In this document: in pieces, positions 1 through 64,000 of the stretch | How the letters are laid out: each line of letters starts with the position of its first letter | How positions within the stretch are numbered: the first letter of the stretch is position 1 | Origin: Salinibacter pepae | GTDB lineage: Bacteria > Bacteroidota > Rhodothermia > Rhodothermales > Salinibacteraceae | Direction of reading: 5' to 3' | Assembly: GCF_947077775.1 (NCBI RefSeq) | Contig: NZ_CAMTTE010000001.1 | Location: forward strand, 2,570,501-2,634,500 | Length of the DNA stretch: 64,000 nucleotides | Notes under the pieces: model-generated | The model's input: the letters and a program-made list of their open reading frames with translations, nothing else | What the model was told of the DNA's origin: nothing | Databases searched by the model: none | Made by a program: the position numbers and the translations under genes

Positions 1-131
1 TGATGGGGGAGGCGTTCGACAAGGTCTACACGGCGGCGGACAAGTACGACGTGTCCCTCCGCATCGCGGCGTACGTGGTGGGAATCCGTCGGGTGGCCGA
101 GGCGCTCCGGATGCGCGGGATCTACGCGTGA
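1..131 (+). CDS. gdhA: Glutamate dehydrogenase, C-terminal end (partial)
   Basis: This is the last 43 codons of a gene that begins before the window; the reading frame starts at base 3 and stops with TGA at 129-131. The tail contains AFDKVYTAADKY followed by a helix with VSLRIAAYVVGIRRV and ends RMRGIYA. This pattern is typical of the C-terminal helices of Glu/Leu/Phe/Val dehydrogenases, which interconvert glutamate and 2-oxoglutarate with NAD(P)H. Only the tail is present, so cofactor preference and length cannot be judged. A GTG that overlaps the stop (GTGA) could start the next frame, but a better start for that gene lies further in. Confidence 0.8.
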   Translation, partial: MGEAFDKVYTAADKYDVSLRIAAYVVGIRRVAEALRMRGIYA

Positions 132-202
132 ACGACGCCCCGACCAATCCCGGATGTGCAGTTCTCTGGTCTCGATTGATGGGTGTGACGAGGATGGACG
201 GA

Positions 203-2188
203 ATGTTGGGGTTGGGTAGCAGCGGGGGGGGCTGGGACGGAGGCACTAAAAATGGGAGCCGGTGTGCCGTCGGAAGTGCCTTCGGGCTGCTGATTGGGCT
301 CCTCGTGTCCTGCGCCAATCCGCAGGCCCCGAGCGGCGGCCCAAGGGACAGCACGCCCCCCTCGGTCGTCCAGACACGTCCCGTACAGGACACCGTCGAC
401 GTGTCTACGGACGTGGGGGCGCTGCGTGTCGAGTTTTCGGAGTACGTGGAGCGGAGCACCCTTTCCCAGGCCCTGTCCATCACCCCGACCTTCGAGCAGC
501 GGCCCCAGTTCAGCTGGGACGGACGGGCGGTCGAGATTCAATTTCCGTCCGCGCTTCGCGACAGCACGACCTACATCTTCACGTTCGGCACGACCCTGAG
601 CGACGCCCGGGGCGTCTCGCTCGACACCCCGATCACGGTGGCGTTTTCGACGGGGAAGCGCATCAACCGGGGCCAGATTGAAGGCCGTGTCGTGAACGGC
701 CCCGCGGGCACCACCCAGCAGGGCGTGGATGTGTTTGCCTACGCCCTCCCGCCCGGGGCGTCGGCCGTCCGGCCGCTGCCCGACGCGCCCAGCTACCGCA
801 CACAGACCGGCGAGGGGGGGCGCTTCTCGTTCGACTACATGCGGGAAGGGCCCTACTATGTTCTTGCCCTCCGCGACAACAACCGCAATCGCCAGCCCGA
901 TCCCCAAGAGCCGGTGGCCGTGCCGCCCCGGCTGTCGATCCGGGCCGACAGTGGGGCCGCAGCGGTGCCGGTGCCCTGGCTCCTGGCGCGGCGCGACACG
1001 ACCGCCCCGCAGCTCCAGCAGGTGCGGCCGGTGAGTCGGCAGCGCCTGCGCCTGCGCTTCGACGAGCCGGTGCGGCTCGGGACGCGAGCCCCGACGGCAT
1101 GGGCCCCGCGCGACGCGGCCACCGGCACCCCGGTGGCCGTGCGGGGGGTGTACAACGCCCCCGATCGCCCGAACGCGATCGTGGTGCGCACGGCGTCGAT
1201 GCCCGACGCGCGCCACGCCCTCCCGCTGCGGCGTGGCGCGGTGGTCGATACGCTGGGACAGCCGCTCAGGCCGGACACGGCCCGGTTCGGGGCGGCCGCG
1301 CGGGCCGACACCCTGCGCACGCGGTTCCGAGGGTTCGTGCCGACCGGCCTGGGGCAAGACTCAACGGGGGCGCGTCCCCTCCTGCCGGGCGTGCAGCCGG
1401 GCGTCCGATTTAATCAGGCCCCGGACAGTGCGGCACTGCGGGAGGGCGTGGACGTTCGGGACACCACCGGCGCCCCCCAGTCTGTCTCGTTCGCAACCGA
1501 CGACGGCACCACCTACCGACTTCGGCCCGACCCGCCCCTTTCGCCGGGGAAGGTCGTCGACGTGCGGGTGGCGGGGGACGTATTTGCCCAGCCGGATACG
1601 ACCGTCCGTCGTCGCTTCCGGCGCGTCACCGGCCGGGTGCTCGGCGAGCTTGCGGGTCGGGCCCGCGTCGTCGACACGACGCGCGCGGCGGCGGAGGGGG
1701 GAGAAGCGGACGGGGACGCCCCCGCGGCCCGCCCGTCGCCCATTCCTGCCGACTCGGCCCGGGCCGACTCCCTCGCCGCCCCCGAAGGCTCGTTGGGGAC
1801 GCAGCGGGACGCGACGCCCCCGGACTCGCTGCTGGCCGGCGGCCCCGTTGCGGTCGACCTGACGGCGGTCGAGTCCTCCATTCCGGTGGCCCCCCGCCGA
1901 CTGACCACGCCGCCCGACAGTCTGTTTGAGTTCGCGGAGCTGCCGGAGGGCCGGTATCGATTTCGGGCGTACCTGGACCGCAACGAGAACGGGCGGTGGG
2001 ACGGCGGCCAGGTTCAGCCCTACGTGCCGGCGGAGCCGGTGACGTGGCTCCGAGAGCCGCTGGAGGCGCGCCCCCGGTGGACGACGGAGCTGCCGGTCCC
2101 GCTGCGGATTCCGGTTCTCGTGCCGGAGCCGGCCCGGCCCAACGCGTCGCCGCCCGACACGTCCGGATCCGCTGGGCGGGGCCGCTGA
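203..2188 (+). CDS. Lipoprotein with N-terminal bacterial Ig-like (Big_5) domain
   Basis: A large secreted lipoprotein, probably outer-membrane or periplasmic. The reading frame is open from 128. The ATG at 203 is preferred because GAGG lies about 9 bases upstream and because it puts a short positively charged segment and a hydrophobic stretch just before the lipobox LLVSC (Cys about residue 37). After the cysteine comes a Pro/Gly/Asp segment, PSGGPRDSTPP, seen in many Bacteroidota lipoproteins with an Ig-like domain, and then the Ig-like fold with VEFSEYV and TYIFTFGTTL. The middle and C-terminal parts contain further beta-rich repeats, with segments such as RDNNRNRQPDPQ and LDRNENGRWDGG that look like calcium or carboxypeptidase-regulatory-like loops. 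The function is unknown; surface or cell-envelope structure is an inference. Starts at 128, 179 and 194 are also possible. Confidence 0.75.
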   Translation: MLGLGSSGGGWDGGTKNGSRCAVGSAFGLLIGLLVSCANPQAPSGGPRDSTPPSVVQTRPVQDTVDVSTDVGALRVEFSEYVERSTLSQALSITPTFEQRPQFSWDGRAVEIQFPSALRDSTTYIFTFGTTLSDARGVSLDTPITVAFSTGKRINRGQIEGRVVNGPAGTTQQGVDVFAYALPPGASAVRPLPDAPSYRTQTGEGGRFSFDYMREGPYYVLALRDNNRNRQPDPQEPVAVPPRLSIRADSGAAAVPVPWLLARRDTTAPQLQQVRPVSRQRLRLRFDEPVRLGTRAPTAWAPRDAATGTPVAVRGVYNAPDRPNAIVVRTASMPDARHALPLRRGAVVDTLGQPLRPDTARFGAAARADTLRTRFRGFVPTGLGQDSTGARPLLPGVQPGVRFNQAPDSAALREGVDVRDTTGAPQSVSFATDDGTTYRLRPDPPLSPGKVVDVRVAGDVFAQPDTTVRRRFRRVTGRVLGELAGRARVVDTTRAAAEGGEADGDAPAARPSPIPADSARADSLAAPEGSLGTQRDATPPDSLLAGGPVAVDLTAVESSIPVAPRRLTTPPDSLFEFAELPEGRYRFRAYLDRNENGRWDGGQVQPYVPAEPVTWLREPLEARPRWTTELPVPLRIPVLVPEPARPNASPPDTSGSAGRGR

Positions 2189-2232
2189 GACGACTTCCGC
2201 GCAATTGGTTGAACCGCAACACACTGCCCGAC

Positions 2233-3861
2233 ATGATGGCTTCTTCCGACGCTGAAGCACTGTGCCCCCCCGTCCTTACAGCGGGTGCCATGCAGGCGGC
2301 CGACCGCTACACAATTGAGGAGTACGGCCTGCCGAGCTTTACGCTCATGGAGACGGCCGGCCGGGGCTGTGCCGCGCGCATTCAGGACGCCTACGGGCCC
2401 CTGGAGGACGAGGCCGTGGTGGTGCTCTGCGGCAAGGGCAACAACGGCGGGGACGGGCTCGTCGTGGCGCGGCACCTCGTGACCGACGGGGCGCGGGTCC
2501 ACGTCGTCCTGGCGAGCGCCCCCGACGCGCTGAGCGACGACGCGGCCCACAATCTGTCGTTGCTGCGGCACCTCCAGGCGGACGGGGCGGTCGGGGGGCG
2601 ACTGACCATCGGGGAGCTGGAGGACGTGGAGACACTGACGGCCGCGACGGCGCCGCTTCGGCCTCGCCTCTACGTCGACGCGCTCCTGGGGACGGGGCTC
2701 ACGAGCGACGTGCGGGAGCCCGTCCGCAGCCTCGTGACGTGGGTGAATGGGCGGACGGCGCCGACGGTGGCCCTCGACGTGCCCACCGGCCTCCACAGCG
2801 ACACCGGGGCGGTTCTCGGCGTCGCCGTCCGGGCCGACCGCACGGCGACGATGGCTGCGCCGAAGGTGGGCCTGCGGGTCGGCAAGGGGCCCACGCGGGC
2901 CGGTTCGGTAGAGGTCGTCGACATCGGCATGCCTCCGTTCGTGCTCGACCGTGCCGCAGAGAAGCCGGGCTGTGCGCGGGAGACGACGGACGCGGCGGTG
3001 CGGGCGTGGTGGCCGGCACGAGACCCCGACGCCTACAAGTACAGTGTCGGGACGGCTCTGGTCGTCGGGGGGGCGCCTCCGTTTGCGGGGGCGCCGGTCA
3101 TGGCGGCAAAGGCGGCGGGGCGCAGCGGCGCCGGGTACGTGCGGTGTGCGGGGCCGGAGACCATCCACGCGACGCTCGCCGGGGCCCTTACGACGATTCC
3201 GACCCTTCCACTCCCGACCGACGACGACGGCATTGCCCCAGACGCGGCCCTCGATGCGCTGGCCGAGGCCGCAGACACTGCGGACGCTATTCTTGTGGGA
3301 CCGGGTCTCGGGCGCGCCTCGGGAACGGCACAGTTCGTGCGACGACTGGTGCGGACGGTCGATGCGCCCCTTGTGCTCGACGCCGACGGCCTCAACGCAC
3401 TGGCCGGTCACATCGACGAGTTGGCCGATCAGCGACAGGCGCCGTGGGTCTTGACGCCGCACGCCGGGGAGTTCCGGCGGCTTGCGGGGGAGGAGGGGGC
3501 CCTCACGGACCGGGTGCGCGCCGCACAAACCTACGCGGAGCGGTGGGACGCCGTGTGTCTGCTGAAAGGCATGCCGAGCGTCGTTGCCGGGCCGTCCGGT
3601 CGGACCGTCCTCGGACGCATTGCCACGCCGGCCCTGGCGACGGCGGGCACGGGCGACGTGCTGGCCGGCCAGTGCGTGGGGCTCATGGCCCAGGGGCTGT
3701 CGCCGCTCAATGCTGCCGCGGCGGCCCTGCATGTGGGCGGGGCCGCGGCCGAGCGGTACGGCACCACCCACGACCCCCGGTCGATGGTGGCGACCGACCT
3801 GCTCGACATGATTCCCCGTGTGGCCGCCGAACGGTTCGGAGGGGGGCGCCGGCAGAGGTAA
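2233..3861 (+). CDS. nnr: Bifunctional NAD(P)HX epimerase / ADP-dependent dehydratase
   Basis: Repairs hydrated NADH and NADPH. The N-terminal YjeF_N domain (about residues 15-230) epimerises R- and S-NAD(P)HX, and the C-terminal ribokinase-like domain (about 260-530) dehydrates the S form using ADP. Visible signatures are GKGNNGGDG in the N-terminal half, DVPTGLHSDTG near the domain junction, then LDADGLNAL, TPHAGEF and GTGDVLAG in the C-terminal domain. The product is 542 aa, as expected for the fused enzyme. The start is the ATG at 2233, with a second ATG immediately after; the frame is open upstream into the preceding gene but has no conserved residues there. It lies 44 bases after the lipoprotein gene and may be co-transcribed with it. 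Confidence 0.92.
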   Translation: MMASSDAEALCPPVLTAGAMQAADRYTIEEYGLPSFTLMETAGRGCAARIQDAYGPLEDEAVVVLCGKGNNGGDGLVVARHLVTDGARVHVVLASAPDALSDDAAHNLSLLRHLQADGAVGGRLTIGELEDVETLTAATAPLRPRLYVDALLGTGLTSDVREPVRSLVTWVNGRTAPTVALDVPTGLHSDTGAVLGVAVRADRTATMAAPKVGLRVGKGPTRAGSVEVVDIGMPPFVLDRAAEKPGCARETTDAAVRAWWPARDPDAYKYSVGTALVVGGAPPFAGAPVMAAKAAGRSGAGYVRCAGPETIHATLAGALTTIPTLPLPTDDDGIAPDAALDALAEAADTADAILVGPGLGRASGTAQFVRRLVRTVDAPLVLDADGLNALAGHIDELADQRQAPWVLTPHAGEFRRLAGEEGALTDRVRAAQTYAERWDAVCLLKGMPSVVAGPSGRTVLGRIATPALATAGTGDVLAGQCVGLMAQGLSPLNAAAAALHVGGAAAERYGTTHDPRSMVATDLLDMIPRVAAERFGGGRRQR

Positions 3862-3912
3862 ATCTCGCGCCTTCTCTGAAATATCTGTTCTTCCCTGATA
3901 CGCCTCCGCCCG

Positions 3913-4326
3913 ATGCGCATTCTGTCGTCCCTCCGCACCGTTCACTACCGCCTTCTTGCGACGCTCTGGACGGTCGGCATTCTCGTTGCGTTGACCCTCC
4001 CCACCGGAAGCATGCCGGACGCCCAGGCCACGGGTCTCGACAAGGTCGTGCACGCGGGGCTCTTCGCCGGATTCGGAATTCTCTGGCTGCGCGGCCTGTG
4101 CCCGCCGGACACCGAGAGGCTCTCGGCGTGCTTTCGTCGGCGCGGCGGAATGTTTTTCGTCGGGGGGCTGCTGTTTGCGGTGGGAACGGAGGTGTACCAG
4201 CACCTGCTGCCCGTCCAGCGGATGGCGGATCCCTACGACGTTACGGCGGACCTCCTTGGGTTCGGCGTTGCATTTGTAGGATACTACGTCTACCATGTGC
4301 GTCGAACGGATCGGGCGTCGGCCTAA
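3913..4326 (+). CDS. VanZ-like membrane protein
   Basis: A 137-residue membrane protein with about four hydrophobic segments (roughly residues 12-32, 47-62, 80-98 and 112-130). The VanZ-like pattern is seen in the sequence around LDKVVHAGLFAGFG, in GTEVYQHLLPVQRMADPYD and in DLLGFGVAF. The last of these resembles the conserved E.Q...R..D..D...N/G.LG arrangement of the family. VanZ confers low-level teicoplanin resistance in enterococci, but most chromosomal homologues have no known function. It starts 51 bases after nnr on the same strand. Confidence 0.8.
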   Translation: MRILSSLRTVHYRLLATLWTVGILVALTLPTGSMPDAQATGLDKVVHAGLFAGFGILWLRGLCPPDTERLSACFRRRGGMFFVGGLLFAVGTEVYQHLLPVQRMADPYDVTADLLGFGVAFVGYYVYHVRRTDRASA

Positions 4327-4407
4327 GCCGTGGCGCTACACTGGAGGGCAGGCGGGCCGACGGGGCCCCTCGGCGAGCCCGATCCGCGTGACGGGGGCGC
4401 CCCAAAG

Positions 4408-4436
4408 TTGAAACATCGAGAAAGGGTCGGTGTATT
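4408..4436 (+). promoter_or_regulatory. Candidate sigma-70-type promoter for tonB
   Basis: TTGAAA at 4408-4413 and TGTATT at 4431-4436 are separated by 17 bases, about 85 bases upstream of the tonB ATG. The match to the -35 box is 5 of 6 and to the -10 box 4 of 6. This is a visual match only. Confidence 0.4.
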
Positions 4437-4520
4437 CATCTTCGCCTCGCGTATCGCTCAACATCCGGCCGTGTGCCCGCGCGGCGGCACTCGCATCGTC
4501 TCACAACAAGGTGACCCACC

Positions 4521-5180
4521 ATGGCCTTGCGCAAGGAAGAAGGGGCAGATCTACGCAAACAGTACCCGCTGTACGTAGAGATCGGTCTGGTTCTCTCGCT
4601 TACGCTCCTCATCGTGGCCTTCCGGGCCGACTTCTCGAACGAAAGCTCGTTCCAGGTCCAGATGGAGGAGCAGGAGACCGTGGACATGAAGCAGATCCAG
4701 CAGACCCAGCAGGAGAAGGAGCCGCCGCCGCCCCCGAAGCCGCCGGTGCCCCAGGAGGTGCCGAACAACGAGGTTATCGAGAATGAGACCGACTTTGACG
4801 CCTCGCTCGACATGGACGAGCGGCTGGACACCAGTCAAGGGCCGCCCGACGACGGGGAAGAGGAGGAGGAAGAGGAGCAGGAGATCTTTATGGTCGTCGA
4901 GAACCAACCCGAACTGGTCGGCGGCATGAGGGCGCTCCAGCAATCGGTCGAGTACCCCGAATTTGCGAAGAAGGCCGGCATCGAGGGGCGTGTGATCGTT
5001 CAGTTCGTCGTGGACGAACAGGGCAACGTGAAAAACCCGAAGGTGACGCGAGGCGTCCACAAGCTCCTGAACGAGGAAGCCGTCAAGGCGGTGAAGGAGC
5101 AGAGCTTCAAGCCGGGGAAGCAGCGGGGACAGGCCGTGAAGGTCCAGATGTCCCTCCCCGTGACGTTCCGGCTTCAGTAG
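4521..5180 (+). CDS. tonB: TonB-family energy transducer
   Basis: Inner-membrane-anchored periplasmic protein that passes proton-motive energy from ExbB/ExbD to outer-membrane TonB-dependent receptors. The order along the 219 residues is a short cytoplasmic N-terminus, one transmembrane helix (about residues 19-35, VEIGLVLSLTLLIVAF), a polyproline linker PPPPPKPPVP (about 72-81), a strongly acidic stretch (about 113-121) and a C-terminal TonB domain (about 130-219). The C-terminal domain includes YPEFAKKAGIEGRVIVQFVV, NPKVTRG and a final VTFRLQ strand. No exbB or exbD is next to it. The acidic run in the linker fits a salt-adapted proteome. A good promoter and a good terminator frame the gene, so it is probably transcribed alone. 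Confidence 0.9.
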   Translation: MALRKEEGADLRKQYPLYVEIGLVLSLTLLIVAFRADFSNESSFQVQMEEQETVDMKQIQQTQQEKEPPPPPKPPVPQEVPNNEVIENETDFDASLDMDERLDTSQGPPDDGEEEEEEEQEIFMVVENQPELVGGMRALQQSVEYPEFAKKAGIEGRVIVQFVVDEQGNVKNPKVTRGVHKLLNEEAVKAVKEQSFKPGKQRGQAVKVQMSLPVTFRLQ

Positions 5181-5213
5181 CGCGGCCTCCGATTCTCGTC
5201 TGATCCGTTTCAG

Positions 5214-5249
5214 CGCGCACCGTGGGAGTCCCCGCGGTGCGCGTTTTTT
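5214..5249 (+). terminator. Rho-independent terminator after tonB
   Basis: An inverted repeat of about 13 pairs (5214-5226 with 5231-5243, CGCGCACCG against CGGTGCGCG plus GGG/CCC) has a 4-base loop and is followed by six T at 5244-5249. It lies 33 bases past the tonB stop codon and before the convergent rpiA gene. Confidence 0.85.
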
Positions 5250-5288
5250 GTTTGCGTGGAGGGCGAGCAGTTGGCCCGCCCCTTCGGG

Positions 5289-5984
5289 CTAGGACGCCGA
5301 ACGGTGGTCTACGGACTCGTCGGGACGGCCCACGAGGACATCGGTCGCCATGTCGAGGAACAGGCCGTGGTCGAGCACGCCGGGGCGGTCGTTGAGCCGA
5401 CGGTCGAGAGCGTCGGGGGCCTCGATGCCGTCGGGGAACCGGGCGTCGATGATCCACAGGCCCTGGTCGGTGACCACCGGGCCGTCCTTGGCGTCGGCCG
5501 TGCGGAGCGTCGGCGTCGCCCCCGCCGCCTGTAGGGCGTTCATTACCGGCGTCGCGGCCATGGGGAGCACCTCCACGGGCACCGGGAACTGGGTGCCGAG
5601 CCGGCTCACCTCTTTCGTCGGGTCGACCAGCACCACGAACCGGTCGGCCTGGTGGGCCACCACCTTCTCGCGGGCGTGCGCCCCGCCGCCGCCCTTGATG
5701 AGGCGAAAGGCGTCGTCGACCTCGTCGGCCCCATCGAGCGCAAGGTCGAGGCTGGGGGTGTCGTCGAGCGAGGTGAGCGGGATGCCGTGGGTGCGGGCGC
5801 GGCGCTCGGTGGCAAACGAGGTGGGGACGCCCTGCACGTCGAGGTCCTCGGCCTGAATGCGGCGGCCGAGAAATTCGAGGGCGTAGGCGGTGGTGGAGCC
5901 GGAGCCGAGGCCTACGTGCATGCCGTCGCGGACGAGTTGAACGGCGGCCTCGGCGGCGGCCTGCTTGGCGGTGTCGCGATCCAT
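5289..5984 (-). CDS. rpiA: Ribose-5-phosphate isomerase A
   Basis: Interconverts ribose 5-phosphate and ribulose 5-phosphate in the non-oxidative pentose phosphate pathway. The 231-residue length is typical. Family signatures are VGLGSGSTTAYALEFL (phosphate-binding loop, about residues 26-41), DLALDGADEVD (catalytic aspartates), LIKGGGGAHAREK (catalytic Glu and Lys) and VLVDPTK. The chosen ATG at 5984 gives the usual MDRDTAKQAAAEAAV start; the frame is open further upstream but without conserved sequence. The gene lies 103 bases after the GNAT gene on the same strand. Confidence 0.95.
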   Translation of the reverse strand: MDRDTAKQAAAEAAVQLVRDGMHVGLGSGSTTAYALEFLGRRIQAEDLDVQGVPTSFATERRARTHGIPLTSLDDTPSLDLALDGADEVDDAFRLIKGGGGAHAREKVVAHQADRFVVLVDPTKEVSRLGTQFPVPVEVLPMAATPVMNALQAAGATPTLRTADAKDGPVVTDQGLWIIDARFPDGIEAPDALDRRLNDRPGVLDHGLFLDMATDVLVGRPDESVDHRSAS

Positions 5985-6087
5985 AAAAGAGCGTGTGAGG
6001 GAAGGGGGAGCGTCGGAGATGTGTTGCGGGGGGCGCCCGTCGATTGCGTTCTGGCACCGCCGGCGCGGTCCCTGGTCCGCCCGAACG

Positions 6088-6579
6088 TCATGCCGCGTCG
6101 AAGGCGCACGCAAAGCGGAGCCGGTAGTCCTGGTACTTGGCGCTGTAGCCGGCCCGAATCACGTCGAATCCTTCGTCGAGGCCGAGGACCGTCATCCCGG
6201 GGTGCTTGTTTGGAAACGTATCGTACACGAATCGCTCGTAGCCGCGGCCGGCCACGATGTCGAGCATGTCGTAGAGAAGGGCCCGGGCAATGCCGTTGCG
6301 ACGATGGGCCGGGTGGACGCCGCCCTTGGCGCTGTAGAACGCGGCCTCGTTGAGCCGGTAGCCCAGCTTAAAGCCCACGTCGGTGCCGCCCGACCGGGCG
6401 AGCAGCATGAGCAGGTCGTCCCGCTCAAACGTCTCGATGATGTGGGCGTCGTCGAAGATGGCGACGTTGAGGCGCCGGATTGCATCGAGTTGCTCCATGC
6501 CCACCTCCAGGATCTCGAGGGGGACCCTGGCCGCCTCGTGCGCCTCGGGCGACGTGGAATGTTCGTGTGGCGTCCGCAT
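6088..6579 (-). CDS. GNAT-family N-acetyltransferase
   Basis: A 163-residue protein with a GNAT fold. The acetyl-CoA binding motif A is visible as GGVHPAHRRNGIARALLYDM (about residues 87-106), preceded by a beta-strand with GFKLGYRL. The substrate is unknown; many proteins of this type acetylate small amines or the N-termini of proteins. It sits between the UvrD-like helicase and rpiA on the minus strand, 39 bases after the helicase stop, and may be co-transcribed with it. Confidence 0.8.
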   Translation of the reverse strand: MRTPHEHSTSPEAHEAARVPLEILEVGMEQLDAIRRLNVAIFDDAHIIETFERDDLLMLLARSGGTDVGFKLGYRLNEAAFYSAKGGVHPAHRRNGIARALLYDMLDIVAGRGYERFVYDTFPNKHPGMTVLGLDEGFDVIRAGYSAKYQDYRLRFACAFDAA

Positions 6580-6618
6580 GATGAAGCAGTGGGGGAGAGC
6601 AGGTCGGAAGCGTGTCGT

Positions 6619-8757
6619 CTAAAACGGAAGGCCGTCGGCGTCGGCAGGGTCGTCGGGGGGGGCGTCGTCCCGCGTGGATTCGGGGGGCGCCGGGGCCTCC
6701 CCGTTCCGGGAGGGGGGCAGTGTGTCGCCCCCCTCAGGCGCATCCGGGGCGTTCTCGTCCACGGCGTCTTCTTCGACGAGCTGCACCGGTTCGAGGACGT
6801 CGTCGGGCAGGCCCTCGACGAAGCGGCTCGGGGTCGTCATGTACTCGCCCTGCCCCCGCCGGTACTGCGTCATCGGGTAGGAGATGAACAGGTCCTCCTC
6901 CGCCCGCGTCACGGCCACGTAGAAGAGGCGCAGCTCCTCGTCGACCCCGCCCGGCTCGCGGAGCGCGTGGCGCGAGGGAATGGTGCCGTCGAGCGCCCGG
7001 ATCAGGAAGACGGTGTGGAATTCGAGGCCCTTCGCCGAGTGGATGGTCGACAGCACGAGGGGGGGCTCGTCGTCCTCCCCGGTCTCCTGGTCCAGGGCGG
7101 TCAGCTCGATGGGATCGAGCGTGAGCGAGGAGAGGAAGCGCCGGCGCGACTCGTGGTTGGCGGCGAGGCCGGCCAGGTGCTCCAGGTCCGGGGCCCGCTT
7201 CGGGTGGTCGTCGGCGTACTTGTTTTCGAAGAGCGGCTGGTAGTAGTCGAGGATGGCCTCCACCTGCTCGTTCACTGAGGTGTCGTCCTTGCGGACGTGG
7301 CGGAGCGTCGAGAAGAGCTGTTTGAGCCGTGCGGCGTACCGGTCGGAGAACGGAGCGCCGTCCCCGAGCGTCAGGGGGTCCTCGGCCGCCTCCGTCGTCC
7401 ACTCGATGAGGGACTGGGCCGTCTTGGGCCCGATGCCGTGGATGAGCTGGAGCGCCCGGTTCCAGGAGGCAGCGTCCTGCGGGTTCTCCACCACCTTCAG
7501 GTGGGCCAGCACGTCCTTGATGTGGGCCGCCTCGTTGAGCTTCATTCCGCCGTACTTCACGAACGGAATGTTGCGCTGGTTGAGCTCCACCTCCAGGTCG
7601 TACGCGTTGTGGCTGCTGCGGAAGAGCACCGCCACGTCGCTGAGGGGGATCCCGTCCTCGCGCAGGCGCAGCACCATCTCGGCCACGAACCGGGCCTCCA
7701 TGTCGCCGTCGGCGGCCGGGACGAGGGCCGGGAGCTCCCCCGCTGTCTTCTCGGTAAAGAGCGTCTTGTCGTACGAGCGCTCGGCCTGCTCGATGACGCG
7801 GTTGGCCAGGTCCAGGATCGGCTGGGTCGAGCGGTAGTTGTGCTCCAGCTTCAAGACCTCGGCGTCGCCAAACTCGTCGGGGAAGCGGAAGATGTTGCGG
7901 AAGTCGGCGCCCCGAAATTTGTAGATGCTCTGCGCGTCGTCGCCCACCACGGTCACGTTGCCGTGAACCGACGAAAACTTTTTGACCAGTTCGGCCTGGA
8001 GCGCGTTGGTGTCCTGGTACTCGTCAACCAGCACGTGCCGGCAGCGGCTGGCCACCTGGTGGCGCACGTCGTCGTCCGTCTCGAGGAGCTCCAGCGTGCG
8101 CTCCAGCAGGTCGTCGAAGTCCATGAGCCCGTGCTCCTTTTTGTACCGCCGGTACGCGTCGCGGAGGGCCTTCAGCTCCGCGTGCAGGCTCGTGAACTGG
8201 GGGTAGCGCTTCGTAATCGTCTCGCCGAGCGTCTCGTCGCGGTTCGTGGCCGAGGAGAACATCGAGTAGAGCGTGTTCTTCTGGGGGAAGCGTTCCTCCC
8301 CGTCCCCGTACTCGCCGCGGGTGCGAATGACGCTGAGCACGTCGGCGGCGTCCGCCGCGTCGAGGACCGTAAAGTTGCGGGGGAAGCCGAGGGCCTCGGC
8401 GTGCTGCCGCAGGACCTCCAGGCAGAAGGCGTGGAACGTGCCGCCGCGCACCTTCTCGCAGCGCCCGTCGAGCAGATTGGACGCGCGGGCCGTCATGTCG
8501 TTGGCCGCCCGTCGGGTGAAGGTGAGCAGCACGATCTGCTGGGGGCGCGTGCCCGTCTCCACCAGGTAGGCGAGGCGGTAGATGAGGGTGCGCGTCTTGC
8601 CGGTGCCCGCTCCGGCCACGATGAGAAGCGGCCCCTCCCCGGCCGTCGCCGCCGCATACTGCTGCTCGTTGAGGGCCTCCGCGTACTCGATCGCAAGGTC
8701 TTCGGTCGACCCCGACGGCTCGTCCCGGTCCGACGACAATACAATGCGGCGCGCCAT
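6619..8757 (-). CDS. UvrD/Rep-family ATP-dependent DNA helicase with SSB-like C-terminal tip
   Basis: A superfamily 1A 3'-5' DNA helicase of 712 residues. Motifs include the Q-motif region LNEQQYAA (about 29-36), Walker A GAGTGKT (49-55), LTFTRRAA (Ia), DEYQDTN (II), GDDAQSIYKFRGAD (III), LEHNYRST (IV), TIHSAKGLEF (V) and VAVTRAEEDL (VI). After the helicase core there is an acidic, proline-rich tail ending DADGLPF, very like the C-terminal tip of SSB (EPDDDLPF in this same window). The start is taken at ATG 8757, where similarity to the family begins. ATG 8898 has a GGAGG 8 bases upstream but would add 47 non-conserved residues. A second, PcrA-like paralogue lies at 34287-36647. Confidence 0.88.
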   Translation of the reverse strand: MARRIVLSSDRDEPSGSTEDLAIEYAEALNEQQYAAATAGEGPLLIVAGAGTGKTRTLIYRLAYLVETGTRPQQIVLLTFTRRAANDMTARASNLLDGRCEKVRGGTFHAFCLEVLRQHAEALGFPRNFTVLDAADAADVLSVIRTRGEYGDGEERFPQKNTLYSMFSSATNRDETLGETITKRYPQFTSLHAELKALRDAYRRYKKEHGLMDFDDLLERTLELLETDDDVRHQVASRCRHVLVDEYQDTNALQAELVKKFSSVHGNVTVVGDDAQSIYKFRGADFRNIFRFPDEFGDAEVLKLEHNYRSTQPILDLANRVIEQAERSYDKTLFTEKTAGELPALVPAADGDMEARFVAEMVLRLREDGIPLSDVAVLFRSSHNAYDLEVELNQRNIPFVKYGGMKLNEAAHIKDVLAHLKVVENPQDAASWNRALQLIHGIGPKTAQSLIEWTTEAAEDPLTLGDGAPFSDRYAARLKQLFSTLRHVRKDDTSVNEQVEAILDYYQPLFENKYADDHPKRAPDLEHLAGLAANHESRRRFLSSLTLDPIELTALDQETGEDDEPPLVLSTIHSAKGLEFHTVFLIRALDGTIPSRHALREPGGVDEELRLFYVAVTRAEEDLFISYPMTQYRRGQGEYMTTPSRFVEGLPDDVLEPVQLVEEDAVDENAPDAPEGGDTLPPSRNGEAPAPPESTRDDAPPDDPADADGLPF

Positions 8758-9073
8758 GGTGGGGGGCGAGGACGTGGGTGAGACAGCGACGGGGCAGGGG
8801 AGCCGGGCCGGCACGGCGCCCGCGGTGGGCAGAACACTGGCCGGCAGCGGCCGGTTGGGAGACAGTCCCAAGACCAGGGGCCGGGCCAAAAGAACCATGT
8901 ACTAAACCTCCGTGCCGGGACGAGTGATCCGGTCGCGGGGGGTAGACATTGGGGGGGCGTGGTTCGTAGGTTGTAGCCACCCGTCGTCATGTCCGGGCCC
9001 CACTCCGGGCCCGTCGTCGAGCGTGGGGCCGGGCGAACCTCTTTGCGAGCGAGATTGTCTTCGGTAGTTTACT
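8758..9073. other. Divergent intergenic region between helicase and parA
   Basis: About 316 bases between two divergent genes, so it should hold both promoters. A GGAGG on the minus strand, 8 bases before the ATG at 8898, leaves open that the helicase begins there and shortens the true gap. I see no convincing promoter, repeat or small gene. No 16-base parS palindrome (TGTTTCACGTGAAACA type) is visible. Confidence 0.5.
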
Positions 9074-9994
9074 ATGGGAAAAGTTATCGCGATCGCCAAC
9101 CAGAAGGGCGGGGTGGGCAAAACGACCACCGCAATCAACCTGGCCGCCTCCCTGGCGGCGACGGAGCACCCCACCCTCCTGCTGGACATCGATCCGCAGG
9201 CCAACTGCACCTCCGGCATCGGCATCGAGTCCGACGAGGTGGACAACTCCATCTACGAGGTGCTCATCGGGGAGGTGGATGCGTCCGACGCGGTGATGAG
9301 CACGGCGATGCCGTTCCTCGACATGATGCCGAGCCACATCAACCTCGTGGGCGCCGAGGTTGAAATTATCGACGAGACCCAGCGCGAGAAGCTGCTGAGC
9401 GCCGCCCTGCCCCGCATCCGGCGCAAGTACGACTTCATTGTCATCGACTGCCCGCCCTCGCTGGGGCTGCTCACCCTCAACTCGCTCACCGCCTCGGACT
9501 CGGTTCTCATCCCGGTGCAGGCCGAGTACTTCGCGCTGGAGGGGCTGGGGCAGCTGCTGAACACGATCAAGATTGTGCGCCAGCACCTGAACCCGGACTT
9601 GGACATCGAGGGCGTGCTTATGACCATGTTCGACACGCGCCTTCGCCTGTCCAACCAGGTGGCCGACGAGGTGCGCCGGTACTTCGGCGAGCGGGTGTTC
9701 GAGACCATCGTGAAGCGCAACGTGCGCCTCTCGGAGGCGCCCAGCTTCGGGAAGCCTGCCCTGTTGTACGAGGCGTCGAGCACCGGGGCCCAGAACTACA
9801 TGGCCCTTGCCCGCGAAATTCTGGCCCACAACGAGGAGTACCTCGATTCTGCACCGGACAGCAACGGCCGGGGCGACGCGGAAAGCATCGAGACGCCGTC
9901 CGCTGGCGACCAGGAAACCCTGTCGGACGCGATCGGGGCGTCGTCCGAGGCCGACGAGGACGCCGCCACGCCGGCCGACGAGTTCTCCATGTAG
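9074..9994 (+). CDS. parA: Chromosome-partitioning ATPase ParA (Soj)
   Basis: ParA/MinD-type ATPase that works with ParB and parS in chromosome segregation. The deviant Walker A motif KGGVGKTTT is at residues 11-19, followed by DIDPQANCT (A', about 39-47) and [10 protein letters not shown] (about 128). The protein is 306 residues, with a C-terminal acidic extension of about 50 residues beyond the usual end near LAREILAHN. That extension is common in salt-adapted proteins. It is followed by parB after 66 bases, forming the usual parAB pair. Confidence 0.95.
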
Positions 9995-10060
9995 CCCTGG
10001 ACGCTGCGATCGCCGCACCTGATTGCTTCGCTCTCCTTTTTCGTCGATCCCCGGTTTCGC

Positions 10061-11041
10061 ATGGGTAAGAAATCAGCACTAGGCAAAGGCCTCAACGCGC
10101 TCCTGCCCGAAGACCAGGACGAGCAGGCGTCGGGGGACGGCGAGGGCCCAACCGACGAGGCACCGGAGGAGCAGAGTCAGTTGTACCAGTTCGAAGACGG
10201 GACCCGCCTGCTGGGGCGTGTCGCGGAGGTGGCGGTGGAGCGCATCCGCCCCAATCCCTACCAGCCGCGCCAGGAGTTCGAGGAGGGGGCCCTCGACGAG
10301 CTGGCGGCCTCCATCGAGCAGATCGGCATCATCCAGCCCATTACGGTGCGGGCGCTGGGGGACGGCGAGTTCGAGATCATCTCGGGCGAGCGCCGCCTGC
10401 GGGCGGCCCGGCGGGCGGGCATGGAGCACCTGCCGGCGTTCATCCGCGAGGCCGACTCGGAGGAAATGCTCGAGATGGCCCTCGTCGAAAACGTCCAGCG
10501 CGAGGAGCTGAACCCCATCGAGATTGCCCTCGGCTACCAGCGCCTCGTCGAGGAGTGCGACCTGACGCAGGAAGAGGTGGCCGAGCGCGTGAGCAAGAGC
10601 CGAGCGACGGTGTCCAACTTCCTTCGTCTGCTCCGCCTGCCGCCCCGCATTCAGGCCGCGCTCCGAGACAAGCAGGTGAGCATGGGCCACGCCCGCGCCC
10701 TCATTGCAATGGACGACGACGAGGCCCAGGTGGCGCTGCTCGAAGACACCATCGCGGAGGACCTGTCGGTGCGTGAGGTGGAGCGGCGGGCCCGCCAGTG
10801 GCACGACGACCAGGGGGCAACCGACTCCGAAGCAGCAGAGGGGACCGACGAAACCGCGGTTCCCGAGACGGCCCCCGACCGGGACGATCTTCAGTTCGAA
10901 GAGCTCCGAAACCGGCTTCGGTCCCGGTTTAGCACCCAGGTGCAGATTCAGCACCGGAAGGACGGCGAGGGAACGATCGAAATTTCTTACTACTCGGAGG
11001 AGGACCTAAATCGTCTCGTGGAGCTCCTGGCGAGCGAGTAG
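10061..11041 (+). CDS. parB: Chromosome-partitioning protein ParB (Spo0J)
   Basis: DNA-binding CTPase-type partition protein that loads at parS sites and stimulates ParA. The N-terminal signature KKSALGKGLNALLPE is typical. The ParB/sulfiredoxin-like domain contains NPYQPRQEF and SGERRLRAARRAG (about residues 110-122), and the helix-turn-helix contains LTQEEVAERVSKSRATVSNF (about 168-187). The C-terminal region (about 285-326) is the dimerisation domain, and between the two is an acidic linker. The length of 326 residues is normal. It follows parA directly. Confidence 0.95.
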   Translation: MGKKSALGKGLNALLPEDQDEQASGDGEGPTDEAPEEQSQLYQFEDGTRLLGRVAEVAVERIRPNPYQPRQEFEEGALDELAASIEQIGIIQPITVRALGDGEFEIISGERRLRAARRAGMEHLPAFIREADSEEMLEMALVENVQREELNPIEIALGYQRLVEECDLTQEEVAERVSKSRATVSNFLRLLRLPPRIQAALRDKQVSMGHARALIAMDDDEAQVALLEDTIAEDLSVREVERRARQWHDDQGATDSEAAEGTDETAVPETAPDRDDLQFEELRNRLRSRFSTQVQIQHRKDGEGTIEISYYSEEDLNRLVELLASE

Positions 11042-11172
11042 GTGGGGGCCACTGCTTTGAAGCGGGGGGGAGATCGGGCCCCCGGCCAAGGACTGTGAAC
11101 GGCCGGGGGGAGACGCCTCTCCTGAGGACACACCGTGTTGTTTCGTTCGTCGATCGGGTGCCTGTGATCCAG

Positions 11173-11868
11173 ATGCGCCGTGTCGGACTCGGCTTGGGAC
11201 TGCTCGTTGTGCTCCTGGGAGCGAGCCTAAGCGCCGGCACGGCCTCCGCGCAGCCGGACAGCGTGCGCGCCTCCATCCTGGAGAAGAAGGGATTTTCGCC
11301 GGATCACTCCCCCCGCGGGGCCCTCTGGCGCGCGGCCGCCGCGCCCGGATGGGGGCAGTTCTACAACCGTCAGTACTACAAGATGCCGTTCGTCTACGCG
11401 GGCCTGGCGGGCGGCGGGTACGCCATCTACACCCTGACCCGGCGCTACCGCCTGTTCCGGGACGCCAACCTCTACGTGATTGGACGGAACCGAGCGCAAG
11501 AAAATGGCGGGGACAATCCGTACGGGCAGTTCGAAGGGGCGTACGACGAGGCCGTTGTGCGACTGGGCGGCGACCCGCAAAGCAGCACCGTCGGGGGGCG
11601 TCAACTCCGCGACCAGCGCGATCAGTATCGGCGCTGGCGCGACCTGTCGATCCTCGGCACGGGCCTGTTCTACGCCCTCACTGTTCTGGACGCGTACGTC
11701 AGTGCGCACCTGTTGAGCTTCAATGTGGGGGACGTCGCGCTCGACGTGCGTCCGAGTGGGGGGGAGCCCGTGGTCGCGGGACGGCAGAACGGGACCGCCC
11801 GGGCGCCCGAAGAGGCGTCTTTGCGAGATATTAATGGCATTGGGGTTCGCCTCCACCTTCGGTTTTAG
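11173..11868 (+). CDS. DUF5683 family protein, secreted or membrane-associated
   Basis: A 231-residue protein starting at ATG 11173, which gives a clear signal peptide (MRRVGLGLGLLVVLLGASLS, cleaved near TASAQ). The family-like core is ALWRAAAAPGWGQFYNRQYY (about residues 52-71), a hydrophobic segment MPFVYAGLAGGGYAIYTL and, further on, a second hydrophobic segment LSILGTGLFYALTVLDAYVSAHL (about 160-182). This layout is that of DUF5683, a Bacteroidota family of unknown function often found near parAB. Here it follows parB by 131 bases, in keeping with that pattern. Confidence 0.75.
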   Translation: MRRVGLGLGLLVVLLGASLSAGTASAQPDSVRASILEKKGFSPDHSPRGALWRAAAAPGWGQFYNRQYYKMPFVYAGLAGGGYAIYTLTRRYRLFRDANLYVIGRNRAQENGGDNPYGQFEGAYDEAVVRLGGDPQSSTVGGRQLRDQRDQYRRWRDLSILGTGLFYALTVLDAYVSAHLLSFNVGDVALDVRPSGGEPVVAGRQNGTARAPEEASLRDINGIGVRLHLRF

Positions 11869-11912
11869 CGGCGCGCCCGATCACGCCCGCGGCGAACAAG
11901 ATGTAAAACTGC

Positions 11913-11926
11913 CCCAAAATTTTGGG
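11913..11926. promoter_or_regulatory. Perfect 14-base palindrome in the gap before the SPT-like gene
   Basis: CCCAAAATTTTGGG lies in the 330-base gap (11869-12198) between the DUF5683 gene and the serine-palmitoyltransferase-like gene, 44 bases past the stop of the former and about 270 bases before the ATG of the latter. It could be an operator or part of a terminator hairpin. The rest of the gap shows no gene or convincing promoter. Confidence 0.3.
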
Positions 11927-12198
11927 CATGGGGGAGAATGGAAGCCCTTCGATGCCGGAAATTGGTGAAACCCCTGCGCCGCGAGACGTACTGATCAATC
12001 ACGTTTTGTTAACCGCCGGGCCCGAGAACCGTGACACTCCACGCAGCGGGAAGCCCCGGGCGTCGCGTGTTACTTTCGTTCGGAGCGGCGCGGCGACACT
12101 TAGATGCAGAAAAATCGTGACCAGTCGCGGGCACCCACGAACGCGCGACACCCCTTGCGTCCTTCGCGTCCTGAACTACCCACTGCGTTCCCGCTTTT

Positions 12199-13512
12199 AT
12201 GACGACACCCGATCGCCCCCCCCGCCAGTCCACCCGGCCCGAGGAGCCCGAGCAGGCGTCTCCCGCCCAGGAAGAGCCGTCTCTGTTTGAGAAGTGCCAC
12301 CGCTTCTTCGATCCGTCGGGCGACTACGCCAAACTGAAGCAGGCAGACTTGTATCCCTACTTCCGGCCCATTGAAGAGAGTGAAGGGTCCCGGGCCGTCA
12401 TGAACGGCGACGAGCTGGTGATGGCAGGGTCGAACAACTATCTTGGGCTCACCGCGGACCCCCGCGTGAAGGAGGCGGCCCAGGAGGCAACGGCCACGTA
12501 CGGCACTGGCTGTACCGGCAGTCGCTTCCTCAACGGAACGCTCGACCTGCACCTGGAGCTGGAGGAGAAGCTCGCCGACTTCATGGGGAAGGAGGAGGCT
12601 GTGTTGTTCTCCACCGGCTACATGACGAACGAAGGGGTGCTCGAAGCCGTGGCGGGCCGTGGCGACATCATTTTCTCGGACAAGGACAACCACGCCTGCA
12701 TCAATGCGGGGGCACAGAAAAGCCTCGCGGAGACCAGGCGGTACCGTCACAACGACTTTGACCACCTCCGCAAAATGCTCAAGCGGGCCCATGAGGAGCA
12801 CCCGGACGCGGGCAAGCTCATCGCCACGGACGGCGTCTTCTCCATGAGCGGCAAAATCGCGCGGGTGCCCGACCTGCTCGACCTCGCGGACGAGTTCAAC
12901 GCGGCCCTCATGCTCGACGACGCCCACGCGATCGGGGTCATTGGCGACGGCGGGCGCGGATCGGCCTCCACGTTCGGCCGCAAGGACGATGTCCACCTCA
13001 TCACGGGCACCTTCTCGAAGAGCTTTGCCTCCATCGGGGGCTTCTGCGTGGGAGACCGCGACGTGGTCGAGTACATCCGGCACGAAGCGTCGACCCACGT
13101 CTTCAGCGCGTCGATGCCGCCGTCGACCGTGGCCACCGTCCTGAAGTCCCTCGAGATTCTTCAGGACGAGCCGGAGCGGCTCGACCGGCTGCACGAGATC
13201 TCCGACTACATGCGCGACGGATTCCGGAACCTGGGCTTCGACGTGTGGGAGAGCGAGACGCCCATCATCCCCGTCGTCATCGGCGACATGGAGCTGTGCT
13301 TCCGCTTCTGGCGGGAGCTGATCGACGAGGGCGTCTTCGTCAACGCCGTCGTGCCGCCCGCCGTGCCGAAGGGACAGGCGCTTATGCGCACCTCCTACAT
13401 GGCCACGCACACCGACGAAGAGCTCGACCAGATTCTCGATGCCTTCCACAAGGTGGGCAAGAAGCTGGGCGTAGTCGGGACGAACGGCCACGAGGTCCCC
13501 GCGGGCGCGTAG
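12199..13512 (+). CDS. Serine palmitoyltransferase-like alpha-oxoamine synthase
   Basis: A PLP-dependent enzyme of the alpha-oxoamine synthase family, which joins an amino acid to an acyl-CoA with loss of CO2. Of 437 residues, the first 50 or so are a low-complexity extension. YPYFRPIEE (about 52-60) and MAGSNNYLGLT (about 75-85) closely follow the N-terminal pattern of Bacteroidota serine palmitoyltransferases. PLP-site features are DKDNHACI (His 165), DDAHAIGVIG (240-249) and the PLP lysine in TGTFSKSF (Lys 274). Alternatives are KBL or BioF. The neighbouring ceramide-synthase-like gene favours a role in sphingoid or sulfonolipid base synthesis; if the substrate is cysteate, the product would be a capnine-type base. 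That last step is inference. Confidence 0.8.
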   Translation: MTTPDRPPRQSTRPEEPEQASPAQEEPSLFEKCHRFFDPSGDYAKLKQADLYPYFRPIEESEGSRAVMNGDELVMAGSNNYLGLTADPRVKEAAQEATATYGTGCTGSRFLNGTLDLHLELEEKLADFMGKEEAVLFSTGYMTNEGVLEAVAGRGDIIFSDKDNHACINAGAQKSLAETRRYRHNDFDHLRKMLKRAHEEHPDAGKLIATDGVFSMSGKIARVPDLLDLADEFNAALMLDDAHAIGVIGDGGRGSASTFGRKDDVHLITGTFSKSFASIGGFCVGDRDVVEYIRHEASTHVFSASMPPSTVATVLKSLEILQDEPERLDRLHEISDYMRDGFRNLGFDVWESETPIIPVVIGDMELCFRFWRELIDEGVFVNAVVPPAVPKGQALMRTSYMATHTDEELDQILDAFHKVGKKLGVVGTNGHEVPAGA

Positions 13513-13627
13513 TCGGCCCCTGAACAGCGGCCCCGTTCGGCCCGTAACGACGCCGTCGTTTTCCGATTCGCCGTCGGAAAGCGGCGGCGTTTTCGCATGG
13601 TCCTCCCACAGCTCCCGTTTGTCCCGC
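13513..13627 (+). other. Short inverted repeats after the SPT-like gene
   Basis: Two small inverted repeats lie in this 115-base gap: AACGAC/GTCGTT with a 3-base loop, followed by TTCC, and TTCCGA/TCGGAA with a 7-base loop. They could form a weak terminator or attenuator between the SPT-like gene and the acyltransferase gene. Neither is followed by a long T run. Confidence 0.3.
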
Positions 13628-14797
13628 ATGCCGGCTCCGACTTCCGCCGTGACCGTTCGTCCCGTCCGTGGCGCGCGCGACCGGACACGGTTCATCGACG
13701 TCCCCTACGACTTCTATCCGGGGCGCTACCCGGAGTGGGTGCCGCCGCTGCGCCGCGACGTGAAGGACACGCTCGACCCGTCCTCGAATGCGTTCTTCGA
13801 GCACGGTGACATGCAGCTCTTTCTGGCGGAGGATGCCTCCGGCGCGGTCGTCGGGCGCATCGCGGGCATCGTCAACGGCATGCACCTGGAGAAGCACGAG
13901 GACGAGACCGGGTTCTTCGGCTTCTTCGAGTGCGTGGAGGAGTACGCCGTCGCCGAGGCGCTCCTCGACGCCGCCGCCGACTGGCTCCGCGGGCAGGGCC
14001 TCCGCCGCATGCGCGGCCCGGCCAACCCGTCGCTCAACGACACCGCCGGCCTGCTGGTGGACGGGTTCGACCGGGCGCCGTCCCTGCTCATGCCCTACAA
14101 CCCGCCGTACCACGAGGCCTTTCTGGAGCGCTACGGCTTGGGGCGGGCGATGACGATGTGGGCGTATTACCTCCACGAGAAGTACGCGAAGTACGAGCGG
14201 CTGCAGCGCGGCGTGGATCTGGTCAAGCGGCGCACGCCGGGCCTGTCGCTGCGCACACTCGACATGGATCGCCTCGAAGAGGAGGTGCGCACCGTCCGCG
14301 ACATCTACAACGACGCGTGGTCCGACAACTGGGGGTTCGTGCCCATGACGGAGGGGGAGCTCCAGCAGCTCGCCGACGAGCTGAAGCAGATTGTCGACCC
14401 GGAGATCGTCTTCTTCGTCGAGCACGAGGGCACGCCGGTCGGCTTTTCCGTCGCGCTCCCGGACGTGAACCAGGCGCTGCGGCACGTCCCCGACGGGCGC
14501 CTCTTCCCGTACGGCGTGCCGTCCGGCCTCACAACGCTGTTCCTCCACATGCAGTACGGGATTCACGAGTGTCGCATGCCGCTGATGGGCATCCGGAAGG
14601 ACTATCAGGGCAAAGGGCTGGACAGCATGCTCGTCCTCGCCACCATCGAGAATGGACCGGCAAACGGCTACGCGGCCTGCGAGATGAGCTGGGTCCTCGA
14701 TACGAACGACCGACTCAAGAACCACGTCGAGTCCCTGGGGGCCGTCGTCGACAAGGAATACGCGATGTTCGAGGCGCCCCTTTTCCAGAACCACTGA
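13628..14797 (+). CDS. GNAT-fold acyltransferase resembling bacterial ceramide synthase
   Basis: A 389-residue protein of two GNAT-like halves. The region at residues 130-162 reads GPANPSLND, GLLVDGFD and MPYNPPYH. This is the pattern I associate with the large acyltransferase family that includes the bacterial ceramide synthase of Caulobacter. The second half carries an acetyl-CoA-like motif GIRKDYQGKGLDSMLVLATI (about 318-337). The start is ATG 13628. It lies 115 bases after the SPT-like gene, and this two-gene neighbourhood is what supports N-acylation of a sphingoid or sulfonolipid base. The acyl donor and acceptor cannot be read from the sequence. Without that context it would only be called a GNAT-family protein. 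Confidence 0.65.
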   Translation: MPAPTSAVTVRPVRGARDRTRFIDVPYDFYPGRYPEWVPPLRRDVKDTLDPSSNAFFEHGDMQLFLAEDASGAVVGRIAGIVNGMHLEKHEDETGFFGFFECVEEYAVAEALLDAAADWLRGQGLRRMRGPANPSLNDTAGLLVDGFDRAPSLLMPYNPPYHEAFLERYGLGRAMTMWAYYLHEKYAKYERLQRGVDLVKRRTPGLSLRTLDMDRLEEEVRTVRDIYNDAWSDNWGFVPMTEGELQQLADELKQIVDPEIVFFVEHEGTPVGFSVALPDVNQALRHVPDGRLFPYGVPSGLTTLFLHMQYGIHECRMPLMGIRKDYQGKGLDSMLVLATIENGPANGYAACEMSWVLDTNDRLKNHVESLGAVVDKEYAMFEAPLFQNH

Positions 14798-14861
14798 AGA
14801 CGCGAACGGCCGACTGCACACCGACGCCCGCCCCTCGAACCCGAACGTTGTCCCTCCGACG

Positions 14862-15560
14862 ATGGACCCTGAATTCGTGTACTTCGACCTCGACGACACA
14901 CTGCTCGACCACCAGACGGCCGAGCGGCAGGCCCTCGCCGACGTGCGGACCCGCTATCTGACTGTCTTCGGCGCCCTCTCGGTCGACGAGCTGCAGGAGA
15001 CCTACCACACCATCAACGCCCCGCTCTGGCGCCGGTACGCCGACGGGGAGATCGACAAGCGGACCGTGCAGCAGCAGCGCTTCGAGCGGCTGCTGGAGGC
15101 AGTGGATGCCCCCCACGCCGACGCGACCCTTGTTGCCCGGCACTACATGCAGCGCTACGCCGAGCATTGGGCCTTTATTCCGGGGGCACGAGAGACGTTT
15201 GAGGCCATCGCCGATCGGCACCCGGTGGGCGTCATCACGAACGGCTTCGCCGAGGTGCAAGAGAAGAAGTTCGACCGGTTTCCCCTGCTTCGCGAGCGGT
15301 CCGACGCCCTCGTGATTTGTGAGGACGTTGGCGTCCTCAAGCCCGACCCGGACGCCTTCGACCACGCCACAGAGACGGCAGGGGTCGCCTACGAGGACGT
15401 GCTCTACGTGGGGGACTCCTACTGGTCCGACGTGGAGGGCGCGGAGCCGGTGGGGTGGCGGGTGGCGTGGTACGCCCGGAATGGTACCAACGGCCACTCG
15501 ACGAACGAGCGGGGCTTCGCCTTCTCGGACTGGGCCGACCTGCGCGCCCGGGTGCTCTAA
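14862..15560 (+). CDS. HAD-family hydrolase, YjjG-like
   Basis: A 232-residue haloacid dehalogenase superfamily phosphatase. Motif I is DLDDT (Asp 9 and Asp 11), motif II is GVITNGF, motif III includes KPDPDAF and motif IV is GDSYWSDVEGA. Length and cap arrangement fit the YjjG or YfnB type, which dephosphorylate nucleotides, but the substrate is uncertain. It follows the GNAT-like acyltransferase by 64 bases and could be in the same operon. Its stop codon ends one base before the stop codon of the convergent rhomboid gene. Confidence 0.8.
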   Translation: MDPEFVYFDLDDTLLDHQTAERQALADVRTRYLTVFGALSVDELQETYHTINAPLWRRYADGEIDKRTVQQQRFERLLEAVDAPHADATLVARHYMQRYAEHWAFIPGARETFEAIADRHPVGVITNGFAEVQEKKFDRFPLLRERSDALVICEDVGVLKPDPDAFDHATETAGVAYEDVLYVGDSYWSDVEGAEPVGWRVAWYARNGTNGHSTNERGFAFSDWADLRARVL

Positions 15561-15561
15561 G

Positions 15562-16203
15562 CTACCCGAGAAGCTGCCGGAACGACTCCAGAAAGACCTG
15601 CACGGAGCGCGGCTCCAGCAGGATTGTGAGCACGACGCCCGCGAGTGCGCCCCCCACGTGGGCCTCGTGCGCAATCCAGTCGCCCACGCTGCCGCGGGCA
15701 CCGCTCCGGCTGCTGCCTCCCATGGCGTAGATCGACCCAAACACGTACCCGAACGCAAAGAGAATGGCCGGGATGGGCAGCGCGAAGAACAGGTAGAGGT
15801 TGCGAAGCGGAAAGAACACGCAGAACGCGAACACGACCCCGCTGATGGCGCCCGACGCCCCGACCGCCGAGTAGTTCGGATCGTCGCGGTGCGCGGCGAA
15901 CGTAAGGGCGTGGGCCGCTAGCTCGGAGCCGAAGTAGAGCAGCAAGAACGCCCCGATCCCCAGGATCCCTTCCAGCAGGGGCCCGAAGAAGTAGAACGTG
16001 ATCATGTTGAAGGCCAGGTGCGTGCCGCTGGCGTGCACGAACCCGGCCGTGAGAAACCGGTAGCCCTCCCGGTGGGTCCGGATGCGATGGGGGCGAAAGG
16101 ACAGCTCGCGGAGGAGGGACGGGTCGGTGAAGGCGTACAGACTCACGCCTAGGTTGGAGAGCAGCAGCGCGAGCGTGATGGGGGCCTGAAGCAGACGCTC
16201 CAT
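15562..16203 (-). CDS. Rhomboid-family intramembrane serine protease
   Basis: A 213-residue polytopic membrane protease with about six transmembrane segments. The catalytic serine lies in GASGAISG (Ser 117) and the catalytic histidine in AHVGGALAG (His 182). FLTAGFVHASGTHLAFNM (about 50-67) is the L1-TM2 region with the conserved His and Asn. The start at ATG 16203 removes an upstream extension of 13 residues that is not conserved. Its substrate is unknown. It converges on the HAD gene with one base between the two stop codons. Confidence 0.9.
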   Translation of the reverse strand: MERLLQAPITLALLLSNLGVSLYAFTDPSLLRELSFRPHRIRTHREGYRFLTAGFVHASGTHLAFNMITFYFFGPLLEGILGIGAFLLLYFGSELAAHALTFAAHRDDPNYSAVGASGAISGVVFAFCVFFPLRNLYLFFALPIPAILFAFGYVFGSIYAMGGSSRSGARGSVGDWIAHEAHVGGALAGVVLTILLEPRSVQVFLESFRQLLG

Positions 16204-16266
16204 TCGGGGGGCGCAAACGCGTGCCGACAAGCCGCAGGACATGCGGAGGGCTCTAGAGGAGACCCC

Positions 16267-16300
16267 TCACGGCTCACGCATCACGGCTCACGCATCACGC
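16267..16300. repeat. Tandem TCACGGCTCACGCA repeat at the end of purQ
   Basis: Two exact 14-base copies (16267-16280 and 16281-16294) are followed by a partial TCACGC. The purQ stop codon (TGA on the minus strand, bases 16295-16297) lies in the partial third unit. The wording is related to the TGATGCGTGA-type repeats at 27716, 62095 and 63049. Confidence 0.7.
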
Positions 16301-17002
16301 CGCGACGGTAGAGACGTGGTTCAGGAGCGACTCGAAGATGAGCCGACCGTCGTCCCCTCCGAGCAGCGACTCTACGCACCGCTCTGGATGCGGCATGAGG
16401 CCGCACACGTTGCCCGCCTCGTTGACGAGGCCGGCGATGCCGCGGGCCGAGCCGTTCGGGTTGGCCGCGTCGGTGACCGCGCCCTCCGCCGTGGAGTAGC
16501 GGAAGAGCACCTGGTCGTTGGCCTCGATGCGGGCGAGCACATCCTCGTCGGCGTAGTAGCGGCCCTCGCCGTGGGAGACCGGAATCGTGACGACCTGCCC
16601 CTCCGTGAGGGCGTTTGTGAAGGGCGTGCCGGCGTTTTCGACGCGGAGCGGCGTGTCCTTGCAGACGAAGCGGAGCGACTCGTTGCGCATGAGGGTCCCG
16701 GGGAGGAGCCCCGCTTCGCAGAGCACCTGAAACCCGTTGCAGATGCCAAATACGAGCCCGCCGTCCTCGGCGAACCGCACCACGTCCTGCATGATGGGCG
16801 AGAAGCGCGCCACCGCGCCGGACCGCAGATAGTCGCCGTACGAGAACCCGCCCGGCACGATCACCACGTCCACGTCCCCGAGCGACGCCTCCTCGTGCCA
16901 GATGAAGCGTGCCTCCTGGTCGAAGACGTCGTGGGCGGCGTGGTAGGCGTCGTGGTCACAGTTCGACCCCGGAAAGACGACGACACCGAAGCGGGCAGAC
17001 AT
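16295..17002 (-). CDS. purQ: Phosphoribosylformylglycinamidine synthase glutaminase subunit PurQ
   Basis: Class I glutamine amidotransferase subunit of FGAM synthase, the fourth step of purine synthesis. It releases ammonia for PurL. The 235-residue length is normal. The catalytic cysteine is Cys 88 in GICNGFQ, and the His/Glu pair is in MPHPERCVE. The N-terminal FPGSNCDHD and [11 protein letters not shown] are characteristic of PurQ. purL and purS are not in the window. The stop codon is provided by a short intergenic repeat. Confidence 0.96.
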
Positions 17003-17096
17003 GAGGAGGCAGGGCGGTGGGCAAACAAGAGGATGAGCAGGGGCCGCAGAGGGGACCGCGTCCGGCTTTCAAAATCCGCAGCGGCACGGGTTGGGA

Positions 17097-18632
17097 CTAC
17101 GCCTTTACGAAGTCGAGCCACGCGCTTCCCTCCACGTAGTCGTCGATCACAGACGGCGTTTGTGAGCGTCCGTACGAGGCGAGCAGGCGTTCGACCTTCT
17201 CCTGGAACGACTGCAGGCAGTTGGAGATCAGGTCGCTCCGGAAGCCCCGATCGCCGAGCTCGATGACCATCTCCATCGTGACGACGCGCCCCAGGACGCG
17301 CCCCAGGTCCACGAGCTTGCGCTGCGGAAGCGACTGGTCGACCTCAAAGTCGAGCGCCCCGGAGAAGTAATCGGTTGCACGGGCCGTCAGGTCGTGGTCC
17401 TCCAGGAACGAGCGGAGGTTGCGCTCCTTCGCCTGGCGCATGGACTTGAGAATCGACTCCGTAATTTGCTGGTAGAGGACGTCATTCGAGCCCTCGAAGA
17501 TCTGGAACGGGCGGCTGTCGACCACCGAGCGGCCGGCTACGTGGTCGAGCCGGTAGCCCTTGCCCCCGGTCAGCTGCAGGAGCGACTGGGCGGCGTTCTG
17601 CATGAGGTCCGTTACCACCGTCTTGGTGGCGTTGGCCGAGAGGGCCTCGCCGGCAAGGTTGTTGTCGGTGTGGGCGTGTTCACTGGTGTGGAGGCACATG
17701 GCCGAGCACGCCGTGTAGGCGGCCTGGATGTCCGCCACGCGGCGCTGCACCTGGTCGTACTCGAGGAGCGACTTGCCGCCCACGAAGCGCTCCTTGCAGT
17801 GCGCCAGCGCCTCGTCGAGAATGCGCTGGAGGAAGCCCATGCCCATCCCCGGAAACTCGATCCGGCTCCGGTGCAGGATGTCGAGCATCATCTTGATGCC
17901 CGTGCTCTTGGGCTGAAGACGATGCTGGCCGGGCACCTGAATGTCGACGTGGTTGCGCCCGTACGGAATCATGTAGAGGCCCAGGTTCTCGTAGAACTCC
18001 TCGACCTCGATCATCTGCTCGGGCTGGTTCATGTCGGCGACGAAGAAGTCGATGTCGCGCCCCAGGTCGCCGTCGGCGCCTTGACGCCGGGCCGTGACGA
18101 GCCAGAAGTCGGCCCAGCCCGTGAGGCCGGCCCAGTGCTTCGTGCCCGTGAGGTGGTAGTCGCCGTCCCCTGTCTCCGTGTAGGACGTCTCCATGCTGAG
18201 GGCGTCGGTCCCGTAGTCCGGCTCCGTAATCATGAGCCCCCCCAGGTTCTTTTCCTCAATAAAGCGCTCAAAAATTGGGGGCTTGATGGACTCGGCGCCG
18301 TACTTCGTGAGGGGCTGCAGGAACAGGGCGCCGTTGATGCCCAGGGTGAGGGAGAGGGCGAGCGACTCGTAGGAGGCCGTGGCGAGGATGGACTGGCACT
18401 CGTGCACGTGGCCGCCCCGTCCCCCATACTCCTCGGGGATAAAGACCGAGAGCGGAGTCATCGACTGAATTTCCCGCATCATGAACGGCGGGAGGCCACG
18501 CTGCGTACTGACCGCATCGAAGTCGCCGCGCATGCGGAAGACCTTGTGGAGCTTCTTCTGGAAGGCGTCCCGGAACGTCTCGAATTCGACGGAGGTCCCG
18601 AGGTCCTCGGACAGGTAAGAGGCGATGCTCAT
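17097..18632 (-). CDS. Acyl-CoA dehydrogenase family protein
   Basis: An FAD-dependent acyl-CoA dehydrogenase, probably for fatty-acid beta-oxidation. It is 511 residues, longer than the roughly 380 of the classic enzymes, with a C-terminal extension of about 110 residues. Recognisable parts are FIPEEYGG (about residues 61-68), MITEPDYGTDALSM (substrate and flavin region), GTKHWAGL, and FQIFEGSNDVLYQQI near residue 380. The last holds the glutamate expected as catalytic base. The ATG at 18632 is used because family similarity begins close to it. The specific chain length and electron acceptor are not clear. Confidence 0.88.
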   Translation of the reverse strand: MSIASYLSEDLGTSVEFETFRDAFQKKLHKVFRMRGDFDAVSTQRGLPPFMMREIQSMTPLSVFIPEEYGGRGGHVHECQSILATASYESLALSLTLGINGALFLQPLTKYGAESIKPPIFERFIEEKNLGGLMITEPDYGTDALSMETSYTETGDGDYHLTGTKHWAGLTGWADFWLVTARRQGADGDLGRDIDFFVADMNQPEQMIEVEEFYENLGLYMIPYGRNHVDIQVPGQHRLQPKSTGIKMMLDILHRSRIEFPGMGMGFLQRILDEALAHCKERFVGGKSLLEYDQVQRRVADIQAAYTACSAMCLHTSEHAHTDNNLAGEALSANATKTVVTDLMQNAAQSLLQLTGGKGYRLDHVAGRSVVDSRPFQIFEGSNDVLYQQITESILKSMRQAKERNLRSFLEDHDLTARATDYFSGALDFEVDQSLPQRKLVDLGRVLGRVVTMEMVIELGDRGFRSDLISNCLQSFQEKVERLLASYGRSQTPSVIDDYVEGSAWLDFVKA

Positions 18633-19000
18633 TGTACTGGGGTCTGAAGGAGACAGTGGGCCCAAATTGAGGGCCGTGACAAAGTGTGGTTGTTGCGTTG
18701 TCGCCCTACCGCAACGAGCATACAATGCAAAAGATCGACCGCAGAGGAGCAATCTGCAAACGAAGCTGCAACAAATCGCCGGGGGAGGCCGCGGAAAAAG
18801 GCGGTCTCCGGGTCCGCGTCCCCGATGCCACGAGGCACGATCCCGAAAGGGCAAGACCCCGAAAGGGCAAGACGGCGGACGGACAAACACACGAAGAGGA
18901 GGAAGGCCGAGGCAATCTCGACCTCCCTCCTCTCACCTCTCAAGACGCACGATGGCGGGAAGCTGTGCCGGAACGATCCCCAACTAGAAGATCGTCGTAT
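18633..19000. other. Intergenic region between ssb and the acyl-CoA dehydrogenase
   Basis: About 370 bases without a convincing gene. It should contain the promoter of the acyl-CoA dehydrogenase gene. It also holds a perfect short tandem repeat (18842-18872). I see no terminator hairpin with a T run. Confidence 0.4.
18842..18872. repeat. Two tandem copies of CCCGAAAGGGCAAGA
   Basis: Copies at 18842-18856 and 18858-18872, separated by one base, so the period is 16. Each copy contains the small inverted repeat CCCGAAAGGG, which could fold as a 3-base-pair stem with a tetraloop-like centre. Its role is unknown. Confidence 0.5.
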
Positions 19001-19507
19001 TCAAAACGGAAGATCATCGTCCGGCTCGAACGTGTCCTCGTCCTCGCCCCCGGACGACGCCTGCTGCCCGGGCTGCGGGCCGGAAGAGCCGGCGGGCTGC
19101 TCCTGGCGGGTCTGGTCCAGGGAGTCGTCCCCACGGGTCTGGTCGAAGCCGTCCATGTCCGCCCCGCCCTGGCGATTGCTGTCGAGGAACATCATCTCCT
19201 GGGCCTTTACCTCCGTCGAGTAGCGCGTGTTGTTGTCGCGGTCCTCCCAAGAGCGGGTCTGGAGCTTGCCCTCGAAGTAGACCTGGGAGCCCTTGTCAAG
19301 GTACTCGTTGCAGATCTCTCCGAGCCGCCCCCAGGCCACGACGTCGTGCCACTCGGTGTTTTGCACCTCATTGCCGTCGCTATCGGTGTAGGTTTCGTTG
19401 GTCGCGAGCGACATGTTGCAGACCGCCGTCCCGCTGCCGGTGTACCGCAGTTCGGGATCGTCGCCGAGGTTGCCGATGAGAATAGCCTTGTTGACTCCGC
19501 GTGCCAT
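19001..19507 (-). CDS. ssb: Single-stranded DNA-binding protein
   Basis: Binds single-stranded DNA during replication and repair. The N-terminal OB fold (about residues 1-110) starts MARGVNKAILIGNLGDDPEL and includes TEWHDVVAWGRLGEI and KGSQVYFEGKL. After it comes a Gly/Gln/Pro-rich acidic linker and the conserved protein-interaction tip EPDDDLPF at the C-terminus. The length of 168 residues is normal. The ATG at 19507 is used, although the frame is open for three more codons. Confidence 0.97.
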   Translation of the reverse strand: MARGVNKAILIGNLGDDPELRYTGSGTAVCNMSLATNETYTDSDGNEVQNTEWHDVVAWGRLGEICNEYLDKGSQVYFEGKLQTRSWEDRDNNTRYSTEVKAQEMMFLDSNRQGGADMDGFDQTRGDDSLDQTRQEQPAGSSGPQPGQQASSGGEDEDTFEPDDDLPF

Positions 19508-19774
19508 GATGACCACCTAGCCGTGTTGTTCGAAGATCGATGAGTGCCCGCGCCCCCGTACGGTCCCGTTTCGTGATTCTCTATACGACGAGCCGCGAAA
19601 AGTGTCCCGGGACGGTGCTGCGGCACGGGCGAACGCCAAAAGAAGAGCGCGAGCCCTTGTTCGTTCCACAGACACACGGACGGCCTGCACCATAACTTCT
19701 GTACCAAACAAAAGAAATGCATCGGGCGGTCCCGGTGCCTGCAGGCCCTTCGGTGGCGCTCGCGGCACCCCTCA
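19508..19774. other. Upstream region of ssb
   Basis: A non-coding stretch between the ssb start and the upstream terminator. It should carry the ssb promoter on the minus strand, but no clear -35/-10 pair stands out. No small gene is supported. Confidence 0.4.
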
Positions 19775-19821
19775 CAAAAAAAGCCGGGCAGATGCGCTCA
19801 CCCAAAGACGCACCTGCCCGG
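19775..19821 (-). terminator. Strong rho-independent terminator, minus strand
   Basis: On the minus strand a stem of 9 pairs (GCCGGGCAG with CTGCCCGGC, plus 4 inner pairs TGCG/CGCA across one mismatch) is followed by seven T (bases 19781-19775). It ends transcription coming from the alpha/beta hydrolase gene, whose stop lies about 200 bases upstream, and so isolates ssb. Confidence 0.85.
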
Positions 19822-20019
19822 CAAGGATGGAGGCCTCCTAGGGACTGTAACGTCCCGCACAACGTGACCGCGCACGCGACCGACGCTGTGCCGTAGAAAA
19901 CCTGCAATGTGTGTGCCAGGCAGGAATCGGTCGGCGCTTCTGCGGATGAGCGCCGTCTACAGGGGGGGCGGCGTGCGCTTCGCCACACAGCTGTCCGGCC
20001 GATTGGACAGCGCGGGCCC
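19822..20019 (-). other. Roughly 200-base gap between hydrolase stop and terminator
   Basis: On the minus strand this stretch contains the small inverted repeats GGGAC/GTCCC and the palindrome GGAGGCCTCC just before the terminator. It is either a long 3' untranslated region or a separate small RNA that uses the terminator. No protein-coding frame is convincing. Confidence 0.3.
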
Positions 20020-20835
20020 CTAGCGGCCAGACGGGGGCGTGAGGGGGGCCTCCTCGGCGAGCTCCTCCAGGAACTCGAGCGTCAGTGCGTTAAACGTATC
20101 CGGGTGTTCAATCATCGGGGCGTGCCCGCACTTGTCGATGAACTCGAGGCGGGCGTCCGGCATCCGATCCCGAAACTCCTCTCCCACCTCGGGCGGCGTG
20201 ATGATGTCGTCGCGGCCCCACACCAGAAGCGACGGCATGTCAAGTTGCGAAAGCTGCTCCGTGACGGTCTCCTCGTCGGCCGAGCGGGCAATTTTGAGCA
20301 GCCGAAAGGCCCGCGGCCGATCGTTCACGATCTCGAGCATCTCGTCGACCAGCTCCTCGGTGGCGTGAGCCGGGTCGTAAAAGGTCATCTCGGTGCGGTC
20401 CCGGATGAACTCGCGGTCCTGGCGCCGAAAGAACGACGAGCCCATTGTGGTCTCGTAGATGCCGGAGGACCCGGAGAGCACCATGGCGTGGACCTTCTCC
20501 CCCTGGTTGAGGGCGTACAGGAGGGCGACGTGCCCCCCAAGGGAGTTGCCCACGAGGACGACGCGATCCAGGTCGAGCGTATCCACGAAGTCCCGGACGT
20601 GCGTCGTGAGGCGCGGCACCCCCGTTTCCGACAGCGGGAAGTCGTAGACCGGAAGGATGGGGGCGAGCACCCGGTAGCCGTTGTCCGAGAGGGCCTCCAC
20701 GGTGTCGACCCAGTTGCTTAGGTCCCCCAGCATGCCATGCAGGAGGACGACCGGGGGAAGGGGGGAGTCGGTGGGGCCCTCCGCGTTGTAGCGGAAGGAG
20801 CCCGTTTCGTAGATGGGGAAAGGGGTTTCGTGCAT
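20020..20835 (-). CDS. Alpha/beta-fold hydrolase
   Basis: A 271-residue enzyme with the alpha/beta hydrolase fold. The oxyanion region is LLHGMLGDLSNW (about residues 31-42), the nucleophile elbow is GNSLGG (Ser 98), the acid is in WGRDDIITPP and the histidine is in KCGHAPMIEHP. The layout resembles esterases and C-C hydrolases of the MhpC type; the substrate is unknown. The ATG at 20835 is used, although a TTG seven codons upstream is also in frame. It is followed by a long 3' gap and a strong terminator. Confidence 0.82.
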   Translation of the reverse strand: MHETPFPIYETGSFRYNAEGPTDSPLPPVVLLHGMLGDLSNWVDTVEALSDNGYRVLAPILPVYDFPLSETGVPRLTTHVRDFVDTLDLDRVVLVGNSLGGHVALLYALNQGEKVHAMVLSGSSGIYETTMGSSFFRRQDREFIRDRTEMTFYDPAHATEELVDEMLEIVNDRPRAFRLLKIARSADEETVTEQLSQLDMPSLLVWGRDDIITPPEVGEEFRDRMPDARLEFIDKCGHAPMIEHPDTFNALTLEFLEELAEEAPLTPPSGR

Positions 20836-21312
20836 ACGTCGTAGGCTCGTCGTCAATGAGGGCGGGGCAGTTCGAGGCCGCGCCGAGCATCGCTCCCGGC
20901 GGAACGCCCGGAACGACCCTCAGGCCCCAACGAAGGGCGACGCGTACGACCTGCGGGGTACCGTCACAGAGACGGGCGGGGAGGCCCCGGCCCGGTCGGT
21001 GGGGAACAGCAAGATCGGCCGACGCGCGTAGGCAAAGGCCGTGTAGATTCCCAATTACGTGTTGCAAGAAACGCACGAGGTCGATAATATTCAAAGCCCC
21101 GAGCCCAAAAGGGTTCGTTTTTCGTCCTGTCCCCCGCCCGGGCACAACGAGGAACGCAACGAAGATTTGTGGAAGAGGCTCGTTCCGGCCGGGGGACGCG
21201 ACCGCCGTGCACCCGCGCCGGGTCCCCTGGTGAGAGAAACTGGACCGTCGCTGTGCGGTAGAACACCATTCAGCTCCCCTACACGTTTTCTCGCCCAGCA
21301 CGCCGATTGTTC
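20836..21312. other. Divergent intergenic region
   Basis: About 475 bases between the hydrolase gene (minus) and the YtxH-like gene (plus). It is slightly less GC-rich around 21040-21130. I see no convincing gene, repeat or terminator, and no clear promoter motif. Confidence 0.4.
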
Positions 21313-21642
21313 ATGAAGGAGACGTCACGGAAACGCATGACTCGAATTGGGGTGTGCAGTGCATTGGCGGGCGGGGCTGTCGGGTTTGCCCTGGGCATGC
21401 TGTTTGCCCCACAGCGGGGCCCCGACGCGCGCCGCCGCATCGCGTATCAGCTCGAACAACTGTCGGCCCAGACGGGGATGCTGTTCCGTCGGCTCCTTCA
21501 ATCCGGGGGGGAGAGCGAAGGGCGCCGCAACAGCGCCGCCGTCGTCGAGGACGCAGAAACCCGAGCCGATCACATCCGCGACGACATTGACGCGTTGATG
21601 GAAGAGCTCCGCCAGGCGTCGCAGGCCGACGACGCAGACTGA
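21313..21642 (+). CDS. YtxH-like small membrane protein
   Basis: A 109-residue protein with one hydrophobic segment near the N-terminus (GVCSALAGGAVGFALGMLFAPQ, about residues 13-34), followed by a charged alpha-helical tail. A glycine-rich membrane segment ending in LFAP is the mark of the YtxH family, of unknown function and linked to general stress in Bacillus. ATG 21313 is preferred over a TTG two codons earlier. Confidence 0.75.
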   Translation: MKETSRKRMTRIGVCSALAGGAVGFALGMLFAPQRGPDARRRIAYQLEQLSAQTGMLFRRLLQSGGESEGRRNSAAVVEDAETRADHIRDDIDALMEELRQASQADDAD

Positions 21643-21720
21643 CTTCCGTCTCGTGCCGGGGCACCCTTCTCTTCGGCCCCGCTCTCCATTCTGTCGCCAT
21701 CGATTGACCCACCCCCCTAC

Positions 21721-22545
21721 ATGCCAGACCTGACCGTCCTGCTCTCCCCCGCCGACCAGAAGCAGCCCGGCGGAAATCCGTTCGCCCCGGACATGTTTGA
21801 CTACCGCACATCGGGGACGTTCAACTATTTCGACGACCTGAACCCCGACCGGCGCGAACTCATCGACACCCTGCAGGCGGTGGTCGACGAGGAAGGCGAC
21901 GAGGCGCTCGGCGAGGTGTTTGGGGTGGAGGGCTACGAGCTGGAGGAGGCCATCCGCGTCAACGACGAAATCTACGATGCCCCGCTCATGTCGGCCCTCG
22001 ACCGGTTCAGTCCGGGCGTGATGTACGCCGCCATGGACTTCGCAAACCTCCCCACGGGGGCGCAGCGTCGCCTCCTCGAAAACGGAGTGATCCTGTCGGG
22101 GCTGTTCGGGCTCCTGCGCCCCGACGACCTGATCCCGAACTACCAGCTCGGCATGGAGGCGTCCCTGCCGGACGTGGGGCCGGTGGCCGACTATTGGCGG
22201 CCCATCATCAGCCCCATGCTCAACGAAAGCCTCGAGGACCGGTGGGTGTGGGACCTGCTGCCTGAGGTGCACCGGAACGCCTGGACCGACGAGCACACGT
22301 ACACGGCCCGCGTTGAGGTGCAGTTCGAGCGCGTCGAGGACGGGGAGCGCGTGCCCATCACCGGAGAAGACCTGGAGGTGCAGCGCGGCCAGTTCGTGAA
22401 CTTCATCGTGCAGGAGACGGCCGAGGAGATGGAGGACCTTCGGGAGTGGTCGGAAGAGGAGTCCGACGAACTTACGTTCGACGAAGACGCCTCCACCTAC
22501 GACGAGGACACGAAAACGTGGGAAATCATTATGGTACAAGACTAG
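21721..22545 (+). CDS. yaaA: Peroxide stress protein YaaA family
   Basis: A 274-residue DUF328/YaaA protein; E. coli YaaA lowers free iron and so limits oxidative DNA damage. Family marks are the N-terminal TVLLSPADQK, the central ILSGLFGLLRPDDLIPNYQL (about residues 121-140) followed by MEASLP, SPMLNE, and the C-terminal FDEDASTYDEDTKTWEII where E. coli has FDEDSS. Two acidic insertions make it slightly longer than the E. coli protein, as expected in a salt-adapted proteome. Confidence 0.85.
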   Translation: MPDLTVLLSPADQKQPGGNPFAPDMFDYRTSGTFNYFDDLNPDRRELIDTLQAVVDEEGDEALGEVFGVEGYELEEAIRVNDEIYDAPLMSALDRFSPGVMYAAMDFANLPTGAQRRLLENGVILSGLFGLLRPDDLIPNYQLGMEASLPDVGPVADYWRPIISPMLNESLEDRWVWDLLPEVHRNAWTDEHTYTARVEVQFERVEDGERVPITGEDLEVQRGQFVNFIVQETAEEMEDLREWSEEESDELTFDEDASTYDEDTKTWEIIMVQD

Positions 22546-22603
22546 CCCCAATTGCTCGGTGGGGCCGTCCCGGCCCCCGTCCTGACTCGCCTACTGCCTG
22601 CGC

Positions 22604-23275
22604 ATGCCTGCCCCTCGCGTCCCGATGCCCATGACCCCCCCGGTCGTTATTGGCATTGCCGGTGGGTCCGGATCGGGCAAGACGACGGTCCTGAACCACA
22701 TCCTCGAAGAGTTTGGGGCCGACCCGATTGCGATCCTCGACCACGACGCGTACTACCACGACCTCTCGCACCTTTCCCGAGAGAAGCGGGCGCAGTTTAA
22801 TTTCGACCACCCCGATGCGCTGGAGACGTCGCTCATGCGCGAGCACCTCGACCGCCTCATTGAGGGGGAGGCGATTGAGAAACCGGTGTACGACTTCACC
22901 ACGCACACGCGCCACGACGAGACCGAGACGGTCGAGCCCCGCCCGGTCATCATCATCGAGGGCATCCTCGTGCTGGCCGAGTCGGCCCTCGAGGAGCGGA
23001 TGGACATCAAGATCTACGTCGACGCGGCCGACGACATTCGGCTCATGCGCCGCATCCGGCGGGACATGCAGGAGCGGGATCGGTCCATCGAGGGCATTCT
23101 GCGCCAGTATGAGCGAACCGTCCGCCCGATGCACCTCGAGTTCGTCGAGCCCTCGAAGCGGGAGGCCGACATCATTATTCCCCGGGGCGGGCACAACGAG
23201 GTGGCCATCCAGATGGTGATGTCGCGGATTCAGGAGCTGCTCCGCCTGGTGGAACAGGGAACGCTGCAGGCATAG
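22604..23275 (+). CDS. udk: Uridine kinase
   Basis: Phosphorylates uridine and cytidine in pyrimidine salvage. Walker A is GGSGSGKTT (about residues 20-28). DHDAYYHDLSHL, NFDHPDALE and PVYDFTTHTR are diagnostic of uridine kinase and distinguish it from phosphoribulokinase. The product is 223 residues. The first ATG (22604) is reported; ATG 22625 and 22631 are alternatives, and the last would give the usual short N-terminus. Its stop codon is 29 bases from that of the convergent coaX. Confidence 0.93.
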   Translation: MPAPRVPMPMTPPVVIGIAGGSGSGKTTVLNHILEEFGADPIAILDHDAYYHDLSHLSREKRAQFNFDHPDALETSLMREHLDRLIEGEAIEKPVYDFTTHTRHDETETVEPRPVIIIEGILVLAESALEERMDIKIYVDAADDIRLMRRIRRDMQERDRSIEGILRQYERTVRPMHLEFVEPSKREADIIIPRGGHNEVAIQMVMSRIQELLRLVEQGTLQA

Positions 23276-23304
23276 CACCGGCACGCCGCCCCAGCGGGCG
23301 AGGG

Positions 23305-24075
23305 CTATGCGCGGTTTTCCTCCGCAAGCAGCCGCACGCCGCGCAGCACGAGGTGGGGCGCGTGCGTGGCCTCGATCGTAAGCCGGTCGGCGAGGAGGCC
23401 GCCCCAGCCGCCCGTGAGGACGAGCCGGGGCGCGTCGGGGAGCCGGTCGGCGAGGCGGGCGGCCATCCCCTGGACACTGTCGATCAGGCCCCACAAGATG
23501 CCGCTCTGTAGGGCCGTCTGCGTAGAGGGGCCGACCGGCGTCTCCGGAAGGTGCAGGGGAACGTCGGGCAACTGAGCCGTGCCGGCCCGAAGGGCGTTCC
23601 GCATGAGGGCGGCCCCCGGCCCGATCGCCCCGCCCCGGTAGGTGCCGTTCCGGTGCACCACCTCGTAGTTGACGGCCGTTCCGGCATCCACCACGATGAC
23701 GCTCCGGGACGCGTCGCGCCCGTACTGGGTCCACCCGGCGGCCGCCGCGGCCAGCCGGTCGGTGCCCAGCGTATCGGGGGTGTCGTAGTCGAGCGTGAAG
23801 GGGAGGGTCATTTCGGGGGCAACGATCGTCAAAGGGGCGTCCACGACGCCCCGAAGCCCGCGGGCCACGGCGTCGGTGCGGGCGGGGACGACGGACACGA
23901 GCCCTGCGTGCTCGACCGTCGCGTCGGCGAGGGCCGAGGCGAGCTCCGTTCGCCAGTAGGCGGCGTCCGTCGCGTCGCCGTCCGGAGGATCGATGGAGAA
24001 GACGCGGACGAGGGCATCGCCCGAGAAAAGGCCCGCCTTCACGGCACTGTTTCCGACGTCGAGGGCGAGGAGCAT
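23305..24075 (-). CDS. coaX: Type III pantothenate kinase
   Basis: First step of coenzyme A synthesis. It is the CoaX form, of the ASKHA fold. Motifs are [15 protein letters not shown] (phosphate-1, residues 3-17), [20 protein letters not shown] (aspartate-containing region), [12 protein letters not shown] (phosphate-2) and GGAIGPG. The 256-residue length is normal. It starts 27 bases after the stop of birA, and the birA-coaX pair is a common operon. Confidence 0.95.
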
Positions 24076-24102
24076 GTTTGGAACGGAGGGAAAATGAAAG
24101 AC

Positions 24103-24900
24103 TCAGCGCCGGGTCGTGACCTCGCCCGCGTGCACCGTTTTCTCCGTACCGTCCGCCGTGCGCAGCCGCAGGGCCCCGGTCGCCGTGATGCCCTGCACGG
24201 TGCCCGAGAGGGTCTCGTCGGTGCCGGGGAGGCGCAGGGACAGGGACGACCCAAGGGCGGCAAGGCGCTCCCGGAACGCGTCGCGGACCGCATCGGCCCC
24301 GTTGTGCTGTACGGCGTCGTACCGACGTTCGAGGGCCCGGAGCAGCCGGGCCAGGAGGGGAGGGCGCGGCACGGCACGGCCGCCGGCGAGGCGGAGCGAC
24401 GTGGCCGTATCGGCGAGGGCGTCGGGAAAGTCGGTTTGGTTCACGTTGAGGCCGACCCCCAGCACGACCACGGCGTCGGTGTGGGGCGGGCCCAGAGACG
24501 ACTCCAGCAGGATGCCACAGGCCTTTCGGCCCTCCAGTAGAACGTCGTTGGGCCACTTGAGGGCGGCCGAGTGGGGCGAGACGAAGTCCTCAATCGCCTC
24601 GGCCACGGCCACGCCCGCGGCCACGGTGAGAAGCCCAAACCGGTCCGGCGGCAGCGTGGGACGGAGCACCACGGAGAAGAGAAGATTGCGGCCCTTGTCG
24701 GCCGTCCAGTCGCGCCCGTGGCGCCCCCGCCCGGTGGTCTGGTATTCGGCAAGCACCGTGGCGCCCTCCGGCGCGCCCGCCGCGGCCCACTGCGCCGCCC
24801 GTTCGTTCGTCGAGCCGACCGTCTCGAATCCGCGCATCGACCGGCCGAAGCGGTCGGTGGAGAGCCGATCCCGCGTGTCCGCGGCGAGGGAAAGGGGCAT
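24103..24900 (-). CDS. birA: Biotin--[acetyl-CoA-carboxylase] ligase
   Basis: Attaches biotin to the biotin carboxyl carrier protein. The core has the biotinyl-AMP loop GRGRHGRDW (about residues 57-65), LKWPNDVLLEGRKACGILLE (about 113-132) and GVGLNVNQTDFP. There is no N-terminal winged helix, so this is a monofunctional ligase rather than a biotin-responsive repressor. The C-terminal SH3-like domain (about 215-265) includes VQGITATGALRLRT. It is upstream of coaX on the same strand. Confidence 0.94.
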   Translation of the reverse strand: MPLSLAADTRDRLSTDRFGRSMRGFETVGSTNERAAQWAAAGAPEGATVLAEYQTTGRGRHGRDWTADKGRNLLFSVVLRPTLPPDRFGLLTVAAGVAVAEAIEDFVSPHSAALKWPNDVLLEGRKACGILLESSLGPPHTDAVVVLGVGLNVNQTDFPDALADTATSLRLAGGRAVPRPPLLARLLRALERRYDAVQHNGADAVRDAFRERLAALGSSLSLRLPGTDETLSGTVQGITATGALRLRTADGTEKTVHAGEVTTRR

Positions 24901-24963
24901 GAGACGAAAGCGTCGGTGCGGGGCAATCGAGACGAGGCGTGAACACCGCCCTGCGGCCCGCTG

Positions 24964-25803
24964 CTAACGGGCGGCGTACCCGCGGTACGCCGACACCGTC
25001 CGGAACTGGCGCGGGGCGCGAAGGGGCACGTCCACGACGGCCCGGACGCGGGTCAGGTGGGGCACCCAGGCCGCGTCGGGGGCGCGGCGGAGGCGGAGCG
25101 TGATCTGGCTCCGTTCGCGGAACAGCAGAATCCGGCTGGCCCGGGTCGTGGTGAGGCCCACCAGTTCGTGCGACGCACGATCGACCGTGAGGCGGGCGTA
25201 CCGGATGCTCCGGTCGGCGCCCCGTTCGCCCGAGCGCACTTTCGCCTCCACCACGTGGGTCGGCGTGCCGTCCAGAAGCGAGTCGCGCCGGAGGGCGTAG
25301 CGATAGGCCTCCTGCGTGCGGGGGGCGAGGTAGGCCGGCTGGTCGGCGAGGGCCTGCCCCGCCAGGTTGCCGGGACGGGCGCGGGGGGACTGCGAAGGGG
25401 TGAGGCGTGCCAAAACCCCACCGGCCTGGAAGCGGCCGGCCGAGTCGGCCCGCTGGATCGTTCCGGGGCCGGGGCCGGGCGGGTACCGGAGCGTGCGCGT
25501 CCGGTAGGCGGTGGTGGCCCCGGTCGTGTCCAGCTGCTCGGTCCGCACGGTCCGGGTGACGGCGTACGCGTCGAGACGGGCAAAGGCCGAGTCGAACGCC
25601 GTCCGGTTTAGTTGCGCAAGGACGGCGAGGGCCGAGTCCCGAGGCGTGTCTGTGGCCTCAATCGTGTCGAGGGCGCCGAACGCGGCGTACGTCCCGCCGT
25701 GCTCGGGGGGGGACGTACAGCCCAAGCCCCCGAGCGCCAGGAGCCACCCGCCCACAATGATATGTAAAAAACGGGCGCGTTTGGAGGGGGCGGGCTGCAT
25801 CAC
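24964..25803 (-). CDS. Hypothetical lipoprotein
   Basis: A 279-residue putative lipoprotein not assigned to a named family. The N-terminus has basic residues, a hydrophobic segment (IIVGGWLLALGGLGC) and a cysteine at about residue 29. The lipobox is imperfect (GLGC). The rest alternates short beta-strand segments and is rich in Thr, Arg and Ala, a little like periplasmic LolA-fold proteins that bind lipid. That likeness is only a guess. It lies 63 bases upstream of birA on the same strand. Confidence 0.6.
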   Translation of the reverse strand: MMQPAPSKRARFLHIIVGGWLLALGGLGCTSPPEHGGTYAAFGALDTIEATDTPRDSALAVLAQLNRTAFDSAFARLDAYAVTRTVRTEQLDTTGATTAYRTRTLRYPPGPGPGTIQRADSAGRFQAGGVLARLTPSQSPRARPGNLAGQALADQPAYLAPRTQEAYRYALRRDSLLDGTPTHVVEAKVRSGERGADRSIRYARLTVDRASHELVGLTTTRASRILLFRERSQITLRLRRAPDAAWVPHLTRVRAVVDVPLRAPRQFRTVSAYRGYAAR

Positions 25804-25939
25804 TCATCGTCGGTTTATATGTTGGGACGCATTCCGGTACCGCTAGCCTAGAACCGGACAAAAGTTTCGGCCCGCGCAATGGGCTTCGTAAAGTCTTCGG
25901 GGCGCTCGGCCCCCGGCGCCCGCAATCAACCGTGCACAG

Positions 25940-26773
25940 ATGGACCCCCCTACGCACGACTCGCCGTACGACCTGCTCCTCGACACGGCCGTGCAGGCGG
26001 CCCGCCGGGCCGCCGCCGTCATTCAGGAGCAGGCCGGCAGGCCCGGCGGCGTGCGCGACAAAAGCCGCAACGACTTCGTGACCGATGCCGACGAGCGGGC
26101 CCAGGCGGTCATCGTCGAGTCTCTCCGGGAGACCTTTCCCCGAGACGCCATCCTCGCCGAGGAAGGGGCGGCGGGCGACGGGGAGGCGCCGGTCGTGTCG
26201 GGGCGGCGCTGGATCGTGGACCCGATCGACGGCACGACAAACTTCATGCATCAGGTGCCGCCCTACGCCGTCAGCATCGCGCTGCAGGAGGAGGACGAGA
26301 TTGTGGTCGGCGTGGTGCTCGACGTGCCGCGCGACGAACTCTTTACGGCGGTGGCGGGGCACGGGCTTCAGGTGAACGGGGAGGAAGAAGAGGTGAGCGC
26401 GACGGACGCGTTTGGGGAGGCGTTCCTGGCGACGGGGTTTCCCTACCGCCGGTTCGAGCACACGGACCGGTACCTGGACGTGCTGGCCGACATCCTCCGC
26501 GACGCTCAAGGGGTGCGCCGGCACGGATCCGCAGCGGTTGACCTGGCCTGGACGGCCTGCGGCCGGTTCGATGGCTTCTTTGAGACCGGGCTCAACCCCT
26601 GGGACATCGCGGCGGGCGCCCTGCTCGTGCGTGAGGGCGGCGGACGGGTCACAAACTATCACGACGACGCCGGGCTCACGCCCGTATTCGACCAACAGAT
26701 GTGCGCCACCAACGGGCCGGTGCACGCCGCCCTCCTGGGCCACCTGGCCCCGATGGACGACGTGCGACTGTAG
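25940..26773 (+). CDS. Inositol monophosphatase family protein
   Basis: A magnesium-dependent, lithium-sensitive-type phosphatase of 277 residues. Metal-binding motifs are AEEG (about residue 73), WIVDPIDGTTNFMHQ (about 93-107) and ETGLNPWDIAAGALLVREGG (about 212-231). Substrates in the family include inositol monophosphate, fructose 1,6-bisphosphate and 3'-phosphoadenosine 5'-phosphate. The sequence resembles the SuhB/inositol type. It starts 56 bases before fabI on the same strand. Confidence 0.9.
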   Translation: MDPPTHDSPYDLLLDTAVQAARRAAAVIQEQAGRPGGVRDKSRNDFVTDADERAQAVIVESLRETFPRDAILAEEGAAGDGEAPVVSGRRWIVDPIDGTTNFMHQVPPYAVSIALQEEDEIVVGVVLDVPRDELFTAVAGHGLQVNGEEEEVSATDAFGEAFLATGFPYRRFEHTDRYLDVLADILRDAQGVRRHGSAAVDLAWTACGRFDGFFETGLNPWDIAAGALLVREGGGRVTNYHDDAGLTPVFDQQMCATNGPVHAALLGHLAPMDDVRL

Positions 26774-26829
26774 CCGGCCGCGCGGGGCCTCTCCTTGCTC
26801 ATTTTCTTCCAACTACGACTTCGACTGTC

Positions 26830-27669
26830 ATGGACGGTTACGACCTGCTCGACGGAAAGACGGGCGTCATCTTTGGGGCCCTCAATGAGGACAGCATCGC
26901 CTGGTCGGTTGCCCAGGCCTGTCACCGCGAGGGGGCGGACTTTGTCCTCTCCAACGCCCCGGTGGCTCGCCGCCTCGGCTCCCTCGACGCGCTGGCGGAG
27001 GAGACGGACAGCCCCATCATCTGGGCCGACGCCACCGACGACGAGGAGCTCGCCGCGCTCTTCGAAGAGGTGAAGGACGAGTACGGCTCGATCGACTTCA
27101 TCGTCCACTCCATCGGGATGGGCGTCAACGTGCGCAAGGACGTGCCCTACGAGGACCTCAACTACAACTGGTACGAGCAGACGCTCGACGTGTCCGCCGT
27201 GAGCCTGCACCGCATCGTGAACCACGCCCTCGACACCGAGGCGATCGACGACGGCGGGTCGATCCTGGCGATGAGCTACATCGGCGCCGAGCGCATCTTC
27301 TCGAAGTACTCGGAGATGGGCGACGCCAAGGCGCTGCTGGAAAGCATCGTGCGCTCCTTCGGCTACCGGCTGGGCGAGCGCGACATCCGCATCAACGCCA
27401 TCTCCCAGAGCCCGACGAAGACGACCGCCGGCTCCGGGATCGACGGCTTCGACGCGATGTACGAGTTTGCCGAGCGCGTCGCCCCCCTCGGCAACGCCGA
27501 CGCCGACAGCTGCGCCGATTACGCCGTGACGCTCCTCAGCGACCTCACGCGCATGGTGACCATGCAGACGCTCTACCACGACGGCGGCTTCTCCACCATG
27601 GGCATCTCCGACGAGATCGTGGAGGCGATGAAGGAGTCGTTTGCTGGGGACGAGGAGGACGCGTCGTAA
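26830..27669 (+). CDS. fabI: Enoyl-[acyl-carrier-protein] reductase [NADH]
   Basis: Last reduction step of fatty-acid elongation. It is an atypical short-chain dehydrogenase: IFGALNEDSIAWSVAQA near the N-terminus, VHSIGM in the middle and the Y-x6-K pair in KYSEMGDAK (Tyr about 156, Lys about 163). NAISQSPTKTTAGSGI follows, where other FabI proteins carry GPIRTLAASGI. The 279-residue length is normal. A triclosan-type site would include this tyrosine. Confidence 0.94.
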   Translation: MDGYDLLDGKTGVIFGALNEDSIAWSVAQACHREGADFVLSNAPVARRLGSLDALAEETDSPIIWADATDDEELAALFEEVKDEYGSIDFIVHSIGMGVNVRKDVPYEDLNYNWYEQTLDVSAVSLHRIVNHALDTEAIDDGGSILAMSYIGAERIFSKYSEMGDAKALLESIVRSFGYRLGERDIRINAISQSPTKTTAGSGIDGFDAMYEFAERVAPLGNADADSCADYAVTLLSDLTRMVTMQTLYHDGGFSTMGISDEIVEAMKESFAGDEEDAS

Positions 27670-27715
27670 AGCGGGGAGCCGACCGGGTACGCCCTGCTTT
27701 TTCGTAAAGTGCGCG

Positions 27716-27784
27716 CTGAGTGATGCGTGAATCGTGAGCCCCACAAGACGATTTGCTTCACGCCTCACGTCTTCATGCACCACG
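27716..27784. repeat. Imperfect palindrome of TGATGCGTGA type
   Basis: A left arm with GTGATGCGTGAATCGTGAG (27720-27738) and a right arm with CTTCACGCCTCACG and TTCATGCACCACG (about 27757-27783) form an imperfect inverted repeat 45 bases downstream of fabI. It belongs to the same word family as the repeats around ftsQ and at the purQ end. Confidence 0.6.
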
Positions 27785-27854
27785 CTTGCTCGTCCATGAT
27801 TGGGGACACCGGTTGCCCCGGTGCCTTCCGTTCTTGCTCGAACGATTTTCTGCC

Positions 27855-28589
27855 GTGACCAAGTTGTTCATTGCCGATATTGACGGGTGCCTGGCGTCGC
27901 CCTACGAGGCGTACGACCTGGCGGGGCTCGACACGCTCCGTCGGCTCCCACACGAGGCGGACCCGGCCCCGGCCCTCACCCTCTGTTCGGGCCGCTCCTA
28001 CCCGTACGTGGAGGCCATGACGCAGGCGCTCGCCCTCACCACGCCGGTGCTGTTCGAGGCCGGCGGGGGGCAGTTCGACCCGGTGGTGGCCCAAACCGCC
28101 TGGAGCCCGCACCTGACCGACGAGGTGGAGGCCAAGCTGCGCGTCGTGGAAGAGTGGTTCGTGACGGAGTGCGTGCCGGGCACCCAGATCTCGATCGACC
28201 ACGCCAAGCGCACGCAGACCGGGGTCGTCTCGCCGAAGGCGGACGAAATTCGGGCCCTGCAGCCCCGGGCCGAGCAGTTCGTGGCCGAGGAGACCCCCGG
28301 CCTCCACGTCTTTGCGACCGACATTTCGGTGGACGTCGTGCCGCCCGGCATCACGAAGCGGGACGGGGTCGAGTGGCTGGCCGACCGCCTCGGGCTGGCG
28401 CTCGACGAGACGGCGTACATCGGCGACGCCGAGACCGACCTGGAGGCCCTCGACGCCGTCGGAACGTCGTTCGCCCCGGCCAACGCCGACGCGACGGTGC
28501 GGGCCCAGGTGGACCATGTGACGGAGGGAACGGTTCTTGACGGCGTCTTGGAGGCCTTCCGATATTGTCGGGCCCGGAACGACTCCTAA
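27855..28589 (+). CDS. HAD-IIB family phosphatase
   Basis: A 244-residue HAD-superfamily phosphatase with a Cof-type cap. Motif I is IADIDGCLASPYEAYD (about 6-21), motif II is TLCSGRSYPYVE, and the C-terminal motif is KRDGVEWLADRLGL followed by YIGDAETDLEAL. The family covers sucrose-phosphate phosphatases, mannosyl-3-phosphoglycerate phosphatases and phosphoglycolate phosphatases. The first two would fit compatible-solute synthesis, but nothing adjacent confirms it. The GTG at 27855 is preferred because the homologous part begins there and longer starts run through the repeat. Confidence 0.8.
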   Translation: MTKLFIADIDGCLASPYEAYDLAGLDTLRRLPHEADPAPALTLCSGRSYPYVEAMTQALALTTPVLFEAGGGQFDPVVAQTAWSPHLTDEVEAKLRVVEEWFVTECVPGTQISIDHAKRTQTGVVSPKADEIRALQPRAEQFVAEETPGLHVFATDISVDVVPPGITKRDGVEWLADRLGLALDETAYIGDAETDLEALDAVGTSFAPANADATVRAQVDHVTEGTVLDGVLEAFRYCRARNDS

Positions 28590-28648
28590 TTCGAGCCCCT
28601 ACGCACCGCTCCGAGCGTCCGCGTCTCACCCTCGTCAGCCGACGTGTC

Positions 28649-29479
28649 ATGCGCACGATAGGATGGTTGCTTCTTCTCCTTGGGGGACTGGCGGGCGGCC
28701 TGTCGTCGGCCGCCGGCCAGCCGAGCGCCCCGCCCGATACCACCCAAAGGGACGCCGTGGCGCCATCGCCGGCCCCCGCTTCGGGCGACCTCGCAGGGCA
28801 GGGCGGCGCCCTGGAAGCGACGCCGCTGTTTTACGTGGCCGAAGAAGCGGCGACCCTGCACAACCGCTCCGGCCTGAACGCTCCGGTGACCCGGTTGGCG
28901 ATGCGCACGCCCGTCCGGCGCCTGTCGTGCGATGGAGACTGGTGCCGGGTGCGGACCGACGGGGGCACGACCGGGTACGTCGCCGCCGGCGCCCTGTCCA
29001 ACGTGTGGATCCGCGTCTCGAAGCGGAAGCGGCGCGTCTACGTGTACCGCGGGGCGGCGCTCGCCCACGCCTTCGAGGCGGACATGGCCTACAACGCCTT
29101 CGCCGACAAGAAGCGAAACGGCGGCACAACCCGCCCCGACCACTGGCGCACGCCCGAGGGGACGTTCTACGTGGTCCACAAGAACCCGCAGAGCGAGTTC
29201 TACAAGGCGCTCGTGCTCAACTACCCGAAGGTGGAGGACGCACGCCGGGGGGTGAACGCGGGGCTCATCTCCCGCGCCCAGTACGAGGCCATCCGGCAGG
29301 CCCAGCAGGAACACCGGATGCCGCCCATGGGCACGGACCTGGGCGGGTGGATTGAGATTCACGGCGACGGCACGGGGGACGCGACCGCCTGGACGCAGGG
29401 CTGCGTGGCCATTCGCAACGGAGCCATGGACGTGATCTGGGAGCAGGTGCGCGTCGGGACGCCGGTGCTCATCGAATAA
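28649..29479 (+). CDS. L,D-transpeptidase (YkuD) with SH3-like domain
   Basis: A secreted 276-residue enzyme expected to cross-link or modify peptidoglycan. The order is a signal peptide (MRTIGWLLLLLGGLAGGLSS), a Pro/Ala/Asp linker, an SH3-like domain (about residues 60-115, with CRVRTDGGTTGYVAAGALSN) and the YkuD domain (about 125-275). The catalytic motif is HGDGTG followed by TQGCVAIRN, whose cysteine is the nucleophile. A transpeptidase of this sort belongs to the same envelope physiology as the downstream dcw cluster, but it is not linked to it. Confidence 0.88.
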   Translation: MRTIGWLLLLLGGLAGGLSSAAGQPSAPPDTTQRDAVAPSPAPASGDLAGQGGALEATPLFYVAEEAATLHNRSGLNAPVTRLAMRTPVRRLSCDGDWCRVRTDGGTTGYVAAGALSNVWIRVSKRKRRVYVYRGAALAHAFEADMAYNAFADKKRNGGTTRPDHWRTPEGTFYVVHKNPQSEFYKALVLNYPKVEDARRGVNAGLISRAQYEAIRQAQQEHRMPPMGTDLGGWIEIHGDGTGDATAWTQGCVAIRNGAMDVIWEQVRVGTPVLIE

Positions 29480-29602
29480 CCGGACCCGGCCGACCCCGCC
29501 CCGACCCCGCCCCGAGCCGGCCCCACGCCGGGAACGCCTCCGGACCGGGCTCCTAACATCGTAGCACAATTTCACCCATCTCACTGATTACAGGATTGTA
29601 TC

Positions 29603-30349
29603 ATGTTTTCGACCCGCAACATCGCCACAGCGCTCGTCGGCGTTCTCTTCTTCGTTGTCGTCGGGTGCGGCGGCGGCAACAGCCCCACGGCGCCGCCGGA
29701 CGGCTGGCAGACGTCGGACATGCACTGGTGGGCGGAGGGGGTAGACACCTCGGCGGTGTTCATCACGCTCGACAGCCTCTCCAGCATGGGCGTTGAGAAC
29801 GCAGAGGTGCAGCTGTCGGCGAGTGGCGACGTCAATCAGGAGCAGTTCCAGGCGGCGATCAAGCGCAGCCTCCTGCCGCTCTACCGCAACAATCCGATGG
29901 TCGTCGACTCGCTCTTTGAGGAGTACGCCGCCCCGCAACTGGAGGAGGTGGACCTGGGCGGGAACGTTCTGCAGAGCAACGGGGAGCTGCAGTCGGACCT
30001 GTTGAACAAGAACCAGAAGGTGGCCTACGAAGCGATCACCGAGTACTTCCGCGAGCCCCAGCGCGATCAGTCGCCCGACAACATCACGTGGCCCGACAGC
30101 CTGCGGTCGGAGGAGTACTCCGGCGTCGTGCAGCTGCAGGTACACCTTGACGTGGAGGGCGAGGGGGAGAACGCGACCTCTCGGGCCGACGCCGTGGAGG
30201 TGCTCTCGGGGCCGCACCCGACGCTGAATCGCATTGCCCTGAAGGCCGCGACCCAGGCCACGTGGAAGCCCGCCTACGTTCTGGAAGACGGCAGCTGGAC
30301 CCCAACTGAGAGCTGGGTCCAGTTCAACATTCCGTTCCAGATGCGGTAG
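29603..30349 (+). CDS. Lipoprotein with TonB C-terminal-like domain
   Basis: A 248-residue lipoprotein with signal sequence IATALVGVLFFVVVGC and its lipobox cysteine at about residue 22. Residues about 170-248 look like a TonB C-terminal domain: GVVQLQVHLDVEGEGENA, then NRIALKAATQATWKPAYV and a final VQFNIPFQMR strand. Unlike TonB it has no transmembrane anchor and no long proline linker. A structural or scaffolding role in the envelope is a guess. It stands between the L,D-transpeptidase and the convergent nucleoside transporter. Confidence 0.7.
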   Translation: MFSTRNIATALVGVLFFVVVGCGGGNSPTAPPDGWQTSDMHWWAEGVDTSAVFITLDSLSSMGVENAEVQLSASGDVNQEQFQAAIKRSLLPLYRNNPMVVDSLFEEYAAPQLEEVDLGGNVLQSNGELQSDLLNKNQKVAYEAITEYFREPQRDQSPDNITWPDSLRSEEYSGVVQLQVHLDVEGEGENATSRADAVEVLSGPHPTLNRIALKAATQATWKPAYVLEDGSWTPTESWVQFNIPFQMR

Positions 30350-30407
30350 GGCCGCCTTCCAGGCCGCAGCCGGTCCGTCCGGGCCGGCCCGCCCCGCGCC
30401 CCCTGCA

Positions 30408-30441
30408 CTCGGCCCCTCGGCCCCCCGGCGGAGGGGCCGAG
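30408..30441. terminator. Perfect 11-base-pair hairpin between convergent genes
   Basis: CTCGGCCCCTC (30408-30418) pairs exactly with GAGGGGCCGAG (30431-30441) across a 12-base loop. It lies between the convergent TonB-like lipoprotein and transporter genes and could end transcription from either side, although no T tract follows. Confidence 0.5.
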
Positions 30442-30466
30442 CGTATGTGGGGCCGAGCGTATGTGG
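30435..30466. repeat. Exact tandem duplication of 16 bases
   Basis: GGCCGAGCGTATGTGG occurs twice in a row (30435-30450 and 30451-30466), overlapping the right arm of the preceding hairpin. The duplication is perfect, so it is probably recent. Confidence 0.6.
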
Positions 30467-30508
30467 AGGCGATCGGCGCGGAGAAAGCCCCCGTCCGCTG
30501 GGTCACGG

Positions 30509-31819
30509 CTAGGCCACGAGGACGCCGGCGACCGTGGCGGTGAGCCACGAGGCGAGCGCGCCCCCGAGCACGGCCCGCAGGCCGAGCGCCGCGATCTCGC
30601 TCTTGCGCGACGGCGCGATGCCCCCGAGGCCCCCAATCTGGATCGCGATGGACGAGAAGTTGGCGAACCCACACAGGGCGTACGTGCCGATAATCGTGGA
30701 CCGCTCGCTGAGGGCCCCCTGGAGGTCGCGCAGCGAGGCGTAGGCCACGAACTCGTTCACGGCCACCTTCTCCCCGAGCAGCGTGCCGAACTGCAGGATG
30801 TCGGCCGCCCCCACGCCCATCGCCCACGCCAGCGGGGCGAAGAGGAACCCGAACACCGCCTCCAGCGAGAGCGCGTCGAAGCGGCCGCCGGACGCCTGCG
30901 CCACGAGCTCGTTCACGTTGTAGAGCTCAACGCCGTACACCACCGGCGCGCCCACCCACTCGAACCCGGCGTTGATGGTGCCGATGAGGGCCAGAAAGGC
31001 GAGCAGCATGGCGCCCACGTTGAGGGCCAGGCGCAGGCCGTCGGAGGCCCCGTTGGCGGCGGCCTCGATGACGTTGTCGGCCTCCTCCGTGTCCTGGATT
31101 TCGGCCCCGCCCTGGGTCGCGGGGGTCTCGGTCTCCGGCACCAGAATCTTCGCCATCACGATTGCCGCGGGCGCGCTCATCACCGACGCCGACAGGAGGT
31201 GCTTCGCGAACAGCTGCCGCGACTCGGGCGAGCCCCCGCCCAGAAACCCGATGTAGGCGGCCAGCACCCCGCCCGCGATGGTCGCCATCCCGCCCGTCAT
31301 GAGCGTCATGATCTCGCTGCGCGTCATGTCCTCCACGTAGGGCTTCACGGCCAGGGGCGCCTCCGTCTGCCCGATGAACACGTTCGCCGCGGCGGCCAGC
31401 GATTCGGCCCCGGAGATGCGCAGGGTCTTCTGCATGACCCATCCCATGCCGTTCACGAGCGGCTGCACGATGCGCAGGTGATAGAGCACCCCCATCAGCG
31501 AGGCAAAAAAGATGATCGTCGGCAGCACCTGAAAGGCAAAGTTGTTGCCCTCGTCCGGGTTGCCCAGGTCGCCGAAGATGAACTCCGACCCCTCGTACGT
31601 AAACGACAGCAGCGTGTCGAAGAAGGTCGCGAGGGTGTCGAACAGCATCTCCCCCGGGCCGGTCTTCAGCACGAGGACCGCGAAAACGAGCTGCAGCCCG
31701 ATCCCCGCGCCCACGAGCCGCCAGTTGATGGCCTTGCGGTTGGTGGAGAACAGCACGGCGATGCCGACGAAGACGACAAGGCCGATGAGGCCGCGAAGCA
31801 GGGCGACGGGAAACGACAT
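30509..31819 (-). CDS. Concentrative nucleoside transporter (NupC/CNT family)
   Basis: A 436-residue membrane protein with many hydrophobic segments that imports nucleosides with a cation. CNT family features are FVFIGQTEAPLAVKP-like sequence (NVFIGQTEAPLAV, about residues 146-158), MTGGMATIAGGVLAAYIGFL (about 173-192) and, near the end, CGFANFSSIAIQIGGLGGIA. NupC-type transporters take up uridine and other pyrimidine nucleosides. A uridine kinase is present elsewhere in this window. An acidic loop of about 35 residues lies between membrane segments (around 230-260). Confidence 0.92.
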   Translation of the reverse strand: MSFPVALLRGLIGLVVFVGIAVLFSTNRKAINWRLVGAGIGLQLVFAVLVLKTGPGEMLFDTLATFFDTLLSFTYEGSEFIFGDLGNPDEGNNFAFQVLPTIIFFASLMGVLYHLRIVQPLVNGMGWVMQKTLRISGAESLAAAANVFIGQTEAPLAVKPYVEDMTRSEIMTLMTGGMATIAGGVLAAYIGFLGGGSPESRQLFAKHLLSASVMSAPAAIVMAKILVPETETPATQGGAEIQDTEEADNVIEAAANGASDGLRLALNVGAMLLAFLALIGTINAGFEWVGAPVVYGVELYNVNELVAQASGGRFDALSLEAVFGFLFAPLAWAMGVGAADILQFGTLLGEKVAVNEFVAYASLRDLQGALSERSTIIGTYALCGFANFSSIAIQIGGLGGIAPSRKSEIAALGLRAVLGGALASWLTATVAGVLVA

Positions 31820-32011
31820 GAAGGCGCGTGTGGATGTAAGACGAGGGGAGTACGGCGGAGCCCTCCCTCCGAGCCGAGCGTAAGATAACCACCATGGACG
31901 CGAACACAAGTCGCCCCGGCCCGAGCGTTCGTCGCCCCCGCAACACAACAGGGGCCCCGGCGGACGGCCGAGTGCCCCTGTGGATGCTTCCCGGAATGGA
32001 GTGTCGTTCCT

Positions 32012-34072
32012 CTAGCGACCCGAGTCCGAAGCGGACTCCGTCTCCGTAGACGACCCCGTAGACGACCCCGTGGACGACCCCGTAGACGACGATTCCGTGG
32101 CGTCCGACGGCGTCCAAATGTTGTTGCCCCGGTTCATGTCCGGCAGGATCTGGTTCGGGTCGAGGGCGATGCGCTGCAGAGGCCCGTCCGTCACGCGCAG
32201 GGTGTTGGTGTCCCGCGTGTAGAAGGCCGCGGCGGGGATGCGGCGCTGCTCCGTAGAACCGTCCGCGTAGGTGAGCTGCACCGTTACCGGCAGCATCAGC
32301 TGCTCATTCTGCGAGACCGTCACCATCGTCGTGTCGCCGCGGGCCACCGAGTCGACGGCCTGGTCCAGCGCGTCGGTCTCGTAGAACCAGCTCCGCCAGA
32401 ACCAGTCCAGGTCCTCGCCGCTCACGTCCTCCATGGTGCGGAAAAAGTCGGCGGGCTTCGGGTGCTTGTAGGCCCAGCGGTCGAAGTATGCCTTGAAGGC
32501 GGAGTCGAAGCGCTCGGGCCCCAGCACGTGTTCGCGCAGCACCATCAGGCCGTAGCCCGGCTTCAGGTAGGCAAGAAACCCGAGGGCGTCGTCGCGCACG
32601 CGGTCGGCGTACGTCATGATCGGCTGGTCCCCGAAGGGGGAGCCCATCTGCTTCGTCACGTATTTCGAGAGGCCGCCCATTACCTTCGCCGGCGGCACCC
32701 GGCCCTGGCCGTAGAAGTCGAGCGCCGAGTACTGGTTCAGGAAGGTGTTGAGGCCCTCGTCCATCCAGGCCCAGCGGCGCTCGTCGGACCCGACGACCAT
32801 CGGAAACCAGGTGTGCCCGAACTCGTGGTCGGTGACCTGAAAGAGGGAGCGCCCGCGCGAGTTGACGTCGCAGAACACGATCTGCGGGTACTCCATGCCC
32901 TGCACCCGCCCGGCCACGTTGATCGCGTTGGGGTAGGGGTAGGGCGCCACGAAGTCGGAGTAAAACTCGACGGAGTGCTGGGTGTACGCGGTCGACCGCT
33001 CCCAGCCGGGGTTCTGGTCGGTGCCGAGTCCCTCCTTCGGGTAGAGCGACTGGGCAAGCACCGTGCGGTCCCCGGCGTCGGCCCGGGCCGCGTCCCAGAT
33101 GAAGGCGCTGGAGGCCGCCCACGCAAAGTCGCGCACCCGGTCGGCCTCGTACCGCCAGGTCAGGCGGCCCGTCCCGTCGGGCCGGGTGGACGGGGCGCCC
33201 ACCTCCGTGCTGTCGATAATCATGACCGGCTCGCGGCTCTGGCGCGCCTCGGCCAGCCGCTCGCGCTGCGTCTCCGTGAGCACGTCGTCGGGGTTCTGAA
33301 GGCGCCCGGTGCCGCCCACGATCATGTTGCGCGGCACGGTGATGTTGACGTTGAAGGTGCCGTACTCCAGGTAGTACTCGCCCTGGCCCAGGTAGGGGAG
33401 CGGGTTCCAGCCGTGGACGTCGTCGTAGACGTACATCCGCGGGTACCACTGGGCGAACTGGTAGACGGTGCCGGCCTCCATTGCCATCCAGCCGTGGCGG
33501 TCGGCGCCGTCCGCCGGGAGCGTGTACGCGAAGTCGAACGAGAGCTGAAGGCTGTCGCCGGACGCGAGCGGCTCATCGAGCGACACGCGCATCCGGGTGC
33601 CGTCGACGAGCGTGTCCGGCGTCGTGGTCTCGCCCCCGCGCCGGAGCTGGAGGTTCGAAAGGTCGTACCCGGCCTCCTCGAAGAAGCCCCCGAAACGGGC
33701 GTCGGCGGGCACGGCGGCGTTGCCGCGGCTGCCCGTCTTGAAGTAGTTCTGCTCCAGCTGCACCCAGAGCCGCTCCAGGGCCTCCGGGGCGTTGTTGGTG
33801 TAGGTGATGGTCTCGGTGCCGGTGACGCGCTTGCGCGCCGTGTCGAGCGCCACGTCGATCTGGTAGTCGGCCTCGTTTTGCCAGTAGGCGCGGCCGGGGC
33901 TGCCGTCGGCGTCGCGGTAGCGGTTCGGGTCGGGAAAGTCGACCGGCTCGAACGCCTCGAGGTTGTGCTCGGGCACCTGGTCGGGGGACTGCTGGGCGAA
34001 GGCCCCGCCCCAGAGCATGGGGACGAGCGCCGCGACCAGGACGCAGGGAAGCAGGCGAGGACGGAGACGCAT
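32012..34072 (-). CDS. Secreted M1-family metallopeptidase
   Basis: A 686-residue exported aminopeptidase-like protein. The signal peptide (MRLRPRLLPCVLVAALVPML) is cut near AFAQ. The zinc site is HEFGHTW (residues 416-422) with the third ligand in WMDEGLNTF (Glu 439). The GxMEN exopeptidase motif of M1 enzymes is here QGMEYPQIV (about 391-399), with Tyr in place of the usual Asn. This suggests an atypical substrate site. The C-terminal about 25 residues are a low-complexity Ser/Thr/Gly tail encoded by four nearly identical 12-base repeats (32046-32090). Confidence 0.85.
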   Translation of the reverse strand: MRLRPRLLPCVLVAALVPMLWGGAFAQQSPDQVPEHNLEAFEPVDFPDPNRYRDADGSPGRAYWQNEADYQIDVALDTARKRVTGTETITYTNNAPEALERLWVQLEQNYFKTGSRGNAAVPADARFGGFFEEAGYDLSNLQLRRGGETTTPDTLVDGTRMRVSLDEPLASGDSLQLSFDFAYTLPADGADRHGWMAMEAGTVYQFAQWYPRMYVYDDVHGWNPLPYLGQGEYYLEYGTFNVNITVPRNMIVGGTGRLQNPDDVLTETQRERLAEARQSREPVMIIDSTEVGAPSTRPDGTGRLTWRYEADRVRDFAWAASSAFIWDAARADAGDRTVLAQSLYPKEGLGTDQNPGWERSTAYTQHSVEFYSDFVAPYPYPNAINVAGRVQGMEYPQIVFCDVNSRGRSLFQVTDHEFGHTWFPMVVGSDERRWAWMDEGLNTFLNQYSALDFYGQGRVPPAKVMGGLSKYVTKQMGSPFGDQPIMTYADRVRDDALGFLAYLKPGYGLMVLREHVLGPERFDSAFKAYFDRWAYKHPKPADFFRTMEDVSGEDLDWFWRSWFYETDALDQAVDSVARGDTTMVTVSQNEQLMLPVTVQLTYADGSTEQRRIPAAAFYTRDTNTLRVTDGPLQRIALDPNQILPDMNRGNNIWTPSDATESSSTGSSTGSSTGSSTETESASDSGR

Positions 34073-34286
34073 GGCGGGAGGGAGGGGGATTGATGAGAAA
34101 AAGCGCCAACACCCTGTAACGTAATCCTTCTGTGGGCGAATTAGAAGGACGAAAACGTTAAAGCATGGTTAGGGCCGGCCCGGCGCCCGGCCCGGCGCCC
34201 TGGGCCCGGCGCCCGAACGCCACCGTGCCCCGGGCGTACAGACGCATGTCGATAGGCCTGCCTTACACTGATTCCTGCCCCGCCGC

Positions 34287-36647
34287 ATGCGCCGCATTCC
34301 GATCCGCCGTTCCACGACCCACACCCAGGTTGACCCCGACCCCGAGGCCGAGCAGCGCATCCTCGACGGGCTCAACGACAAGCAGCGCGAGGCCGTGACG
34401 ACCACCGAGGGGCCGGTCATGATCATCGCCGGGCCCGGCTCCGGCAAGACGCGCGCCCTCACGCACCGCATCGCCTACCTGCTGGCCGCGGGCCAGGCCC
34501 AGCCGCGCGACATCCTGGCCCTCACCTTTACCAACAAGGCGGCCAACGAGATGCAGGAGCGGGTGGAGGCCCTCGTGGGCGACGACGCCCGGGGGATGTG
34601 GGTGGGCACCTTCCACTCCTCCTTCGCCCGCCTGCTGCGGATGGAAGGGGACAAGATCGGCTACTCGGAAGACTTCTCCATCTACGACACCACCGACTCG
34701 AAGCGCCTCATCCGACAGCAGATGAAGGGGCGCAGCCTCGACACCGACGTGGTGAAGCCGCGGTCGGTGCAGCGCATGATCTCCAGCGCCAAGAACGAAA
34801 TGATCGACCCGCAGGAGTACGCGGACCTGGCGCGCGGGGACCAGCAGGAGATCGTCGCGGAGGTCTACCCCGCCTACGAGCGGGCCCTCCAGCAGGCCAA
34901 CGCGCTCGACTTCGACGACCTGCTGCTGAAGCCGATCGAGCTGTTCGAGCAGCACGAGGACGTGCTCGAAAAGTACCAGCGGCGCTGGCAGTACGTCCAC
35001 ATCGACGAGTACCAGGACACGAACCAGGCGCAGTACGTCCTCGCCCGCACCCTGTCCGGCCGCCACAAAAACCTCTGCGTGGTGGGCGACGACGCGCAGA
35101 GCATCTACGCCTTCCGCGGGGCCGACATCACCAACATCCTCAACTTCGACAACGACTACCCGGACGCCACCACGATCCGGCTGGAGCGCAACTACCGCTC
35201 CACCGAGAACATCATCCGCCTGGCCGACTCGATCATCGAGGAGAACGACGACCAGATCGAGAAGAGCCTCTGGACGGACAACGCGGAGGGGGAGTACGTG
35301 GCGCTCATGGAGGCGCTCAGCGAGAAGGACGAGGCGCAAAAGATCGAGCGCCGCGTCCGCGACCTGCACCTGCGCGACGGGATGGAGTACGGCGACTTTG
35401 CGGTCCTCTACCGCACCAACGCCCAGAGCCGGGCCATCGAGGAGGCGCTGCGCAAGGAGAACGTGCCGTACCGCGTGATCGGGGGCACCTCCTTCTACGA
35501 GCGGAAGGAGATCAAGGACGTGCTGGCGTACCTGAAGCTGCTGGTGAACCCGAACGACACGGCCAGCCTGCAGCGCGTCATCAACTACCCCACGCGCGGC
35601 ATCGGCGACAAGACGCAGAAGCGCCTCCAGCGCTACGCCCAGCAGCAGGGCCTCTCGCTCTGGCAGGCCGTGGAGCGGGTGGAGGAGATCGAGACGCTGG
35701 GCACGCGCGCCGAGCGGGCCGTCGGCAAATTTCGACGCCTCATCGCGCGCTGCGCCTCGAAGGCGGGCACCGGCAGCGTGCCGGCCGACGAGCTGGCGCG
35801 CGACCTGATTCAGGACGCCGGCCTGCTCAGCGAGCTGCGCAAGGAGCACACCCGCGAAAACCTGCAGCGCTGGGAGAACGTGCAGGAGCTGATCAGCGCG
35901 CTGGCCGAATACGTCGAGTCCACCGAGGACGCCACGATCAGCACGTTCCTGCAGGAGGTGGCCCTCATGACCGGCCAGGACGAGGCGGAGGGGGGCGGCG
36001 ACAAGGTGACGCTCATGACGCTCCACGCCGCGAAGGGGACCGAATTTCCGGTCGTGTTCGTGGCGGGCCTGGAGGAGGGCCTCTTTCCGCTGGAAAAGGC
36101 GACCCAGGAGAAGGCGGAGCTGGAGGAGGAGCGGCGCCTCTTCTACGTCGGCGTCACGCGGGCGGAGGAGCGCCTCTACCTCAGCTGGGCGCGCAGCCGC
36201 TACCGCTACGGCGAACAGACCTCCAACACGCGCAGCCGCTTCCTGGAGGAGGTCGACTCCGACGTGGTGCGCACCGAGGCGGGCGGCGAGTTGGAGCAGC
36301 AGACCGATCGCTTCTCGGCGGGCGACGGCTCGTCGCAGGACTACGACGAGATGGACCCGCACTACTACCGGCAGGACCTGAGCGGCGACGGCGGGACGAC
36401 CTCCTCGTCGGACGGCCTCCGGCGCATCGAGTCGACCGACGGGGGCGGCGGGCGGCGCGTGGTCTACGACGAGGGGCACGGCGAGATCGTGCCGGGCGCC
36501 CGGGTGGAGCACCAGAAGTTTGGGCGGGGCAAGGTGCAGTCCCTGGAGGGGGAGGGCGACAAGGCCACCGCGGTCGTCTTCTTCGGGTCGGACGTGGGCA
36601 ACAAGAAGCTGAAGCTGAAGTACGCGAATCTTCGGGTTGTGGGGTAA
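34287..36647 (+). CDS. pcrA: ATP-dependent DNA helicase PcrA/UvrD
   Basis: A superfamily 1A 3'-5' helicase of 786 residues, the main UvrD/PcrA of repair and of removal of stalled complexes. Motifs include the Q motif LNDKQREAV (about 29-37), Walker A GPGSGKT (49-55), DEYQDTN, GDDAQSIYAFRGAD, LERNYRSTENI, TLHAAKGTEFPVVF and VGVTRAEERLY. The C-terminus (about 735-786) is the Tudor-like fold seen in PcrA, with VEHQKFGRGKVQSLEG and KKLKLKYANLRVV. In PcrA and UvrD this part contacts RNA polymerase. A divergent paralogue without this fold is at 6619-8757. Confidence 0.95.
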   Translation: MRRIPIRRSTTHTQVDPDPEAEQRILDGLNDKQREAVTTTEGPVMIIAGPGSGKTRALTHRIAYLLAAGQAQPRDILALTFTNKAANEMQERVEALVGDDARGMWVGTFHSSFARLLRMEGDKIGYSEDFSIYDTTDSKRLIRQQMKGRSLDTDVVKPRSVQRMISSAKNEMIDPQEYADLARGDQQEIVAEVYPAYERALQQANALDFDDLLLKPIELFEQHEDVLEKYQRRWQYVHIDEYQDTNQAQYVLARTLSGRHKNLCVVGDDAQSIYAFRGADITNILNFDNDYPDATTIRLERNYRSTENIIRLADSIIEENDDQIEKSLWTDNAEGEYVALMEALSEKDEAQKIERRVRDLHLRDGMEYGDFAVLYRTNAQSRAIEEALRKENVPYRVIGGTSFYERKEIKDVLAYLKLLVNPNDTASLQRVINYPTRGIGDKTQKRLQRYAQQQGLSLWQAVERVEEIETLGTRAERAVGKFRRLIARCASKAGTGSVPADELARDLIQDAGLLSELRKEHTRENLQRWENVQELISALAEYVESTEDATISTFLQEVALMTGQDEAEGGGDKVTLMTLHAAKGTEFPVVFVAGLEEGLFPLEKATQEKAELEEERRLFYVGVTRAEERLYLSWARSRYRYGEQTSNTRSRFLEEVDSDVVRTEAGGELEQQTDRFSAGDGSSQDYDEMDPHYYRQDLSGDGGTTSSSDGLRRIESTDGGGGRRVVYDEGHGEIVPGARVEHQKFGRGKVQSLEGEGDKATAVVFFGSDVGNKKLKLKYANLRVVG

Positions 36648-36717
36648 GGGGGAAGAGGGAAGAGGGAAGGGGGGCGTTGGGGGCACTGGAGAGTGGGAGA
36701 GAGGGAGAGTGAGGGTG

Positions 36718-37263
36718 TCAGTTTAGATCGGGGAGGTCGTCCGATCGATAGCTGACGGAGTGCATCTGTCCCTGGTCGTCGATGACGTTGGTCTCCGCGC
36801 CCGGGGCTACGTCGGTATTTTGGGCGGCGACGCAGCGCCAGTCGTCGTCCGTGCGGCGCACCACGAAGGTAAAGATGGTGCGGCGGGGCCGGGGATCGTC
36901 CACCTCGGCCACGGCGGTTTGGCCCTCCAGCTTTATCTTGGCGTGCACGACCGCCACGGCTGGAGTAGTGTCCGCGCCGCCCGCGAGCCACCGGACGCGC
37001 CGCTCTACGAGCGCGATCGTCGACTGGTCGAAGATGGTGCGGAGGCCGTAGTCGTGGGCCTGGCGGATGGCCTCGCGGTCGTGCCACCAGAGCCCGGTCA
37101 CGTTCACGAACTCGGCGTCCTCCGCAAACAGCTCCGCCAGCCGGTCCGCGTCGCGCCGGTTCCAGGCCTCGACCCAGATCTCGGCGATGCGCTTGGGGTG
37201 GTCGAACGGGGGATAAGGATTTTCGGACGGGAGAGATGGATGCCGCACCTGTATGTGGTTCAT
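36718..37263 (-). CDS. SnoaL-like / SgcJ-EcaC family protein
   Basis: A 181-residue protein of the SnoaL-like (NTF2-like) fold. PKRIAEIWVEAWNRRDADRL followed by LFAEDAEFVNVTGLWWHDRE is the family pattern (about residues 23-60). Members are found as small enzymes or as uncharacterised proteins of SgcJ/EcaC type. The catalytic role cannot be read. It begins 46 bases after the methyltransferase-HIT gene on the same strand and may be the third gene of that block. Confidence 0.65.
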   Translation of the reverse strand: MNHIQVRHPSLPSENPYPPFDHPKRIAEIWVEAWNRRDADRLAELFAEDAEFVNVTGLWWHDREAIRQAHDYGLRTIFDQSTIALVERRVRWLAGGADTTPAVAVVHAKIKLEGQTAVAEVDDPRPRRTIFTFVVRRTDDDWRCVAAQNTDVAPGAETNVIDDQGQMHSVSYRSDDLPDLN

Positions 37264-37309
37264 CGTGGGACGTACGTCGTTTCCCTGACGTGTTTGGAGA
37301 CGCGGGGCT

Positions 37310-38107
37310 TCACAACGGAACGACGTGCAGGTGGGCATGCTCGACGGTTTTCGGGGCCGGCTGGTCGAGGTTGAGTCCCACCCGGAAGATGTTGGATGCC
37401 CCCTGTTCGCGCAGCATGCGTTGGGCACGGTTCACCAGCAGCCAGCACGCCCGTTGCTCGCGCTCGGCGAGGTCGAAATAGTTGATCACGTGTCGCTTGG
37501 GGAGCACGAGAGTATGTCCGTCAGCGGCGGAATCGTCGTTTCTCACCGCTACGGACTGCGCGGACTCCGAGACCAGCGTCGTTTCTGATGGTGGATTGCA
37601 GAGCACACAGTCGGTCTCGGGGTCGGAGGGGCGCTGCGGGTACGGGCGATACTGATAGATCTCGCAGAACTCGGTGCGCACGACGGTCTCGTACGGCAGG
37701 CCCACGTTGGTCTGATAGGTCGGGACGTTATGCTTGTAGTGCTGGCGGTACCCGGTGCGCTGAAGGTCCCGGCGGACCGTGTAGAAGGCAGTACCATCGG
37801 GGCGTAGCAATTCAGACACGTCCATCAGCACGTCCGTCTGTTCCCGCTGAAGCAAGACGTTGAGGACGTAGTGGCACAGGATGGTGTCGAACGTGCCGTC
37901 CGGGCGTTCCGGGGCGTAGTGGGGATCGTAGCCCTCAACCTCAACCCCCTTCTCGCGCAGAAAGTCAACGTCGGCCCCATGCCCACAGCCGTAGTCGAGC
38001 ACGCGACCCTCGATGTGGCCGAGCCCGAGGAGCTTGCGGGTGGGAAAGGAGGGCCGGTCCCGCTCCTTCGCTGTAAGGTGCGCGTATGGATTTTGGCGGC
38101 GGGGCAC
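37310..38107 (-). CDS. Methyltransferase-HIT domain fusion protein
   Basis: A 265-residue two-domain protein. Residues 1-160 are a class I SAM-dependent methyltransferase with motif I VLDYGCGHGADVDFL (36-50). Residues 161-265 are a HIT domain with CVLC (Cys 167 and Cys 170, a zinc site), GHTLVLPKRHV (197-207) and the histidine triad HAHLHVV (257-263) very close to the C-terminus. HIT proteins bind nucleotides and hydrolyse nucleoside-phosphate adducts, such as AMP from adenylated molecules. The upstream gene is a methyltransferase-HNH fusion, 52 bases away, so the two are probably one operon. The substrate is unknown. Confidence 0.75.
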   Translation of the reverse strand: MPRRQNPYAHLTAKERDRPSFPTRKLLGLGHIEGRVLDYGCGHGADVDFLREKGVEVEGYDPHYAPERPDGTFDTILCHYVLNVLLQREQTDVLMDVSELLRPDGTAFYTVRRDLQRTGYRQHYKHNVPTYQTNVGLPYETVVRTEFCEIYQYRPYPQRPSDPETDCVLCNPPSETTLVSESAQSVAVRNDDSAADGHTLVLPKRHVINYFDLAEREQRACWLLVNRAQRMLREQGASNIFRVGLNLDQPAPKTVEHAHLHVVPL

Positions 38108-38158
38108 GAGAGTTAGGGACCCAGTGACGGTGAGGCCGGTCGGGAGAGTTGGATGATG

Positions 38159-39826
38159 CTACTCCGCGCTCCACTCGGCAATTTGCTGGTCCGTCCGAAG
38201 TCGAACGCGTTGGCGTCGGAGACCAGTTAGAAGATCGTCAAGCGTGGTCTCGTCCGATCGGAGCGGGAGCGCCGCATTCGCCTCCTCGTAGAACCGGGGC
38301 TCGTAGCGGGTTTTCTGGTAGGCTCGGTGCCACCAGTCCTGTATGCGATCGGCGGCTGCTTCCACCTGCTGTGCCGAGGGAAGACGATCGGACTTCTCTG
38401 CGTTCAACTGCGATGACGCTGGCAGCAAGTTCCAAAGATGGTTGTTCGGCCAGTGCTTGAAGGGGAAACAGTGGTCAATTTCGTATCCGCTGTTTAGGCG
38501 TTCTCCGGACCACACGCAGTACAGAGGTTCTCCTGACTGCTGGAGCTGTATGGCCAGTTTGCGGACTTCCTGGGTTGAATGCTCCACGTTGGGCCAGGCT
38601 AGTGCATCGCGGTACGCACCGGGGGACGCAGTGCCGTCGTAGGTTTCGAGCAACTCCACCCAGCGGCTCAAAATGGACGGTTCGATCCAACTGGCGTGCC
38701 GAGCGAGTGCATCCCATACATGTCGGGGCACGCGAAGCGTCCCCACCGTACGTAGGAATTCGAGGTCGAGGGTGAGTTCATCTGACGAACGGATGTGCCC
38801 ACTTCCATACTCAAATACCTGATCGCTCGTCCCTGGGTAGGTGATGAAGTGAGCAGGCCCCTCCCGGATGGTGTCTCGAATGGTCCGGAACGTCTCGATG
38901 AGGTGGCGGGCCTCGTCCCCAGTAAAGCGCCGACCGAGCCGAAAGTCCGACTCAGAAAGCCGCCGCAGAAATTGAAAGTGTTCGTCGTCAAAGGCGGGGG
39001 GGCCATTTCCCGGGGGCATTTGGTGATATCCCCGATTCAGAATGAGCCAACGATACATGCGCAGCCAATACAGCGCTACCATCCCAAGGGGAATATCCAC
39101 GTGGTCCTGGGTTTCCTCCAAGACGGCGCCCTTCGCGTTATCGGCCACCCGGAGGATGGAGCGCAGCAGGGCAGGCTTATAGGTGGCGGATGTGTTGTCG
39201 TTGATTAGAATATGTCGGATCAGCGGCAGGGCGCCGGTGCCGTCGTCCGGCAGTCGGAAGACGACCGTTGTCCATTCCAGGGCTCGATCCAACTGGTCGT
39301 CAGTTTGCGTCGCGTCCAGGAGCTCGAGTGCGAAAGAACGTGACAGATCGCGCAGTTCAGACGTCGAGGTTTCGTAGGCCGTGCGATTGCCATCCGGCAG
39401 TTCGGAGCGGAGCGTAATGACGAGGTGGCCGCCGGGCTTGAGGCGTTCCGTGAGCTTGCGGAAAGCGCGCTCTCGCTCCGAGGGAGGAACGTGCATCCAG
39501 ACGGCACTCAGCAGGATGACGTCGAACGTGTAGTCGAGATCGTGGACGGCGTCCAGCGCCGGAAGCTGGTCGTCGAGCCACTGAATGCGGGGAGACGGAT
39601 GTCTCTCCTGAGCGCGCTTCCGCAGTGCGTCTGCAGGCTCGACCGCAACTACCTCATGATCTTGATCCGCAAACCAGGCGGCGTCGCGGCCCGATCCTGC
39701 TCCCACGTCGAGCACCAGAAGCTGCGTGCTTGGAAGCAAGGGGAGCCAGTCGCCATGCACCACTTCGGTATCAGTACGCTCGTAGCGTCGAAAAAAGTCG
39801 TTGGGCCGCTGTTTATACGCGGACAT
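38159..39826 (-). CDS. Methyltransferase-HNH nuclease fusion protein
   Basis: A 555-residue protein. Residues about 1-200 are a class I SAM-dependent methyltransferase with motif I VLDVGAGSGRDAAWFA (38-53) and post-motif LSAVWMHVP. A middle region includes NDNTSATYKPALLRSILRVA (209-228), resembling the TSTYKFALL segment that precedes the nuclease in some HNH restriction-like proteins. Near the C-terminus is an HNH motif: CVWSG (437-441), YEIDHCFPF (Asp 451, His 452), NNHLWNLLP (Asn 466) and NAEKSDRLP (475-483). The whole could methylate and cut nucleic acid. It is the first gene of a block with the methyltransferase-HIT gene. The specificity is unknown. Confidence 0.75.
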   Translation of the reverse strand: MSAYKQRPNDFFRRYERTDTEVVHGDWLPLLPSTQLLVLDVGAGSGRDAAWFADQDHEVVAVEPADALRKRAQERHPSPRIQWLDDQLPALDAVHDLDYTFDVILLSAVWMHVPPSERERAFRKLTERLKPGGHLVITLRSELPDGNRTAYETSTSELRDLSRSFALELLDATQTDDQLDRALEWTTVVFRLPDDGTGALPLIRHILINDNTSATYKPALLRSILRVADNAKGAVLEETQDHVDIPLGMVALYWLRMYRWLILNRGYHQMPPGNGPPAFDDEHFQFLRRLSESDFRLGRRFTGDEARHLIETFRTIRDTIREGPAHFITYPGTSDQVFEYGSGHIRSSDELTLDLEFLRTVGTLRVPRHVWDALARHASWIEPSILSRWVELLETYDGTASPGAYRDALAWPNVEHSTQEVRKLAIQLQQSGEPLYCVWSGERLNSGYEIDHCFPFKHWPNNHLWNLLPASSQLNAEKSDRLPSAQQVEAAADRIQDWWHRAYQKTRYEPRFYEEANAALPLRSDETTLDDLLTGLRRQRVRLRTDQQIAEWSAE

Positions 39827-40066
39827 CGGCTATAAATGGGCGTTATCGAGCGATGCCTCCAAGTAGCGAAACGGTGCCGTAATCGGCGCACGCCAGCGCT
39901 ATGTGGCGGACATCGCAATTATTTTTCGGGATGTGAAACTAAAAAAACAAAGTACGGGCCGTGGGTTCAAGTTTTGGCACCGATTGACAGAGAGACTCCG
40001 GGGAGATGCAGCACCCACACGCCCCGATCCGCCGCTCTGCGCTCCGCGGAGGGCCCGACCGCGGCC
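39827..40066. other. AT-richer gap upstream of the methyltransferase-HNH gene
   Basis: About 240 bases between dat and the methyltransferase-HNH gene, both on the minus strand. The part at about 39900-39965 is clearly more AT-rich than the surroundings, with a T7 run on the minus strand. A promoter for the fusion gene could lie here, but no clear -35/-10 pair is seen. Confidence 0.35.
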
Positions 40067-40906
40067 CTACGCCGGCTCCAGCGCCCGAAAGGCCTCCAGC
40101 AGCTCCTGCGCCACGGGCCCCGGCGTGCCGTCGCCCACCGTCCAGTCGTCCACCTGCACGATCGGCATGATGCCCGTCGTGGTGCCCATCAGAAACAGCT
40201 CGTCGGCCTCGGGCAGGGCGTCGACGGCCACGGGAAACTCCTCCACGGGACGGCCCAGGGCGTCGCACAGCTCCAGCATCACGGTGCGCGTGATGCTCGG
40301 CAGGGTGCGGTTCGTGAAGGGGTGGACCGTCACGGTGCCGTCGAACACGGCCGCCATGCTGGAGTGGCTGCCCTCCGTCACGAACCCGTCGCGCACCAGC
40401 AGCGCCTCGTAGGCCCCGGCCTCCTGGGCGGCCTGGTTGGCGAGGACATTGGGGAGGTAGTTGAGCGACTTGATGTCGCAGCGGGCCCAGCGCTGGTCGG
40501 GCCGCAGGATCACCGCCACGCCGTTGCGCCACTTCTCAAGCGGCGGCTCGTGGGCCTCGGCACGGGCGTAGACGGTCGGCTCGGGGGGCGGGTCGGGAAA
40601 GGCGTGCTGGCGCGGCGCGGCCCCGCGGGTGACCTGCAGGTACACCTTTGCGGGGCCCGCGTCCAGGCCGTTGCGGGGCAGCAGCCCGCGGACGCGCTCC
40701 CAGAGGGCGTCGGGGTCGACATCGTGCAGCCGAATGGCCTCCAGGCTGCGGGCGAGGCGCCGGCGGTGGTCGGCAAGCCGAAACAGCCGCCCGTCCTCGG
40801 CGCGGGCCACCTCGTAGACCCCGTCCCCAAACACGAACCCCCGGTCGTCGGGGGAGATGGACACGTCCGCCTTGTCCATGTAGCTGCCGTTGAAGTAGAC
40901 CGTCAT
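40067..40906 (-). CDS. dat: D-amino-acid aminotransferase
   Basis: A class IV PLP aminotransferase of 279 residues that fits D-alanine transaminase, which makes D-glutamate and D-alanine for peptidoglycan. Signature segments are DDRGFVFGDGVYEV (about 20-33), YLQVTRGAAPRQHAFP (about 86-101) and RWARCDIKSLNYLP (about 137-150), whose lysine binds PLP. RWxRCDIKSLN and VTRGxxPRxH are characteristic of D-amino-acid rather than branched-chain aminotransferases. It is divergent from the DUF2007 gene. Confidence 0.9.
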   Translation of the reverse strand: MTVYFNGSYMDKADVSISPDDRGFVFGDGVYEVARAEDGRLFRLADHRRRLARSLEAIRLHDVDPDALWERVRGLLPRNGLDAGPAKVYLQVTRGAAPRQHAFPDPPPEPTVYARAEAHEPPLEKWRNGVAVILRPDQRWARCDIKSLNYLPNVLANQAAQEAGAYEALLVRDGFVTEGSHSSMAAVFDGTVTVHPFTNRTLPSITRTVMLELCDALGRPVEEFPVAVDALPEADELFLMGTTTGIMPIVQVDDWTVGDGTPGPVAQELLEAFRALEPA

Positions 40907-41142
40907 CGGAATGGGTGCGTCTAGCCGAAATTGAGCGCGCGCTGCCCTGCGGGGGACGACTCAACGTAAGGGGTTCAGGGGAGAAACGCAGTGGGGGACG
41001 GAGCCCATCCCCCAGGAGGAGCAGGCAATCGGGATTTTCGCCGCCGGAGTTGACGTTTTGCAAAGAAATAGTTAACCATAACACAGGGCTCGGGCCGATC
41101 CGATGCCACAGCGGTCCTCGTTCATCCGCCCCTTCAGGTGCC

Positions 41143-41514
41143 GTGTCCCGCGATCGATCCACCGAAGAGACCACCGTGTTCGCCATCTACTCGACGCGCC
41201 GCGACGCGGAGGTGGCAAAAGAGTACCTGCGGGAGGCGGACATCGAAGCGTTCGTACAGGCCGACGACGCGGGCGGCATGCACCCGCAGATGCAGCGGCC
41301 GCACGGGGTCAAGCTGGTGGGCATGAGCGGGGCGGCCCAGGACGCCTACGAGGCCCTCGACGCCGCCGACCTGTTGCCGCAGCCGGTGGACCGGCCGGAC
41401 GAGCCCGACGGGACGGGGGAGCCGGCAGCCCTCACGATGTCGACGGGCGGTGTGGCGGGCGTGCTCGGGGCCGCCGCGGTCGTGCTTCTCGTCCTCTACC
41501 TCCTGCTGGCGTAG
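41143..41514 (+). CDS. DUF2007-like protein with C-terminal membrane anchor
   Basis: A 123-residue protein. Residues about 12-60 look like DUF2007 (VFAIYSTRRDAEVAKEYLRE followed by IEAFVQADDAGG), a small domain proposed to bind signalling ligands. The C-terminus has one transmembrane helix (about 102-122, GVLGAAAVVLLVLYLLLA). The start is uncertain: GTG 41143 is reported, GTG 41176 has GAAGAG upstream and would remove 11 residues. No partner gene is evident. Confidence 0.65.
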   Translation: MSRDRSTEETTVFAIYSTRRDAEVAKEYLREADIEAFVQADDAGGMHPQMQRPHGVKLVGMSGAAQDAYEALDAADLLPQPVDRPDEPDGTGEPAALTMSTGGVAGVLGAAAVVLLVLYLLLA

Positions 41515-41600
41515 CCCGCCCCGCCGTCCGCATACGAGGGGCTCGGTCGGCATTGGGCGACGTTCGACGAGGAGGGTGAGCTTGCTGTGACCGTCGCCCA

Positions 41601-41748
41601 CGGCGCACCCCGAGAGCACTTCCTCGCTTTGCTCAGGGCGCACCCCGAGAGCACTTCCTCGCTATCGCTCACGGCGCACTCTAAAAGCACTTGCTCACTT
41701 CGTTCACGGCGCACTCTGAAAGCACTTGTTCACTTCGTTCACGGCGCA
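41601..41748. repeat. Degenerate 35-base tandem repeat
   Basis: Four copies of a 35/36-base unit (41601-41635, 41636-41671, 41672-41706 and 41707-41741) and the start of a fifth share CGGCGCAC, a run ending in GCACTT, and a tail like TTCGTTCA or TATCGCTCA. There are no unique spacers, so it is not a CRISPR array. The pdxH stop codon (41739-41741) lies inside the fourth unit. Confidence 0.8.
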
Positions 41749-42386
41749 AGGCGTTCGAGGGTCCAGTCGCCTGCCGGGTCGGACCGGCGGTAGCGGAGGC
41801 GGTCGTGGAGGCGATTGGGGCGGCCCTGCCAGAACTCGACCTCCGTGGGGCGCACCACGTAGCCGCCCCAGTGGGAGGGCCGGGGAATCTCGTCTTCGTC
41901 TCCGTATTCGGCCTTCACGGTGTTCAGGTTCTCCTCCAGGTCGGCCCGGCTGTCCACCACGCGGCTCTGGGGGGAGGCCCAGGCCCCCATCTGCGCCCCG
42001 CGGGGGCGGCGGTGAAAGTACTCGGTCGACTCCTCGGCGGGCAGGCGCTCGACCGTGCCCTCAATGCGCACCTGCCGTTCGAGCGGCTTCCACAGGAAGA
42101 CGAGTGCCGCGTGCGGGTTTTGGCTCAGGTCGGTGCCCTTGCGGCTTTCGTAGTTTGTATAGAAGTGGAAGCCGCGGTCGTCGAGGCCCTTCAGCAGCAC
42201 GATGCGGGCGGAGGGCGTGCCGTCCGTGGCGGCGGTGGCGAGCGTCATGGCGTTTGGCTCCTCCAGCTCCGCGTCTTCGGCCTCGTCGAACCAGTCCCGG
42301 AACTGCTCGATCGGGTCGTCGGTCACGTGGGTGCGCGAGAGCTCGGCCCGGGCGTACTCCTGGCGTAGATCAGCGAGCTTGGACAT
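41739..42386 (-). CDS. pdxH: Pyridoxamine 5'-phosphate oxidase
   Basis: FMN-dependent oxidase that makes pyridoxal 5'-phosphate. Its 215 residues include the N-terminal MSKLADLRQEYARAEL, the FMN site in ARIVLLKGLDDRGFHFYTNY and YESRKG (about residues 60-84), and the C-terminal VEFWQGRPNRLHDRLRYRR, which is diagnostic of the family. Two in-frame ATGs lie at the start (42392 and 42386). The gene ends inside a tandem repeat array that supplies its stop codon. PLP made here could serve the PLP enzymes of the window. Confidence 0.95.
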   Translation of the reverse strand: MSKLADLRQEYARAELSRTHVTDDPIEQFRDWFDEAEDAELEEPNAMTLATAATDGTPSARIVLLKGLDDRGFHFYTNYESRKGTDLSQNPHAALVFLWKPLERQVRIEGTVERLPAEESTEYFHRRPRGAQMGAWASPQSRVVDSRADLEENLNTVKAEYGDEDEIPRPSHWGGYVVRPTEVEFWQGRPNRLHDRLRYRRSDPAGDWTLERLAP

Positions 42387-42512
42387 GGGCAAAGCGAGTT
42401 GTGGTCGAAAACAGCAAATTCAGAACGCCCCGGTGTAACCCCTCGTTTCGGGCGGGCCGCATCTTTTGCGGGGGTGTAATACGGCCGTGCTCCCGCCCGG
42501 CTCGAAGCGCGG

Positions 42513-43271
42513 CTACCGCCAGATCTCCATCCGCAGGCCGCGGTCGTTGCGCGGCGCGGCGGCGTCTCCGGACGGACACCGCTCGGCCGTGCCCGTGTGG
42601 ATGCGGCGGGCCGTCCAGCACGCCGCGTGGGCGTCGAGCACGTCGTCGGCGCCGACCGGGCCGCCCGACAGTCCGTCGGTGACCGTCTCGACCTCCGGAA
42701 AGCCGTGGGTGGCCAGGAGTGCCGTGCGGGCGGCCCGGCCCGCGTCGGTGTGCTTGCTGTCCGCGACGGGGGCATCGCCGTTCATCGCGTAAAAGGCGAG
42801 CTCCGGGTGCACCTCGCGGATGCGGTCCTGCCGGGCGGGCGTCATGCGCTCGGCCAGGGCCCGCATCTTGGGAAGCAGGTGGAAGGCCTGCTTCGTGAGG
42901 CCCGGGGCGTCGGGGCCGCTGGCGCGATTGCGGCGCTGGGCCTCGTCGTAGGTCTCGGCCCCGAGCACGGCATGGGCGGGCGGCGAGAAGACGCTGGCGC
43001 CCCGCGGGTGGCCCAGCAATTGGCGGGCGGCCCGGTCGCACGTGCGCCCGCCGGGGACGGCCCGGTCGGGCAGGCCGACCACCATGTCGACGCCGAGTAC
43101 GGCCGGGGCCTCGGGCAGGTCGAGCAGGGCGTCGACGCCGTCAACGGTGCGGCACCGCGTGGTGCCGGTGTGGGGACGGTGCAGGACGACGACCCAGCCG
43201 TCGCGAAAGCCGTCCGTTCCGGCCACCCAGGCACTGGGTTCCGTAGAAGCGGTTTCCGTAGAAGAAGGCAT
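42513..43271 (-). CDS. DUF429 family protein
   Basis: A 252-residue protein with the DUF429 pattern, a predicted RNase H-like nuclease family. Visible are AGTDGFRDGWVVV near the N-terminus, GVDMVVGLPD (about residue 60), REVHPELAFYAMNG (about 150) and DDVLDAHAACWTAR near the end. The acidic residues in these segments would be the metal site. The function is unknown. ATG 43271 is used because similarity begins just after it. Confidence 0.8.
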   Translation of the reverse strand: MPSSTETASTEPSAWVAGTDGFRDGWVVVLHRPHTGTTRCRTVDGVDALLDLPEAPAVLGVDMVVGLPDRAVPGGRTCDRAARQLLGHPRGASVFSPPAHAVLGAETYDEAQRRNRASGPDAPGLTKQAFHLLPKMRALAERMTPARQDRIREVHPELAFYAMNGDAPVADSKHTDAGRAARTALLATHGFPEVETVTDGLSGGPVGADDVLDAHAACWTARRIHTGTAERCPSGDAAAPRNDRGLRMEIWR

Positions 43272-43384
43272 TGCGGGAAACGGTTGAGAAATTGCGGACC
43301 ACTTTACGTCGTCCGTCCAACTTCTTTGATTCCGGGGTGTTGGGAATGATAGCGCTTTCACCCTAGATCCGTGCCGCACGCTGT

Positions 43385-44245
43385 ATGAAACTGCCCTTCT
43401 TCCTCGCGAGCCGCTTCGTGGCGGGCGAGACGCTCGAGACCTCTCTTCCGGTCGTGGACGATCTTAATCAGGACGGGCTCCATGTGGCCCTCGACAAGCT
43501 CGGGGAGCACGTCCAGAACCGAAGCGAGGCGATCGCGGCCCGGGACGCCTACATCGACCTCGTCCGCACGATGGCCGAGCGGGACGACCACGGGCAGCGG
43601 AACCGCATCTCGATCAAGCTCTCGATGATGGGACAGCTCATCGACGAGGACTTCTGCGAGGAGAACCTGCGGCGGCTCCTGGAGGTGGCCGCCGAGCACG
43701 ACCTGTTCGTGCGGCTGGACATGGAGGGCAGCGACCTCACCCAGTCGACACTCGACCTTTTTGAGGCCGTCTACCCCGACTTTCCCAACCACGTGGGGCC
43801 GGTCCTGCAGGCCATGCTGAAGCGCACGGACCGCGACGTCGACCGCATGTGCGAGCTTGGCGTGAGCGTGCGCCTGTGCAAGGGCGCCTACGCCGAGCCG
43901 ACCTCGCTCGCGTACCAGGACATGAGCCAGATCCGGGAGCGGTACCTCGACTACACCGAGCGGCTCCTGCAGCACACCGACGGCTCCGGCATCGCCACGC
44001 ACGACGACGAGCTCATCGAGGCGACCAAGTCGTTCGTCGACCGTCGCGGCATCGACCGGGACGACTTTGAGTTTCAGATGCTCTACGGCCTGCGCCGCAC
44101 CACGCAGCGGGAGATGGCGGCGGACGGCTACAACATGCTCGTGTACGTGCCCTACGGCACGGAGTGGTTCCCGTACTTTTCCCGCCGCCTCCGGGAGAAG
44201 AAGGAAAACGTCTGGTTCGTCCTGCGCAGCCTGTTCCAGGGGTAG
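43385..44245 (+). CDS. putA: Proline dehydrogenase
   Basis: FAD-dependent oxidation of proline to 1-pyrroline-5-carboxylate. It is the monofunctional form (286 residues), not the PutA fusion. The TIM-barrel segments include ISIKLSMMG (about 79-87), FVRLDMEGSDLTQSTLDLFE (about 114-133), VRLCKGAYAEP (about 161-171) and FEFQMLYGLR (about 232-241), followed by YNMLVYVPYGTEWFPYFSRR. The last carries the proline-binding arginines. Proline is a common compatible solute, so turnover would fit a halophile. Confidence 0.92.
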   Translation: MKLPFFLASRFVAGETLETSLPVVDDLNQDGLHVALDKLGEHVQNRSEAIAARDAYIDLVRTMAERDDHGQRNRISIKLSMMGQLIDEDFCEENLRRLLEVAAEHDLFVRLDMEGSDLTQSTLDLFEAVYPDFPNHVGPVLQAMLKRTDRDVDRMCELGVSVRLCKGAYAEPTSLAYQDMSQIRERYLDYTERLLQHTDGSGIATHDDELIEATKSFVDRRGIDRDDFEFQMLYGLRRTTQREMAADGYNMLVYVPYGTEWFPYFSRRLREKKENVWFVLRSLFQG

Positions 44246-44359
44246 CGCGGCGCGTCGGGGGGGCACGTGGCGCGAACGGGCAGGCTGGACGGCGTCCCGG
44301 TCCGGCTGGGCCAGGGGAGGAGGGGAAAGACACGGGCGACGGGGCGAATGCCCCCTGCG

Positions 44360-44905
44360 CTACGGACCAGTCTCGTCCCGGACGGCCGACAGGGCCTTCT
44401 CGTGGACCGAACGGGCGGTTTCGTCGAAGAGCACGAACCGGACGTGGGTGACCGAGTCGAGGTCGGGGGCCGCGTCGAGGATTGTCTCTAGGGCGATGCG
44501 GGCCGCCTCGTCAAGCGGATACCCGAAGGCGCCCGTCGAGAGGGCCGGAAAGGCGACGGACGCGATTGTATTCTCCTCGGCCTGCCGGAGGGCGTTCTCG
44601 TAGCCGGTCCGCAGCAACTCGTCGGACGGGTCCTCGCGCCCGTAGACGGGCCCGAGGACGTGAATGACGTGGTCGTTCGGAAGATCATGAGCCCCGCTAA
44701 TGACGGCCTCTCCGGGCTCGATCGGGGCCATGGGGCGCGTCTCCGTTGCGAGTCCGGGCCCGGCGGCCGAGTGGAGGGCGCCGGCCACGCCGCCGCCCGT
44801 CCGCAGCTGTGCGTTGGCCGCATTGACGACGGCCTCCACGTCGGACTGCTTCGCGATGTCGCCCGTCGTCAGTTCGACCGTGACCCCGGCGTGCACGTGC
44901 GTCAT
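44360..44905 (-). CDS. Macro domain protein (ADP-ribose deacetylase-like)
   Basis: A 181-residue single macro domain. AVVNAANAQLRTGGGVAGAL (about residues 25-44) with the catalytic-type Asn and the glycine loop, then HVLGPVYG and SVAFPALSTGAFGYPLDEAA, are those of O-acetyl-ADP-ribose deacetylases such as YmdB. It probably hydrolyses ADP-ribose adducts. It is divergent from the methyltransferase gene at 45045. Confidence 0.9.
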   Translation of the reverse strand: MTHVHAGVTVELTTGDIAKQSDVEAVVNAANAQLRTGGGVAGALHSAAGPGLATETRPMAPIEPGEAVISGAHDLPNDHVIHVLGPVYGREDPSDELLRTGYENALRQAEENTIASVAFPALSTGAFGYPLDEAARIALETILDAAPDLDSVTHVRFVLFDETARSVHEKALSAVRDETGP

Positions 44906-45044
44906 GAGAGCTGTGGGGGCGTCGAAGAAAGCAGGGACGAACAGGGTTGATGCTTCAGGGTACAGACTGTAGTCTCACGTCCCTGTTGTGTTCATTCTCT
45001 CGTGACCGTTTGCGTCCCCCTCCGTTCGGGCGCGCCCCCGTCCC

Positions 45045-45902
45045 ATGAAGTACGATCCCATCAAGGACCGGCTCGGCGACCTCGCGAGCCGCCACCCCCT
45101 GCTGCAGCGACTGCTTTTCGGGCTCCTCAACCTGCTTTTCCTCCGGGCGTGGTACGTGCGCCGGGAGGTGCGGCGGCTCCTCGGTGCCCGCCCGGACGAC
45201 CGCCCGGTGCGGGTGCTCGACGCCGGCACGGGGTTCGGGCAGTACGCCTACTTCGTCGCCCGCACGTTTCCGAACGCGCAGGTGCGGGCCGTCGACGTGA
45301 AGCGCGAGTACCTGGAGCGGGCCCGCGCATTCGTCGATCAGACCCCGCAGGCCGATCGGGTGGACTGGGCGATTGACGACCTGACGGCCCTGCAGTCGGA
45401 GGGGCCGTTCGACCTGATCCTGGCGGTCGATGTGATGGAGCACATTCCCGACGACGAGGCCGTGTTCGAGCACTTCGAGCGTGTGCTGCGGCCTGGGGGG
45501 CACGTCGTCATCAATACGCCCTCGGACCAGGGCGGCTCGGACGTGCAGGACGAGGGCGACGAGAGCTTCATCGGGGAGCACGTGCGGGAGGGCTACGGGC
45601 GGGCCGAGCTTGCGGGCAAACTTCGGGCCGCGGGGCTGGAGCCGGTGCGCGGGCTCTACACCTACGGCCCGTACGGCTCCGCGGCGTGGCGCGGGCTCAT
45701 CAAGTGGCCCATGCAGATGCTGGGGGCCACCTGGGCGTCGCTCCTCGCGCTCCCGTTCTACTACGCCGCGGCCCTGCCCCTGGGCCTGCTCCTCAACGCA
45801 ACCGACGTGAGACGCGACAACGCCCGCGGCACGGGGCTCTTCATGGTCGCCCGTCGCCCGCCGACGCCCGAGGCGCGGAACGGAGGATCGGGCGGGCCGT
45901 AG
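45045..45902 (+). CDS. Class I SAM-dependent methyltransferase, membrane-associated
   Basis: A 285-residue methyltransferase. Motif I is VLDAGTGFGQYAYFVARTF (about residues 59-77), followed by the acidic end of strand 2 in VRAVDVK. Motif IV is DLILAVDVMEHIPDDEAVFE (about 125-144), and VLRPGGHVVINTP is the post-motif. A hydrophobic stretch near the C-terminus (about 229-251, WASLLALPFYYAAALPLG) suggests membrane association and hence a lipid or quinone-like substrate. This is inference. Nothing nearby identifies it. Confidence 0.8.
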   Translation: MKYDPIKDRLGDLASRHPLLQRLLFGLLNLLFLRAWYVRREVRRLLGARPDDRPVRVLDAGTGFGQYAYFVARTFPNAQVRAVDVKREYLERARAFVDQTPQADRVDWAIDDLTALQSEGPFDLILAVDVMEHIPDDEAVFEHFERVLRPGGHVVINTPSDQGGSDVQDEGDESFIGEHVREGYGRAELAGKLRAAGLEPVRGLYTYGPYGSAAWRGLIKWPMQMLGATWASLLALPFYYAAALPLGLLLNATDVRRDNARGTGLFMVARRPPTPEARNGGSGGP

Positions 45903-46148
45903 CCTCACAGAGTGTTCACATTTCCTTTGTGGAGACTGGATTTGCACGCCCTGTGTCCACCGAACACCGGCACGATTTGCCGGTTGCGGACGGCGGCACA
46001 CGAAGTGCCGCGGAGCCCCGGCGTCGCCGTGTGCCCTCGTCCATCTCTTCGTTGCGCTTCTGTCCCGAGACGGGCGGCTCCCTTGCCCGCACGCCGACCC
46101 TACGGTCGTCCGATCACGTTCTCCTGACCCCGACCCCCCCGCCTGACC

Positions 46149-46556
46149 ATGATCATCGACCGCATCATGAGCCGCGACGTCGTCACAGTCGCTCCGGACG
46201 CGGCCCTCATCGACATCCGCAAGCGCCTGCAAGAAGGCGGATTCAACCACATGCTCGTCGTTGAGGACGGCGCACTGTGCGGCGTGATCTCGGACCGGGA
46301 CGTCCTGAAGGCGATCAGTCCCTTCCTCGACACCTACAGCGAGAAGCATCGCGACGTAAAGACGCTCAGCCGGCCGGCGTCGGAGATCATGCAGGGAGAC
46401 CCCATTACGGTCGCGCCCGGCACGCCGATCGAGGAGGCCTCCCAGACGCTGCTCGACAACCGGGTGTCGTCACTGCCGGTGGTGGAGGGGGGCGACCTCA
46501 TAGGCATCGTGACCGGAAAGGACATGCTGGAGTATTACGTGTCGGAGGCGGCGTGA
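46149..46556 (+). CDS. CBS-domain protein
   Basis: A 135-residue protein made almost entirely of a CBS pair. The first repeat (about 1-60) contains IMSRDVVTVAPDAALIDIRK and VVEDGALCGVISDRDVLK, the second (about 75-135) contains IMQGDPITVAPGTPIEEASQ and VVEGGDLIGIVTGKDML. CBS pairs bind adenosine nucleotides and act as energy sensors. It lies upstream of pyrG on the same strand, 236 bases away. Confidence 0.88.
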   Translation: MIIDRIMSRDVVTVAPDAALIDIRKRLQEGGFNHMLVVEDGALCGVISDRDVLKAISPFLDTYSEKHRDVKTLSRPASEIMQGDPITVAPGTPIEEASQTLLDNRVSSLPVVEGGDLIGIVTGKDMLEYYVSEAA

Positions 46557-46792
46557 GCGCCCCAACCGCGGGGTGCCGGGGCGAGCCAACCGGCACGCCG
46601 CCGCATGTGGTTGCGGGCGTCGACGGCCGGGCCCTCGGGGCCGGCCGAAGAAAACTGAGTCATGATTGCGCGGTGCGGGGCCGACGTCGACGGGTCGAAT
46701 TGATAAAGCCCCACGGGGGCCCCTATCTTGAGGGCGGACCTCACAGATCGGGGGTCCCGTCGTCTTTCCTCCCTCCAATCTTCTTTCGTGCC

Positions 46793-48490
46793 GTGCAGAC
46801 CAAGTACATCTTCGTCACCGGTGGCGTCACGTCCTCCCTCGGCAAGGGCATCTTCAGTGCCTCCCTGGGGCGGCTGCTCTCCGACCGCGGGCTCGACGTG
46901 ACGATTCAAAAGTTCGACCCGTACATCAACGTCGACCCGGGGACGATGAACCCGTACGAGCACGGGGAGGTGTACGTCACCAACGACGGGGCCGAGACCG
47001 ATCTCGACCTCGGGCACTACGAGCGGTTCCTCGACCAGCCCACCAGCCAGGCCAACAACGTCACCACCGGGCGGGTCTACATGGAGGTGATCAGCAAGGA
47101 GCGGGAGGGGGCGTACCTGGGCAAGACCGTGCAGGTGGTGCCCCACATCATCGATGAGATCAAGCACTGGATGCTGAAGCTCGGCGAGACCGGCGACTAC
47201 GACGTCGTCATCACCGAGATCGGGGGGACGGTGGGCGACATCGAGGGGCAGCCCTACCTGGAGGCCATCCGCCAGCTGCGCAACGAACTGGGCCCGCGCA
47301 ACACGATGATCGCCCACCTTACGCTCATCCCTCACCTGCGCGCTGCGGGCGAGCTGAAGACGAAGCCCACGCAGCACTCCGTAAAAGAGCTCCTCGCCCA
47401 CGGCCTCCAGCCGGACACCATCGTCTGCCGGTCGGAGCGGTCCATCACCGCGGAGGTGCGGCGCAAGATCTCCCTCTTCTGCAACGTCGAGGAGGAGGCC
47501 GTCATCCAGATGCTCGACGCGGAGTCGATCTACGAGGTGCCGCTCCTGCTCCGCGACGAAGGCACGGGCGAGCTCGTCGTCGACCGCTTCTACCCCGAGA
47601 GGGGCGACGAAAATGAGAAATGCAGCGACACGCCCGACCTCAGCGACTGGATTGGGTTTTTGAAGCGCCTGAAGAACCCGGAAGAAACGATTCCCATCGC
47701 CCTCGTGGGAAAGTACGTAGAGCACCAGGACGCCTACAAGTCCATCACCGAGAGCTTCATCCTCGCCGGGGTGCCCGACGAGGTTCAGGTGGAGGTGAAG
47801 TACGTGCCCTCGGAGGACCTGTCGCCGGACACCGTAGAATCCCAGCTCGGAGACGTGGCGGGTGTCCTCGTGGCGCCCGGCTTTGGGGACCGGGGCGTGG
47901 AGGGCAAAATTTTGGCGGCCCAGTACGCCCGGGAGCACGACGTGCCCTTCTTCGGCATCTGCCTGGGGCTGCAGTGCGCGATCGTCGAGTTTGCGCGGCA
48001 CGTGTGCGGGTGGGACGGGGCCCACTCCACCGAGTTCGACGAGGACACCGCCTACCCCGTCATCGACCTCATGGAGGAGCAGAAGGAAATCTCCGACAAG
48101 GGGGGGACGATGCGCCTCGGGCAGTACGACTGCCGCATCCAGGACGGCTCGCGCGCCCACGAGATCTACGAGGCCGACATGGTCCAGGAGCGGCACCGGC
48201 ACCGGTACGAGGTGAACAACGTCCTCCGCTACAAGCTGCTGGAGGAGGGCATGCGCTTCAGCGGCGTGAACCCCGATACGGACCTGGTCGAGATCATGGA
48301 GCTGCCCGACAAGCGGTGGTTCCTGGGCGTGCAGTTCCACCCGGAATACCGGACCACGGTGGGGGATCCGCACCCGCTGTTTCGGTCGTTTGTGCGGGCC
48401 TGTACGGCCTACGCCCACGAGGAGGACCTCGTCACCTCGCCCCAGCCGCCCGAGCGAAAGGCGGTCCCGCTCGCGTCGGTCGACATGTAG
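46793..48490 (+). CDS. pyrG: CTP synthase
   Basis: Makes CTP from UTP with glutamine as nitrogen source. The 565-residue protein has the N-terminal synthetase domain with GVTSSLGKGIFSASLG (about 10-25), KFDPYINVDPGTMNPYEHGE and EIGGTVGDIEGQP. The glutaminase domain has APGFGDRGVEGK, GICLGLQ with the catalytic cysteine, and FHPEY at the end. The GTG start at 46793 is chosen because the conserved N-terminus TKYIFVTGG follows at once. The upstream frame is open through the CBS gene in another phase but carries no conserved sequence. Confidence 0.96.
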   Translation: MQTKYIFVTGGVTSSLGKGIFSASLGRLLSDRGLDVTIQKFDPYINVDPGTMNPYEHGEVYVTNDGAETDLDLGHYERFLDQPTSQANNVTTGRVYMEVISKEREGAYLGKTVQVVPHIIDEIKHWMLKLGETGDYDVVITEIGGTVGDIEGQPYLEAIRQLRNELGPRNTMIAHLTLIPHLRAAGELKTKPTQHSVKELLAHGLQPDTIVCRSERSITAEVRRKISLFCNVEEEAVIQMLDAESIYEVPLLLRDEGTGELVVDRFYPERGDENEKCSDTPDLSDWIGFLKRLKNPEETIPIALVGKYVEHQDAYKSITESFILAGVPDEVQVEVKYVPSEDLSPDTVESQLGDVAGVLVAPGFGDRGVEGKILAAQYAREHDVPFFGICLGLQCAIVEFARHVCGWDGAHSTEFDEDTAYPVIDLMEEQKEISDKGGTMRLGQYDCRIQDGSRAHEIYEADMVQERHRHRYEVNNVLRYKLLEEGMRFSGVNPDTDLVEIMELPDKRWFLGVQFHPEYRTTVGDPHPLFRSFVRACTAYAHEEDLVTSPQPPERKAVPLASVDM

Positions 48491-48648
48491 ATCGCGCTGG
48501 GACGCCGGCCCGTCGGGACGCCGGCGCGTTGTAGGTCGGGCCGTTGTGTGGGTCCGTTCTGGCGAGGGCGGGGGCACGCGGCCCTCCGCCTCGTTTGTGC
48601 CCGGCCCCGTTCTTCACGGGCCTCCCCGCAGGCGCCTGCTAGTGCATG
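48491..48648. other. Intergenic region after pyrG
   Basis: It contains the direct repeat GGGACGCCGG twice (about 48508-48530), which also forms small hairpins, but no T run follows. Apart from this I see nothing coding. Confidence 0.35.
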
Positions 48649-48855
48649 AGAAGCTGTTTGGTGGATGGGTATTCAGCCGAGACACGGCGGGCGACGTGCA
48701 CGAACGGGGCCCAAACGAGCCCTGTGCGGGGGCCGAGCAGAAGCGGGGTCATGCCTCCGATGCGCTACCGGGCGCGTGCAGAACCCGTTCTGCGCTGGGA
48801 GCGCAACGACCGAGTACCCACCGGGGGGCCATAGTCAGTCCGCCAAACAGCTTCT
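48649..48855. mobile_element. Small element with terminal inverted repeats (MITE-like)
   Basis: AGAAGCTGTTTGGTGGA at 48649-48665 is matched by its inverted complement at 48839-48855 with one mismatch in 17. The 207-base unit carries no gene. The ends resemble those of some IS5-group insertion sequences, so it could be a non-autonomous remnant. No clear target-site duplication is visible. Confidence 0.45.
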
Positions 48856-48894
48856 AAACGTTCAACGTTCTGACGCACCAACCGGCCAACCTAG

Positions 48895-49545
48895 TCAGAG
48901 CGTGCGGATGAGGCCCAACACGCGACCGACGACGTAGTAGTCGGATTCGGTCGGGGAGAACGTCTCCTCGGCGTAGTGGGGGGCGGTGGGGCGGAGGTGA
49001 ATCTTTCGGTTGGCGAACTCGAATTCGCGCGCCAGCAACTGGTCCTGAAGGAGAGTGGCCACGAGGGTCCTATTGTCCAGGTCGTCCCACTCCCGCTCTT
49101 CGATCAACAGGAGGTCCCCCTTCTGAATGCCCGTCTCGATCATTCCATCGTCGCCGGCCCGTCCGAGCAGACAATCGTCGGGCGTTCGGGCGTTGCGCAA
49201 GAGCTGGTGGTCGACGGACAGGGTGCCGGCGGGCCGTTCCCGGAGCCGCTCCGGGTGGTCGCTGGGCGTGCGGCTTACGATGGGAAGGGTCGGGGGGCCC
49301 CCGCCCTGCCCAAGTGGGTCCTGCTCCCGCCCCGCAAGCTGAATGCTCCGGGCCTTGTGCTTCTCGCGCTCGATCCAGCCCTTCTCTTCGAGCTTCTGGA
49401 GAAGCTTGTAGACGCCGTTCGTCGACGCGATGCCCAGGGCGTCCCCAATCTCTTGTAGGGTGGGGGGCTTCCGGTGGCGGTCAAGGTACTGCTCGATGAA
49501 GTCGTACGCCTGATTCTGGCGCTGGGTGAGGGGCTCCTTGCTCAT
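48895..49545 (-). CDS. lexA: LexA-like repressor lacking the autocleavage dyad
   Basis: A 216-residue protein with the LexA winged-helix DNA-binding domain (LTQRQNQAYDFIEQYL, then PPTLQEIGDALGIASTNGVY, about 6-46) and an S24-like C-terminal domain (about 110-216). The domain keeps the fold pattern IETGIQKGDLLLI and DNRTLVATL, but the expected catalytic serine is replaced (GDDGM, Gly 134) and the expected lysine position is Ala 172. The usual Ala-Gly cleavage site is also not where expected. It should bind operators like LexA, but self-cleavage on DNA damage looks doubtful. The start is ATG 49545. Confidence 0.8.
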   Translation of the reverse strand: MSKEPLTQRQNQAYDFIEQYLDRHRKPPTLQEIGDALGIASTNGVYKLLQKLEEKGWIEREKHKARSIQLAGREQDPLGQGGGPPTLPIVSRTPSDHPERLRERPAGTLSVDHQLLRNARTPDDCLLGRAGDDGMIETGIQKGDLLLIEEREWDDLDNRTLVATLLQDQLLAREFEFANRKIHLRPTAPHYAEETFSPTESDYYVVGRVLGLIRTL

Positions 49546-49609
49546 AGAGAACGAGGCAGGCTGAGGCGGAGGGCGGGGGGACGGACGGGAACGTTGTCGT
49601 GAGGGACTA

Positions 49610-49641
49610 CAAACATATGTGCGCCCGCCCCAGCTGGGCAA
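49610..49641 (-). promoter_or_regulatory. Candidate Bacteroidota-type promoter of lexA
   Basis: On the minus strand TATGTTTG (49617-49610) matches the TAnnTTTG type -7 element, with TTG (49641-49639) 21 bases upstream as a -33 element. It lies about 65 bases before the lexA ATG. Confidence 0.4.
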
Positions 49642-49653
49642 GAGCAAAGAGGT

Positions 49654-49687
49654 GAAAATATTTTCTTCAAGGGGTGAAAACATTTTT
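49654..49687. promoter_or_regulatory. Two AT-rich palindromic boxes upstream of lexA
   Basis: The perfect palindrome GAAAATATTTTC (49654-49665) and the near copy GAAAACATTTTT (49676-49687) are both preceded by GGT and start 22 bases apart, two helical turns. They stand out in very GC-rich DNA and are the best operator candidates in the lexA-mraZ intergenic region. Confidence 0.5.
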
Positions 49688-49790
49688 ATTCTGCCGCCGA
49701 CAGGAGGGAGCCGGCCTGTATTTCGATATGTGCGGGCGGCTCAGCCCGGGGGGAATGGGGGCGATAATCGGCTTTTGGCGCCGCTGAGCC

Positions 49791-49818
49791 TTGACATTGG
49801 CCCGGAACCGCGTACATT
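49791..49818 (+). promoter_or_regulatory. Candidate promoter of the division cluster
   Basis: TTGACA (49791-49796) and TACATT (49813-49818) are separated by 16 bases, about 100 bases before the mraZ start. The -35 box is a full match to the sigma-70 consensus and the -10 box matches at 4 of 6. Confidence 0.5.
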
Positions 49819-49828
49819 GTGAGGCGCG

Positions 49829-49853
49829 TGGGGAAATGTGGGGAATCGTCCCA
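49829..49853 (+). promoter_or_regulatory. Candidate MraZ-binding repeats
   Basis: TGGGG occurs at 49829-49833 and 49839-49843, with 5 bases between, and the complement TCCCA is at 49849-49853. Direct TGGGN repeats at 10-base spacing are the known operator of E. coli MraZ upstream of its own operon. Here they lie just after the proposed -10 box, so repression of the mraZ operon by its product is likely. Confidence 0.55.
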
Positions 49854-49919
49854 GGATGGTTTTCGCTTCTCCGTTCTCGTTTGCCGTTCCGCCGCGCCAC
49901 TCGTGGGGCATGTTCAGTC

Positions 49920-50357
49920 ATGGCGTTCAAAGGACAGGCCGAATATTCCGTCGACAGCAAGGGCCGGGTCGCCATTCCGGCCAAGATGCGGAAGTCCCTG
50001 TCGCCCGCGGCGAACGAGACGTTTACGATCACGCGGGGGTTCGAGGATTGCATCTTCCTCTACCCGATGGACGAGTGGGCCGACATTGAGGAGGAGATCG
50101 ACGAGCTGAGCATGTACGACCGGGAGGTTCGAAATTTCGTGCGTCTCATCATGCGGTGGGCCAGTGAGGTGTCCCTGGACGGGCAGGGGCGCATCAGCAT
50201 TCCGAATCCGCTGATCGACTTTGCCGGGCTCGACGACTCGGCCCTTATCTTGGGGGCGTTCGACCACATTGAGATTTGGGACCCGGCGCAGTTCGACGGG
50301 TACCTCAACGAGCAGCCCGACGACTACGAAACGCTCGCCGAGAGCGTCATGAGGTAG
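49920..50357 (+). CDS. mraZ: Transcriptional regulator MraZ
   Basis: A DNA-binding protein of 145 residues with two SpoVT/AbrB-like halves. [19 protein letters not shown] (about 7-25) and, in the second half, [19 protein letters not shown] (about 84-102) are the two family repeats. It starts the division and cell wall cluster and represses it in other bacteria. ATG 49920 is the start because the family sequence [10 protein letters not shown] follows directly. Candidate binding repeats lie upstream. Confidence 0.96.
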
Positions 50358-50389
50358 ACGACTTTCCGCAGGGACGTGGACCCGAACCG

Positions 50390-51397
50390 ATGTCAGACGA
50401 CGATTCTCAAGACGATTCCGTTCCGGAGGGCGATCCTCGCCGGTACGCGACCGACTTTCACGCACCTGTTCTTTCACACGACGTACAGGCCCGGCTCGTC
50501 ACCGACGCATCGGGGCGCTACGTCGATGCGACCCTCGGGGGGGGCGGGCACGCCCGAGCCCTGCTCGAGGGGCTCGACCCCGACGGGGTTGTCCTCGGCA
50601 TCGACCGGGACCCGGAGGCCCTGGAAACGGCCCGCGACCGCCTGGCCGACGAGCGCGAGGCGGGGCGCTTCTGGGCGGTGCACGGGACCTTCGGAAACCT
50701 ACGGGATGTGCTGGCGGCCGAGAACCTGATCCCCATCGACGGGCTGTTGCTCGACCTCGGCGTCTCGTCCCATCAGATCGACGCGCCCGAGCGGGGCTTT
50801 AGCTTCCGGGACGAGGGCCCGCTCGACATGCGGATGGACCCGCAGGGCGGCCTCACTGCACGGCAGATCGTCAACGGCTGGGGCGAGCGTGACCTGCGCG
50901 ATGTGCTTCGCGAGTACGGGGAGGAGGGGCGGGCGGGACAGATCGCCCGGGCCCTTTGCGACGCCCGCCCGCTCGACACGACGCGGGCCCTGGCGGCGGT
51001 GGTAGAAGATTGCGTGCCGCCCCCCGACGTGGTCAAGACCCTGACCCGCGTCTTCCAGGCGCTCCGCATCGCGGTGAACGCCGAGCTCGACGAGTTGGAG
51101 CACGTGCTGGAGCAGGCCACGGAGGTGGTCCGCACGGGGGGGCGCATCGCGGCCATTAGCTACCACTCGCTGGAGGACCGGCGCGTGAAGCGGTACCTCC
51201 GCTACGGCAACTTCGAGGGCAAGCCGCGCCGCGACCTGTACGGCACCCTCGTGGCGCCCTGGGCCGAGACGCCCCGCGGCCCCATCGAGGCCGGCGAGTC
51301 GGAAGTGGAGGCCAACCCCCGGGCGCGAAGCGCGCACCTCCGGGTGGCCGAGCGACAAGACGACGAGGCGGGGGCTCCGCTCCCGCCGCTCTCTTGA
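50390..51397 (+). CDS. rsmH: 16S rRNA (cytosine-1402-N4)-methyltransferase
   Basis: Methylates N4 of C1402 in 16S rRNA (formerly mraW). The 335-residue protein has HAPVLSHDV (about 24-32), [17 protein letters not shown] (motif I, about 44-60), [13 protein letters not shown] (motif IV) and [16 protein letters not shown] near the end. ATG 50390 is used. The upstream frame is open but lacks similarity, and it begins 32 bases after mraZ. Confidence 0.96.
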
Positions 51398-51437
51398 GGC
51401 GGACCCGCACCCGCACCATTCGATCCGATACAACATC

Positions 51438-51935
51438 ATGAGCAGACGAACCGGCTCCTCACATGCAGGACGATCGTCCACGGGCGCCCCCCTGCGGCCC
51501 GGCCGCGGGGACGGGGCCCCGAGGGATGCCGCCGCGCCGAATGCGGCCTCCGGCAGCGCGTCCGACGGGTGGGTGCGGCACGGCACGGCGCTCCCGAGCT
51601 GGACCGACCTCGAGCCGTCGCGGAACCGGCGCCGCAAAACGCCCCCGGGCGCGTTCCTGGAAAACGTGTCGACCCTTCGCTTCTCGCTCCTCATCCTCGC
51701 GGTGGCGGCGGTGTTCACCCTGTACGTGGGGCACGTGCACGCCACGACCGACCTGTACAACCGGCTTCAGCAGGCCCGGACCGAGAACCAGCGCCTGCAC
51801 CTTAAGCACAACCGCCTCCAGGGCGAGTTCGGTCGCCAGGTGGGCCCGTCGGTCATTTACGAGCGCGCCCGCGAGCTCGGGTTGAAGGGGAGCGTCACGT
51901 ACGGGCCGCCCATCACTGTCGAACCGGTCGAATAA
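51438..51935 (+). CDS. ftsL: FtsL-like cell division protein
   Basis: A 165-residue protein with a low-complexity cytoplasmic N-terminus of about 75 residues, one transmembrane helix (about 81-101, LRFSLLILAVAAVFTLYVGHV) and a coiled-coil (about 103-135, with RLQQARTENQRLHLKHNRLQ). Its position between rsmH and ftsI and its layout identify FtsL, which scaffolds FtsI/FtsW at the septum. The sequence similarity itself is low, as is usual for FtsL. Confidence 0.8.
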   Translation: MSRRTGSSHAGRSSTGAPLRPGRGDGAPRDAAAPNAASGSASDGWVRHGTALPSWTDLEPSRNRRRKTPPGAFLENVSTLRFSLLILAVAAVFTLYVGHVHATTDLYNRLQQARTENQRLHLKHNRLQGEFGRQVGPSVIYERARELGLKGSVTYGPPITVEPVE

Positions 51936-52011
51936 TGTCGAATAGTTCTGTCCAGCGCGCAGGGGCGTCCCGACGTGCCGGCGCCCATTCCCACTCGAAC
52001 CACACACGCCC

Positions 52012-53958
52012 ATGAAGCCCAAAGACCAGATTCTGGCCCGGATGTACGTGGCGCTGACGCTGCTGGGCCTCGCCCCGCTGGCCGTCGCGGCGCAGATGGG
52101 CCAGATTGTGGTGACCGAGACCGACGCGCTCCGCGACCAGGTGCGGGCGCAGGCCCGCTCGTCGGTGACGATTCCGGCCATGCGCGGCGCCATCCGGGAC
52201 CGGGACGGCCGGGGCCTCGCAACGAACACGGCCCGGTACGACCTGGCCGTGGACCCGACGGTGGAGGGGTTTCGGGGGCGGGCGGGGACGTTCTTTGACA
52301 AGCTGGCCGGCCTGACCAACGCGTCGGCGTCGCAGTACCGGCGGCGGGTGCGCGGCCGGCACAGCCCGCAGTATGTGAAGCTGCGGGAGGAGCTCACGCC
52401 CCGTCAGTACGAAGCCATTCGGGGGTGGGAGGTGCCGGGCGTGATCCTCACGCCGGAGTTTGGGCGGCGCTACAACTACGGGTCGACGGCGGCCCACGTG
52501 ATCGGACACGTCGGGAGCAGCGGGAACGGCCTTGCCGGGCTGGAGCTGGCGTACGACGACACGCTGACCGGCACGCCCGGACGGCGCATCGTGCGGCGGG
52601 ACCGGAGCGGGCGCATCGAGGCGTACGTGGGCGGGAAGGTGGTGCAGCCGGAGCGGGGCGACGACCTCGTGCTCACGATCGACCTGACGCGGCAGGCGGC
52701 GCTCGAAAACGAGCTTCGCCGCGGCGTGCGGGAAAGCGGGGCCGAGTGGGGAACGGCCGTGGCGATGGACCCGAGCACCGGTGCCATCCTCGGCATGGCC
52801 AACGTGCCGACCTACAATCCCAACCGACCGGGCCGGGCCCCCAGTGAGGCGCGGCGCAACCGGGCCCTCACCGATCGCTTCGAGCCGGGGTCCACCTTTA
52901 AGCTCGTCGGGGCCGTTGCGGCCATCGAGCAGGGCCTCGTGTCGCTCGACGACTCGGTGGAGACCGGCGACGGGTGGGCCGTCTTCCACGGCTACACGAT
53001 GAAGGACGTGCAGGCGCACGGGACGATCTCGTTCGCCGACGTCATTGCGAAATCGAGCAACGTGGGCATGGCCAAGACGGTGGACGAGCTCGACCGAGGC
53101 ACCTACTACCAGTACGCCCGCAACATGGGCTTTAGTCAGCCCACGTGGATCGACCTGCCGGGGGAGGTGGGGGGCGTACTGAAGCGCCCGCCCCAGTGGA
53201 GCGCCACGACCCAAACCTCGATGGCCATCGGCTACGAGGTGTCGATCACGCCGCTGCAGCTGATTACGGCCTACAGCGCGCTGGCGAACGGCGGCCTCCT
53301 CAAGCGCCCCTACGTCGTCGCCGAGCGGCGGGACGTGACGGGGAAGACCCTCTGGGAGAACGAGCCGGAGACCATCCGGCGGGCCTTTCGGGAAGAGACG
53401 GCCGATACGCTCCGGTCTGCCTTTAAGCGCGTCGTCGAGACCGGGACGGGCACCAACGCCCAGATTGACGGACTCCGCGTGGCCGGCAAGACGGGCACGG
53501 CGCTTCAACTCGCGGGCGGGGAGTATTCGGCGGACGAGACCCGCGCCTCCTTTGTGGGGTTCTTTCCCGCCGACGCGCCGGAGGTGGCGCTGCTCGTGGT
53601 GCTGGGATCGCCCCAAGGAGGCCCCCACGGCGGGGAGGTGGCCGCGCCGGTGTTTCGGCGGGTCGCGCGCCGGTGGGCCGGCACGTTCCCCGCGGTGGTG
53701 GACCGGATGACGCCGGAGTCGCCGCCCGCACCGACCGGGGCGCCGACGGGGCCCCGTCCGCCGGCGGACACGCTTCCGTCGGGCCGGCCGGACGCGATGC
53801 CCGACCTGACGGGACTCAGCACGCGCCGGGCGGTGGCGTGGTTGCGGGGGCGAGACATTGAGCCACAGCTTCGCGGGGCGGGCAAAGTGGTGCGCCAGCG
53901 GCCTCGTCCTGGGGCCCCGCTTCCAGAAACTCGTGCCCTTCTCACGGCGGCCCAGTGA
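52012..53958 (+). CDS. ftsI: Septal peptidoglycan transpeptidase FtsI (PBP) with PASTA domain
   Basis: A 648-residue class B penicillin-binding protein that crosslinks septal peptidoglycan. It has an N-terminal transmembrane helix (about 11-30), a dimerisation domain (about 55-210) and a transpeptidase domain. Active-site motifs are GSTFK (Ser 294), SSN (347-349) and KTGT (492-495). Residues about 595-648 form a PASTA domain (MPDLTGLSTRRAVAWL, then VVRQRPRPGAPLPE). A Pro-rich linker joins the two. It overlaps none of its neighbours and is followed by murE after 4 bases. Confidence 0.92.
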   Translation: MKPKDQILARMYVALTLLGLAPLAVAAQMGQIVVTETDALRDQVRAQARSSVTIPAMRGAIRDRDGRGLATNTARYDLAVDPTVEGFRGRAGTFFDKLAGLTNASASQYRRRVRGRHSPQYVKLREELTPRQYEAIRGWEVPGVILTPEFGRRYNYGSTAAHVIGHVGSSGNGLAGLELAYDDTLTGTPGRRIVRRDRSGRIEAYVGGKVVQPERGDDLVLTIDLTRQAALENELRRGVRESGAEWGTAVAMDPSTGAILGMANVPTYNPNRPGRAPSEARRNRALTDRFEPGSTFKLVGAVAAIEQGLVSLDDSVETGDGWAVFHGYTMKDVQAHGTISFADVIAKSSNVGMAKTVDELDRGTYYQYARNMGFSQPTWIDLPGEVGGVLKRPPQWSATTQTSMAIGYEVSITPLQLITAYSALANGGLLKRPYVVAERRDVTGKTLWENEPETIRRAFREETADTLRSAFKRVVETGTGTNAQIDGLRVAGKTGTALQLAGGEYSADETRASFVGFFPADAPEVALLVVLGSPQGGPHGGEVAAPVFRRVARRWAGTFPAVVDRMTPESPPAPTGAPTGPRPPADTLPSGRPDAMPDLTGLSTRRAVAWLRGRDIEPQLRGAGKVVRQRPRPGAPLPETRALLTAAQ

Positions 53959-53962
53959 GCCG

Positions 53963-55501
53963 ATGCCAGGCCCTACGTCTGCACACACCGAGCGGGTTTC
54001 GGAGTGGGAGCCCGATCCCCTCCCCTGGGCGGCGCTCCGGCGTCGGCTGCGGACGGCGGATTTGCTGGACGAAACGATAGCGGGGGCCGAAGCCCCCGAT
54101 CCCGACACCCTCGCGATCGGCGGCCTGACGGACGACAGTCGGGCGGTCACGCCGGGCGGCGGCTTCGTCGCGATTCGCGGCGTGGACGCCGACGGCCACT
54201 CGTTCATTGACATGGCGGTAGACAACGGCGCGCGCCTCGTCGTGTGCGAAGCGCTGCCGACCCGAGCGCGCGAGCGCTTTCCCGGGGTCGTGTTTGCGCG
54301 TGTGACAGACACGCGGACGGCCCTGGCCGAGGGCGCCGCGGCCCTGCATGGGGACCCGGCCGACGAGCTGCGTCTCGTGGGCGTGACGGGGACGAACGGA
54401 AAAACCACGGTGGCCTACCTCGTCCACCACTTGGTGGAGGCGCTGGGAGAGACCGCTGGGCTGCTCAGCACGATCGAGGTCCAGGCGGGCGGCGAGACGA
54501 CGGCCCCCGCCCTCACGACACCGGGGCCGCTGGTCCTGCACCGCACGCTGCGACGCATGGTGGACCGGGGCTGCACGGCCTGCGTGATGGAGGTGTCGTC
54601 CCACGCGCTCGACCAGCACCGTGTGCACGGGCTCGACTATGAGGTGGCCATCTTCACCACCCTTTCGGTCGATCATCTCGACTACCACGACACGCTGGAC
54701 GACTACCGGGCGGCGAAGAAAACCCTGTTCGACGCCCTCGGGCCCGACGCGACGGCCCTCTACAACGCCGACGACGAGGCCGGCCCCACGATGGTGGCCG
54801 ATACAGAGGCGCGGGTCGTGTCCTTCGGGCTCGACCGAGACGCGGACATCGAGGCGGCTGTGCTGGAGGCGCGGCTCGACGGGCAACGGGTGCGGCTCGA
54901 CGGCCACGAGCGGGACACCCGACTGGCGGGGCGCTTCAACGCCTCCAACATGGCGGCCGCCTACGGGACCGGCACGGCCCTCGGCCACGCGCCGGAGGCC
55001 GTGGCCGACGCCCTCGCCGACGCGCCGCCGGTGCCGGGCCGGGTCGAGCCGCTGCGCTTCGGGGACGGCACCACGGTCATTGTCGATTACGCCCACACGC
55101 CCGACGCGCTGGAGAACGTGCTCCGCACGGTGCGCGACACGACCCCGGCGAAGGCCGCGCTCTGGTGCGTGTTTGGGTGCGGGGGAGACCGCGATGCGGG
55201 CAAGCGGCCCACGATGGGCCGCATCGCCGAGCGGCTCGCGGACCGCGTGATCGTGACGAGCGACAACCCCCGCACGGAAGCCCCGGTGGCCATTCTGCGG
55301 GACATCCGCGACGGGGTGGAGCGGCCGGAGTCGATGCGCTGGATTGTAGACCGGGAGGAGGCCATCCAGGCCGCGGCCGACGAGACGATGCCGGGCGACG
55401 TGGTCGTGATCGCGGGCAAGGGCCACGAGACGACACAGACCATTGGCACCGACACCCGCCCCTTCGACGACCGCGAGATGGCACGACGATACTTTGGCTG
55501 A
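53963..55501 (+). CDS. murE: UDP-N-acetylmuramoyl-tripeptide synthetase MurE
   Basis: Adds the third amino acid (usually meso-diaminopimelate) to UDP-MurNAc-L-Ala-D-Glu. Of 512 residues, the Mur ligase ATP motif is VGVTGTNGKTT (about 138-148), followed by MEVSSHALDQHR and DYAHTPDALE. SDNPRTEAP contains the DNPR motif seen in diaminopimelate-adding enzymes, so the third residue is probably meso-DAP. It starts at ATG 53963, 4 bases past ftsI, and leads into mraY without an intervening murF. Confidence 0.94.
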   Translation: MPGPTSAHTERVSEWEPDPLPWAALRRRLRTADLLDETIAGAEAPDPDTLAIGGLTDDSRAVTPGGGFVAIRGVDADGHSFIDMAVDNGARLVVCEALPTRARERFPGVVFARVTDTRTALAEGAAALHGDPADELRLVGVTGTNGKTTVAYLVHHLVEALGETAGLLSTIEVQAGGETTAPALTTPGPLVLHRTLRRMVDRGCTACVMEVSSHALDQHRVHGLDYEVAIFTTLSVDHLDYHDTLDDYRAAKKTLFDALGPDATALYNADDEAGPTMVADTEARVVSFGLDRDADIEAAVLEARLDGQRVRLDGHERDTRLAGRFNASNMAAAYGTGTALGHAPEAVADALADAPPVPGRVEPLRFGDGTTVIVDYAHTPDALENVLRTVRDTTPAKAALWCVFGCGGDRDAGKRPTMGRIAERLADRVIVTSDNPRTEAPVAILRDIRDGVERPESMRWIVDREEAIQAAADETMPGDVVVIAGKGHETTQTIGTDTRPFDDREMARRYFG

Positions 55502-55558
55502 CGACGCGTCCGGGCGGGTGCGATCGAAGTTCGATCCCCGCCCGGGCGCCCACACACA

Positions 55559-56716
55559 ATGCTCTACTACCTCATCGACTACATTGAGCGGCTGTACCAC
55601 CCGCCGGGGTTTCAGGTGATCCGGTTTATCACCGTGCGGGCGGCGCTGGCCTCCATCACGGCGCTCGGCATCGCGCTGGGGGCGGGGCGGGGCATCATCC
55701 GGTGGCTGCGGCAGCAGCAGCTCGGGGAGCAGGTGCGGGAGGGCGAGGCGGCCGGGGCCATCAGCCACGCCCACAAGGCGGGCACGCCCACGATGGGGGG
55801 CATCATCATCCTGCTGTCTGTGGGCGGGGCGACGCTGCTCTGGGGGGCCGTCGCCAATACGTACGTGTGGCTCTCCCTCGTGGCGATGGGTGGGCTCGGC
55901 GTGGTGGGCTTCGCCGACGACTACGTGAAGACGGTACGGAAGCAAAAGGACGGCCTCAATGCCTGGTACAAGGTGGCGGGCCAGGTTGCCGTCGGGCTTT
56001 TCGTGGGGGGCGTGCTGTACTTCCATCCCGACTTTGCGGCCTACAATACGTTCACGTTCATTCCCTTTCTGAAAGATCAGGTGCTCGATTATGACCTCTT
56101 TCGGTTTCTAGAGCTGGGGGTCGACCTCGGATGGCTCGTCTACCTTCCGGTGGTCGTCTTCATTGTGACGGCGGTCTCCAACGCCGTGAACCTGACCGAC
56201 GGCCTCGACGGCCTGACGACCGGCGTCACGGCGTTCGTGTCGCTGGGGCTCGTCGCGCTGGTGTATGTGTCCGGCAACGCGGAGTTTGCGACGTTCCTGA
56301 ACGTCATGCACCTGCCGGGCACCGGGGAGCTGACGGTGTTCGTGGCGGCCGTCACGGCGGCCTGCTTCGGGTTTCTGTGGTACAACGGATACCCGGCGAC
56401 CGTCTTTATGGGCGACACCGGCGCCCTCGCCCTCGGCGGGGCCGTGGGGAGCACGATCCTCATGGTGCGCAAGGAGCTGCTGCTGCCGCTGCTTGGCATC
56501 GTGTACTTTGCCGAGGCGCTCTCGGTCATCGTGCAGACAAGCTACTTCAAATACACCCGACGCCGCACCGGCACCGGAAAGCGCGTCTTCCGGATGGCGC
56601 CCCTGCATCACCACTACGAGGCCCGCGGCCTCCACGAGGCGAAAATCGTGACGCGCTTCTGGATTGTGACCGCCATCACCGTAATCGCCGCCCTGCTCAT
56701 CCTTCGCATTCGCTAG
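55559..56716 (+). CDS. mraY: Phospho-MurNAc-pentapeptide transferase MraY
   Basis: An integral membrane enzyme (385 residues, about ten hydrophobic segments) that transfers phospho-MurNAc-pentapeptide to undecaprenyl phosphate to give lipid I. Motifs include SHAHKAGTPTMGG (about 68-80), FADDYVKT (about 119-126), NAVNLTDGLDGLTTG (about 209-223) and APLHHHYEARGLHEAKIVTR near the C-terminus (the HHH cluster). The order murE-mraY-murD without murF is typical of Bacteroidota-type clusters. Confidence 0.95.
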   Translation: MLYYLIDYIERLYHPPGFQVIRFITVRAALASITALGIALGAGRGIIRWLRQQQLGEQVREGEAAGAISHAHKAGTPTMGGIIILLSVGGATLLWGAVANTYVWLSLVAMGGLGVVGFADDYVKTVRKQKDGLNAWYKVAGQVAVGLFVGGVLYFHPDFAAYNTFTFIPFLKDQVLDYDLFRFLELGVDLGWLVYLPVVVFIVTAVSNAVNLTDGLDGLTTGVTAFVSLGLVALVYVSGNAEFATFLNVMHLPGTGELTVFVAAVTAACFGFLWYNGYPATVFMGDTGALALGGAVGSTILMVRKELLLPLLGIVYFAEALSVIVQTSYFKYTRRRTGTGKRVFRMAPLHHHYEARGLHEAKIVTRFWIVTAITVIAALLILRIR

Positions 56717-56775
56717 CACAGCCCCCGCCGCGGCGGGGAAGCGACCTGTTTCCACACTCACTCTCACCCCCTGAA

Positions 56776-58158
56776 ATGACACCGGACGAGGTGCGCACAA
56801 AACGAGCCACCGTGGTGGGCGGCGCCCGCAGTGGGCGGGCCGTGGCCCGGCTGCTGGCGAAGGTGGGGGGCGAGGTGTTTCTCACTGAGCAGGACGCCCC
56901 GTCGGACGGGGCCGCGGCGGCCCTCGACGCGGCCGGCGTCGAGTACGAGTTTGGGGGGCACACGGCCGCGGCGCTCAACGCCGACGTTCTTGTGCTCAGT
57001 CCCGGGGTGCCCACGCAGTCGAACATCGTGCAGCAGGCGCTGCGGGCGGGGCTCGACGTGTACTCCGAAATTGAGGCGGCGTCCTGGTTCTGCGACGCGC
57101 CCATCGTGGCCATCACCGGGACCAACGGCAAGACGACCACGACGAGCCTCACCGGGCACGTCTTCCGAACGGCCTTCGCGGACACCCCGGACCGCGAGGC
57201 CCTCGTGGCGGGCAACATCGGGTACCCGTTTTCCGACTACGTGCTCGAGACGGAGCCGACAGACGTGGTGGTGCTGGAGGTGTCCAGCTTCCAGCTCGAC
57301 CACGTGGAGACGTTTCGCCCGCGCGTGAGCGTGCTACTGAACATCACGCCCGACCACCTGGGGCGCTACGACCACGACTTCGAGGCCTACGCGCAGGCCA
57401 AGCACAACATTTTCCGCAATCAGGGCGAGGGCGACGTGGTGGTCTACAACCGGGACGATGACGACGTACGGGACGCCGTGGAGGAGGCGGCCGCGGAGCA
57501 GGGCGTCCGCCCGATGGCCATCACCAGAGAGGGGGTGCCGGCGGCCGGGGCCGGACTGCGAGACGGCCGCATCGTGCTTCGAACCGACGACGAAGACGCT
57601 TCGCTCATGCCTCAGGACGAGCTCGCCCTTCGAGGGCGTCACAACATGTACAACTCGCTTGCGGCCGCCGTCTCGGCCCGTGTGATGGAGGTCGAGAACG
57701 ACGTCATTCGCGAGAGCCTGTCCGGCTTCGAGGGCGTGCCGCACCGGCTGGAGGCGGTGCGCACGGTGGACGACGTGCTGTACGTCAACGACTCGAAGGC
57801 CACCAACGTGAACGCGGTCTGGTACGCCCTGGAGAGCTTCGACCGGCCCATCGTCCTGATTGCCGGGGGCCGAGACAAGGGAAACGACTACACGGACCTC
57901 AAGCCGCTCGTTCGCGAGCAGGTGCGGGCGGTGGTGGCCCTCGGGGAGAGTGCCGAGACGGTCGGCCGGGCGCTCGGGGACGAGGCCGGCCGGCACCGCC
58001 GGGCCGACACCATGGAGGACGCCCTGAGCCAGGCCCAACGCGCGGCCCAGCCGGGCGACGTGGTGCTGCTGAGCCCGGCGTGCTCCTCCTTCGACATGTA
58101 CGCAAACTACGAGGAGCGGGGCGACACCTTCCGCCGCCTCGTGGAGACAATGCTATAG
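56776..58158 (+). CDS. murD: UDP-N-acetylmuramoyl-L-alanine--D-glutamate ligase MurD
   Basis: Adds D-glutamate to UDP-MurNAc-L-Ala. It is 460 residues, with the N-terminal VVGGARSGRAVARLL (about 13-27), ATP motif AITGTNGKTTTT (about 113-124), LEVSSFQLD (about 165-173) and NITPDHLGRYD, followed by YVNDSKATNVNAV (about 336-348) and LLSPACSSFDMY near the end. ATG 56776 begins 59 bases after mraY. Confidence 0.95.
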   Translation: MTPDEVRTKRATVVGGARSGRAVARLLAKVGGEVFLTEQDAPSDGAAAALDAAGVEYEFGGHTAAALNADVLVLSPGVPTQSNIVQQALRAGLDVYSEIEAASWFCDAPIVAITGTNGKTTTTSLTGHVFRTAFADTPDREALVAGNIGYPFSDYVLETEPTDVVVLEVSSFQLDHVETFRPRVSVLLNITPDHLGRYDHDFEAYAQAKHNIFRNQGEGDVVVYNRDDDDVRDAVEEAAAEQGVRPMAITREGVPAAGAGLRDGRIVLRTDDEDASLMPQDELALRGRHNMYNSLAAAVSARVMEVENDVIRESLSGFEGVPHRLEAVRTVDDVLYVNDSKATNVNAVWYALESFDRPIVLIAGGRDKGNDYTDLKPLVREQVRAVVALGESAETVGRALGDEAGRHRRADTMEDALSQAQRAAQPGDVVLLSPACSSFDMYANYEERGDTFRRLVETML

Positions 58159-58231
58159 CCATTACGCGTTGCGTACTGCGTAGCCGATCGTCCCGACGAC
58201 TCAATTTTTTTCGACTTCACACTGACGCTCG

Positions 58232-59401
58232 ATGAGCATCGTCCAGTCCCTCACACAGAAAGTGACCGACCGCGCCCCGGCGGACAAGTACGTGGTGTGG
58301 GTCGTGTTGGCGCTGTCGTCCGTGGGCGTGGTGGCGGTGTATAGCGCCGTCACGTATCTGGCGGAGGTGCGGGTTGGAACCGAGCCGGTGCACTTCCTGC
58401 TTCGCCACCTGGCCCGCGTGGGGATTGCCCTCGGGGCGATGGGGGTGGTGAGCCTCATCGACTACCGCACGCTGGCCCGGTACAGCCGGCTGGCGCTCGT
58501 GGGCACCCTGCTCCTGCTGGTCGCCGTCAAGGTCGTCGGTCTGTTCTCGGGCGGGGCCGACCGCTGGCTGCAGATTGGCGGGGTCGGGTTTCAGCCGTCG
58601 GAGTTCGCGCGGGTGGCGCTCGTCTTTTACGTGGCGGTGCTGTTGGTGCAGAAGCAGGACTACGTGAAGAGCTTCAGCCGCACGTTCCTGCCGGTGCTGT
58701 TTTGGGTGGGGCTGACGGTGGGGCTCATCGCCCTTGACGACCTGTCGACGGCCCTCGTGTTGCTGCTCGGGGTGCTGCTGATGAGCTTCGTGGGGCGCGT
58801 GAGCGTTCTGCAGATCGGTGGGCTCGCCGTGCTGGGGGGCGTGATGGCGTTCGGCGTGCTGTCGACATCGCCCGACCGGGCCGCCCGCCTAGAGGCGTAC
58901 CTCGGGATGGACTTGTTTCCGAACACCGACACGGAGCAGGTCATGGACGCGCGGGGGGAGCAGTATCAGTCCCGGCAGGCCCGGATGGCCTTCGCGGTGG
59001 GCGGGTTCACCGGGGTGGGGCCGGGGAAGAGTGTCCAGCGCGACTTCCTTCCGGAGCCCTATAACGACTTTATTTTCGCCATCATCGCGGAGGAGTACGG
59101 CATCTTCGGGGCCCTGGCCCTGTTGGCCGGGGTCTTCGTGCTGCTCTTTCGCGGGTACCTCCGCATTGCGCGGGACGCCCCGGACCCGCTCGGGCTCATT
59201 CTGGCGGTGGGGATGACCACGCTGGTCGTGACGTACGGGTTCGTGCACGCCGGGGTGGCCAGTGGGCTGTTGCCGGTGACGGGCCTGCCCATGCCGTTTG
59301 TCTCGTACGGAGGGACGTCTCTGCTGGCCAACGGCATCATGATTGGAGTCCTGTTGAATATCTCCCGTCACGCGGGACAGCGTTCCGCCGAGCGGGTTTG
59401 A
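58232..59401 (+). CDS. ftsW: Lipid II polymerase FtsW
   Basis: A SEDS-family glycosyltransferase (389 residues, about ten transmembrane segments) that polymerises lipid II at the septum together with FtsI. LQIGGVGFQPSEFARVALV (about 113-131) and, near the end, PVTGLPMPFVSYGGTSLLAN (about 348-367) are the SEDS signatures. The middle region with DLSTALVLLLGVLLMSF includes the catalytic aspartate. The position between murD and murG is standard. Confidence 0.95.
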   Translation: MSIVQSLTQKVTDRAPADKYVVWVVLALSSVGVVAVYSAVTYLAEVRVGTEPVHFLLRHLARVGIALGAMGVVSLIDYRTLARYSRLALVGTLLLLVAVKVVGLFSGGADRWLQIGGVGFQPSEFARVALVFYVAVLLVQKQDYVKSFSRTFLPVLFWVGLTVGLIALDDLSTALVLLLGVLLMSFVGRVSVLQIGGLAVLGGVMAFGVLSTSPDRAARLEAYLGMDLFPNTDTEQVMDARGEQYQSRQARMAFAVGGFTGVGPGKSVQRDFLPEPYNDFIFAIIAEEYGIFGALALLAGVFVLLFRGYLRIARDAPDPLGLILAVGMTTLVVTYGFVHAGVASGLLPVTGLPMPFVSYGGTSLLANGIMIGVLLNISRHAGQRSAERV

Positions 59402-59462
59402 ATTGCTCCCTTGTGAAATTCTTTCGGGTCTTCGGGCCCGTTGATGACGTTCTTGAGCTGCC

Positions 59463-60575
59463 ATGAGCACGCGTGCGCCACACATACTGATGGTTGGGGG
59501 CGGCACTGGGGGACACGTGTACCCGGCCATCGCCATTGCCGACGCGGTGCGGGCCCTTCGTCCGGACGCCCAGGTTGTGTTTGTGGGCACGCAGGACCGG
59601 CTCGAAGCGCGGGCCGTGCCGGAGGCGGGGTATGCCCTCCACCCGATTACGGCGCAGGGCCTTCAGCGACGGGCCGTGGCGTCCAACCTGCTGCTGCCGT
59701 TCCGCGTGGCGCAGGGCCTGGTGCAGAGCTGGCGCCTCGTGGGGGCCATCGAGCCGGACGTGGCGGTGGGCACGGGCGGGTACGTGGCCGCCCCGGTGCT
59801 GATGGCGGCGTGGCTGCGCGGGCGGCCCCTCCTGATACAGGAGCAAAACGCCTACGCGGGCCTCACCAACCGGGTGCTCGCGCGCCTTGCGCTGCGCGTC
59901 CACCTCGCCTTTCCCGAGGCGAAGGACTGGGTGCCCTCCGAGCACGCGGTGGTGAGCGGAAACCCCACGCGCCAGTCGTTGCGGGACGCAGACCCCGACG
60001 CGGCCCGGGCGGCCTTCAACGTCCCGGAGGACGGGCGTGTGCTGTTGGTCATGGGGGGGTCGCTGGGCAGCGCCGCGATCAACGGGGCGATCCAGCGGAT
60101 CCTGGATCCCCTGCTGGCCGAGGGCGACGTGTACGTGGTCTGGCAGACGGGAACCCGGTACTACGACGACCTGACGGCGGACCTCGACGAGCACCCGCGA
60201 CTTCGCGTCGTCGAGTACATCGACCAGATGGGACACGCCTACGCCGCGGCCGACCTCGCGGTGTGCCGGGCGGGGGCGCTCACCTGCAGCGAGCTGACGG
60301 TCACGGGCACGCCCGCGGTCCTCGTGCCCTCGCCCAACGTGACGGCCGACCATCAGACCAAGAACGCACGGAGCCTGGAACGGGCCGGCGCCGCCGTGTG
60401 GCTGGACGAGGCAGACCTCGACGCGCACCTGGAGACGGTGCTGCTCGACCTGCTCGGCAATGCCGACCGGCGCGCCCGGATGGCCGAGGCCGCCCGCGAC
60501 CGGGCCCGCCCCGACGCCGCGGAGACCATTGCCCGCGACGTCCTGGCCCTTGCCGATCGCTACCGCACGAACTGA
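59463..60575 (+). CDS. murG: UDP-GlcNAc--lipid I N-acetylglucosaminyltransferase MurG
   Basis: Makes lipid II by adding N-acetylglucosamine to lipid I at the inner face of the membrane. Its 370 residues show GGGTGGHVYPAIAIADAV (about 13-30) and VGTGGYVAAPVL, LLIQEQNAYAGLTNR in the N-terminal half. The C-terminal half has VMGGSLGSAAIN, then CRAGALTCSELTVTGTPAV with the UDP-sugar-binding residues. Length and order are normal. Confidence 0.95.
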   Translation: MSTRAPHILMVGGGTGGHVYPAIAIADAVRALRPDAQVVFVGTQDRLEARAVPEAGYALHPITAQGLQRRAVASNLLLPFRVAQGLVQSWRLVGAIEPDVAVGTGGYVAAPVLMAAWLRGRPLLIQEQNAYAGLTNRVLARLALRVHLAFPEAKDWVPSEHAVVSGNPTRQSLRDADPDAARAAFNVPEDGRVLLVMGGSLGSAAINGAIQRILDPLLAEGDVYVVWQTGTRYYDDLTADLDEHPRLRVVEYIDQMGHAYAAADLAVCRAGALTCSELTVTGTPAVLVPSPNVTADHQTKNARSLERAGAAVWLDEADLDAHLETVLLDLLGNADRRARMAEAARDRARPDAAETIARDVLALADRYRTN

Positions 60576-60654
60576 TTCTGAATTTCTCTTCTCGGCCCGC
60601 GGGCACCGGCCCCGGGCCCCGGAGACGACCCCCCGACTGATCCGAACGTTCTCG

Positions 60655-62082
60655 ATGGCTGAACTCCGTACACAACCGGCTTTGGGCCGCATCCGCCAGG
60701 TCCACATGGTGGGCATCGGCGGCATCGGCATGAGCTCCATCGCCGAGGTGCTCCTGAACCGCGGCTACACCGTGACGGGCTCGGACCTGGAGCGCAGCGA
60801 CGTCACCGAGCGCCTGGAGGCGGAGGGGGCCACGATCCACGAGGGGCACGCCGCTGAGCAGGTGGGCACGGCCGACGTGGTGGTCTACTCCAGTGCCGTC
60901 GACCCCGACGAGAACCCGGAGACCCGCGAGGCCGAACGCCGCCGCATCTCGCTCATCCCGCGCGCCGAGATGCTGGGGGAGCTGATCCGGATGAAGTTTG
61001 GCGTCGGCGTGGCCGGCACCCACGGCAAGACGACCACGACCTCGATGGCGGGGCTCGTGGTGGCCGAGGGGGGCTTCGATCCGACCGTGATCGTGGGGGG
61101 AAAGGTGACGGCCTTCGGCTCCAACGCCATCACGGGGGAGGGCGATGTCCTTGTGATTGAAGCCGACGAGTACGACCGCACGTTCCTGCGCCTGACGCCG
61201 TCGCTGGCGGTCATCACGAGCATCGAGGAGGATCACCTCGACGTGTACGAGGACCTGGCGGCCATCCAGGCGGCCTTCACGCAGTACGCCAACAGCGTGC
61301 CGTTCTTCGGGGCGGCCATCCTGTGCCTCGACGACCCGAACGTGCAGGCCATCGTCGGCGACGTGGAGCGCCGCGTCGTGACCTACGGCACGACACGCCA
61401 GGCGGAGGTGCGGGGCGAGAACGTCCGGCGGGAGGGCATGACGACCCGGTTCGACGTGGTGGTGCGCGGAGAGCGCCTCGGCACCCTCGAGCTGCACGTG
61501 CCGGGCCTGCACAACGTGCGCAACGCGCTTGCCGCCGTGGCGGTGGGCCAGGAGCTCGAGATTTCGTTCGAGCGGGTGCGCGACGGGCTCGGCACCTTCA
61601 CCGGCGTCCGCCGCCGGTTTGAGAAGAAGGGAGAGGTGGGCGGCATCACGGTGCTCGACGACTACGCCCACCACCCAACCGAAATTGAGGCGACCCTGGA
61701 CGCGGCCCACCAGGGCTTTCCCGACCGCCGTGTCGTCGCGGTCTTTCAGCCGCACATGTACTCCCGCACTCAGAACTTCATGGACGAGTTCGCCCGCGCC
61801 TTCTTCAACGCCGACATGCTCGTCCTGACCGACGTGTACGGGGCGCGCGAGACGCCGATCGAGGGGGTGAGCGGCGGGCGCCTGGCTGAGCGGGCCGAGC
61901 AGTTTGGGCACCGGGCCGTGCACTACGTGCCGGAGAAAACCGACCTCCCGGGCCGCCTGCAGGAGCTCGTGGGGCCGGGCGACGTCGTTCTGATGCTGGG
62001 CGCGGGCGACATCTGGCGCGCGAGTGAGGCCTTCGTGGAGCTGCTTGAAAACGGTGGTGAGACAGAAATTGAACGCGACTGA
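60655..62082 (+). CDS. murC: UDP-N-acetylmuramate--L-alanine ligase MurC
   Basis: Adds the first amino acid (L-Ala) to UDP-MurNAc. Its 475 residues show VHMVGIGGIGMSSIAEVL (about 16-33), GVAGTHGKTTTTSMAG (about 120-135), IEADEYDRTFL, LDDYAHHPTEI (about 339-349) and FQPHMYSRT (about 364-372). ATG 60655 is chosen because the conserved part starts soon after; the upstream frame overlapping murG has none. An intergenic repeat follows. Confidence 0.95.
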   Translation: MAELRTQPALGRIRQVHMVGIGGIGMSSIAEVLLNRGYTVTGSDLERSDVTERLEAEGATIHEGHAAEQVGTADVVVYSSAVDPDENPETREAERRRISLIPRAEMLGELIRMKFGVGVAGTHGKTTTTSMAGLVVAEGGFDPTVIVGGKVTAFGSNAITGEGDVLVIEADEYDRTFLRLTPSLAVITSIEEDHLDVYEDLAAIQAAFTQYANSVPFFGAAILCLDDPNVQAIVGDVERRVVTYGTTRQAEVRGENVRREGMTTRFDVVVRGERLGTLELHVPGLHNVRNALAAVAVGQELEISFERVRDGLGTFTGVRRRFEKKGEVGGITVLDDYAHHPTEIEATLDAAHQGFPDRRVVAVFQPHMYSRTQNFMDEFARAFFNADMLVLTDVYGARETPIEGVSGGRLAERAEQFGHRAVHYVPEKTDLPGRLQELVGPGDVVLMLGAGDIWRASEAFVELLENGGETEIERD

Positions 62083-62094
62083 ATTTTGATTGAC

Positions 62095-62187
62095 GGTGTG
62101 ATGCGTGAGGCGTGACGTGTGAACCACGATGCGTGAGAACAGGGCGTTCGCCCCCTTCACGCTTCATGGTTCACGAATCACGAATTC
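62095..62187. repeat. TGATGCGTGA-type imperfect palindrome between murC and ftsQ
   Basis: The left arm has GTGATGCGTGAGGCGTGACG and GATGCGTGAG (62097-62137), and the right arm has CTTCACGCTTCATGGTTCACG and AATCACGAATTC (62155-62187), which is roughly its complement. It interrupts the otherwise tight murC-ftsQ spacing. Confidence 0.65.
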
Positions 62188-62229
62188 CCCGGCCGTTTCA
62201 ACAAGCACGACGACCATTTTTCGACACTC

Positions 62230-63009
62230 ATGACACGGGACCAAACTGCGACATTTGGACGCCATGCCCTCCGCCTCGCGGGGAGCGGGCTCCTCGTGGC
62301 GGGCGTCGTGGCGCTGGGCCTCCTGGGCTGGCAGTGGCGGGCGGACGTGACGGTGGACCGGGTGGCCGTGACCGGGGCGCAGCACGCCCCGCCCGACACG
62401 CTGCGCCGCCTGGCCCGGGTGGGCCGCGGCACGGCGATGAAGGCCGTCGCGCCGATGCTCGTCGCCGACCGGGTGGCCCGCCACCCGTGGGTGAAAGAAG
62501 CGACCGCCGAGACGCAGTGGATGCAGGGCGCCCTGAGGATTGCGGTCACCGAGCGCACCCCCGCGGCCCTCGCGGTGGACGCGCAGGGCCGTCCGGCCTA
62601 CTACCTCAACCGGAGCGGCCACGCGATGCCCCTGCCCGACCGTGCTGGGTACGACGTGCCGCTCGTGCGGGGCCTCGAGGCGGAGGCCCCCTGGACGCAG
62701 CCCGACACCGCACAAACCCCGTCGTCGCTGCGTCGGGTGCTTCGGGCCCTTCCCGAGGCGGGGGTATCCAACCTCGTGGCCGAGATTGAGATGCAGCCCG
62801 ACGATGCGATCGAACTTACGACGACCCCGATCGGCCCGCACGACGCCCTGCCGGTGCACCTCGGGAGCGGCAGCGTGTCCCGAAAACTGCGCACGCTCCG
62901 CGCCTTTGCGCGCCAGGTGCTCGCGTCGTCGCCGGACGAGCCGATCGAACGCATCGACCTCCGCTTCGATGGACAAGTGGTCACCCGAACGCGCCCGCTC
63001 GACGGATGA
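62230..63009 (+). CDS. ftsQ: Cell division protein FtsQ
   Basis: A 259-residue division protein with one N-terminal transmembrane helix (about 15-35, LAGSGLLVAGVVALGLLGWQW) and a periplasmic POTRA domain (about 40-110, VDRVAVTGAQHAPPDTLRRL, then HPWVKEATAETQWMQGALRI). The C-terminal beta domain follows. It links FtsA-side and FtsI/FtsW-side components. It lies between two copies of the intergenic palindrome family. Confidence 0.88.
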   Translation: MTRDQTATFGRHALRLAGSGLLVAGVVALGLLGWQWRADVTVDRVAVTGAQHAPPDTLRRLARVGRGTAMKAVAPMLVADRVARHPWVKEATAETQWMQGALRIAVTERTPAALAVDAQGRPAYYLNRSGHAMPLPDRAGYDVPLVRGLEAEAPWTQPDTAQTPSSLRRVLRALPEAGVSNLVAEIEMQPDDAIELTTTPIGPHDALPVHLGSGSVSRKLRTLRAFARQVLASSPDEPIERIDLRFDGQVVTRTRPLDG

Positions 63010-63048
63010 TGCATCCGATCCGGTCTTCATCGTGCGCTGTGATCTGCT

Positions 63049-63114
63049 CAGTGATGAGTGACGCGCGAGCCGCGGGACGGCACGCGCCATCGCGCATCAC
63101 GAATCACGACTCAG
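63049..63114. repeat. TGATGCGTGA-type imperfect palindrome after ftsQ
   Basis: GTGATGAGTGACGCGCGAG (63051-63069) is set against CGCGCATCACGAATCACGACTCA (63091-63113) in the 130-base gap between ftsQ and ftsA. The words are shared with the copies at 27716 and 62095. Confidence 0.6.
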
Positions 63115-63139
63115 CCTGACATTGATCCCCCAAACTGCC

Positions 63140-64000
63140 ATGAATGAAAACATCGTCGTAGGAGTCGACATCGGCACGACCAAGGTCTGTGCCGTCGTCG
63201 CCGGCAAGGATGACCTCGACCGCGTGAACATTCTTGGGGTGGGCATGGCCCCCTCCGACGGCCTCAACCGCGGGGTGGTGGTCAACATCGACCGCACCGT
63301 GGCGGCCGTTCGGGAGGCGGTGGAGGAGGCCGAGCGGGCCGCCGGCGTGGAGGTGCAGAACGTGGTCGTGGGCATCGCGGGCGACCATGTGCAAAGCTTC
63401 CAGACGCGCGGGGTGGTGACGATCAACGCCAACGAGATTACGCAGAACGACGTGCAGCGCCTCCTCGAGGACACGACGCACGTGGCCCTGCCCGCCGACC
63501 GCGAGATCCTGCACGTCATCCCGCAGGAGTTCATCGTGGATGGGCAGGACGGCGTGGCCGACCCCGTGGGCATGAGTGGGGTGCGCCTGGAGGCGGACGT
63601 GCACATCATCACCGGGCTCGTCTCCGCCGCCAAGAACATCTACCGGTGCATCGAGAAGGCGGGCTTTCGGGTGTCCGACCTGGTGCTGGAGCCGCTCGCC
63701 TCCTCGTTTAGCGTGCTGCACGAGGACGAGAAGGAGGTGGGGGTGGCCCTCATCGACATCGGCGGCGGCACGACCGACATTGCCGTCTTTGAGGACCACA
63801 CGATCCGCCACACGGCCGTCATCGCGGTGGCCGGCGACAAGGTGACCGACGACATCCGAAAGGGCCTCGGCGTGATGCGAGACCAGGCCGAGCAGCTGAA
63901 GCGACAGTTCGGCGTGGCCCTCGCCGAGGAGGCGGACTCGGACGAGAAAATCGAGATTCCGGGCATCGGCGGGCGGGACGAGAAGACGATCGGGCGCGAC
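63140..64000 (+). CDS. ftsA: Cell division protein FtsA (partial)
   Basis: Actin-like protein that anchors FtsZ to the membrane. The 287 codons present are the N-terminal part: VVGVDIGTTKVCAVVAG (about 5-21, phosphate-1), LNRGVVVNIDRTVAAVREAV, then the FtsA-specific 1C subdomain (about 85-165), and ALIDIGGGTTDIAVFED (about 205-221, phosphate-2). The gene runs past the end of the window; ftsZ would be expected next. Confidence 0.95.
   Translation, partial: MNENIVVGVDIGTTKVCAVVAGKDDLDRVNILGVGMAPSDGLNRGVVVNIDRTVAAVREAVEEAERAAGVEVQNVVVGIAGDHVQSFQTRGVVTINANEITQNDVQRLLEDTTHVALPADREILHVIPQEFIVDGQDGVADPVGMSGVRLEADVHIITGLVSAAKNIYRCIEKAGFRVSDLVLEPLASSFSVLHEDEKEVGVALIDIGGGTTDIAVFEDHTIRHTAVIAVAGDKVTDDIRKGLGVMRDQAEQLKRQFGVALAEEADSDEKIEIPGIGGRDEKTIGRD

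What the first reader, a model, noticed from the sequence alone, without database searches (positions are those of the whole stretch)
37310..39826. Two-gene block: methyltransferase-HNH nuclease and methyltransferase-HIT
Seen: two adjacent minus-strand genes, 52 bases apart, each begin with a class I SAM methyltransferase domain. The first ends with an HNH nuclease motif (DH at 451-452, Asn 466) after a TSATYKPALL segment. The second ends with a zinc-type HIT domain (CVLC, HAHLHVV). Known: HNH domains cut nucleic acids, HIT domains hydrolyse nucleotide adducts, and methyltransferases can mark self. Inference: a modification/cleavage system with a nucleotide-processing arm, perhaps antiviral or RNA-directed. 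The block is flanked by an AT-richer gap and a SnoaL-like gene, which suits an acquired module.
Basis: partly seen in the sequence, partly recalled or inferred. Interest (0 to 1): 0.8.

Follow-up and report, generated by a model that had tools for sequence, protein, structure and literature searches.

The report
Swappable nuclease with methyltransferase-HIT partner
Two neighbouring bacterial genes form what looks like a transferable DNA-defence module, in which a small two-domain helper enzyme stays constant while the DNA-cutting enzyme beside it is repeatedly exchanged, and some of the exchanged cutters are tied to sulfur-marked DNA.

Summary
The two genes are real: a methyltransferase(MT)-'TYK'-HNH nuclease (38159-39826, minus) and an MT-HIT protein (37310-38107, minus). 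That exact pair was seen in only two genomes, but MT-HIT is no chance neighbour: 21 of 21 MT-HIT loci have an HNH gene beside it, against 0 of 30 ordinary HIT loci. The nuclease is swapped while MT-HIT stays: 8 changes of nuclease type on a 19-row MT-HIT tree and three replacements visible at DNA level. One exchangeable type is the SBD-HNH, the family of phosphorothioate(PT)-DNA-dependent restriction enzymes, which also fills the window's site in sister genomes. A related TYK-HNH type lies in or against Ssp phosphorothioation loci in two genomes and in four of six plasmids read, some picked for that reason. The MT of MT-HIT resembles TIGR04096, the 'DNA phosphorothioation-associated' methyltransferase. 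Best reading: a mobile restriction module, perhaps directed at phosphorothioate-related DNA, with MT-HIT as accessory enzyme. Target and MT-HIT chemistry are inferred. The paper searches made found no description. Base-methylating R-M and RNA-guided readings are not supported.

The parts
38159..39826 (-). MT-TYK-HNH protein, 555 aa: class I SAM methyltransferase (aa about 36-150), TYK region (aa about 200-430), HNH_4 nuclease (aa about 437-500)
39161..39190 (-). TYK motif S-A-T-Y-K-P-A-L-L-R (aa 213-222); Y216 and K217 invariant in the 16-row alignment; looks like the H/Y-K-P-x-L-L motif of SBD domains, relation unproven
38378..38518 (-). HNH core (aa 437-483): C437, D451, H452, N466, N475
37310..38107 (-). 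MT-HIT protein, 265 aa: TIGR04096-like methyltransferase (aa about 10-155) plus HIT domain (aa about 167-264) without the usual C-terminal tail
37325..37339 (-). histidine triad H257-A-H259-L-H261
37227..40069 (.). variable segment of the uvrD/SnoaL/aminotransferase site: other genes in sister genomes, absent in G004
36718..37242 (-). flank: SnoaL-like gene, also found in G003, G005 (part) and G006
34287..36647 (+). flank: UvrD-type helicase
   Evidence: name from reading the sequence, the window copy was not put to a family search
40067..40906 (-). flank: class IV aminotransferase

Best explanation
The block is a horizontally exchanged restriction module. The HNH protein is the effector: a TYK-HNH nuclease that cuts DNA chosen by its N-terminal region. 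The most likely trigger is phosphorothioated, or otherwise backbone-marked, incoming DNA; the host itself has no DndC or SspC match. MT-HIT is a dedicated accessory enzyme that is kept when the nuclease is swapped. I infer that its HIT domain hydrolyses nucleotide products or end adducts left by cleavage of such DNA (for example nucleoside 5'-thiophosphates) and that its MT acts on the same substrate. Shown: anatomy, linkage, partner swapping, a site shared with SBD-HNH genes, and a related TYK-HNH type in Ssp loci. Inferred: the DNA target, PT dependence and the MT-HIT reaction.
For: MT-HIT/HNH adjacency in 21 of 21 loci against 0 of 30 ordinary HIT loci (the HNH profiles were partly built from these neighbours, and the 30 are the best-scoring PF01230 loci of 41 relatives). 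HIT without MT: HNH beside or fused in 8 of 13 phylum loci and beside it in 4 of 6 plasmid loci read out of 10 records; an HNH-HIT fusion behind an McrC gene in G086. Swaps: 8 changes on 19 rows with 5 states; window/G006, G231/G294 and G363/G377 with G323 at DNA level. SBD-HNH partners of MT-HIT in G020, G021 and G363 (NF045808 at 103.7, 144 and 88.7 bits, all under the cut-off of 180; their profile hits the SBD structure 8h0l at 1e-22). The window's site holds SBD-HNH in G003 (two) and G005 (363 bits, over the cut-off). TYK-HNH of type A4 in PT loci: G338 with a DndA/SspA-type desulfurase, SspB, SspC, SspD; plasmids of Hymenobacter yonginensis, Synechocystis, Cyanobacterium HL-69 and Geminocystis; G353 behind SspB and a short SspC. 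MT of MT-HIT matches part of TIGR04096 and the TIGR04096 protein near the pSYSM locus. HINT1, a HIT enzyme, releases H2S from nucleoside thiophosphates (PMC8775712).
Against: The window's own TYK type was not seen in a PT locus; the PT loci carry type A4. A3 and A4 are alike over HNH plus N-terminal region (98.6%), but with the N-terminal parts alone the probability is only 12%. TYK against SBD is not significant. Three of the six plasmid loci were picked knowing that the record or organism also had an SspC match. Other TYK-HNH plasmid loci read (L148, L154, L155) and five MT-HNH plasmid loci show no Ssp genes in their annotation. None of 16 MT-HIT genomes of the 394-genome sample has DndC, 2 of 16 have an SspC match. 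TIGR04096 was not found in the 12 DndC genomes. In G338 the nuclease lies beside its own PT genes, which a simple 'cuts PT DNA' model does not explain. G353 SspC is short (673 aa; the other 19 matches lie in frames of 1063-1208 aa), so that locus may be a broken operon. The window HIT domain lacks its tail and changes faster than its MT. The odds were lowered from 0.5 to 0.45 on re-reading because of the 12% and the picking of plasmids.
Confidence: 0.45

Rival explanations
1. A mobile restriction nuclease family aimed at other DNA (modified bases, or unmodified foreign DNA). The PT link comes from defence islands that collect HNH genes of many kinds. MT-HIT is a general helper.
For: McrBC-type genes lie near some copies: G363, G086, a Roseomonas plasmid with MT-HNH. 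Most MT-HIT loci read show no PT genes; MT-HIT genomes of the sample lack DndC.
Against: TYK-HNH of type A4 lies in or against Ssp genes in G338, G353 and 4 of 6 plasmid loci read. SBD-HNH enter the same partner slot and the same site.
Confidence: 0.3
2. Toxin and guard: the HNH is a self-harming effector, and MT-HIT or the fused MT keeps it in check by modifying it or by clearing a signal nucleotide, as was hypothesised in print for the HIT protein ThsC of Thoeris type II.
For: MT and HIT are found beside HNH in several combinations. HIT as off-switch was hypothesised for ThsC (PMC8565338, passage).
Against: HNH-HIT fusions, TYK-HNH with neither partner on plasmids, and the same MT-HIT serving nucleases of unrelated types.
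Confidence: 0.12
3. Type II-like restriction-modification: the MTs methylate host DNA bases against the HNH.
For: MT and HNH in one protein.
Against: Best families are Methyltransf_25/11/12/23 and part of TIGR04096; no DNA methylase family is listed. The region FDVILLSAVWMHVPP has no [SDN]PP[FYW] motif (sequence reading; the motif is given in PMC10853773).
Confidence: 0.05

Closest known systems
Phosphorothioate-dependent SBD-HNH enzymes, ScoMcrA kin (NF045808)
   Same: HNH nuclease with an N-terminal DNA-reading region; SBD-HNH occupy the same MT-HIT partner slot and the same genomic site in sister genomes
   Different: The window protein has no detectable SBD and carries a fused MT; HNH subfamily differs (HNH_4 here, HNH_2 in the one SBD-HNH put to Pfam)
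Ssp phosphorothioation loci (SspABCD with SspE or SspFGH)
   Same: A related TYK-HNH type lies in or against such loci
   Different: The window genome has no SspC or DndC match; the nuclease matched no SspE or SspF-H profile in PADLOC where tested
DNA phosphorothioation-associated putative methyltransferase (TIGR04096)
   Same: N-terminal MT region matches in both directions (56 bits; 53 bits to the pSYSM protein)
   Different: Far below the family cut-off of 150 bits; only model positions 5-89 of 478; fused to HIT instead
HINT/FHIT-type histidine triad hydrolases
   Same: HIT domain and triad
   Different: Fused to an MT, tied to nucleases, tail missing in window and G008
ThsC, HIT protein of Thoeris type II
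   Same: HIT domain in a defence context (29 bits)
   Different: Partner beside it is an HNH nuclease; no Thoeris gene recognised among the direct neighbours

Membership tests
Phosphorothioate-dependent SBD-HNH restriction enzyme (NF045808) | HNH nuclease domain | tested here: met
   HNH_4 25.7 bits over cut-off 22
Phosphorothioate-dependent SBD-HNH restriction enzyme (NF045808) | Sulfur-binding domain | tested here: not met
   NF045808 not among the 25 of 27 families shown at E up to 1; hhalign TYK against SBD not significant
Phosphorothioate-dependent SBD-HNH restriction enzyme (NF045808) | PT-dependent cleavage | not testable with these tools
   needs biochemistry
Ssp defence system | SspABCD genes in or near the locus | tested here: not met
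   window genome: no SspC match, no DndC; met for the related HNH of G338
TIGR04096 dnd_rel_methyl | score over curated cut-off, full length | tested here: not met
   56 of 150 bits, model positions 5-89 of 478
HIT hydrolase | H-x-H-x-H triad | tested here: met
   H257, H259, H261
HIT hydrolase | complete domain with the tail of the other MT-HIT copies | tested here: not met
   window and G008 end after the triad
HIT hydrolase | hydrolase activity | not testable with these tools
   needs biochemistry
Type II restriction-modification | DNA base methyltransferase | tested here: not met
   no DNA methylase family listed
Thoeris type II | ThsA and ThsB beside the HIT gene | tested here: not met
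   direct neighbours are HNH, SnoaL-like, UvrD-type and aminotransferase genes; the rest of the genome was not searched
Cas9 / RNA-guided nuclease | RuvC domain and guide RNA | tested here: inconclusive
   only HNH-region similarity; no RuvC family among those listed; no guide-RNA search was made

The most novel reading that the evidence does not exclude
MT-HIT is a phosphorothioate-processing enzyme: it desulfurises and/or S-methylates PT nucleotides or PT DNA ends released by its nuclease partner (HIT: thiophosphate to phosphate plus sulfide; MT: methylation of the sulfur). TYK-HNH would then be a second PT-reading nuclease family beside SBD-HNH, and the pair a complete PT capture-and-clean-up system in PT-free hosts.
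Probability: 0.15. Interest if true: 0.9.

Novelty: new variant of a known kind. Interest (0 to 1): 0.72.

Why it matters
If right, phosphorothioate biology has a further nuclease family (TYK-HNH), in Ssp loci and in free-standing modules, plus an enzyme (MT-HIT) that is preserved while its nuclease is exchanged. A conserved accessory with interchangeable effectors is the reverse of the usual picture and points to a chemical step that each of these nucleases needs. Both the PT link and the MT-HIT reaction can be tested with small proteins.

Tried and rejected
Structure prediction of MT-HNH with two sequences (window and L033) failed (mean pLDDT 37.6), so no fold search was run; the second job was not used. 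Viral-contig scans: MT-HNH no relative, type A3 one, type A4 none, SBD-HNH eight, matched in the HNH part, without an MT-HIT match nearby, type A6 five, of which four have an MT gene directly behind the HNH (in L167 the HNH is split over two frames). The MT-HIT scan gave 33 relatives matched in the MT part; of the seven put to the MT-HIT profile none showed a HIT part. The 80-aa ORFs upstream of TYK-HNH in Nostoc, Leptolyngbya and Deinococcus are unlike each other on reading, so no conserved partner. DndC: 12 of 394 genomes, none of the 16 with MT-HIT, about 0.5 expected, so no signal. TIGR04096 in DndC genomes: 0 of 12. SspC match at E <= 1e-20: 20 of 394, 2 of them with MT-HIT. The idea that TYK is an SBD was dropped as unproven: a motif in register only, hhalign probability 0.3-6.4% against 0.1-0.2% for three unrelated controls. 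The genome search could not be centred on another phylum; other phyla were seen only through the plasmid, phage and viral collections and one genome-contig scan that gave one locus, so they are sampled thinly.
Full report
What is there. Two minus-strand genes lie 51 bases apart. The upstream one (38159-39826) is a class I methyltransferase, a middle region with the motif SATYKPALLR (here called TYK), and an HNH_4 nuclease. The downstream one (37310-38107) is a methyltransferase plus a HIT domain. The HNH residues D451, H452, N466 and N475 are invariant in 10 full-length MT-HNH and in a 16-row TYK-HNH alignment; the steps of 14 and 23 residues from H452 equal those I recall for Cas9 H840, N854, N863. 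The closest solved structures by sequence are Cas9 HNH domains, in or around the HNH part. The HIT triad is present, but the window and G008 copies end right after it. Against G008 both genes look selected, with dS near saturation.

Distribution. Among 148 relatives (window included), 10 genomes have a full-length MT-HNH. Two of them (window, G008) have MT-HIT beside it; the other eight have no MT-HIT match at E <= 1e-10. The exact pair is therefore rare. MT-HIT, however, was not found alone. Of 21 MT-HIT loci (16 full-length ones from 394 phylum genomes, window included, and five more from the relatives, two of them cut by contig ends), 21 have an HNH gene beside them: 20 upstream on the same strand and one (G021) divergent. 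The same profiles found no HNH within 1.5 kb of 30 ordinary HIT genes, the best-scoring PF01230 loci of 41 relatives. The profiles were partly built from these very neighbours; Pfam finds HNH independently in those MT-HIT neighbours it was given. HIT without MT shows the same bond: HNH beside or fused in 8 of 13 phylum loci and beside it in 4 of 6 plasmid loci read out of 10 records (one of the four is annotated hypothetical and was placed by alignment). Five plasmid loci of full-length MT-HNH were read: no HIT gene is annotated there; one lies near mcrC and one has an HNH gene nearby whose HNH part matches NF045808 at 49 bits.

The nuclease is exchanged, MT-HIT stays. The HNH neighbours fall into types: MT-TYK (window, G008), TYK a (G135, G139, G323, G377, G366, G385, G294), TYK b (G132, G165, G188, G231, G291, G307, G353), a third TYK type (G006, G026), and SBD-HNH (G020, G021, G363). 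Profile comparison relates A3 (MT-TYK, TYK a and the third type) to A4 (TYK b) at 98.6% and to A6 (a plasmid type) at 98.8%. With the N-terminal parts alone the figures are 12% for A3/A4 and 94.6% for A3/A6. SBD-HNH are not detectably related to A3. On a tree of 19 MT-HIT proteins (the two cut copies left out) the HNH type changes at least 8 times with 5 states. Three replacements are visible at DNA level. Window and G006 share both flanks and MT-HIT (74%) but no nuclease DNA similarity. G231 and G294 share 5.3 kb of upstream flank (78%) and MT-HIT (74.5%) but not the nuclease. G363 shares with G377 and G323 only a leader of 66-77 bases and MT-HIT (82-83%), with an SBD-HNH between them where the others have TYK-HNH; its wider surroundings differ, so this is a swap inside the cassette, not at one chromosomal site.

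The site. In the genus the uvrD/SnoaL/aminotransferase site could be read in six genomes. Window: MT-HIT and MT-HNH. G006: MT-HIT and another HNH. G003, the most alike of those compared: two SBD-HNH genes in tandem; the first scores 142 bits for NF045808 (under the cut-off of 180), the second was not scanned but is 77% alike in DNA to that of G005. G005: an SBD-HNH of 363 bits, over the cut-off; the uvrD side is not seen there. G004: nothing. G007: other genes. In G001, G008, G010, G011 and G012 the aminotransferase was found but its surroundings could not be compared; in G009 they were not fetched, and G002 has no match. The G008 pair lies on another contig.

Phosphorothioation. SBD-HNH are known PT-dependent restriction enzymes; sulfur is contacted by H116 and R117 (lysine in most homologues), followed by P118, L120 and L121 (PMC6224610, passages). 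The A5 profile hits the SBD structure 8h0l at 1e-22. The TYK b type lies against or inside Ssp-type loci. In G338 the HNH abuts a cysteine desulfurase (DndA 450.6, SspA 448.4 bits), followed by SspB, SspC and, further on, SspD; no MT-HIT was found in that genome. On plasmids, 6 of 16 records with a match were read: Hymenobacter yonginensis (HNH, cysteine desulfurase, DUF4007, SspC match, PAPS reductase), Synechocystis PCC 6803 pSYSM (DUF4007, HNH, then a cysteine desulfurase and further on the TIGR04096 methyltransferase), Cyanobacterium HL-69 (DUF4007, SspC match, HNH, PAPS reductase) and Geminocystis (HNH, PAPS reductase, DndB) have PT genes; Allochromatium and Nostoc CENA543 do not in their annotation. 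Three of the six (Hymenobacter, Synechocystis, HL-69) were read knowing that the record or organism also had an SspC match, so 4 of 6 is not an unbiased rate. All six HNH match the A4 profile at 266-386 bits. DUF4007 = SspB is stated in PMC12839542 (passages). In G353, MT-HIT and its HNH follow SspB and an SspC of 673 aa; the other 19 SspC matches of the phylum lie in frames of 1063-1208 aa, so the cassette may have broken the operon. The MT of MT-HIT matches TIGR04096 in 10 of 10 MT-HIT genomes put to that search, at 38.7-58.7 bits, below the cut-off of 150, and the MT-HIT profile finds the pSYSM TIGR04096 protein at about 1e-17.

Other surroundings. Ten large flanking genes from nine MT-HIT or HIT loci, picked by hand, were scanned. 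Restriction or defence-type matches: L039 (type II restriction-like HATPase), L040 (helicases), L122 (cytosine-5 DNA methylase), L124 (AAA and McrBC genes), L132 (SspC), L134 (weak, HNH profile). None of that kind: L041, L125 (ribonucleotide reductase), L130 (amine oxidase type).

Results that cut the other way. TYK and SBD share a short motif in register but no significant profile similarity. No MT-HIT genome of the sample has DndC (0 of 16; 12 of 394 overall). Two of 16 have an SspC match (G231, elsewhere in its genome, and G353). TIGR04096 was not found in the 12 DndC genomes. The window's own TYK type was not seen in a PT locus; plasmid loci of the third TYK type in Nostoc, Leptolyngbya and Deinococcus show no Ssp genes in their annotation, though the Nostoc one lies beside an SBD-HNH (119.7 bits). 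The G338 nuclease sits with its own PT genes, where an enzyme that simply cuts PT DNA would be harmful; SspE is described as relying on PT in host DNA (PMC9646914, abstract in a search listing), so such a nuclease may tell marked from unmarked DNA in another way. The structure prediction failed.

Mechanism. Commitment: the HNH protein is the effector of a mobile restriction module, most likely reading phosphorothioate-related DNA in a host without DndC or SspC match; MT-HIT is its accessory enzyme. HINT1 converts nucleoside 5'-thiophosphates to nucleotides with release of H2S (PMC8775712, abstract and passages), a plausible reaction for the HIT arm. The MT of MT-HNH also passes the Pfam cut-off for thiopurine S-methyltransferase (28.7 against 26 bits, behind better-scoring general MT families), a faint hint towards sulfur as acceptor. 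The tail loss and faster change of the HIT domain in the two genomes whose HNH carries its own MT (HIT minus MT identity -0.19 on average over 34 pairs with one of the two, against -0.05 over 136 other pairs) suggest a relaxed need for HIT there. These steps are inference.

Literature. Searches with HIT, histidine triad, HNH, methyltransferase, restriction, defence and phosphorothioation terms found one paper with HIT and HNH together, PADLOC (PMC8565338, passages), which hypothesises a role of HIT ThsC in Thoeris type II. The main text of PMC7461809 and of PMC10853773 held no HIT or histidine (triad) term; PMC12839542 held 'hit' four times, and the three shown were CD-HIT and 'top hit'. A phrase search for the TIGR04096 name found one genome paper, seen only as a listing. 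Supplements were not read and the library holds open-access papers only, so 'not described' is limited to these searches.

Noticed in passing
L232:5034-6983 (G003): Two SBD-HNH genes in tandem at the window's site in a close relative.
   Followed up: partly
L043:3069-4040 (G086): HNH-HIT fusion directly behind an McrC gene (PF10117) and an AAA gene read as McrB; further HNH-HIT fusions in G173 (L136) and G044 (L145).
   Followed up: partly
L164-L167: Viral contigs with an HNH of the A6 type followed at once by a separate methyltransferase gene.
   Followed up: partly
L089:3795-8420: Viral-contig protein of 1541 aa ending in a methyltransferase akin to that of MT-HIT (E 2.6e-29).
   Followed up: no
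L148:3794-6188: Nostoc plasmid with SBD-HNH and TYK-HNH genes back to back.
   Followed up: no
L036:9599-10064 (G009): Broken MT-HNH remnant at another site of a sister genome.
   Followed up: no
L275:5423-6379: LAGLIDADG endonuclease gene inside the DUF4007/HNH region of Synechocystis pSYSM.
   Followed up: no
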